From a virus: a DNA stretch of 32,022 bases. The notes under the pieces were generated by a model. It was not told the origin of the DNA and did no database searches. It was given only the letters and a program-made list of their open reading frames with translations. The stretch is from positions 1 through 32,022 of the IMG/VR virus record IMGVR_UViG_3300023170_000108; one strand, written 5' to 3'. How positions within the stretch are numbered: the first letter of the stretch is position 1; every line of letters begins with the position of its first letter. Below are positions 1 through 32,022 of the stretch, in pieces. Both the position numbers and the translations under genes were made by a program.

Positions 1-123
1 AACAGGGATGAGGACCGAAGCTGCCAGATCTTCTGGTTCAAGGACAAACTCTATCTCTTCCTGGATCATTGCTTCATGAACTGTAGATGATATGTCAGCC
101 ATCAGCTGTGCTTTGTCTTTCAT
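1..123 (-). CDS. Partial hypothetical protein, cut by left edge
   Basis: A leftward open frame starts with ATG at 121-123 and stays open for 41 codons to the window edge, so the C-terminus is missing. The visible N-terminus (begins MKDKAQLMADISSTVHE) is acidic and probably helical. Its start codon overlaps the TAA of the upstream 127-residue gene as TAATG, which favours translational coupling and supports the start. I recognise no domain in the visible part. Confidence 0.6.
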   Translation of the reverse strand, partial: MKDKAQLMADISSTVHEAMIQEEIEFVLEPEDLAASVLIPV

Positions 124-506
124 TATATTTGTCCTATTGTTAGAGATTCCTGCAAGATAGGACGTATTTCTGGGTATTGTAATGCTTCGAACGCTGATAC
201 CCAGACAATGTCCTGCTCTAAATCGTCAATTGTGAACTGTGTACTGACAGATTCTCCATACTTATCTGATCCAAGCACGAGTCCATAACCTGCAAGTGGA
301 TAGCGCCAATTGCTAAGCATGAAGAATCTAGTGCTAGTGTTAGCTGTCAATAGACCATCGTCAGCTATATATACTCCTTCATTTTCGCCAATACGAACGT
401 GATCAAACATAGCTGCGCGTATATGCTTTTGGATATCTTTGTAGTCGTCTAAGTGTTCGACTTCTGTGATGGTTTGTTTGTATGGGTCTATCAGTAGAGC
501 TTTCAT
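123..506 (-). CDS. DUF3846-like phage protein
   Basis: A 127-residue protein that opens MKALLIDPYKQTITEVEH, followed by a DYKDIQKHI segment, a valine/isoleucine-rich stretch with 'ADDGLL' near residue 50, and 'PLAGYGLVLGSD' near residues 70-81. This order resembles the DUF3846 family of small phage proteins of unknown function; the assignment is from memory of the pattern. The ATG at 506 has AGAGGA a few bases upstream. The gene lies just downstream, on the leftward strand, of a terminator at 524-558, so it needs read-through or its own promoter. Its stop overlaps the start of the next leftward gene. Confidence 0.7.
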   Translation of the reverse strand: MKALLIDPYKQTITEVEHLDDYKDIQKHIRAAMFDHVRIGENEGVYIADDGLLTANTSTRFFMLSNWRYPLAGYGLVLGSDKYGESVSTQFTIDDLEQDIVWVSAFEALQYPEIRPILQESLTIGQI

Positions 507-523
507 ATTCCATTCCTCTTAGT

Positions 524-558
524 TAAAAAACCCTCCCCCTAAAAAACTAAGGGGAGGG
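524..558 (-). terminator. Rho-independent terminator of the leftward 277-residue gene
   Basis: On the leftward strand an 8-bp stem CCCTCCCC/GGGGAGGG (plus-strand arms 531-538 and 551-558) closes an 11-12-base loop and is followed directly by six T residues (plus-strand A run 525-530). The order stem then T tract exists only on the minus strand. It separates the 277-residue gene from the DUF3846-like gene. Confidence 0.75.
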
Positions 559-682
559 TAAGCATTACACGCAGCTTGTTAGGGGATAGCTGCGCGTCAA
601 GGAGCCTTGCACATGTCAACCGGAGCTGCCGCTTACCCCGTACCAGGCGGATACCTGATACGGGGCAGAGGCTAACTATCAA
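559..682 (-). ncRNA. Structured 3' region or candidate small RNA upstream of the terminator
   Basis: This 124-base gap between the 277-residue gene and its terminator has no convincing frame but is rich in inverted repeats. One hairpin pairs 636-642 with 659-665 (CCCCGTA/TACGGGG) and continues with CAGG/CCTG (644-647/654-657) around a 6-base loop. A second pairs 570-576 with 588-594 (CGCAGCT/AGCTGCG). Smaller hairpins lie between. A structured stretch ending in an intrinsic terminator is the layout of a 3'-UTR-derived small RNA. It could also simply protect the mRNA end. No known RNA family is recognised. Confidence 0.35.
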
Positions 683-1516
683 CTAGCAAGCAATATCAAA
701 TTCCTTGAAGTCACTTGCGGTTACTACAGGAGGAGTTACCTTGCGGTAGTTCTTCTCAACGTAGTCGGCGCGGGCCTGGAGAGAACGCTTCACTTCGTAA
801 TCGAAATAATAACTTGGTTCTTTCCATCCAGCAATCTTACGACACTCGATGTTGACTTGACGCCAAAGGGCAGCGTCACTGGATGCAGCGAGCATCTTGT
901 CTTGAGCAGTGAGCATAGACTCGGACAGCTGCGACTCGTTCTGCTCCCTGTTGAGACGAGAGAAGTACGAATACTTGGCGATACCACGCTGTACCAGTGC
1001 AGACTGCGTAATTGAATTGACACTGGACACGACATTGTAGGCGTTGGATGTCTCGGTAAGGATCACACGATAGCTGTCAATGATTGCCTTGAGCTTGTCT
1101 TTATCAATCATCTTAGCCATAGCCTCTAAATCTTTAGCTGAGTAATCGCAATAGCTAACAACACCCTTGATGGTTACTGCGTTGGGGCGTAAGTGATACT
1201 TGCCATCTGACCAAGCGCTACCCCACACGTTGTGGCGAGACAGCTCGTAATCGTTGAATACCCAGAACGGGAAGTCCTGATTGGTGAGTACGGTGTTGCG
1301 CTCGTCAGCACCTTCTGGATCTGCGATGGTGTCGGGGCGATCATCGTCAAGAGATGACTCCATCTTGTACTCCATTGCTGGCTCCTCAACTGCGTTGCGG
1401 TCGAATACTTCGTTGGTACGGTTTACTTTAGACATAGTTGCTACTCCATTAGTAGTGGTTGGTGAATCGATTGTTGCTTCTAGCTTTGTTATCTCGTCAG
1501 CAAGATCTAGTTGCAT
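683..1516 (-). CDS. Hypothetical phage protein, 277 residues
   Basis: This is the longest leftward gene. The ATG at 1516 is preceded by AGGAG (tagGAGAGCTAGA context on the coding strand), a good ribosome binding site. The protein has an acidic, low-complexity first 75 residues and then a mixed region with aromatic clusters (residues 85-125) and a predicted helical middle. It has no signal peptide, membrane segment or catalytic motif that I can name. Its start overlaps the end of the 42-residue gene by 10 bases. Downstream there is a structured gap and a terminator. Because it sits among small early-type genes away from the structural block, a non-structural role is more likely, but this is inference. 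Confidence 0.8.
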   Translation of the reverse strand: MQLDLADEITKLEATIDSPTTTNGVATMSKVNRTNEVFDRNAVEEPAMEYKMESSLDDDRPDTIADPEGADERNTVLTNQDFPFWVFNDYELSRHNVWGSAWSDGKYHLRPNAVTIKGVVSYCDYSAKDLEAMAKMIDKDKLKAIIDSYRVILTETSNAYNVVSSVNSITQSALVQRGIAKYSYFSRLNREQNESQLSESMLTAQDKMLAASSDAALWRQVNIECRKIAGWKEPSYYFDYEVKRSLQARADYVEKNYRKVTPPVVTASDFKEFDIAC

Positions 1517-1635
1517 TCTAGCTCTCCTAGTTCAAGGTAATCATTGATAGTTGATAGGTATGTATCGGTATTTGATTCGTAATCAAACTCAATTGCTAAC
1601 TGCCAGTTGTCAGATACTAAATAAACTTCAGACAT
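1507..1635 (-). CDS. Small hypothetical protein, 42 residues
   Basis: The ATG at 1633-1635 is preceded by GTGAGGAAC, a good ribosome binding site, and the frame runs 42 codons to TAG at 1507-1509. The peptide begins MSEVYLVSDNWQLAIEFDY and ends LELGELECN; it is acidic and has no membrane segment. It overlaps the 277-residue gene by 10 bases, and the ribosome binding site of that gene lies inside it, which suggests coupled translation. Function unknown. It is the first gene leftward of the GTGTACC repeat array. Confidence 0.6.
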   Translation of the reverse strand: MSEVYLVSDNWQLAIEFDYESNTDTYLSTINDYLELGELECN

Positions 1636-1674
1636 ATGTTCCTCACTATAAGTGTGAAATCCATTGTTGGTTGC

Positions 1675-1715
1675 CAATCCTTTCCTAGGATTGTGTATTT
1701 TTTGATCAAATACAC
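1675..1715. repeat. Two abutting inverted repeats upstream of the 42-residue gene
   Basis: CAATCC (1675-1680) pairs with GGATTG (1688-1693) around a 7-base loop. Sharing base 1693, GTGTATTT (1693-1700) pairs with AAATACAC (1708-1715), again around 7 bases. The pair lies 40-80 bases upstream of the leftward 42-residue gene, in a position where an operator or leader structure would sit. The GTGTA core resembles the nearby repeat array. Confidence 0.4.
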
Positions 1716-1781
1716 TTACAAACCCGACTAAAAGCGAGCGTTAGCGAGCGTAAGGTATTGAAAAGTCTACTGAAAGTAGAT

Positions 1782-2061
1782 GTGTACCATGTGTACCGGG
1801 TGTGTACCGGGTAAAAAGGGGGATGTGGTACACAATTTCTTGTTATTTATCAGTTATTTATATTAATGTGTACCATGTGTACCACCAAAACAATAAAAAT
1901 AAGACCTAAAAAACAGGCATGTATATTTTTTTGTTTCTGTAAGTATGTCCAAAAGACATGGTACACGTGGTACACGCGGTACACATAACTGTAAGTTGTT
2001 GAATGTTAAGGGTTAAATGTGTACCGGGTAGATGATTTTACATGGTACACATGTGGTACAC
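1782..2061. repeat. Twelve-copy GTGTACC/GGTACAC array, candidate iterons or operators
   Basis: Exact GTGTACC starts at 1782, 1791, 1802, 1868, 1877 and 2019. Its exact reverse complement GGTACAC starts at 1827, 1960, 1969, 1978, 2044 and 2055. Neighbours on the same strand are spaced 9 or 11 bases, about one helical turn. The copies form three convergent groups: three forward then one reverse, two forward then three reverse, one forward then two reverse. In the first and third groups, the inner forward and reverse copies are both separated by exactly 18 bases that begin GGGTA. AT-rich stretches lie between groups (1834-1867, 1890-1950). This matches the look of an iteron-type origin or a multi-site operator. 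No coding frame covers it. Confidence 0.75.
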
Positions 2062-2076
2062 ATTGAAAATGTATGG

Positions 2077-2211
2077 TTATCTACCCGTGGCCGCGAGACA
2101 GTTGTCATTTGCCAGTTGTTTTTTAACATGCTTACGGTTGGCTTTGTTGACACGCCGTTTAGTGTAAGCCCGTAAGTGTTTTGCATACTCTTTACAGCCC
2201 CTCTTTGACAT
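2077..2211 (-). CDS. Small basic protein, 44 residues
   Basis: The ATG at 2209-2211 follows AAGAGGTG at good spacing, and the frame runs 44 codons to TAA at 2077-2079. The peptide (starts MSKRGCKEYAKHLRAYTKRR) is strongly basic and probably helical, which fits a nucleic-acid-binding or host-takeover peptide, but no family is recognised. The gene ends 16 bases before the GTGTACC array, so on the leftward strand it is directly upstream of it. It lies downstream of a terminator at 2386-2413, so it must have its own promoter in 2212-2385 or depend on read-through. Confidence 0.6.
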   Translation of the reverse strand: MSKRGCKEYAKHLRAYTKRRVNKANRKHVKKQLANDNCLAATGR

Positions 2212-2285
2212 TTAACACCTCTTAGTTGATAAGGTTTAGCTGTTACTTGGCACTTGACCTTTGTTAGTTAGCAGTTACTAACTAT

Positions 2286-2319
2286 CAGGTGACAATTATC
2301 AGTTGTTAATTGCCACCTG
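2286..2319 (-). promoter_or_regulatory. 13-bp inverted repeat in the leader of the 44-residue gene
   Basis: Arm 2286-2298 pairs with 2307-2319 around an 8-base loop. Read as leftward RNA every position pairs (one G-U); read on the plus strand the same position is an A-C mismatch. That asymmetry points to a leftward RNA hairpin rather than a protein-binding palindrome. No T tract follows, so it is not a terminator. The surrounding 2212-2385 gap otherwise holds only AT-rich heptamers and no gene that I can support. Confidence 0.4.
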
Positions 2320-2385
2320 GCGTCCGTGGGGGCACACAAAGCTCGCGTCAGTGGCACACTTATGCACATCCCCCAGCGCCCTTAG

Positions 2386-2413
2386 AAAAAATCGCGAGGG
2401 CCGAAGCCCCCGC
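2386..2413 (-). terminator. Intrinsic terminator with UUCG tetraloop, leftward
   Basis: On the leftward strand the stem GCGGGGGC/GCCCTCGC (8 bp, one G-U) is capped by TTCG, and GATTTTTT follows. It ends the transcript carrying the 74- and 32-residue genes. A strong ribosome binding site and ATG (2417-2419) lie only four bases before the stem, opening a 19-codon frame through the hairpin. Confidence 0.85.
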
Positions 2414-2429
2414 TTGCATGTGTATCTCC

Positions 2430-2528
2430 TTAACCTAGTAGTGCCATATAAACAGGGATGCAAGCCAGTAATGCTACCCAAACAAGCGCCCAACCTACGA
2501 TTTCAATAACCTTACAAAGTGTATTCAT
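2430..2528 (-). CDS. Small membrane protein, 32 residues
   Basis: The ATG at 2526-2528 is preceded by CAAGGAGTTCTAAT, a strong ribosome binding site, and the frame runs 32 codons to TAA at 2430-2432. The peptide is almost entirely hydrophobic: after MNTLCKVIEI comes a segment rich in V, W, A, L and I ending near residue 31, consistent with one membrane-spanning helix. It lies between the 74-residue gene and a terminator. It could be a small membrane effector, but position and length alone do not tell. Confidence 0.55.
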   Translation of the reverse strand: MNTLCKVIEIVGWALVWVALLACIPVYMALLG

Positions 2529-2577
2529 ATTAGAACTCCTTGACCCCTGACAGTTGCCAAGGGTCAATTGATAGTTG

Positions 2578-2802
2578 TTAGTTAATAGATTCTGCTATCT
2601 CTTCGACATCGCCATCGATATCAACGATTGCTATGGTAAGTGCAAGCATGAATGCATCGCTTGGGTTCTCCTTCACCCAGTTAATCGTATTCCCGAATGC
2701 GCCTTTGGCATCGGCTAGTAAAGCGCCAGCTGTTTTCTTAGCCTTGTTGATGCGGCGGGTTCTCTTTGCTTTCTGTGCTTTAGTACTTTTGAGTTTGAGC
2801 AT
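2578..2802 (-). CDS. Small hypothetical protein, 74 residues
   Basis: The ATG at 2802 is preceded by CAGGAGTTAGCA, a good ribosome binding site. The first 27 residues are lysine/arginine-rich (begins MLKLKSTKAQKAKRTRR), followed by an alanine-rich stretch, an amphipathic region around 'NWVKENPSDAFMLALTIAIV' (residues 42-60), and an acidic tail. The middle could associate with membrane or form a helical bundle. No family is recognised. It is the first gene of the leftward block after the divergent region. Confidence 0.65.
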   Translation of the reverse strand: MLKLKSTKAQKAKRTRRINKAKKTAGALLADAKGAFGNTINWVKENPSDAFMLALTIAIVDIDGDVEEIAESIN

Positions 2803-3120
2803 TGCTAACTCCTGTTAGTTAATAGTTGATAGTTGTTAAGTTAGTAACTCCTACTAACTTATTAATACATCCGACTTGCGAGCGAGCGTAGCGAGCGAGC
2901 TATGAATGGTTAGCTAATATCTAACAGTCGCCGGTCTGATTTTGAAACAAGGTTCCAATTGGTAAATCGAAAACAAGGTTCCAAAAAGGTAAAAAGGGGA
3001 AACGGGGCGGCAAACTAGCGAGAGGGGTATGTACTGAGTGAGCAATTTAGCCCACTGTTTTCAAAAAAATTTTCCCAAAAAATTTTTATAAATCATTTTT
3101 TTACGTTATTGTTCTGACCC
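2803..3120. promoter_or_regulatory. Divergent intergenic region between leftward and rightward blocks
   Basis: This 318-base gap has no supported gene. From left to right it holds AT-rich heptamers ahead of the 74-residue gene (2812-2860), a GCGAGCG-repeat element (2878-2900), a 14-base direct repeat AAACAAGGTTCCAA at 2945-2958 and 2971-2984, a purine-rich run (2985-3010), and A/T tracts (3062-3103) just before the HNH gene. Promoters for both directions are expected here, but I find no convincing -35/-10 pair on either strand. Confidence 0.45.
2945..2984. repeat. 14-base direct repeat, 26-base period
   Basis: AAACAAGGTTCCAA occurs at 2945-2958 and again at 2971-2984. Both are followed by a GGTAAA-like sequence a few bases later. 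The 26-base period (about 2.5 turns) and position in the divergent gap suggest a regulatory binding site. Confidence 0.5.
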
Positions 3121-3591
3121 ATGACTGAAAAACGAACTTGTAAAATCTGCAAAAAGTCGCTACCTAGCACTCAATACTCGATGCGAGAGGGCTATCTGTC
3201 GCTAACATGTAACAAATGCTCTCAGCGACAACGCAACATACGAATCAGTGCTACCCCCGACTCTTACCTCCGTGTTGTATTTAATAGTGCTAAGCACCAA
3301 GCAACTTCTGGGAAGCGCAAGAAAGACTGGACCTTAGAGGTAGAAGATATCTTTGAGATATGGGCTAAGCAGGAGGGCAAGTGCGCTTTATCGGGCGTAC
3401 TGATGACTTACGCAAGGGACGGGCAGGGCAGCAAAGATCTGAATGTATCCATTGATCGTATTGACCCAACGCTAGGATATGTTACTGGCAACGTACAGTT
3501 GGTGTCTTATCGAGTAAATCTTATGAAGCACACCCTGACGGAAGACGTTTTTTTCTGGTGGGTCAGAAATTTATATAATTTTTCTTGCTAG
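3121..3591 (+). CDS. HNH endonuclease with N-terminal zinc ribbon
   Basis: A 156-residue protein. Residues 7-33 carry CxxC...CxxC (C7, C10, C30, C33), a probable zinc ribbon. Residues 88-136 form an HNH-type core: C88-A-L-S-G, then SIDRID at 110-115, GYVTGNV at 119-125, and N133/K136. In this subfamily the first catalytic histidine position is taken by the D of SIDRID; this pattern is common in phage HNH proteins. HNH nucleases beside terminase genes often assist DNA packaging or cleavage; a homing-type nuclease is the alternative. There is no clear ribosome binding site before the ATG. It is the first gene of the rightward block. Confidence 0.85.
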   Translation: MTEKRTCKICKKSLPSTQYSMREGYLSLTCNKCSQRQRNIRISATPDSYLRVVFNSAKHQATSGKRKKDWTLEVEDIFEIWAKQEGKCALSGVLMTYARDGQGSKDLNVSIDRIDPTLGYVTGNVQLVSYRVNLMKHTLTEDVFFWWVRNLYNFSC

Positions 3592-3619
3592 TAGGCGGCG
3601 GTCGAACTAATATACCCCA

Positions 3620-3910
3620 ATGAGTAATGTCGAAGTATTGTGCCTGTCGGGACTAGAGCATGCAATTGTCGGTTATCAAGTGACAGCTGACAAGAATGCA
3701 GGGTTAGTTTACGACTACGAAAAGACAGTTACGGAGTTACAAGACCGAGGTTATGACGAAGAAGAGATCGAAGAATTCTTTGAAAACATACGAATGCTGC
3801 CTTTTCCGGGGCCATTGCCTATTTTTGTTAAGGTAGACTCAACATTAGGTGGTGCTGTTGCTGAAACAAAACCCATTATCCACGATGACCGAGACCCAAC
3901 CTACCACTGA
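3620..3910 (+). CDS. Small conserved-looking phage protein, 96 residues
   Basis: An acidic protein with 'LEHAIVGYQVTADKNAGLVYDYEK' near the N-terminus (residues 12-35), a helix with 'DEEEIEEFFENI' (47-58), and 'GPLPIFVKVD' (64-73). This order resembles a family of about 90-residue phage proteins of unknown function, in which a tyrosine-containing strand, an acidic helix and a 'TPIF/W' strand follow each other. The ribosome binding site is weak. Its 3' end overlaps the preferred terminase small subunit start by 26 bases. Confidence 0.7.
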   Translation: MSNVEVLCLSGLEHAIVGYQVTADKNAGLVYDYEKTVTELQDRGYDEEEIEEFFENIRMLPFPGPLPIFVKVDSTLGGAVAETKPIIHDDRDPTYH

Positions 3911-4412
3911 GGGGCTTATGCCCAGCAGTGAGTTCCAATCCCATATGCCTTATGCAGGGCTACAGCACAATGCGCTCACGATTCAGCAAGAAAAGTTTGT
4001 CCAATACGTGTCATCTGGCATGACATACGCGGCAGCTGCCAGGGCATCGGGGTATACAAACCCCGAAAGAGCCTATGAGTTGGTAAAAAATCCCAAAATA
4101 GCGCAGGCCATCGACTATTTTCGTGCCCAGATGCGTGAAGAGGTCAAATTCAACGTAGTAAACGCCCATTCTATGTACATGGATGCCTACGCGCAGTCGG
4201 CAACTGCTACTGAAATGAAGAATACGGTGGATTCGCTAGTAAAATTGCACGGTTTGGCCAAAGACAACCAGCCACAAACGCAGGTTAACGTGCAGATTAA
4301 CAATATTAAACAGCTTGAGCGCCTGACTGACGAAGAATTGCTCAAGATTGTTGGTAAGGATATGCAGTACTTAGAGCCAGTTGCGGATGGAGATACCGAA
4401 GAGGCAGTGTAA
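3885..4412 (+). CDS. terS: Terminase small subunit
   Basis: A 175-residue protein from the ATG at 3885 (start MTETQPTTEG). Residues 30-60 contain a helix-turn-helix with 'LTIQQEKFVQYVSSGMTYAAAARASGY', and then 'NPKIAQAIDYFRAQM', the pattern of small terminase subunits that recognise the packaging site. The C-terminal part has 'LERLTDEELLKIVG' (about residues 145-160), typical of the oligomerisation or large-subunit contact region. A GTG at 3849 in the same frame would add 12 residues, but these do not look like coding sequence of the family. It overlaps the upstream gene, and its end overlaps the start of terL. Confidence 0.85.
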   Translation: MTETQPTTEGLMPSSEFQSHMPYAGLQHNALTIQQEKFVQYVSSGMTYAAAARASGYTNPERAYELVKNPKIAQAIDYFRAQMREEVKFNVVNAHSMYMDAYAQSATATEMKNTVDSLVKLHGLAKDNQPQTQVNVQINNIKQLERLTDEELLKIVGKDMQYLEPVADGDTEEAV

Positions 4413-6003
4413 GAGCTGTAAAAATGTCCACCCTGAGACATTAGTCAGCGATTACGGTGTATGTGTGTACTGCAAAGCGGCAGAGGCTGAGGCTCCCCCT
4501 GAGAAAAAGGAGGAAAAGTCTGACCCTAACGAGTTAGCCCGTGCTGAATTAGCGGCTAGGGTGCTAACTCGTAAGCGCATGTTACCGTTTGTAGAGCGGT
4601 TTAACCCAGATTATATCGCGGGTTGGGTACACAAAGACATTTGTAGGCGTTTAGAGCAGTTTTCAAAGGATGTGGTGGACAAAAAGTCGCCCCGATTGAT
4701 GCTTTTTATGCCGCCACGGCACGGGAAGTCCACACTAGCTAGTGTATCTTTCCCAGCTTGGCATTTGGGACGTAACCCGGATCACGAGTTTATTAGCTGT
4801 TCGTACTCTGGCAGCTTGGCCATGACATTTAGCCGTAAGGTTCGTAACTTACTGCGTGAGCCGAGCTATAAGACAACTTTCAAGACTCGGTTAGACCCTG
4901 AGTCCCAGAGTGCTGAGGCGTGGCTGACCTCTGTTGGTGGTGGTTTTGTTGCGGCTGGTGTCGGCGGCGGTATTACGGGTAAGGGCGCTCACGTTTTGGT
5001 GATCGATGACCCCGTAAAGAACCGCGAAGACGCAGAGTCACAGCATAACCGTGACGCCACATGGGATTGGTACACCTCAACGGCTTATACCCGCCTAGCT
5101 CCAGGCGGCGGGGTGTTAGTTATTTTAACCCGTTGGCATGACGATGATCTTGCTGGCCGGTTGTTAGCTAACGAGGCCGCAGGTGACGAGTGGGAGGTAG
5201 TGCGCTACCCGGCTATTGCCGAAGAAGACGAAGAGTTCCGCAGCTTAGGTGAGCCGCTGCATGGCGAGCGCTACGATCTTGAAGCGCTAGAGCGTATTCG
5301 CAAGGCGGTAGGGCCGCGTGATTGGTCTGCTCTTTACCAGCAGAACCCTGTTGCTGAAGATGGTGACTACTTCAGCCGGACGATGGTTAATTACTACAAG
5401 CCGGAAGATATTGCTAATCACGGCATGCGTTTTTACTGCGCTTGGGACTTGGCAATTGGCAAGCGGGACCGTAACGACTATTCCGTGGGAATGGTTGTTG
5501 GTGTCGATGAGTATGACAGGATCTATGTAATGGATGTTGTCAGGGGTCGTTTCGATGGTTTTGAGCTAGTCGAAAAGATTCTTGACCTTTACGAGATGTG
5601 GAAGCCCTCTATCATAGGGATAGAGAAGGGCCATATAGAAATGGCGCTTGGTCCGTTCCTAGAGAAGCGTGTCCGAGAACGCGGGCTTTACGAAGCCTAC
5701 TTTAAGGATCTTAAGACAGGGCGAAGAGATAAGGAAGCTAGGGCGAGGGCCATCCAGGGTCGTATGCAGCAGGGGATGGTGTTTATCCCGGAGAATGCTG
5801 CTTATACTGAGTCCTTAGTTTCAGAACTATTGCGTTTTCCTAACGGGACGCATGATGACCAAGTAGATGCTTTGGCATGGATAGGTTTGATGATGACAGA
5901 ATTTGCGGTCTATCAAACGCCAATAGAGCATGTTCCTTCATGGCGGGATCGACTTATGTTCCTGGCCAAAGGGAACCGTAAAAAATCAGCGATGAGTGCA
6001 TGA
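4387..6003 (+). CDS. terL: Terminase large subunit (packaging ATPase and nuclease)
   Basis: From the ATG at 4387 the protein has 538 residues; a TTG six bases upstream is the alternative. An N-terminal CxxC...CxxC zinc ribbon (C8, C11, C26, C29) is followed by the ATPase with Walker A PPRHGKS (109-115) and Walker B VLVIDD (203-208), where the second D leads into the coupling region. The RNase H-like nuclease starts at AWDLAIGKRDRNDYS with the first catalytic Asp at 354, an 'IEKG' strand (E413), and HDDQVDA (489-495) as the last acidic cluster. It powers DNA translocation through the portal and cuts the concatemer. The gene follows terS with overlap and ends two bases before the portal ATG at 6005. 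Confidence 0.95.
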   Translation: MEIPKRQCKSCKNVHPETLVSDYGVCVYCKAAEAEAPPEKKEEKSDPNELARAELAARVLTRKRMLPFVERFNPDYIAGWVHKDICRRLEQFSKDVVDKKSPRLMLFMPPRHGKSTLASVSFPAWHLGRNPDHEFISCSYSGSLAMTFSRKVRNLLREPSYKTTFKTRLDPESQSAEAWLTSVGGGFVAAGVGGGITGKGAHVLVIDDPVKNREDAESQHNRDATWDWYTSTAYTRLAPGGGVLVILTRWHDDDLAGRLLANEAAGDEWEVVRYPAIAEEDEEFRSLGEPLHGERYDLEALERIRKAVGPRDWSALYQQNPVAEDGDYFSRTMVNYYKPEDIANHGMRFYCAWDLAIGKRDRNDYSVGMVVGVDEYDRIYVMDVVRGRFDGFELVEKILDLYEMWKPSIIGIEKGHIEMALGPFLEKRVRERGLYEAYFKDLKTGRRDKEARARAIQGRMQQGMVFIPENAAYTESLVSELLRFPNGTHDDQVDALAWIGLMMTEFAVYQTPIEHVPSWRDRLMFLAKGNRKKSAMSA

Positions 6004-6004
6004 C

Positions 6005-8113
6005 ATGGCAAAGAAACTATCCGCAGAACAAGAGCACGTTATTTCCTCCACGCAGTGGGACCGTTATACCCGCGCTAGGGATAATGGTCATCTTGACTAT
6101 ATCGATGTAGCTAAGAAGTGTGATAGCTACTATAGGGGCGAGCAGTGGGATTCTGAGGACATTAAGCGTCTAGACGCTGAAGGTCGTCCGGCGCTGACAA
6201 TTAACACGATACTCCCGACAGTTAACACTGTGCTAGGTGAGCAGAGCACCCGCCGTGCTGACATTAAGTTCAAGCCCCGCCGTGGTGGGTCAGCTGAAGT
6301 TGCTGAGGTGCTGACCAAGCTGTACATGCAGATAGCTGACAACAATAAGCTAGACTGGGTTGAGCAGCAGGTATTCTCTGACGGTCTGATCCTTGACGGG
6401 CGTGGTTACTTCGATGTGCGCATCGACTTCTCAGACCATCTTGAGGGCGAAGTCCGTATCACCGCCAAAGACCCGTTGGACATATTGATTGATCCAGAAG
6501 CCAAAGAGTATGACCCTAAGACTTGGAACGAGGTATTTGAGACTCGGTGGATGACCCTTGATGAGATCGAGGAGCTATATGGCAAAGAAAAAGCTGATAA
6601 GCTGATCTTTATCGCCGAGAACGGTAACAGTTTCGGGCATGACTCTATTGAGTATGAAGAGACTCGTTACGGTACGCTAGAAGAAACTGACAACGCCTAC
6701 CATTCCAGTGTGCAGGGTGAAGACGAGTATCGTAAAGTCAGGGCGCTACGTGTCATTGAGCGCCAGCATCGTAAGCTTACTAAGTCTGACTTCTTTGTTG
6801 ACCCCGATACTGGCGATCAACGTCCGACACCTGAGAACTGGTCTGCTGCTAAGACTAAGAAGTTTGCTAAGCAGTATGGTCTATCTATTATCAGTAAGGC
6901 CGTGCGCAAAGTCCGCTGGACGGTGACCTGCGACAAGGTCGTTTTGCACGATGATTGGTCTCCCTACACAGACTTTACGATTGTTCCTTTCTTCGCCTAT
7001 TTCCGTAGGGGCCGTCCTTTTGGCATGGTGCGTAACCTGTTGTCCCCGCAGGAGCAGCTGAATAAGATTGCCAGTCAGGAACTGCATATCGTCAATACCA
7101 CGGCTAACTCTGGCTGGATGGTTGAGAGTGGCTCACTGGTGGGTATGACCGTTGATGACTTGGAAGAGCACGGGGCCGAAACAGGTCTGATTGTCGAGTA
7201 TGCCCGTGGTACTGCGCCACCTACTAAGATACAACCTAACCAGATACCCACTGGCTTGGACCGCATAAGCCAGAAAGCAGCGGCTAACATCAAGACTATC
7301 TCTGGTGTTAACGACTCTATGCTGGGTTCCGACTCCGCTGAAGTATCCGGTATTGCCATTCAAGCTAAGCAGAATCGTGGCGTAGTCATGATTCAAGTTC
7401 CGCTGGATAACCTGCGTAAGACAAGGCAGTACCTAGCTGAGCATATTCTGCGTCTGGTGCAGCAGTTTTATACGGAGCAGCGCATCATACAGATTACTAA
7501 CGAGGATGACCCTCTGAAGTCCCGTGAGGCTATGGTCGTAAACCAGATGACCCCAGAGGGCACTGTTGTTAATGACCTTACTATTGGCGAATACGATGTC
7601 ATTGTAGCTACCGCTCCTGCAAGGGACAGCTTCGATGAGGTTCAGTTCGCAGAGGCCATTAACCTGCGTCAGGTAGGGGTTGCTATACCCGATGACGCTA
7701 TTGTTGAATACAGCCACTTGTCTAGAAAAGGCGAGTTGGCTAAACGGATTCGTGAACTGACCGGCATGGAGCCGCCTACGCCTGAACAGGCAGAAATGAG
7801 CGCTTACCATCATCAGCTTGAAATGCAGCAGATTGAGCTACAGATTCAGAAGATGCAGGCAGAGGTTCAGAAACTCCAGAGTGAAGCAGCTGTTAATGTG
7901 GCTAAGACACAAGATGTCGCAGACGTTGAGCCACAGCTTAGAATGGCTGAGCTGCAAACTAAGATGGAGATCAAACAGATGGAGCTGGATCTACGAAGAG
8001 AACTTGCGGCTTTGACCAATCAAACTAGGACTGGGGCGCAGGAAACCCAAGCTGCTGCGAAGCTTGCTAGTGTAGCAATGCAACAGGCAGGAAGAAACAC
8101 AACAAACCAATGA
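6005..8113 (+). CDS. Portal protein, P22-like
   Basis: A 702-residue protein from the ATG at 6005 (a GTG at 5996 in frame would add three residues). The early segment 'YYRGEQWDSEDIKRLDAEGRPALTINTILPTVNTVLGEQSTRRADIKFKPR' and the length match P22-type portals (about 725 residues). These form the dodecameric ring for packaging, ejection and tail attachment. A wing/stem region with 'PFFAYFRRGRPFGMVRNLLSPQEQLNKIASQ' follows. The last 130 residues are a Gln/Met-rich helical barrel or coiled coil (from about 600). It lies directly between terL and the scaffold gene, as in related phages. Confidence 0.93.
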   Translation: MAKKLSAEQEHVISSTQWDRYTRARDNGHLDYIDVAKKCDSYYRGEQWDSEDIKRLDAEGRPALTINTILPTVNTVLGEQSTRRADIKFKPRRGGSAEVAEVLTKLYMQIADNNKLDWVEQQVFSDGLILDGRGYFDVRIDFSDHLEGEVRITAKDPLDILIDPEAKEYDPKTWNEVFETRWMTLDEIEELYGKEKADKLIFIAENGNSFGHDSIEYEETRYGTLEETDNAYHSSVQGEDEYRKVRALRVIERQHRKLTKSDFFVDPDTGDQRPTPENWSAAKTKKFAKQYGLSIISKAVRKVRWTVTCDKVVLHDDWSPYTDFTIVPFFAYFRRGRPFGMVRNLLSPQEQLNKIASQELHIVNTTANSGWMVESGSLVGMTVDDLEEHGAETGLIVEYARGTAPPTKIQPNQIPTGLDRISQKAAANIKTISGVNDSMLGSDSAEVSGIAIQAKQNRGVVMIQVPLDNLRKTRQYLAEHILRLVQQFYTEQRIIQITNEDDPLKSREAMVVNQMTPEGTVVNDLTIGEYDVIVATAPARDSFDEVQFAEAINLRQVGVAIPDDAIVEYSHLSRKGELAKRIRELTGMEPPTPEQAEMSAYHHQLEMQQIELQIQKMQAEVQKLQSEAAVNVAKTQDVADVEPQLRMAELQTKMEIKQMELDLRRELAALTNQTRTGAQETQAAAKLASVAMQQAGRNTTNQ

Positions 8114-8123
8114 GGATAGCTTT

Positions 8124-9173
8124 ATGGCTGAAGATAGGAAAGAGGATCTTGAATTTGAAAGGATGCCAGGGTCAGACCCGATAGAAGATGCAGAGCCGGG
8201 TTTTGATTTCAATTTTGGTCTTGGCGAGGAAGAAGCTGCGCAACCAGAGCCAGAGGTAGACGAAGCTGAAGCCGTATCAGAGCCTGAAGAAGAGGAGTCT
8301 GAAGAAGAGGAAGTTGAAACCACCTCCGAAGCGGAAGAGCAGCCTGAAGAAGTAGAGGAAGAAGAGCCTGTTGCAGAGGTTGAGGAAGAGCCTGTTGCTG
8401 AAGTCGAAGAAGAGCCTGTCGCTCAGGAGACTACCAAAGAGCAGCCAATGATTCCTAAGTCTCGTTTTGACGAGGTCTTGCAGAAGCAGAAGGCATTGCA
8501 GAAGCGCCTAGACGAGATACAGGCGGCTGAGGAGAAAGCTCAGCAGAAAGCTAATATTCCTGACTATGACTTCGAAGCTAAAGAGCGTGAGTATCAGAAC
8601 CTAGTTCTTGATGGCGAAGTTGATAAAGCAGCGGCAGTTCGCAACGAGATTAGGCAGGCTGAGCGGGATCGCCTTACAGCTGAGCTGAAGGAGGAGATTA
8701 CTCAGAACGTACATCAGAACCAAGAAGCTATCCTGCTCCAGCAGGCAGCTGATATTCTTGAGGCTGAGTACCCCGTGTTTGATCAGAATTCGGCGGACTA
8801 TAACGAAGACTACACGCAGGAAGCTATTAAGCTTCGTGATGCTTTCATCATACAGGGTGATTCAGCGGTTGACGCTCTGAACCAAGCATCTAAGTTCGTT
8901 ATAGATAAGTATGGTCTTAGCACCCCGGCCCCGGAAGCGCAGAATACGTTGACTTCTAAGGTCGCTCCTAAGAAAGTTGTCGATGAAGTTGCTAAGAAGA
9001 GAGCTGAAGTTAGCAAGAAACTTAAAGCAGCAGAGTCTCAGCCTCCTGAACTCCCTGGCGATAGTTCTTCATCCCACGGGGAAAAACCCCTTGATATCTC
9101 TAAGTTGACCGAAGATGAGTTTAACGCCCTTCCAGAGGCTACTTTAAAACGGTTACGCGGGGATATATTTTAA
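8124..9173 (+). CDS. Scaffolding protein
   Basis: A 349-residue protein preceded by TGAGGATAG. The first 105 residues are extremely acidic, including three near-identical EEEPVAEV units (residues 79-100). The middle and C-terminal parts are helical and charged ('RFDEVLQKQKALQKRLDEIQAAEEKAQQKA', 114-143), and a short lysine-rich segment precedes the C-terminus (about 295-315). An acidic, helix-rich protein between portal and major capsid genes is the usual scaffold, which guides procapsid assembly and is then released or degraded. No protease gene is evident next to it. Confidence 0.85.
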   Translation: MAEDRKEDLEFERMPGSDPIEDAEPGFDFNFGLGEEEAAQPEPEVDEAEAVSEPEEEESEEEEVETTSEAEEQPEEVEEEEPVAEVEEEPVAEVEEEPVAQETTKEQPMIPKSRFDEVLQKQKALQKRLDEIQAAEEKAQQKANIPDYDFEAKEREYQNLVLDGEVDKAAAVRNEIRQAERDRLTAELKEEITQNVHQNQEAILLQQAADILEAEYPVFDQNSADYNEDYTQEAIKLRDAFIIQGDSAVDALNQASKFVIDKYGLSTPAPEAQNTLTSKVAPKKVVDEVAKKRAEVSKKLKAAESQPPELPGDSSSSHGEKPLDISKLTEDEFNALPEATLKRLRGDIF

Positions 9174-9188
9174 ATAGTCGAGGGTATT

Positions 9189-9476
9189 ATGGCTTCCAAG
9201 AAAGATCCAAGACTTGAAAGGGCGGGGGTAAGCGGCTACAACAAGCCAAAACGCACCCCTAACCACCCAACTAAGTCGCATGTCGTTGTAGCTAAGTGTG
9301 AGGACGGCAAGGTAAAGACTATTCGGTTTGGGCAGCAAGGTGTTAGCGGGGCAGGTAAAAACCCTCGAACCGCTAAAGAGAAAGCTAGACGGGCGTCTTT
9401 TAAGGCTAGACACGCTAAAAATATAGCTAAAGGCAAATGTTCGGCGGCTTATTGGGCTGACAAAGTTAAGTGGTAG
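9189..9476 (+). CDS. Small basic phage protein, 95 residues
   Basis: A lysine/arginine-rich protein starting MASKKDPRLERAGVSGYNKP and containing 'PNHPTKSHVVVAK', 'KTIRFGQQG', 'ARRASFKARHAKNI' and ending 'SAAYWADKVKW'. I recognise this as a family of small conserved basic proteins often encoded near capsid genes in marine phages, without a known function. The 'RASFKARH' and 'SAAYWADKVKW' blocks are its conserved end. It may bind DNA or the capsid interior. It lies between scaffold and the major capsid leader, with AGGAGG of the next gene overlapping its stop. Confidence 0.8.
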   Translation: MASKKDPRLERAGVSGYNKPKRTPNHPTKSHVVVAKCEDGKVKTIRFGQQGVSGAGKNPRTAKEKARRASFKARHAKNIAKGKCSAAYWADKVKW

Positions 9477-9488
9477 GAGGTATGTTGG

Positions 9489-9656
9489 GTGGCGTTAAAA
9501 CCTTCCGACATGCACGAAGTCTATTTAGCCATACTTGAGTATACGCAGGGGCAGTGGGAGCTTGATGATGTTTTGTTCTTGGCTGAGATTATCTTTGATC
9601 TCTATGAGAAAGACCAGAAAGCAACCCTGTCCCTTATCACAAAGGAGCCTAAGTGA
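9489..9656 (+). CDS. Small hypothetical protein, 55 residues, GTG start
   Basis: AGGAGG at 9475-9480 is followed by GTG at 9489-9491 at ideal spacing, and the frame runs 55 codons to TGA at 9654-9656. The peptide starts MALKPSDMHEVYLAILEYTQ and continues with 'WELDDVLFLAEIIFDLYEK', suggesting a small helical bundle of acidic character. A competing ATG at 9482 lies only two bases after the AGGAGG and opens an 18-codon frame, so GTG is the better start. Function unknown. The next short frame begins as TGATG at its stop. Confidence 0.6.
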   Translation: MALKPSDMHEVYLAILEYTQGQWELDDVLFLAEIIFDLYEKDQKATLSLITKEPK

Positions 9657-9719
9657 TGCCTAATACGAGGGGAGAAGCCTAAAAGGGCCGCTGCTCATGC
9701 GAAAAAGTATAGAAAATAG
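9655..9719 (+). pseudogene. Very short, possibly frameshifted basic peptide gene
   Basis: An ATG overlapping the previous stop (TGATG) opens MPNTRGEA and stops after 8 codons. Removing one G from the GGGG run near 9669-9673 would join it to a frame ending KPKRAAAHAKKYRK, giving a 20-residue basic peptide ending at the TAG of 9717-9719. Small basic peptides of this kind occur in phage head operons. This may be a real frameshift, a sequencing error or a coincidence. Confidence 0.3.
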
Positions 9720-9720
9720 T

Positions 9721-9749
9721 TTGCATAAACGCAGCAGTACAGCTAGTAT
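9721..9749 (+). promoter_or_regulatory. Candidate sigma70-type promoter before the major capsid gene
   Basis: TTGCAT (9721-9726) and TAGTAT (9744-9749) are separated by exactly 17 bases and match the -35 and -10 consensus at 4 of 6 positions each. They sit at the left end of the 295-base gap before the major capsid gene, where a strong late promoter would be useful. The match is modest. Confidence 0.3.
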
Positions 9750-9769
9750 TACTGTGTATTCGTCTATCT

Positions 9770-9848
9770 AAGCGATATTAGATCGAGTCGAACTCGTAAA
9801 ACTCGCATTCCTCGTCTGCTAAAGACGTTAAACTTGCCGAGATCGCCT
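9770..9848. ncRNA. tRNA-sized three-way-junction fold in the capsid leader
   Basis: A closing stem pairs 9770-9776 with 9842-9848 (7 bp with one A-C on the plus strand, G-U on the minus strand). Inside it are two hairpins: CGAG/CTCG (9784-9787/9793-9796, loop TCGAA) and CGTCT/AGACG (9813-9817/9823-9827, loop GCTAA). Total length is 79 bases. It is tRNA-sized but lacks a D arm or correct loop sizes, so it is not a functional tRNA by eye. It could be a leader RNA structure, a processing site or a tRNA remnant. The rest of the 9657-9951 gap holds no gene that I can support. Confidence 0.35.
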
Positions 9849-9951
9849 CTCGTTAATGAAGCGCAAAAACGCGGTCGTGCGATAAACGATATTTTTTCTG
9901 GGGGAGAGATACCCTCATTACTATTATTTTGCATTTTATTCGGAGGCTACA

Positions 9952-11097
9952 ATGGCTTTAACTAACTTTGCTTCCTTGACTTCAGAGCAGTTAACTGCGT
10001 GGAGTCGGGATTTCTGGCGTGTTGCCCGCAACATGTCTTTCGTGAACCAGTTCGCAGGTTCTGGTTCTAACGCTATGGTTCAGCGTATCACTGATCTGAC
10101 TAAGTCAGACAAAGGTACTCGTGCCGTAATCACCCTGCTGGCAGATATGGCAGGCGATGGTGTCACTGGGGATAACACTCTGGAAGGTAACGAAGAAGCA
10201 CTTCGCGCCTATGACATCACTGTTGAGCTGGATCAGCTGCGTTTTGCAAACCGCATCGCAGGTCGTCTTGCCGATCAGAAGTCTGTCGTAAACTTCCGCG
10301 AAACCTCTCGTGACGCTCTTGCTTATGCAATGGCTGACCGTATGGACCAGCTGGCCTTCTTGACTCTGGCTGGCGTTGCTTACACTCACAAGACTAACGG
10401 TGCTCTCCGTGCAACTTCAGCCACCACCGGCCTTGAGCTGGTTGACCTTGAGTTTGCTAGTGATGTGTCTGCTCCTACTTCTAACCGCCACCTCCGTGTT
10501 AGCGGTAATGACTTAGTTTCTGGTGACACTACTGCTGTTACTGACTCTGACGTTATTAAGTATCGCCATATCGTTGATCTGAAAGCCTATGCCAAAGACA
10601 ACTACATTCGCGGTATTCGTGGTGCTGGCAACGATGAGGTATTCCACTTGTTTGTTACCCCCCAGCAGATGGCTGACCTGAAGTTGGATTCTGACTTCCT
10701 GGCCAACGTCCGTAACGCTGGCGTTCGCGGTAGCAGCAACCAGCTGTTCGCTGGCTCTTCAAGCCTGATGGTAGACGGCGTGATGGTCCATGAGTTCCGT
10801 CATGTCTTCTCAACTGAAGGCGCTACCACTGGTACTTCTGCTGAAGCTGGCGATGCTGGCTACAAGTGGGGTGCTGATGCTGACGTTGTTGGTGCCCGTG
10901 CCCTGTTCTGTGGTGCTCAGGCTCTTGCAATGGCTGATATCGGTATGCCGGAAGTTGTCGAAGATACCTTCGACTACGGCAACCAGTCTGGTATCTCTAT
11001 CGGTAAGATCTTCGGTCTTCGTAAGCCGAAGTATCAGAGCGATTACAACGGTTCTGTTGAGGACTTTGGTATTATCGCACTCGATACTGCCCAGTAA
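9952..11097 (+). CDS. Major capsid protein, N4 gp56-like
   Basis: A 381-residue protein with CGGAGG placed correctly before the ATG. Features include 'AWSRDFWRVARNMSFVNQFAGSGSNAMVQRITDL' near the N-terminus (residues 16-50), 'YDITVELDQLRFANRI' and 'VNFRETSRDALAYAMADRMDQLAFL' in the middle (85-143), and 'HLFVTPQQMADLKLDSDFLANV' (about 227-248). This pattern is typical of the N4 gp56 type of HK97-fold capsid proteins (DUF4043 family). Codon choice is noticeably smoother and more GC-rich than in neighbours, as expected for the most abundant protein. A strong terminator follows within 10 bases. Confidence 0.92.
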   Translation: MALTNFASLTSEQLTAWSRDFWRVARNMSFVNQFAGSGSNAMVQRITDLTKSDKGTRAVITLLADMAGDGVTGDNTLEGNEEALRAYDITVELDQLRFANRIAGRLADQKSVVNFRETSRDALAYAMADRMDQLAFLTLAGVAYTHKTNGALRATSATTGLELVDLEFASDVSAPTSNRHLRVSGNDLVSGDTTAVTDSDVIKYRHIVDLKAYAKDNYIRGIRGAGNDEVFHLFVTPQQMADLKLDSDFLANVRNAGVRGSSNQLFAGSSSLMVDGVMVHEFRHVFSTEGATTGTSAEAGDAGYKWGADADVVGARALFCGAQALAMADIGMPEVVEDTFDYGNQSGISIGKIFGLRKPKYQSDYNGSVEDFGIIALDTAQ

Positions 11098-11103
11098 GAC
11101 TAA

Positions 11104-11134
11104 GACCCCCCTCTTCGGAGGGGGGATCTTTTTT
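11104..11134 (+). terminator. Strong intrinsic terminator after the major capsid gene
   Basis: CCCCCCTC (11106-11113) pairs perfectly with GAGGGGGG (11118-11125) around a TTCG tetraloop, followed by ATC and six T residues (11129-11134). It is positioned right after the capsid stop and would cap capsid mRNA while allowing some read-through into the connector genes. Confidence 0.93.
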
Positions 11135-11151
11135 GCTATTAAAGATTAATT

Positions 11152-11574
11152 ATGAGAATTACAACCGACAAGGATCTAAGGATTGCAACCACACACGGTT
11201 CAGTAGTTTTAGTCCAAGCAAATCAGATCAGAGAAGTTTCAGAGTCAATCGGCAGTATAGCCCTCCAAATGGGGGCCAAGCGTCTAGACGATACTGTAGA
11301 AGTAGAGATCAGGGCTAGGGACGAAGAAGGCCACTTTGTGGCTGATGACCCAAGCACTCCAGACGTAAACGAAGCCTATGAAACTGTAGAAGTAGTCAAA
11401 GACGAATTCTTAGAAACAATAGCGGATGCCATGCAAGATATACTTACTCTTGGCGATCCGAATGACTTCAAAGGGAATGGTGAACCAAAAGCTTCGGCAG
11501 TAAAAAAAGCACTAGGTCAGGATACAGATGCAGACCAACGTGCAGCTGCTTGGGCAATTGTCCTTGAGCGTTAA
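11152..11574 (+). CDS. Hypothetical protein after the capsid gene, 140 residues
   Basis: It begins MRITTDKDLRIATTHGSVVLVQANQIREVSES, a strand-rich N-terminal half, followed by an acidic middle and a helical C-terminal half ('VVKDEFLETIADAMQDIL', about residues 83-100) ending 'QRAAAWAIVLER'. Proteins of this layout often sit directly after the capsid gene in podovirus genomes, sometimes as head-decoration or connector accessory proteins, but I cannot name the family. The ribosome binding site is weak (AAAGATTAATT). It is separated from the capsid gene by the terminator, so its expression is likely lower. Confidence 0.7.
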   Translation: MRITTDKDLRIATTHGSVVLVQANQIREVSESIGSIALQMGAKRLDDTVEVEIRARDEEGHFVADDPSTPDVNEAYETVEVVKDEFLETIADAMQDILTLGDPNDFKGNGEPKASAVKKALGQDTDADQRAAAWAIVLER

Positions 11575-11576
11575 CT

Positions 11577-12287
11577 ATGACAGTAACAGTTCAGAGTGTT
11601 TTAGACAGAGCAGCAATTGTTCTGCAAGATACGGCAAACATCCGGTGGGCAGAATCTGAACTAGTTTACTGGGTCAACGATGCACAGCGCGAGATAGTTC
11701 TTATAAAACCCGATGCTAGTGCTACTAACACTACAATTACCCTAGCCACTGGCACTAAACAAGAAATCCCCGCAGATGGTAATAGACTACTTCGAGTAGT
11801 TCGTAACATGTCTGCGGCTTCCGGCGGCACTGGCGGCAAAGCTATCAGGATTGTTGACGAGGATATTCTGGATGTCCAGACTCCTTCTTGGCATTTACCT
11901 ACCGTGACTGGCGATGCCACCCACGGCACAGTCGTGAAACACTTCGTTTATAACGAGCAGAACCCAAGAAATTTCTATGTCTACCCCGGAGTTAATGGGG
12001 ATGCATATATAGAGATAGTATACTCGGCCAACCCAGCCCAAGTTACTGCTTCAGACAATATTGGCCTACCTGACATATACAGCACAGCTATTCTAAACTA
12101 TGTTCTGTATATGGCGTTCATGAAAGATACCAACTACGCAGGTAACGCGCAGAGGGCTTCAAACCATTATCAATTATTCATGGCGGTAGTTACCGGAAAG
12201 GGGCAAGTAGATCAGATCACAACCCCTAATAATTCCTCACAAAGTGCTGCCCCCACTCAAATAGGTGGTTTCACTAGTGGCAATTAG
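11577..12287 (+). CDS. Head-tail adaptor protein, SU10-adaptor-like
   Basis: A 236-residue protein starting MTVTVQSVLDRAAIVLQDTANIRWAESELVYWVNDAQREIV, which is the helical N-terminus of phage adaptor proteins that dock to the portal ('W...ELV.WVNDAQR'). A 'IPADGNRLLRVVRNM' strand (about 62-76), 'PRNFYVYPGV' (124-133), 'YIEIVYSANPAQVT' and a helix 'YSTAILNYVLYMAFMKD' (about 163-180) complete the pattern. It should form a ring beneath the portal that connects to the tail. It begins two bases after the previous stop, and its C-terminus overlaps the next gene. Confidence 0.75.
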   Translation: MTVTVQSVLDRAAIVLQDTANIRWAESELVYWVNDAQREIVLIKPDASATNTTITLATGTKQEIPADGNRLLRVVRNMSAASGGTGGKAIRIVDEDILDVQTPSWHLPTVTGDATHGTVVKHFVYNEQNPRNFYVYPGVNGDAYIEIVYSANPAQVTASDNIGLPDIYSTAILNYVLYMAFMKDTNYAGNAQRASNHYQLFMAVVTGKGQVDQITTPNNSSQSAAPTQIGGFTSGN

Positions 12288-12963
12288 ATTCGATTCATTT
12301 TTACCCGAGGTTCTGTCCTTAGTTCCAGGATGCCCGGATCTGCTTGCTGTTAACGCACTTAGAAGCGCTGCTATAGAGCTTTGCGAAAAAGCAGATGCCT
12401 ACCAGCTTGAGATGGACCCCATCACCACTATTGCTGGTATCTACGATTATGAGTTCGAGGTTCCGGCCTCGACTGCTGTGCATAAAATTCTGTGGGTAAG
12501 TTTCCTAGGCCAAGATCTAGAGCCAATTACAACGAAACTATTAGAACAGCGTCAGCCTAAGTGGCGCACCCGCGATGAGTACGGTAAGCCCGTTTACTAT
12601 GTCAAATTGTCCAGCGAGCAGCTTCGCATCGTGCCGGTGCCTAATGAGACAGAGTCCCAGAGCTTGATTATAAATGCCTCTCTGAAACCAACTCAGTCTG
12701 CTAGTTCCCTAGATAATGACTTTATGAATGACTACAAAGACACTTTGGTCAATGGAGCTGCTTTTAGGTTGCTCAGGCAACCATCGAAAGAGTGGACAGA
12801 TTTTACTGGTGCTCAGATCTATGGGTCGTTATTTAACGAAGGCATAATGAGTGCCTCGAGAAGAGCTAACAATTACGATATGCCTATATCGAGGAAGGTT
12901 AAATATGGAGGTTACGCAGGTTCCCCTGTTCAGAGAAGAAGAAGTAACTACCGCAGATATTAG
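12277..12963 (+). CDS. Second adaptor or head-completion protein
   Basis: A 228-residue protein from GTG at 12277, chosen because AGGTGG lies about nine bases upstream; a GTG at 12265 in frame would add four residues. The start MAIRFDSFLPEVLSLVPGCPDLLAVNALRSAAIELCEKADAY resembles connector proteins with an N-terminal helix bundle ('F.PEVL..VPGCP...A...LR.AAIELCE'). Strand segments follow ('IYDYEFEVPASTAVHKILWV', 'PVYYVKL', 'LRIVPVP'), then 'DTLVNGAAFRLL' near residue 163. It probably stacks with the adaptor or fills the connector channel. A basic tail ('QRRRSNYRRY') ends it. Confidence 0.65.
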   Translation: MAIRFDSFLPEVLSLVPGCPDLLAVNALRSAAIELCEKADAYQLEMDPITTIAGIYDYEFEVPASTAVHKILWVSFLGQDLEPITTKLLEQRQPKWRTRDEYGKPVYYVKLSSEQLRIVPVPNETESQSLIINASLKPTQSASSLDNDFMNDYKDTLVNGAAFRLLRQPSKEWTDFTGAQIYGSLFNEGIMSASRRANNYDMPISRKVKYGGYAGSPVQRRRSNYRRY

Positions 12964-13339
12964 AGAGCATTGGCATTGGGTTCGCCAAGGCATTGAAGAG
13001 ATTTTAGAAGAGCATAAGCATCTAACCTTTATCCCAGAAGATGTTTACGCAGAGTGTAAGGCAGGCAGGGCGCTGCTCTGGGTGGGTCCAGAAGTCTGGG
13101 CAGTAACTACCGCAGAGCGGGATCAGTTCACAGGCGCTCAGACTTGCCTTATCTGGTTGATGTGGAGCAGCAGTAAAAGCACCCCAGCCATATTTAAGTA
13201 TTTAAGAGTTATGGAAAACATAGCGGCAAAGTCTGGCTTCCAAGGCATTGAGGCTAGAACGCCGTTAAAAGGTCTTGGGAAGAGTTTAGAAAGAGCGGGA
13301 TGGTCTTTAGACCACATAGTGTATAGAAAGGAACTGTAG
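12905..13339 (+). CDS. GNAT-like small virion-region protein
   Basis: A 144-residue protein from the ATG at 12905, with GAGGAAGG upstream; an earlier in-frame ATG at 12851 lies far inside the previous gene and adds 18 unlikely residues. The order 'FIPEDVYAECKAGRALLWVGPEVWAVTTAE', 'QTCLIWLMW', 'FKYLRVMENIAAKSGFQGIEARTP', 'GKSLERAGWSLDHIVYRKEL' matches a GNAT-type fold of the kind common in phage connector/ejection regions (T7 gp13 is a comparable small protein). A transferase activity is not implied. It overlaps the previous gene by 59 bases and ends immediately before the next ATG. Confidence 0.6.
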   Translation: MEVTQVPLFREEEVTTADIREHWHWVRQGIEEILEEHKHLTFIPEDVYAECKAGRALLWVGPEVWAVTTAERDQFTGAQTCLIWLMWSSSKSTPAIFKYLRVMENIAAKSGFQGIEARTPLKGLGKSLERAGWSLDHIVYRKEL

Positions 13340-13972
13340 ATGAGTTCGAAACCTAAAGCACAAGATTACCAAGCATCTGATTCTGAGAAAGCGTCAGCTA
13401 GAGTAGCACTTCAGGAGAAGCAGTACTTCAATGAAAAATACGCACCTCTTCTGCGTAAGATGCGTGATACCGCTAAGAATTATGATGCCGCACAAACTCT
13501 GCGAGGCAGAGCTAGTGCAGACACCGCACAGGCTTTGTCTGGTCCCAGCTATCAGAGAACCCAGAGCTTAGGTAGTGCTGGTGATTATGCGAGTGCTTTG
13601 CAGGGTCAGTTAGCTCAAGCTAATACCGCCGGTAAAGATATACAGAATAAGATGGCTACGAACGTGTTAGGCACTGCGCGTGGCCAAGCTGCTGACGCTC
13701 AAACCGGAATGGCTCAGGCTTCTAGGATGGCTACAAGTGACGCTTTAGAGAGGGCCAGAAACAAACAGATGGTTGCTGATGCAAAATATCAGGCTGCTGG
13801 GCAGGTTATAGGCAGCTTTGTTGGGCAGGGACTCGACAATATGGGGACGCAGGCAAAAGATCAGGATGGAAATGTGGTTCAAGGCACTTTCTTTAGCCCA
13901 GTGGGTTCTGATGCTAAGAGGCGTACTGGCTTTAGGGAGCGTCTTGGCTATTCTGGATTTCTAGGGAGGTAA
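13340..13972 (+). CDS. Internal-virion-type protein, 210 residues
   Basis: It starts immediately after the previous stop, with AAGGA upstream. The protein is rich in Ala, Gln, Ser and Arg and mostly helical (starts MSSKPKAQDYQASDSEKASARVALQEKQYFNEKYAPLL), with a Gly/Val-rich stretch 'AAGQVIGSFVGQGLDNMG' near residue 150 and 'TGFRERLGYSGFLGR' at the end. This composition and position suggest an ejected internal protein. No catalytic motif is seen. Confidence 0.6.
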   Translation: MSSKPKAQDYQASDSEKASARVALQEKQYFNEKYAPLLRKMRDTAKNYDAAQTLRGRASADTAQALSGPSYQRTQSLGSAGDYASALQGQLAQANTAGKDIQNKMATNVLGTARGQAADAQTGMAQASRMATSDALERARNKQMVADAKYQAAGQVIGSFVGQGLDNMGTQAKDQDGNVVQGTFFSPVGSDAKRRTGFRERLGYSGFLGR

Positions 13973-13975
13973 TTC

Positions 13976-14557
13976 ATGGCTTACGATCTAGCAACTATGC
14001 CTATGGGACCAGGAATGCCAAGTGGCGGTATGAACACTACCAATATGACTGGTGATCCTGACAAGATGTATGCTGGCATCACCCAGAAAGAATTTAATGA
14101 TTACATTAAAGACTATCGTGGTTTTGAGGACGAGCTAATTGCAAAGTCACAGAGCGATACCTCTTTGATTGATCAAGCTAGTGATGATGCGCTACAGGCC
14201 CGAAAAAATGCTGCTGGGATGGCTAGGCGTAATGCTCAGCGGTACGGGGCGGGTTATACCCCTGCACAGCTACAGGAGGCTAGGAGAAGCTTACAGCGGG
14301 CTTCTTCTCTTGGTAGCGCTGATGCATTGAACAATGCTCGAATAGCGCAGAGAGAGGCTAATACGGCCCTTCTAAGCGATCTTATAAACATCGGTCAAGG
14401 CGTAAACAGGTCTTCTTTAAATCAGCTCGGCAGCGCGGCACAAGACGCGCAGAGCAGGAGACAAGCTTTTGAGGCAGCTAAAGCAAGCAGCAAAGCGCAG
14501 ACTTACAGCTCGATTGGTAGCTTAGCCTCAGCCGCAATTTTCGCATTCGCATTTTAA
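13976..14557 (+). CDS. Internal-virion-type protein, 193 residues
   Basis: TAGGGAGGTAATTC precedes the ATG. After a Met/Gly-rich start (MAYDLATMPMGPGMPSGG) the protein is Ala-, Arg- and Gln-rich and helical ('ARKNAAGMARRNAQRYGAGYTPAQLQEARRSLQ', about residues 75-107), ending with a hydrophobic segment 'SIGSLASAAIFAFAF'. The hydrophobic end could insert in membrane during DNA ejection. Composition and layout repeat those of the preceding gene, suggesting two related ejection proteins. No family is named with confidence. Confidence 0.6.
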   Translation: MAYDLATMPMGPGMPSGGMNTTNMTGDPDKMYAGITQKEFNDYIKDYRGFEDELIAKSQSDTSLIDQASDDALQARKNAAGMARRNAQRYGAGYTPAQLQEARRSLQRASSLGSADALNNARIAQREANTALLSDLINIGQGVNRSSLNQLGSAAQDAQSRRQAFEAAKASSKAQTYSSIGSLASAAIFAFAF

Positions 14558-14566
14558 GGAGCAAGC

Positions 14567-16723
14567 ATGGCTACTTTAGCTGACGGACTTTTAGCTGGTT
14601 TCCAGGGTGCTCAAGCCCTAGGCCAGCAGCGCTTTCAAAATGATCTTGCTCGTGAACGCATGGATATGATGCAGCGCGATCAGAGAATGAGAGAAGAGCA
14701 GTTAGCTCTGCAACAAAATCAAGACAGAAGGGCTGCCGAAGAGTGGGGGATAAGAAAACAAGGTTTTCTTAATGAACAAGATGCCCAAACACGGGGATTC
14801 CAGCTTCAAGATAATCAGAATTTTACTGCCGGTTTAAGTCGGCCTTTTATGGAGCTAATCAATGCTGATGGCTCTGTTAATCCAAAAAACCTAGCGGCTC
14901 TCCAAGAGGAAGATAAAGATTCTTTTTCGTTTATCTTAAGTCAAAACACTGAGTATCTTTCTTCTGGGGGCAAACCAGTAAATGTAGTTGGAATAGAGGC
15001 TAGACCATCAGAAGACCCTAATAGCCCAACGATGTATGCGATTGAAATAATGGACGATGACGGGAATACAGGATTTATAACTGATAACGCCTCTAGCGAT
15101 CCAGATGACCCGATTACATTTTTTACCGAAGAGGAAGTAGCAAAAGCTTTTGGTAAAAACTATAGGCGTATATTAGATGCTGGTGGCGCTAACAGTGGCA
15201 CTTTCCAAGGTTACCAGATGAGCAAAGCTACTGACTATATACGTCAAACGGTAGAAGAGCAAGCTGGGGTAGCCATAGGCAACATGGTTGCAGAAAATCC
15301 GGGTCGAGCTACGGAAATTGAAATCCGTACCGCAATGCAAAACTTGGGGGAGCTTAGTGACTCGGAGCTAGAAGAAATCATTGTTACCGCTGGTGGTGAT
15401 ATTGAAGCTATAAAAGCTGCTGCTAAGAAAGAGTACGATGAGCTAAATCCGACTATAACGGGTGGCGGTTATCGAACTTATGAGGGGGCCAGTACTGAAT
15501 GGAATGAGCGTGTGACTAATTTAAGTGAGCTACAGAATAGTATTCCTGAGTTAGAGGCCGCATATGCCACAGCAAGAGAGGGCGGGGTTCCTGATAGGAT
15601 AAAAAAAGCAGAAAACGCACTTAGGCTTGCAAAAGCTAATATTTCAAACAATGAGAGAGAGCTTGCTAAGATGCAGTCTGCTCTAGAGACTAGGATATCA
15701 AATGCAGAAAATGCTTTTGCCCAAGTTCAAAGCGGCACTATTTCTGAAAGTTCACAAAATCGATTTGCTCTACGAGACCTCAAAAATATAGAGGCGTTAA
15801 GGGAAGAGTTGCAGATGATGGACTCGTCTATAGTTATGCCAAACACAGAGCTTTCGTCTGGCACTACTTCTCCTGGGTTTACTTTAACCAGAGAGTCTCT
15901 CCTTAAAGCTGCTCAGGAAGCTGGGCAAGCCTATATAAGTGAGGCTGACCAGCAAAGAAACGCTGCTTACCTAAGAGATCTTGGCGTTGATTCAGCCCAG
16001 AGCTTAGCTGATAAAGTACCCGAAGAAGAGTACCTTGCTCACGTTTACGCAATGCTGCCAGCTTTTGGTAATGCCAAGGACCGCACTGATTTCGTCCAAG
16101 GCATGCTTAACCTGCGTAATCGAGGCGCATTCGATTATAGTCGAGGAGAGCAGATAGATGATGCGGGCAGCATAGCCACTCTTAACCAACGCTACAACGA
16201 GTTTACATTTGATCGGCAGAAGTGGGCTACAGAGCAGCTAGATAAAAATGATGCGGCTGTTACCCAAGCAGTGAAAGCTAGTAGTGAGATTAGAAGACTA
16301 TTAGCTGATGAAGATTTTGGTATTGATAGCCCTGAACTTATTAAGGAAGTTAATAAGTTTTTCCGTACTAGTAGGAATAGAGCGGGAACTGGTGGAAGGT
16401 TAGCACAAGCTTTCTTAGCTGAAGAAGTAGAAGTGGCGGCTGCGCTTTTTGGTGCTTATGCAAAAGAGCTTGGAAGCGATGGCTTTTTTGAGGGCTTGAT
16501 TCGGGCTGACCAGCCTATAAAGTTGATGGATCTTGCGGAGAATTTAGTTGTAAATGAAGACGGTTCAAAAATTGCTTTTGCGACACCTAAAGGTTCAAGA
16601 GTTGCTAACTTGTATGAGGGTGAAATGCTAGTAGCAGACCTTAACGAAGTCTTTGATCAGCCTTGGTTAGAGACACTAATAAATGAAGTGAGAAAAGATA
16701 AAAATAGGGTGCTGAACTTTTAA
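14567..16723 (+). CDS. Large coiled-coil internal virion protein, 718 residues
   Basis: TAAGGAGCAAGC precedes the ATG. The first 80 residues are Gln/Arg/Met-rich helix (starts MATLADGLLAGFQGAQALGQQRF). A long helical/coiled-coil region spans about residues 315-410 ('ELQNSIPELEAAYATAR', 'ELAKMQSALETRISNAENAFA'). The C-terminal part contains 'FRTSRNRAGTGGRLAQAFLAEEVEVAAALFGAY' (about 602-634). No enzymatic motif stands out. T7-like phages have a comparable pair of large internal core proteins, and this is the smaller of the two here. Its stop overlaps the start of the giant gene (TAATG). Confidence 0.65.
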   Translation: MATLADGLLAGFQGAQALGQQRFQNDLARERMDMMQRDQRMREEQLALQQNQDRRAAEEWGIRKQGFLNEQDAQTRGFQLQDNQNFTAGLSRPFMELINADGSVNPKNLAALQEEDKDSFSFILSQNTEYLSSGGKPVNVVGIEARPSEDPNSPTMYAIEIMDDDGNTGFITDNASSDPDDPITFFTEEEVAKAFGKNYRRILDAGGANSGTFQGYQMSKATDYIRQTVEEQAGVAIGNMVAENPGRATEIEIRTAMQNLGELSDSELEEIIVTAGGDIEAIKAAAKKEYDELNPTITGGGYRTYEGASTEWNERVTNLSELQNSIPELEAAYATAREGGVPDRIKKAENALRLAKANISNNERELAKMQSALETRISNAENAFAQVQSGTISESSQNRFALRDLKNIEALREELQMMDSSIVMPNTELSSGTTSPGFTLTRESLLKAAQEAGQAYISEADQQRNAAYLRDLGVDSAQSLADKVPEEEYLAHVYAMLPAFGNAKDRTDFVQGMLNLRNRGAFDYSRGEQIDDAGSIATLNQRYNEFTFDRQKWATEQLDKNDAAVTQAVKASSEIRRLLADEDFGIDSPELIKEVNKFFRTSRNRAGTGGRLAQAFLAEEVEVAAALFGAYAKELGSDGFFEGLIRADQPIKLMDLAENLVVNEDGSKIAFATPKGSRVANLYEGEMLVADLNEVFDQPWLETLINEVRKDKNRVLNF

Positions 16724-19700
16724 TGGCATCTTCTCAAGACGCAATAGTTCAAGCTTTTCTTCTAAATAACTCAGAAAAGCAGCAGGCGCAACAGAATCTT
16801 GAAACCGCTTTTCAGGATTTTCAGGAGCGCCCAATTACAGATCGCCCTTCTGGGAGTTACGGCGAAGATTTTGTACGTGGTGCAAACCAAGGTCTTAATG
16901 CTCTTTCCGCAGATTTAGAATATTTTAAGGCATTAGGGAATACCTTAATAGGTCGAGAAGAAGCTGCTGAAGCTAACATTGAAGCCGCAGAGCTAGACAC
17001 TAGAGAGTCTGAGTTTGCTGTTCAGGGTATGGAGACTTTCGAACAGTTCATAAACGAGCCGACAATAGATGGCTTTTTTAGCCAAGTTTTTTCTGGACTT
17101 GGTCAAGTTTCTCCCTTCTTAGTTGAGACTGTAGCTACTGCTATGGTTGGCGGTGTAGCTGGTGTTGGTGCTAAAGCCGTAATGACAGCCGGTGAGAAAG
17201 CGGTTGCTAAAAAGCTTATAAAAGAGACTTTGCAGAAAAAAGCAGAGGGGAAAGTTCTCGATGCTACTGAAGATGCCGTGCTCCAAGGTGCGTATAGTAC
17301 TCTCAGGGCGAATCGCTTTGGGACAGGTATGGATACAGGAGCAAAGGTGGGCGCAGTGGGCGGCACTTATCCTATAAACACTGGTGAGAGTTTTAAGGAG
17401 TTTGATGAAGCTGGGGTCGATTTAGACATAGATAGAGCTGTTCAATCTGTTCTTTTAGGCGGTGTTTCTACTGCGGTTGAAGTAGGCGGCGAGTCTTTAT
17501 TTCTTAAAAACTTAGCAAGCTTAGCGAAAAGAAAAGCTGACCCGACTAACCCAAGTAGCCTTTTAAATCTGTTTGCTAATAATGTAGGGCGCGGGGCGGC
17601 TAAAGGTTTTGCGCTTGAAGGTGTTACTGAAACCACTCAAGAAGGGCTGCTTGTTGCGCAGCGTATGTCTGTTGATGACAACTATAGCTCCGATGAAGCC
17701 TTCCTTCGACTTGGCCAAGCTGCTTTTCTAGGGGCCATAGCAGGCGGCGCACCAGGTGGTGTCGGCGGGGCTATTGCTACAGCACCAGAAGCTGTTTCTC
17801 GCGTGTTTGATAAGGCCAATGACTTAGCAAAGAAAGCTCGCGATGGCCAAGTATCCGCTGAGGTTGATAACGAGGTCTTTGGCGATATCAATTCTATATA
17901 TACAACTCCAGAGCCAGAAGCAGACATACAAGCGCAGTTTGATGCGATGTTCGATCCTGACTCAGCTAAGAACGCTGTCTGGATTGCGGGCAGGCAGGAG
18001 AAAGCTGGTCCTGTAGATATAAACGGCAGAACTGCTTACGCCGCGTCTGTAAAAGGTCGAGGCACTATCTACTCCACTGACCCAGAGATCGTAAACAATG
18101 TCGCAAGGCAGAATGCCTCTGACGAGTCTTTGGCCGAAGCTCTCGGCTACAGTGCTCCTAAGTCTGCGCAGAACCCTGGAGACTTAGTTGTACAAGCTCT
18201 AGACAAGAACGGACGAGTCATCTCAGAGGAAGTTACAGACCAAGCAGGGCTTGAGATGGCTACTGCTGCCGCTACTGAGATAGCTGGTCGTACAGGCTCT
18301 ATAAAGACTGTTAGCGTTGAACAAGCACTAGCTGATAGAAAAGCTAGGAAGGGTCCAACCATCCGTAGCATGGAAATCGATGATGATGTAGACATGCAAA
18401 TGGATGATATAGACCCTAATGAACAGTCCATGACAGACCCTAACGAGATGGTCACTGTAGAAGATCAAGCAGTAGACCTGAAGAATCTCCTAGATAAGAA
18501 GAACAAAAATCGATACAAAAGACGGCAAAATCCTACAGATACTTATGAGTCTACTGCGGAAGCTAGGCAGAGATATCAAGAGGTTGTATCGCCTAGAAAG
18601 TATATTGATTGGAACCGCAGTAAAGAAGGCTTCTTGAGTGACGCTATTCTTAAGGAAGCGGTCAGGATACAAGAACAAAACCCCGATGTAATTGTTGATG
18701 TTGACTTCAATCCTGATGGTACTCACTCTATTACTGCGACAGCTGCCCCTACACAGCAGCTTTATACTATCCAAGATAGAGGCGGCAGACAGAGGAAAGT
18801 GACTCTGGAAGCGTTTGTGGGCGAAAGTGTTGCGGCAGCTAGGGCTAGTAAGTTTGCGTCCCCAAGTACTAGACTTATAGACACTAACTCTGGCGAAGTC
18901 TTCAACATTAACTTATCCGACATAGTTAACGCAGGGAAAAGAATAAACGAAGCTGAGATTACTGGTTCATTTGAGGGAGTAACGGATGCAGAGGGTGCGC
19001 AAGCCGGGCTTACTGCCATGATGGCGGCTTTGGCCGAAAGAGGCTATGTGCTGGAAGTTGATGGTGCCCCAATACAAGACAGAAGTAGAAAAAAGGGTGA
19101 AGCAGGTAAGCTACCTGACTCTTATAAAAATATTGTTGCGGATGCTGGTACTAATGTTAGTTTGTTTGATGCCTTAACTGCTAGTGTACCTCGTTCAACC
19201 TCTGGCGCAGATATCTCAAATAGATCAATAGAAGAACAAGCCGCTAGGGAAGATAGCAGGTCAAACCCAACGGAGTATTACGAGAAAACTCTTGAAGACA
19301 GTAAAACGCCACTAAGTTCTCTTAACATACAAGATGGCGCTTTGGGGTTTGAAGCGAGAGACAGGATAGACGTAGTTTTCCCGATTTCACCAGACAGTTC
19401 TAAAAAGACTAGGGCCAGAGAGTTTTTCCCTACTGCTGTTAAACAAGTTCTTTCTAATGAAGTTAAAAGGATGCGCCTCAAGAAGGCCGTGTCTTTTTAT
19501 GCACTGTCTGACTTAATGAATGAGGATGTAGATGGCGTTCAAGATCCTTTAGATACTCTGTTTAGCGATACTGCTGTGCGGAACAAAGTGCGCGATGTAC
19601 TTTATGGTAACCCAGATACGGGGATGCAAAGCCTTATAGATAGCACTACTAGCTATGGTGTTCACATGGGGTTTGCCGATGCCCATGTAATCATATTGAA

Positions 19701-22269
19701 TGACAAACTAATAGAGACAAAATACAAGACACTAAAAGGAAAAGGCGAAGAACTGCCGGGGCTAAAAGATCGAGCGCAAGACGAGAAAAAACTACAAGCA
19801 GCTATGTTATTAACAGCTAGTCATGAACTTGGCCATGCTGTTTTTGAAGAAAATAAAGCAACCCTACTTAATGACCCACGCTGGGAAAATTTAAGAATTA
19901 ACTTACTTAGAAATTTTGAAAAAGCACGTAACGAGCAAGATGCACCAAAGCAATATTTAAATCCAGATATCGGGTTTGATGAGTACTTAGCGGACCAGTT
20001 TGCTATCTATGTTCAAAGAAAGCTTAGAGATGGCAAGGTTGATAGCCAAATTCCCGCGAATCAGCGTGGTAGGCTACAAGTTTTCTTTAAACAAATATAT
20101 AGCCAGATAAAAGCAGGCTTTAGTTATCTAAGCCAGCAAATGAGAACTAGGTTTGACGAGGGAAAACAAGTTCCTGGTTTTGGGTTTTTTATAGACGAAG
20201 TTGTAAAAGCGAATAAACGCAATACTCGACAGAATATGCAAGCTGGCTTGGCCGCTTCTTTCGAAGAAAAAGTTGTAGTTGCCAGTTTAGAAGACGCAGT
20301 TAAACGGTCACTACCTAAAGAAGCGTTTGCTCGGCTAGAAAAGAACTACCCGCGCATGTACAAAGCGTTGGTGAAGGGTGGCGCACAGCTTTTCTTACCC
20401 GCTGCAACCCAGTTAAGACGGCTTGGTTCAGATCGCGGTATCGGGGCTAAGTTAGCTAAAATGATGTATGGCAGGTCTTATGAGAAAGGTCTTAAAGGCC
20501 TACTTGGGTTCATACAGAATAAAACTATATCCCAGAACCGTTGGAGGAATAGGCTTGAACCAATCTTAGAAGATATAACTGACTCAGATCTTAGAGCTGC
20601 TGAGTCAAGTACCCCAACGGCAGAACTGACAGGCAAAGCACGAGAGATCCGCGAGTTTTTAAATCAGTTTTATGATGAGTATATTTCTCAGAACCCTCTA
20701 ACAAACATAGGCAGAAGGGCCGACTTCTTTCCAGTATCTTTATCTATAGAGGGTATAAGGAATAACCCAGAGGCGTTTGTAAATATAATTGTCTCTGAAG
20801 ACCCCACCGCAGACCCAGAAGTAATTAACAAGACCGTAAGAGCCATGCTAGACGCTGACGCAAGAAACGCAGGAGTTGTCACTACTGGGCAAGAAATAGA
20901 GGGTACTCAAAACGAAGAAGAAGGCTTTGACAACACATCTAAAGATTTTCTAAGCACTGTTCAAAGAACTATCGATCTTACTAAAAATGTCCGTAGGGAG
21001 TCTTTAGCTGAAGCCGGGTTCCTTAACCCCCCAGATGTGACGCTTGTTCATTATGTAGACAGGGTCACTAAAAAGGTAGAGTGGGATAAAGCAACGAAAG
21101 GCGGCAAAGACACCCTAAAATCTTTATTAGAACAATTGGACCCAGAAGAGCGAGCAAGAGCGCAGAAGATTATTAATACTTTCTTGGGTGTAGGTATACC
21201 TAAGCTTAGCCCAACGATGCAAAGCATAAGTTCTGTTTTGCAGCTCATTCAAATGCTTACTACTTTGACTTTTGCAGCGGTAGCCTCTATACCAGAGCTT
21301 GCTACAGCTATTATCTTTACTCGTGAGTTCTCTGAAGTAGGTAATGGGATTAGAACTGTCCTTGATACTTTCCAGAACCGCAAAGAAGCTGAGGCATTTG
21401 CTAAAGAGATAGGGGTAGTTACTTCTGAGTCTATGACTAATGCGTTTATGTCGGAGCTGGATACGCATTTCATGAGCAGCACAACTAGGTCTATAGCATC
21501 TGGGTATTTCAAAATAACTGGCTTGACTTGGTTTACTCAGTTCACCAGGATGTTTTCTGCAAGACTCGGTAAGAATTTTATTATTAAGCATGCTATGGAA
21601 CCCACTGAAAACTCAGCAAGGTTCCTTGAAGAGTTAAACCTTACACCAGAAGACGTTAAGGCGTGGGTAGATGGCAGCGAGGATTTCAACACCCCCGAAG
21701 GGCAGAAGGTCAGAGATGCTTTGGCTAAGTTTGTTGAAAGCACGATGCTTAGGCCGAACGCCGCTGAACGCCCTGTTTGGGCATCTGACCCCCGCTATGC
21801 GCTGCTTTGGCAGTTGAAGAGTTTCCCTTATTCCTACGGTCAAGTAGTTGTTGGTGGTGTTATGAGGGAGTTAAGGAAGAGGAAAGGGCTATCTGAGTCA
21901 GAATCGCAGGCTGTTTCCGAGATGACTGCATTTTTGGCTACGGCTGGTTTAGCCATTCTTCCGTTTGCGATGCTATCTATGGAACTGAAAGAATCTCTTA
22001 AGTACTTGCTTCAGGCTGTCCTTCCTGGGGTAGAGCGTAATAGGTCGGTGTTTAGGACAGATCGTATGGGTGCGCTTGAGTATCTTGGCGCTGCTTATTC
22101 CTCAGCAGGTGTCCTTGGCCCGTTAAGCTTAGCAACTAGCTTCTGGGAAGACGCATCTAACCTGAAGTTCCCGAACTATGCCTTCGGCCCAACTGTAGAT
22201 ACAGCTTATCAGTTAGTGGCTAATCAAGACTTTGGGCGGTTGTTACCTGTATATAACCAGATTGACTAG
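16723..22269 (+). CDS. Giant virion protein with HExxH metallopeptidase motif
   Basis: An 1848-residue protein translated from TAATG. Near the N-terminus are glycine-rich hydrophobic segments ('FLVETVATAMVGGVAGVGA', about 131-149; another near 330-358) that may enter membrane. In the centre HELGH lies at 1034-1038 with 'FDEYLADQFA' at about 1085-1094, where E1087 fits the third zinc ligand of an HExxH metallopeptidase. The C-terminal 350 residues contain two hydrophobic stretches (about 1503-1533 and 1736-1752) and a 'RPVWASDPRYALLWQLKSF' block (about 1683), resembling the tail domain of large polyvalent or internal virion proteins of podoviruses. It probably helps form the ejection channel or process the cell envelope. 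This is inference. Confidence 0.75.
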   Translation: MASSQDAIVQAFLLNNSEKQQAQQNLETAFQDFQERPITDRPSGSYGEDFVRGANQGLNALSADLEYFKALGNTLIGREEAAEANIEAAELDTRESEFAVQGMETFEQFINEPTIDGFFSQVFSGLGQVSPFLVETVATAMVGGVAGVGAKAVMTAGEKAVAKKLIKETLQKKAEGKVLDATEDAVLQGAYSTLRANRFGTGMDTGAKVGAVGGTYPINTGESFKEFDEAGVDLDIDRAVQSVLLGGVSTAVEVGGESLFLKNLASLAKRKADPTNPSSLLNLFANNVGRGAAKGFALEGVTETTQEGLLVAQRMSVDDNYSSDEAFLRLGQAAFLGAIAGGAPGGVGGAIATAPEAVSRVFDKANDLAKKARDGQVSAEVDNEVFGDINSIYTTPEPEADIQAQFDAMFDPDSAKNAVWIAGRQEKAGPVDINGRTAYAASVKGRGTIYSTDPEIVNNVARQNASDESLAEALGYSAPKSAQNPGDLVVQALDKNGRVISEEVTDQAGLEMATAAATEIAGRTGSIKTVSVEQALADRKARKGPTIRSMEIDDDVDMQMDDIDPNEQSMTDPNEMVTVEDQAVDLKNLLDKKNKNRYKRRQNPTDTYESTAEARQRYQEVVSPRKYIDWNRSKEGFLSDAILKEAVRIQEQNPDVIVDVDFNPDGTHSITATAAPTQQLYTIQDRGGRQRKVTLEAFVGESVAAARASKFASPSTRLIDTNSGEVFNINLSDIVNAGKRINEAEITGSFEGVTDAEGAQAGLTAMMAALAERGYVLEVDGAPIQDRSRKKGEAGKLPDSYKNIVADAGTNVSLFDALTASVPRSTSGADISNRSIEEQAAREDSRSNPTEYYEKTLEDSKTPLSSLNIQDGALGFEARDRIDVVFPISPDSSKKTRAREFFPTAVKQVLSNEVKRMRLKKAVSFYALSDLMNEDVDGVQDPLDTLFSDTAVRNKVRDVLYGNPDTGMQSLIDSTTSYGVHMGFADAHVIILNDKLIETKYKTLKGKGEELPGLKDRAQDEKKLQAAMLLTASHELGHAVFEENKATLLNDPRWENLRINLLRNFEKARNEQDAPKQYLNPDIGFDEYLADQFAIYVQRKLRDGKVDSQIPANQRGRLQVFFKQIYSQIKAGFSYLSQQMRTRFDEGKQVPGFGFFIDEVVKANKRNTRQNMQAGLAASFEEKVVVASLEDAVKRSLPKEAFARLEKNYPRMYKALVKGGAQLFLPAATQLRRLGSDRGIGAKLAKMMYGRSYEKGLKGLLGFIQNKTISQNRWRNRLEPILEDITDSDLRAAESSTPTAELTGKAREIREFLNQFYDEYISQNPLTNIGRRADFFPVSLSIEGIRNNPEAFVNIIVSEDPTADPEVINKTVRAMLDADARNAGVVTTGQEIEGTQNEEEGFDNTSKDFLSTVQRTIDLTKNVRRESLAEAGFLNPPDVTLVHYVDRVTKKVEWDKATKGGKDTLKSLLEQLDPEERARAQKIINTFLGVGIPKLSPTMQSISSVLQLIQMLTTLTFAAVASIPELATAIIFTREFSEVGNGIRTVLDTFQNRKEAEAFAKEIGVVTSESMTNAFMSELDTHFMSSTTRSIASGYFKITGLTWFTQFTRMFSARLGKNFIIKHAMEPTENSARFLEELNLTPEDVKAWVDGSEDFNTPEGQKVRDALAKFVESTMLRPNAAERPVWASDPRYALLWQLKSFPYSYGQVVVGGVMRELRKRKGLSESESQAVSEMTAFLATAGLAILPFAMLSMELKESLKYLLQAVLPGVERNRSVFRTDRMGALEYLGAAYSSAGVLGPLSLATSFWEDASNLKFPNYAFGPTVDTAYQLVANQDFGRLLPVYNQID

Positions 22270-22277
22270 GGTTTATT

Positions 22278-22757
22278 ATGAAATTTGACAAGCTAAAAGG
22301 ACTGATTGGCGGTATCGCACCTACGATCGGTACGGCTATGGGTGGTCCGCTGGGCGGTATGGCGGCTCAGGTTTTGGCAGGGGTACTGGGCTGCGATCCC
22401 ACTCCACAGGCCATCGAGACAGCGTTTGAGACGGTTACCCCCGAACAGCTTGCAGAGATTAAAAAGGCCGAGTTGAAGTTCGAAGCCAAGATGAAAGAGC
22501 TGGACGTTGATCTGTTCGAGCTGGAGACCAAGGACAAGCAAGACGCTCGCAAGCACTTCAGCAAAGATTGGACGGCTAAATCTATCGGCTTGATTATGGT
22601 CTTGTTCTTTTGCGCTTATATAGCCATGATAACCATTATGCCGCCAGAGCAGAATTCTATGGAGCTAATCAATCTTGTGCTAGGCTACATGGGTGGGTTG
22701 GTTTCGGCTGTTATTAGCTTCTATTTCGGGGCTTCTAATTCAGGCGGGAAGGGATGA
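22278..22757 (+). CDS. Holin, 3TM type
   Basis: A 159-residue protein. An N-terminal glycine-rich hydrophobic segment 'IGGIAPTIGTAMGGPLGGMAAQVLAGVLG' (residues 10-38) is followed by a charged helix (43-98) and two membrane helices at about 101-121 and 129-151, ending 'SFYFGASNSGGKG'. This layout matches the holin family first described in gene transfer agents (3TM holins). It makes membrane holes that release the lysozyme. Its stop overlaps the next start as ATGA, giving a translationally coupled lysis pair. Confidence 0.85.
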   Translation: MKFDKLKGLIGGIAPTIGTAMGGPLGGMAAQVLAGVLGCDPTPQAIETAFETVTPEQLAEIKKAELKFEAKMKELDVDLFELETKDKQDARKHFSKDWTAKSIGLIMVLFFCAYIAMITIMPPEQNSMELINLVLGYMGGLVSAVISFYFGASNSGGKG

Positions 22758-23164
22758 AAACAACGGAAGAATGGTTACTAGAGTGGGAGGGGTACAAGCC
22801 TTTCATCTACAAATGCACTCAGGATGTATGGACTGTAGGCGTAGGAAGAGTGGTAGAAGAGGGCAAAGGCCCAGGATTATCTCGTGACGAAGCCATGTAC
22901 TTGTTGCGAAACGATATCGAGCGTGTAACGGGAGAATTAGAGTCCAAGTTCCCTTGGTTCTCAGATCTGTCCCAAGACCGAAAAACAGCTATTGTTTCTA
23001 TGGCTTTTCAGCTAGGTATGAATGGTCTTCTGAAGTTCAAGAACGCCCTTAAGAGCATGGAGGAGGGTGATTTTGAAGCCGCAGCGGCTAATTTTTTGGA
23101 TAGCCTGTGGGCCAAGCAAACCCCCAACAGGGCTAGTCAGGTTGCGGCCTTAATATCCGGCTAA
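22754..23164 (+). CDS. T4-type lysozyme (endolysin, GH24)
   Basis: A 136-residue muramidase preceded by GGGAAGGG. The start MKTTEEWLLEWEGYKPFIYK aligns with T4 lysozyme 'DEGLRLKIYKD'. Catalytic E12 equals T4 E11. The T4 Asp20 position is C21, and T27 in 'WTVGVGR' equals Thr26. The E-C-T set has the same spacing (9 and 6) as in phage P1 Lyz. The later blocks 'LSRDEAMYLLRNDI', 'DRKTAIVSMAFQLGMNGLLKFKNAL' and 'LWAKQTPNRASQVAALI' are typical of the family. No signal peptide or SAR domain is present, so it depends on the holin. It cuts peptidoglycan at the end of infection. Confidence 0.93.
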   Translation: MKTTEEWLLEWEGYKPFIYKCTQDVWTVGVGRVVEEGKGPGLSRDEAMYLLRNDIERVTGELESKFPWFSDLSQDRKTAIVSMAFQLGMNGLLKFKNALKSMEEGDFEAAAANFLDSLWAKQTPNRASQVAALISG

Positions 23165-23192
23165 TTTTATAGCTAAATATTGCTATTAGGAC

Positions 23193-23198
23193 TATAAT
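23193..23198 (+). promoter_or_regulatory. Candidate -10 box before the tail genes
   Basis: A perfect TATAAT lies in the 65-base gap after the lysozyme gene, 31 bases before the next ATG. No acceptable -35 sits 16-18 bases upstream, so the call rests on the -10 alone. It could start a separate tail-fibre transcript. Confidence 0.3.
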
Positions 23199-23229
23199 TT
23201 CTATACTCTATATCGTGGGGTAACTTCGT

Positions 23230-23604
23230 ATGGCCTACAGTCACACATTAAATTTAGTTGTTGGGGACAACCTGCCCGAGTTAACCCTGACTTTAAAAGA
23301 CAGCAACTCTGCGGCTGTCGGATATACCCTTGACCCTGACAATTCTGCTACTTGGGACCCAATTGATATCACTGGTGCGACTGTCCGGCTGCGCTTAAGA
23401 GAGATTGGTACTACCACAGTTACTAGTACTCTTACGTGTAGTGTATCACAGCCTACAGACGGCGTAGCTATCACTAATTTTCCTACGGGGACTCTAAATA
23501 AGGCCGGGGTCTTTGAAGGTGAGGTGGAGATAGAGTTTAGTAATGGTAATAAACAAACTGTTTATGACCTGTTGAAGATTAAAGTTAGGGATGATTTCGA
23601 CTAA
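23230..23604 (+). CDS. BppU-like tail or baseplate protein N-terminal domain
   Basis: A 124-residue, strand-rich protein. The order 'VVGDNLPELTLTLKDSN', 'DITGATVRLRLRE', 'TLTCSVSQPTDGVAITNFPTGTLNKAGVFEGEVEIEF', 'NGNKQTVYDLLKIKVRDD' is the pattern of the BppU-type N-terminal domain found in phage upper baseplate and fibre-anchoring proteins. In podoviruses such proteins probably attach fibres to the tail. It starts the fibre gene group and abuts the repeat protein. Confidence 0.7.
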   Translation: MAYSHTLNLVVGDNLPELTLTLKDSNSAAVGYTLDPDNSATWDPIDITGATVRLRLREIGTTTVTSTLTCSVSQPTDGVAITNFPTGTLNKAGVFEGEVEIEFSNGNKQTVYDLLKIKVRDDFD

Positions 23605-24638
23605 TGAAGATCATTCTTAACAAGATAGCTGTTGAGGCTATTGTCACTTACAAGAAAACAAGCCTATTTGTCGCTTACAAGAAAGCAAGCCTATTGGTTA
23701 ATAGCACCAATATCAAGGCTACTGCTTTTCTTGATTACAATACCAAAAATCGTTATGAAGCTGAAAACCTTTCCGTTTCAGACATCTTAGCCTTTGATTT
23801 CAGTACTGTTAATACTGACTCTATCAGCATAGATGATGTTTTAGCCTTTGAGTTTGAAACACCCTTTTCTGATTCCGTATCTACATCTGATGCTTTAGTT
23901 ACAGCACTAGACATTCGCCGTGGGTTATCAGACTCGGTAAACACCTCTGATAGCTCTATTATAGATTTTGCTTTGGCGCTTTCTGAAGGCTTAGCTACTG
24001 CTGACTCTTTCGATATCGATATTGATACGGTCCTGTCGGACTCTTTTTCCACGGCTGAAGCAGTCACTTATGACATGGACTCTGAGCTGTCAGATACAGT
24101 TAATACATCTGATGCTTTAGTTACAGCGCTAGACATGTTTCGCGAGTTAGCAGATTCGTTAAACACGGCTGACGCTACATCTGTAGATTTTTCTTCAGTC
24201 TTTTCTGATAGCTTATCCTCAGCGGACTCTTTTAATTTTAATCTTGGCGCAGCTTTATCAGATATAGTTTCCACGGCTGAAGCAGTCACTTATGACATGG
24301 ACTCTAAGCTGTCAGACGCAGTTAATACATCTGATGCTTTAGTTACAGCGCTAGACAGGTTTCGCGAGCTGGCAGATTCGTTAAACACGGCTGACGCTAC
24401 ATCTGTAGATTTTTCTTCAGTTTTTTCTGATAGCTTATCCACAGCGGACTCTTTTGATTTTAATGTTGGCGCAGCTTTATCAGATATCGTTTCAACGGAT
24501 GAGGCAATTACTTATGACATGGACTCTGAGCTATCAGACACAGTTAGTGCATCTGATGCTTTAGCAGTTGTTGTTACTGACTTCGATACCGCCCTGATTA
24601 ATGCGCAAGCATTAAACACTTACTACTTTAATGAATAG
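23604..24638 (+). CDS. Ser/Asp-rich tandem-repeat protein, probable tail appendage
   Basis: A 344-residue protein whose start overlaps the previous stop (TAATGA). The first 50 residues (starts MKIILNKIAVEAIVTYKKTS) include two 'LFVAYKKASL'-like short repeats. From about residue 55 it is made of units of 18-19 residues of the form 'LSDSVNTSDALVTALD', with alternating Ser, Asp and hydrophobic residues, likely to fold as a solenoid or extended beta rod. At DNA level a 222-base unit (74 residues, four small units) recurs at 24048, 24270 and 24492. It lies between the BppU-like gene and the main fibre, so a spacer or shaft role is likely but inferred. Confidence 0.65.
   Translation: MKIILNKIAVEAIVTYKKTSLFVAYKKASLLVNSTNIKATAFLDYNTKNRYEAENLSVSDILAFDFSTVNTDSISIDDVLAFEFETPFSDSVSTSDALVTALDIRRGLSDSVNTSDSSIIDFALALSEGLATADSFDIDIDTVLSDSFSTAEAVTYDMDSELSDTVNTSDALVTALDMFRELADSLNTADATSVDFSSVFSDSLSSADSFNFNLGAALSDIVSTAEAVTYDMDSKLSDAVNTSDALVTALDRFRELADSLNTADATSVDFSSVFSDSLSTADSFDFNVGAALSDIVSTDEAITYDMDSELSDTVSASDALAVVVTDFDTALINAQALNTYYFNE
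24048..24590 (+). repeat. 222-base tandem repeat inside the Ser/Asp-rich gene
   Basis: The sequence starting at 24048 is repeated almost identically from 24270, and partly from 24492, giving a constant period of 222 bases with about 2.4 copies. Copies 1 and 2 differ by only a few bases, which points to recent duplication or ongoing homogenisation. The period is a multiple of three, so the frame is kept. Confidence 0.8.
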
Positions 24639-24648
24639 GAGACTATAA

Positions 24649-25077
24649 ATGATTAAAGAAACTTTGAAAGTAAAAGGGCGGGTAAAAGTCGCTCTTAATG
24701 ATGTTGTCGTTCAAGAGATCGACAATTTGGTTGTTGACACTGGTCTTGCGTTTATTACGAGCAGGATGACTGACTCTACTGATTCAGTTATGTCTCACAT
24801 GGCCGTAGGTAGTGATTCAACCGCTGCTGCCGCTGGGGATACGACTCTTGGCAGTGAGGAAGGACGAGTAGCTTTGACTTCTACTACAGACAACGCTGAT
24901 GAGGTTGTTTATGTAGCTACGTTCGGCGCAGGTACAGCAACGGCTTCTCTCCGAGAAGCGGGTTTGTTCAACGCCTCTAGTGCTGGAACTATGCTGTGTA
25001 GAACTCTGTTTGCGGGGCCGATTACTAAGGGCAATAATGACAGCATGACCATCACTTGGACTATTACTATTAGCTAG
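24649..25077 (+). CDS. Small tail-fibre-associated protein, 142 residues
   Basis: AGGAGACTATAA precedes the ATG. The pattern 'VVVQEIDNLVVDTGLAFITSRMTD', 'MSHMAVGSDSTAAAAGDTTLGSEEGRVALTST', 'VVYVATFGAGTATASLREAGLFNASSAGTMLCRTLFAGPITKGNNDSMTITWTITIS' is a common small phage tail protein seen in fibre gene clusters of many phages. Its exact role is unknown; a fibre or collar component is likely. It is placed between the repeat protein and the giant fibre. Confidence 0.7.
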   Translation: MIKETLKVKGRVKVALNDVVVQEIDNLVVDTGLAFITSRMTDSTDSVMSHMAVGSDSTAAAAGDTTLGSEEGRVALTSTTDNADEVVYVATFGAGTATASLREAGLFNASSAGTMLCRTLFAGPITKGNNDSMTITWTITIS

Positions 25078-25089
25078 TAGGCGTACATC

Positions 25090-28000
25090 ATGGCTATAAA
25101 GTTTGCTAACAATGCTACTACTACATTGGTATCGGGGATCACTTCTTCTGAGACATCTATCAGTGTAGCGGATAGCAGTGCTTTCCCGGTACTGGGTGCG
25201 GGCGACTACACCTACGTTACCTTTGACGACAAAGCTGGTACTAGAGAGGTAGTTAGGGTAACAGCGATATCAAGTAATACTTTTACTGTTGTCCGAGGCC
25301 AGGATGGCACTAGCGCAGCAAGCTTTAGTTCTGGTGACCAAGTAGAGCTTAGGCTCACTGCCGCATTGCTAAATGATATAGCCGGTTCGGAGAGTATTGA
25401 TGACCGAGTAGCTCAACTTCTCCAAGCCGGTTCTGGCATTACACTTTCTTATGATGATGTCAGTAACGAACTGACAATCGATTCTGATCATATTGCATAT
25501 GACGCCACCAATAGCACTGGTTCATCTATAGCAAAAGGTACTCCGGTTTATCAAACAGGAAGCAGTGGTAATACCATAACAATCGCTCCAGCAGATGCAG
25601 ATGGATCTGGTACTATGCCAGCCATTGGTATGACTTCTGAGACGATTGCGGCTGGTAGCACTGGTAAAGTTACTTTCTTGGGCCTGGTAAGTGGATTTGA
25701 CACATCCGCATTCTCTGAAGGTGCTACTCTTTACATATCTGCTACAGCAGGCAGTCTGACAGAAACTAAACCAACAGCAGAATCTGCTTTGGTGCAGAAC
25801 TTCTGCAAAGTTGTCAAATCTCACGCATCAAATGGCTCAGTAGTAGTTATGGGTGCTGGCAGATCAAATGACACACCCAATCTCGGGGATGGCAAAATAT
25901 TCATAGGCAATGGAACTGATGCTTATGAGCAACGCACTCCAGTTGTTGGTGATATTTCTGACCTGACAGCAACAGCTACAGAACTGAACTACAGCGATGG
26001 TGTTACTTCCAACATTCAGACTCAGCTTGATAGCAAAGCTCCTTTAGCCTCTCCTAGCTTTACTGGTGACGTTACAATATCTGGAAGCCTAACAACAGAA
26101 GGCGCAGATGGCGGCGCATTTATAGGAACCTGGCCAAATAATTCAAATTTTGTAGCATTCGGCACTGCCAATATGACAGGTACCGAATATGCGCTTATTA
26201 CAGACGGAAACAACACGTATCTTGGGGCTGGAACTGGAGGTACCACATTCGTTAGGGGACCGGCTAATGATTCTAGTCCTCAAATATACGTGAATTCAAC
26301 TAACGTATTTGTAGATAATGGACCTCTAGTAGTTAGTCAGTCAGGAAGTGCACAGCTTAGACTAGATGCTGAAACAGCAGACAAAGCTGACTGGAGAATT
26401 TTGGCACAAGATGGTGCAACATATGGAACTCTAAAAATACAGAACTATGCCGGAGCTACTTGGGGGGATGAGCTAACCCTGCAGAGTAACGGGGTTGCTA
26501 CCTTTGCTGGTGATGTTACAGTTACCGGCGACTTAACTGTCAGCGGAACAACTAGTGTTCCTGGCCTGACAACGACAGCAGACATTAACTTTGGCGACAA
26601 TGATAAGGCTGTATTCGGTGCTGGCTCTGACCTACAGATTTACCATGATGGTAACAATAGTTACATTAATGACGCTGGTACAGGTGACTTAATTATTTAC
26701 GGTGCAAATTTGCGTTTAGGCGCGGCTGGTACCGGTGAGCAGTTCTTAAGAGCATATTCAAATGATCGTGTCGATATTTACTACGACAACTCAGTAAAAC
26801 TCGCCACAGCCTCTACAGGCATTAACGTAACAGGAAATATTGCAGTTACCGGAACCGTAGACGGACGCGATCTTGCTACGGATGGAACTAAACTTGACGG
26901 TATTGAGTCTGGTGCTACAGCAGATCAGACAGCATCTGAGATTCTCACGGCTATTAAGACTGTGGATGGAGCAGGAAGCGGGCTAGACGCTGATTTACTA
27001 GACGGTCAGCAAGGCAGCTATTACACGGGGTATACTGACACTGCGATTGCTAACCTGGTAGACTCCGCCCCTACAACGTTGGACACTTTGAATGAATTAG
27101 CTGCTGCTTTGGGAGATGACCCTAATTTTGCTACTACTGTGACTAACTCCATAGGAACGAAAGTATCAAAGTCTGGCGATACCATAACTAGCGGCACAAG
27201 CATCGGATTAACAATCAATCACGATACTTTTGGTCAAGGATTGGTCATTCATCGGAATGATAGCGCCAACGCAGCTAGTGTAGTTTTCAAGAATAATGCC
27301 TTACAGCAGGGCATTTTGTTTGGAAATAACTCTGGAGCAATTAACTGGCGCCCTCTCAGCGGCACTACTAATTATGAGATTTGGCACGAAGGCAACGATG
27401 GCTCTGGTTCTGGATTAGATGCTGATACTGTTGATGGTATTCAAGCTTCTAGTTTCTTACGTAGTGATGCTAATGACACTTTTACTGGGATTATTACTGG
27501 AAATACTTTAAAACTTGGTGGAAGCGAAATTGCTTCAAGTGCTGCAAAACTCCAAGTTAATGGCTTTCAGCGAACCGGTAATATATTACTTCACGAAGGC
27601 GGTAATACTCCAACAGCCAACAACAAAGTATTAGGTAACACCTCTGGTAATCTTGAATGGGATGGGAATAAAGTCTGGCATGCTGGAAACGATGGTACAG
27701 GTTCAGGGCTAGACGCTGACCTTCTTGATGGTCAGGAAGGCTCATACTATGCCGCCGCTTCCAGTTTAAATAGTTATCTTCCTCTCACTGGGGGAACTCT
27801 TAGTGGCAATCTTTCGATAGATAAAGGCACGGCAGGCGATGCCACCTTAACAATAAGAGCAGATACTGATAATAATGACGAAGGTGATCATCCCTCAATT
27901 CGTCTTAAGCAGGATGGTGATTTAGTAGATTGGCGTATTGGTATTGGCGAAAAAGACGCAGATACTTCTGGGTATGCTAATGATTTAGTATTTAAGCATC

Positions 28001-30684
28001 TGGGGTCATCTACTCTAGGCTTAAGATTTTCACCTAACAACAGCAGTAGCCCATATACAATCTGGCACGCAGGCAATGACGGTACAGGCTCTGGACTAGA
28101 CGCAGATACTCTTGATGGCCAAGAAGGTAGTTATTATGCTCCTTTAGCCTCTCCTACCTTTACAGGTACAGTTACAATTCCTACCGCTGACATCAACGGT
28201 GGCACTATTGACGGCACTACTATTGGTGGTACAACCCCGGCTGCTGGCACTTTCACTGCTGTTACCGTAGACAATATCGTAATTGATGGCGATGTCATTA
28301 ACTACGGTGCTGGGGATGTTACTCAGACCTTCACTGCTAACTCTCTGGCGTTTGCTGGGGCAAGTAGTGGGTATAGTTTTGATAGTGATCTTATTCTTGC
28401 TCAAGATATTGTTTCCAGTGACGACACTTCAGCTTTTCGTATATCTGGAGGAACTTCAGTAGGTAGCGGTGGCAACATTGTCCTGTTCCCTGACAACCAC
28501 GCAACAGCTGCCCGTGACATAAATTTCCGCGACCAGACAACATCTGTACTGCGCTATGTCGCAGACAATAATTCAGGTACTTGGGAGTTTAATTCTGCTG
28601 GTGGCGTGGAAATACAAACAGGCAATCTCGGCATAGGCACTACGCCTTCATACCCGCTGCATATCGTAAACAGCAGTGCAAGCAGAGGTCTATTCATTGA
28701 CCAGAACAATAACGGTATTGCGCTGTTTGTTGATAGTGAAAGCACCACTTCCAGAGTGCTTGACGTTCTTGCAGATGCCCAAACGTCTGGTGACATTGCT
28801 AGATTCTATACTAATTCATCTTCTTTCAGTGGTAATGGGGTCAATATTGTCTTAGAACACGCTTCTTCTACGGGGACTGCGCTTCAAGTTAAGAACGATG
28901 GCACAGGTACCGGCATATTCATCGACCAAAACGGCAACGGCATTGGTTTAAGAATTGATTCAGAGGCATCCAGTGAAAACGCTTTATATATTACTTCTGC
29001 AAATACAGCAGGGCCATCTGCGGAAATCAACAACAATGCGGCTCTCGCAAATACTGGAAATGCGTCTGTTCTATTCTTGCGCCAACTAAACGCTTCTGCC
29101 GCTGCGCCAGTTGTTCGCCTTGAAAATGACGGTGCTGGTATAGGTATATTTGCTCACAATACTGACGCTACTAGTACAAATTCAGTCATTCAAGCAAGGC
29201 AGGAAGGCACAGGCTACGGTGTATTCATCGACCAGAATGGTAATGGGGATGGGTTGTACATTGATTCAGAGGCAACCACGGAACACGCTATATACGTTAG
29301 GAATGACGTAGCCACTACCGGACGCGCTTTTTACGCTTATTGTAATTCTGCTTCCTTTTCTGGAAGTGGCCTTATCCGTTCGCAAGTACATAACGCATCT
29401 GCAACAGGTAATGCTTTTTATGCTTACAATAATGGCGCAGGCAGCGCAGTCTTCATCGACAACAACGGCTCTGGAAACGCTCTCTCGACAGACGGCGGTG
29501 ATGTTGAAGTAAACGAAGGAAACTTGAGTGTATATCAAGGCACAGGAACTTCTCAGTTTAAATTTGGTGCTTCTTCTAATTATTATTGGGATATAAGCCG
29601 TGACAACGATGTTACGGGCGCTTTAATAATTAGTAACAAAAACGCTGGTTCTGTAACAGAACGCATGCGCATTGACTCTAGCGGCAATGTTGAAATAGAC
29701 ACTGGTGATTTAGCCGTAAACGGCGGCGCACTAACAGTTGGAAACGGCACTTACAATATAGCTATTAGCACAGATCAGACTGGTGCTAGTTCTTCGGTTA
29801 GCCATAGCGCAACAAATAATGAAGGTATTTTTTGGCACACTGGTACTTCTGGTTACGCTATATACAGAACAGCAGGAACATGGACTAGCCCCGATTATGA
29901 CCAGTTAAAACTTGATTGGCCTACTGGAATTGAATTAGATGGTGGTGGACAAAGTTACGGTAAATCTGGAGTTAATATTCTTAACGGGAATCTACAGATT
30001 GATGGCACTGCTATAGTAGATGTTAATAGAAACCTTATTAATATTGGTGACGTAACTGCTACTAACTTGTACCCTCCTACTGACAATAGTGGTGTTGTCG
30101 GTAGTTCCTCCCTAACTTGGAACAATGGCCGGTTCAAATACCTTACTATAGACACCACTCTCACTGTAAGAAGCTATATTGACCTAGCTGACTCTGACGG
30201 AATTAGATTCGGTAGTTCAGACGATTCTCGTTTTTGGTATAACGGCTCGACCAATAACTTCATTGTCGAGATGGAATCTGCCTGTGTTGGTTATCAATGG
30301 ACTGACAACCAGACAGAAAGAATGTATCTGGAGAAATCAACAGGTAATCTTAGTATTACCGGTCAGTACATTGAAGACTACAATGCGACAGGCACAAGCG
30401 GTGCAGTCACCATAAACTTGGATACAGGCAACAACTTCTCAACAGCTATGGCGGGTGCGGTGACTTACACGTTCAGCAATGCCGCTGGAAATGGGACTGT
30501 CTCTAGCTTCACCTTGAAGGTTGTCAACAACGGCTCTGCTATCACATGGCCCTCTTCAGTTGACTGGCCAAGTGGTACAGCACCTACGCTGTCAGCTAGT
30601 GGCGCAACAGACGTTTTTGTATTCTTCACTCACGATGGTGGTAGTACCTGGTACGGCTTCACTGCTGGGCAGGGAATGGCTTAA
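25090..30684 (+). CDS. Giant repetitive tail fibre protein, 1864 residues
   Basis: The first 100 residues (starts MAIKFANNATTTLVSGIT) form a strand-rich virion-attachment region ('VRVTAISSNTFTVVRGQDGTSA'). Then come typical fibre repeats: 'APLASPSFTGDVT' (about 316), 'WHAGNDGTGSGLDADLLDG' and variants four times (from nt 26968, 27381, 27676 and 28063), and four 'IFIDQNGNGIGL.IDSE'-like units (about residues 1198, 1275, 1376 and 1453). The C-terminal 100 residues ('SGAVTINLDTGNNF', 'DVFVFFTHDGGSTWYGFTAGQGMA') make a terminal beta domain often found at the end of marine phage fibres. It is a trimeric host-binding fibre by analogy. No intramolecular chaperone triad is evident at the end. Confidence 0.88.
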   Translation: MAIKFANNATTTLVSGITSSETSISVADSSAFPVLGAGDYTYVTFDDKAGTREVVRVTAISSNTFTVVRGQDGTSAASFSSGDQVELRLTAALLNDIAGSESIDDRVAQLLQAGSGITLSYDDVSNELTIDSDHIAYDATNSTGSSIAKGTPVYQTGSSGNTITIAPADADGSGTMPAIGMTSETIAAGSTGKVTFLGLVSGFDTSAFSEGATLYISATAGSLTETKPTAESALVQNFCKVVKSHASNGSVVVMGAGRSNDTPNLGDGKIFIGNGTDAYEQRTPVVGDISDLTATATELNYSDGVTSNIQTQLDSKAPLASPSFTGDVTISGSLTTEGADGGAFIGTWPNNSNFVAFGTANMTGTEYALITDGNNTYLGAGTGGTTFVRGPANDSSPQIYVNSTNVFVDNGPLVVSQSGSAQLRLDAETADKADWRILAQDGATYGTLKIQNYAGATWGDELTLQSNGVATFAGDVTVTGDLTVSGTTSVPGLTTTADINFGDNDKAVFGAGSDLQIYHDGNNSYINDAGTGDLIIYGANLRLGAAGTGEQFLRAYSNDRVDIYYDNSVKLATASTGINVTGNIAVTGTVDGRDLATDGTKLDGIESGATADQTASEILTAIKTVDGAGSGLDADLLDGQQGSYYTGYTDTAIANLVDSAPTTLDTLNELAAALGDDPNFATTVTNSIGTKVSKSGDTITSGTSIGLTINHDTFGQGLVIHRNDSANAASVVFKNNALQQGILFGNNSGAINWRPLSGTTNYEIWHEGNDGSGSGLDADTVDGIQASSFLRSDANDTFTGIITGNTLKLGGSEIASSAAKLQVNGFQRTGNILLHEGGNTPTANNKVLGNTSGNLEWDGNKVWHAGNDGTGSGLDADLLDGQEGSYYAAASSLNSYLPLTGGTLSGNLSIDKGTAGDATLTIRADTDNNDEGDHPSIRLKQDGDLVDWRIGIGEKDADTSGYANDLVFKHLGSSTLGLRFSPNNSSSPYTIWHAGNDGTGSGLDADTLDGQEGSYYAPLASPTFTGTVTIPTADINGGTIDGTTIGGTTPAAGTFTAVTVDNIVIDGDVINYGAGDVTQTFTANSLAFAGASSGYSFDSDLILAQDIVSSDDTSAFRISGGTSVGSGGNIVLFPDNHATAARDINFRDQTTSVLRYVADNNSGTWEFNSAGGVEIQTGNLGIGTTPSYPLHIVNSSASRGLFIDQNNNGIALFVDSESTTSRVLDVLADAQTSGDIARFYTNSSSFSGNGVNIVLEHASSTGTALQVKNDGTGTGIFIDQNGNGIGLRIDSEASSENALYITSANTAGPSAEINNNAALANTGNASVLFLRQLNASAAAPVVRLENDGAGIGIFAHNTDATSTNSVIQARQEGTGYGVFIDQNGNGDGLYIDSEATTEHAIYVRNDVATTGRAFYAYCNSASFSGSGLIRSQVHNASATGNAFYAYNNGAGSAVFIDNNGSGNALSTDGGDVEVNEGNLSVYQGTGTSQFKFGASSNYYWDISRDNDVTGALIISNKNAGSVTERMRIDSSGNVEIDTGDLAVNGGALTVGNGTYNIAISTDQTGASSSVSHSATNNEGIFWHTGTSGYAIYRTAGTWTSPDYDQLKLDWPTGIELDGGGQSYGKSGVNILNGNLQIDGTAIVDVNRNLINIGDVTATNLYPPTDNSGVVGSSSLTWNNGRFKYLTIDTTLTVRSYIDLADSDGIRFGSSDDSRFWYNGSTNNFIVEMESACVGYQWTDNQTERMYLEKSTGNLSITGQYIEDYNATGTSGAVTINLDTGNNFSTAMAGAVTYTFSNAAGNGTVSSFTLKVVNNGSAITWPSSVDWPSGTAPTLSASGATDVFVFFTHDGGSTWYGFTAGQGMA

Positions 30685-32022
30685 TGAGCAGTTCTTCACG
30701 CAAAATGCTACAAGCCGCCGCTGGCAATGCTGGCGGTGATTTCTATCCGTACACGATAGAGAACTCTTGTCGGTTTAATGACAATGATAGCGCACACCTT
30801 TACCGCACTCCTTCTAGTGCAGGAAACCGAAAAACTTGGACCATTAGTGCGTGGGTTAAGCTGGGTCCGGGGGTTTTGACAGAGACCATACCTATTTGGG
30901 GTGCGGGACAATTAACTGGCTCTACAAAAACCGATAGATTTACGATACGAAATCATGACGCCAGTAATGCCTCAAACCAAGCTAACATAGACTTTATAAG
31001 TTGGAACGGCAGCAATCAATTTCAGCGAAGGACTGTACTTAAATTAAGAGACTTTTCTTCTTGGTATCATATAGTTGGAGTAGTTGATACCACACAAAGT
31101 ACTGCATCAGATCGAGTAAAAGTATATGTGAATGGTGTGCAGCTGACCGAATTTGAACTCTCAGTAAACCCTTCACTGAATTATAACACTGCTACTAACA
31201 ATACTGTTTTTCAATCAGTAGGGTCTCGTAGGAACAATACTTCTTCGGTTTTAGAATACTATGATGGTTATTTGGCAGACGTTGTTTTAGTTGATGGAAC
31301 CGCCTTAACCCCCTCTAGTTTTGCCGAAGACAAAAACGGTGTCTGGGTTCCTAAAAACCCCAGTGGACTAACTTTCGGAACTAACGGTTTCTATTTAGAC
31401 TTTTCCAACTCTGCTGCACTCGGCACAGACGTATCAGGAAACGGCAACAATTTCACATCTTCAGGGCTGACAAGTTCTGACCAGATGATTGATACGCCTA
31501 CCAATAACTTTGCTACGCTGAATGCTTTAGATAAAGCAGGTTCAGGTTTAACTTTATCAGACGGAAATTTAAAATATAGCTCAACAACTGCTGCTCATAC
31601 TGCTATTCGTGCAACTCAGAGCATCCCAGAAACTGGGAAGTGGTACTGGGAGTTATGCTATGTAACTCTTGTTGGGCAACTAAAAATAGGTGTTGCTGAG
31701 TACGATGTAGCAATAAAAGATATGTCTACAGTACCATATACCGTTGCTGGGATGTGGGTTATGTACAATGGTACTATTTATACCTACACTGGACTTAATG
31801 GCACTAGTTATGGGCCTACTAATAGAGGTCTTACATCAGGGTCAATAGCGCAATGTGCTTATGATGCTGATTCAGGGAAGATATGGTTCGGGTGGAATGG
31901 TACTTGGATAACAAACACTGGTGCCGATAACAATAGTGCTGACCCAGCAAACGGTACTAGCCCAACAGCAACCATAAGTACCGATAAGACTTTAATCCCA
32001 ATCCATGGAGGATATAACAGTA
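30684..32022 (+). CDS. Partial LamG/SPRY-type receptor-binding protein
   Basis: A frame opens with ATG at 30684-30686, overlapping the fibre stop (TAATG), and is open through 446 codons to the right edge. It starts MSSSSRKMLQAAAGNAGGDF. Residues 35-215 look like a LamG/concanavalin jelly roll ('KTWTISAWVKLG', 'SSWYHIVGVVDTT', 'VKVYVNGVQL', 'YYDGYLADVVLVDGTALT'). Then 'DVSGNGNNFTSSGLTSSDQMIDTP' and an SPRY-like domain ('GKWYWELCYV', 'LKIGVAEYDV', 'GKIWFGWNGTW') follow. Both domain types bind glycans or proteins, so it is a likely receptor-binding or virion-decorating protein. The C-terminus is beyond the window. Confidence 0.8.
   Translation, partial: MSSSSRKMLQAAAGNAGGDFYPYTIENSCRFNDNDSAHLYRTPSSAGNRKTWTISAWVKLGPGVLTETIPIWGAGQLTGSTKTDRFTIRNHDASNASNQANIDFISWNGSNQFQRRTVLKLRDFSSWYHIVGVVDTTQSTASDRVKVYVNGVQLTEFELSVNPSLNYNTATNNTVFQSVGSRRNNTSSVLEYYDGYLADVVLVDGTALTPSSFAEDKNGVWVPKNPSGLTFGTNGFYLDFSNSAALGTDVSGNGNNFTSSGLTSSDQMIDTPTNNFATLNALDKAGSGLTLSDGNLKYSSTTAAHTAIRATQSIPETGKWYWELCYVTLVGQLKIGVAEYDVAIKDMSTVPYTVAGMWVMYNGTIYTYTGLNGTSYGPTNRGLTSGSIAQCAYDADSGKIWFGWNGTWITNTGADNNSADPANGTSPTATISTDKTLIPIHGGYNS

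Follow-up and report, generated by a model that had tools for sequence, protein, structure and literature searches.

Why does a phage carry twelve copies of one heptamer, GTGTACC or its reverse complement GGTACAC, within an intergenic stretch of only 280 bp, and which protein reads them? We addressed this for a DNA stretch of 32,022 nucleotides (referred to as the window), a complete IMG/VR record that represents one fragment of a phage. The original prediction had regarded the repeats as a candidate origin, resembling iterons with an unwinding element, or alternatively as an operator array.

Architecture of the repeat array

All twelve copies are exact and were found between positions 1782 and 2061 as predicted, and the site spacings, the spacers and the long-range pairing noted at that time proved correct as well. 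The complete record contains 15 copies compared to an expectation of 2.7, and the three outside the array (at 4626, 5069 and 19184) show that the heptamer is not dense elsewhere, which had been named as a possible refutation. The occurrence of at least twelve copies in 280 bp has a probability of about 6e-29 (Poisson estimate), so the claim that chance would not produce them holds.

If > denotes GTGTACC and < denotes GGTACAC, and distances are counted from start to start, the layout is >9>11>25<41>9>83<9<9<41>25<11<. It is approximately mirror-symmetric around position 1922 with one additional 9-bp repeat; the two halves are not identical, this repeat having been added at a differing place. 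Sites on the same strand are 9 or 11 bp apart. The inverted pairs 1802/1827 and 2019/2044 each enclose an 18-bp spacer starting with GGGTA, and positions 1868-1883 and 1960-1975 are inverted copies of each other that can pair over 16 bp with one G-T. The features of the array and its surroundings are the following:

683-1516, minus strand: gene of a conserved 277-aa protein found only in the window's clade; in the leftward early operon it is the long gene that comes first
1782-1833, both strands: left outer iteron group, sites at 1782, 1791 and 1802 (plus) and 1827 (minus); related arrays have counterpart outer groups
1848-1860, plus strand: IHF-like box TATCAGTTATTTA, one mismatch to WATCAANNNNTTR, a possible bending site; related arrays have perfect boxes
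1868-1883, plus strand: left inner iteron pair, sites at 1868 and 1877, 9 bp apart
1884-1959, no strand: AT-rich core, the presumed melting site
1960-1984, minus strand: right inner iteron group, sites at 1960, 1969 and 1978, 9 bp apart
1992-2004, minus strand: IHF-like box ATTCAACAACTTA, one mismatch, symmetric to the box at 1848-1860, with the same possible role
2019-2061, both strands: right outer iteron group, sites at 2019 (plus), 2044 and 2055 (minus)
3121-3591, plus strand: endonuclease VII/HNH-like gene, with which the rightward late module begins
3849-4412: TerS gene, following the endonuclease VII/HNH-like gene
4381-6003: TerL gene, following TerS

Short iterons clustered in both orientations far above chance are a feature of SF3-type iteron origins, and the array shows it. 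The core between the convergent inner groups spans 76 bp; its AT content is 74%, that of the whole record 54%, and the best 30-bp segment of the core ranks in the top 1% of the flanks. Two iteron sets on either side of such a core correspond to the layout of the P4 crr and PICI-type origins.

Other signals were sought in the same region. No DnaA box (TTWTNCACA) lies inside the array, the closest consensus match being at 2360 and the total number at chance level, and Rfam gave no match. Terminator-like sites number three compared to 1.4 expected. The minimum of the cumulative GC skew coincides with the array in a single contig (G006), and the skew is confounded with the direction of transcription. 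Two similar GAGCG-rich repeats, AGCGAGCGTTAGCGAGCG at 1733-1757 and GCGAGCGAGCGTAGCGAGCGAGC at 2876-2901, flank the array region on both sides, and the intergenic stretch 2200-2870 contains many short GTTAGTTGATAGTTGTTA-like repeats.

The IHF-like boxes are another element of the array. The two one-mismatch boxes of the window sit symmetrically, 7 bp outward of the inner iteron groups. Perfect consensus boxes occur 16 times in 27 arrays compared to 0.5 expected and at most three in 200 shuffles, a count which overstates independence as the 27 arrays are mutually related. They sit within the spacers that separate the iteron groups, most of them at a distance of about 3 bp to an iteron. IHF may bend the DNA of the array.

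Occurrence in other genomes

The 16-mer GTGTACCATGTGTACC matches 52 viral DNA stretches, most of them with an array of about 8-12 sites and related geometry. In dozens of IMG/VR contigs the inner pairs, with sites 9 bp apart, face each other across approximately 76-117 bp and the outer groups follow at a distance of about 41-65 bp. All eight long contigs with an array possess exactly one per genome. The carriers belong mainly to two groups, the window's clade and a separate, unrelated group of prophages. In addition, a genome scan revealed the array at two loci of alphaproteobacteria, in each case closely 3' of a large gene, which is of the VapE/DUF5906 type in one of them. A DNA similarity search with the array and the L128 region against the phage collection yielded no match, and a literature search for GTGTACC in connection with phages gave unrelated matches only. 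GTGTACC clusters of other geometry (e.g. <9<23>9>36>10>10>10>) were observed in L104, L129 and L114, and no relative of the SF3 helicase was found in the sequence searched for these three.

In the window's clade the array lies between two gene modules. Rightward follow the endonuclease VII-like gene, TerS, TerL, a P22-type portal gene and a capsid gene; the closest TerL among cultivated phages is that of phiA008 (51% identity), followed by Pam1 and KPP25 (about 41%). The leftward early operon can be traced on a contig with 99.9% identity over 11.5 kb (L009, also G001) that extends beyond the left end of the window. It extends as far as the genes of DNA polymerase A, of a helicase-primase of 828 aa (DUF5906, SF3) and of a PD-(D/E)XK nuclease. 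The helicase-primase gene is located outside the window (L009:16128-18614), at a distance to the array of 6.4 kb in L009 and about 10-14 kb in G006 and G007. In the PICI arrangement the array lies directly 3' of the helicase gene; as this is not so in L009, we class it as a variant and not as a PICI-type origin.

The prophages show the direct arrangement: the array lies 18-22 bp 3' of a Zn-ribbon/Toprim/DUF5906 primase-helicase gene. In the prophages L118, L133 and L140 versus L098, the Zn-ribbon/Toprim part and the SF3 helicase form two adjacent ORFs in some and a fused 915-aa protein in others. An all-against-all BLASTP comparison of the long contigs identified the SF3 helicase as the replication protein common to both groups; TerL, DNA polymerase and the 277-aa protein were not shared in this comparison. 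Further matches across the groups were a gene of about 333-380 aa in G006 similar to a gene at the prophage ends, a protein of about 150 aa in G007, and TerS in G009 over 32 residues only.

Absence of the array from close relatives that keep the flanking genes had been stated as a second possible refutation. We found an array at the same place in these relatives, with the same or a related motif. Where TerL is 75-80% identical the array lies about 2-3.5 kb before TerL and is composed of other words, such as CTGCACA, GACACA, TGTCACA, GTCCACA and GGTGCAC, with xxxCACA motifs among them.

To see how far this association reaches, we collected 80 viral loci with relatives of the prophage-type primase, of which 39 remained after dereplication. 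When the strongest 7-mer cluster was located in each of them, its centre fell 83-194 bp beyond the primase stop codon, on the 3' side, in 35 of the 39 loci, compared to 2.2 loci expected in that interval under uniform placement. About 20 different motifs make up these clusters. Seven named phages (NrS-1, Lodos, S1, PG1, H4907, Mcat1 and Mcat9) were examined without a presupposed motif, and each of the seven has a short-word cluster directly 3' of its primase gene, the words differing between phages. The common template is kept, e.g. in Lodos with the layout >9>11>19<46>9>100<9<56>11>20>. No array was found in the distant relatives phiA008 and KPP25, the helicases of which show about 30% identity. 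KPP25 contains 17 copies of CAGCCCA within 350 bp (L142 14864-15340), which overlap annotated genes and are not obviously an origin.

The helicase-primase as candidate reader of the iterons

Which protein could bind the repeats? The original prediction had pointed to products encoded near the array, and these candidates fell away on comparison. None of the relatives examined possesses a homologue of the 44-residue ORF, and the clade-specific 277-residue protein is absent from the prophages with the same array. A 56-aa protein, considered in addition, has no homologues or only some in the window's clade. No Rep_3/RepA-type initiator was detected among the genes scanned, a scan that covered part of the small ORFs. 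The likely binder is instead the 828-aa helicase-primase.

This protein matches the structure of the NrS-1 polymerase (6k9c, E 6e-26). The AlphaFold model of its C-terminus displays a winged-helix topology (pLDDT 78 overall). A Foldseek search with this C-terminal model returned no significant match, the best being Cdc6/Orc1 initiators on origin DNA (E 0.13). The C-termini of the window-type and the prophage-type helicase are connected by a weak profile match (E 1e-4, probability 57), and the model of the prophage-type C-terminus is poor (pLDDT 49). From the modelled topology together with the covariation described below, the 828-aa SF3 helicase encoded on L009 probably carries a DNA-binding winged helix at its C-terminus. 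The SaPI Rep and Cch2 proteins read their iterons through the C-terminal domain (PMC7581432).

In the wider family the iteron words mostly have the start TGT in common, while the bases that follow vary. Across 33 primases, winged-helix identity goes along with similarity at three variable bases of the iteron (r 0.43), with registers set by hand and loci of unclear register excluded. After subtraction of helicase-core identity the correlation is 0.33, and none of 2000 permutations, which ignore the tree, was as high. If the winged helix is removed instead, the correlation of iteron similarity with the helicase core is −0.08. Within the window's clade no simple difference in the winged helix was seen between the GTGTACC phages and those with other motifs.

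A probable replication origin and its relation to known systems

Taken together, the array is very probably the replication origin of this phage, with the SF3 (DUF5906) helicase-primase as predicted iteron binder, probably by means of its C-terminal winged helix. The part of the original prediction that proposed iterons with an unwinding element is thereby supported by comparative evidence.

Several other functions could be ascribed to such an array. A cooperatively binding repressor or activator might govern the leftward early operon from it, as the array is intergenic and upstream of the leftward genes, and twelve sites could allow cooperative repression. In the prophages and the named phages, however, the array is located 3' of a gene and outside its promoter region; promoter-like sites are at chance level in 1400-3200 and none lies inside the array, and no regulator is common to the two motif-bearing groups. 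We consider a purely regulatory array improbable. An operator role additional to that of an origin is possible, as the initiator may autoregulate, but this half of the original prediction gained no positive support of its own. Slightly less probable still is a cos- or pac-type packaging site for the small terminase subunit. The order of genes invites this idea, since in the window's clade the genes for endonuclease VII, TerS and TerL come after the array, and late genes follow in many of the primase phages, too. Yet the arrays of H4907 and Lodos abut the primase, with several lysis genes and over 2 kb between them and TerS, the prophages that carry the identical motif lack a counterpart of the window's TerL, the motifs differ among phages with 75-80% identical TerL, and the iteron bases vary in step with the winged helix of the primase. 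Since the array tracks the primase rather than TerS, and since P4, for which no terminase gene is annotated, carries equivalent iterons labelled as replication repeats, a terminase site is unlikely.

Centromeres can have repeat arrays of such a size, and a partition site of a phage-plasmid bound by a ParB-like protein would fit in this respect. We regard it as a remote explanation, as neither the annotated genes nor the families common to the array groups include a ParA- or ParB-like one, and the covariation is with the winged helix of the helicase. The arm-like repeats and IHF-like boxes also recall a lambda-type attP with arm-type integrase sites. In Mcat9, however, attL (1-22) and attR (33556-33577) enclose the array, which lies inside the prophage at 26658-26863; it is therefore not split by integration, which excludes an attP for the homologous arrays. 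Furthermore the annotated attP arm repeats of P4 differ in sequence from its crr iterons, and no integrase was found among the window genes scanned, leaving hardly any likelihood for an attachment site.

As a replication origin the array could act in the following way. The helicase-primase produced from the leftward early operon would attach with its C-terminal winged helix to convergent sets of GTGTACC iterons and assemble on either side of the 76-bp AT-rich core. IHF might bend the DNA at its putative boxes and bring the outer iteron groups into the same complexes. The core would then melt, and helicases could be loaded in both directions and unwind outward, whereupon the primase and DNA polymerase A of the phage would begin synthesis.

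The evidence is evenly balanced on whether all these arrays represent one origin class in a large, mostly uncultured set of phages, with dyad-like iteron groups around an AT-rich core, partly with IHF-like boxes, and a word (TGT-xxx-GGGT and relatives) rewritten in step with residues of the winged helix. If so, origin specificity could be read from the protein, e.g. with the residues REHK going with TGTGCAGGGT, and RED/REE-K with TGTGAAGGGT or TGTGATGGGT, and the arrays suggest a modular and predictable protein-DNA code. The origins of most environmental phages are unknown, and for those with an SF3 helicase-primase a simple locating rule can be offered: the origin should coincide with the most pronounced cluster of short repeats, to be sought 3' of the primase or, in the window's clade, at the early/late junction.

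The kind of origin is already known from P4 crr, PICIs and SaPIs. In the part of the literature that was searched, the following appear to be new: the conserved layout with interchangeable words in full-size phages, the displacement of the array in the uncultured clade to which the window belongs, the presence of IHF-like boxes, and a winged helix that covaries with the iteron. The P4 alpha initiator binds its repeats via a winged-helix domain (PMC4234260). In P4 crr we found 8-mers (TGTTCACC) spaced by 9 bp, no farther than about 320 bp from alpha on its 3' side. Like P4 crr and ori1, the window has short iterons of 8 bp that occur in both orientations (TGTTCACC, i.e. GGTGAACA, compared to GGTACACA in the window) at a spacing of 9 bp. 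The sites of P4 are divided between crr, directly 3' of the helicase-primase gene, and ori1, which is not adjacent, whereas the window has all of them in one dyad-like array; its phage also encodes a DNA polymerase A of its own, and its helicase-primase has another architecture.

NrS-1 has the PrimPol that is the nearest solved structure to the window-type helicase. For this polymerase an 8-nt recognition site, TTTGGTTA, has been published and proposed as origin (PMC7102993, PMC8718748). We found a (G)GTTACAC array directly 3' of its gene (L148 17061-17260), and the published site, at 17198, falls within this array, which may be the true origin. NrS-1 differs from the window in its iteron, the presence of an integrase and a PrimPol regarded as the replicative polymerase. 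Plasmid origins of the RepA/RepE type likewise have repeated initiator sites beside an AT-rich region; for the phage of the window, by contrast, the presumed initiator is an SF3 helicase-primase, and the array is devoid of a DnaA box.

PICI origins consist of two iteron sets on either side of an AT-rich region, 3' of rep (PMC6092414), and in SaPIs and PICIs the sets are read by the C-terminal domain of a self-loading helicase encoded by the element (PMC6092414, PMC7581432). The window shows the same two sets around its core, together with additional outer iteron groups and IHF-like boxes. PICIs are satellites whose origin follows rep directly on its 3' side, whereas here a full-size phage has its array 6-14 kb from the helicase gene. 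The PICI arrangement was said to exist in no other known bacterial replicon (PMC6092414); our comparison extends it to full-size phages, and this bears on how satellites and phages gained their replication modules.
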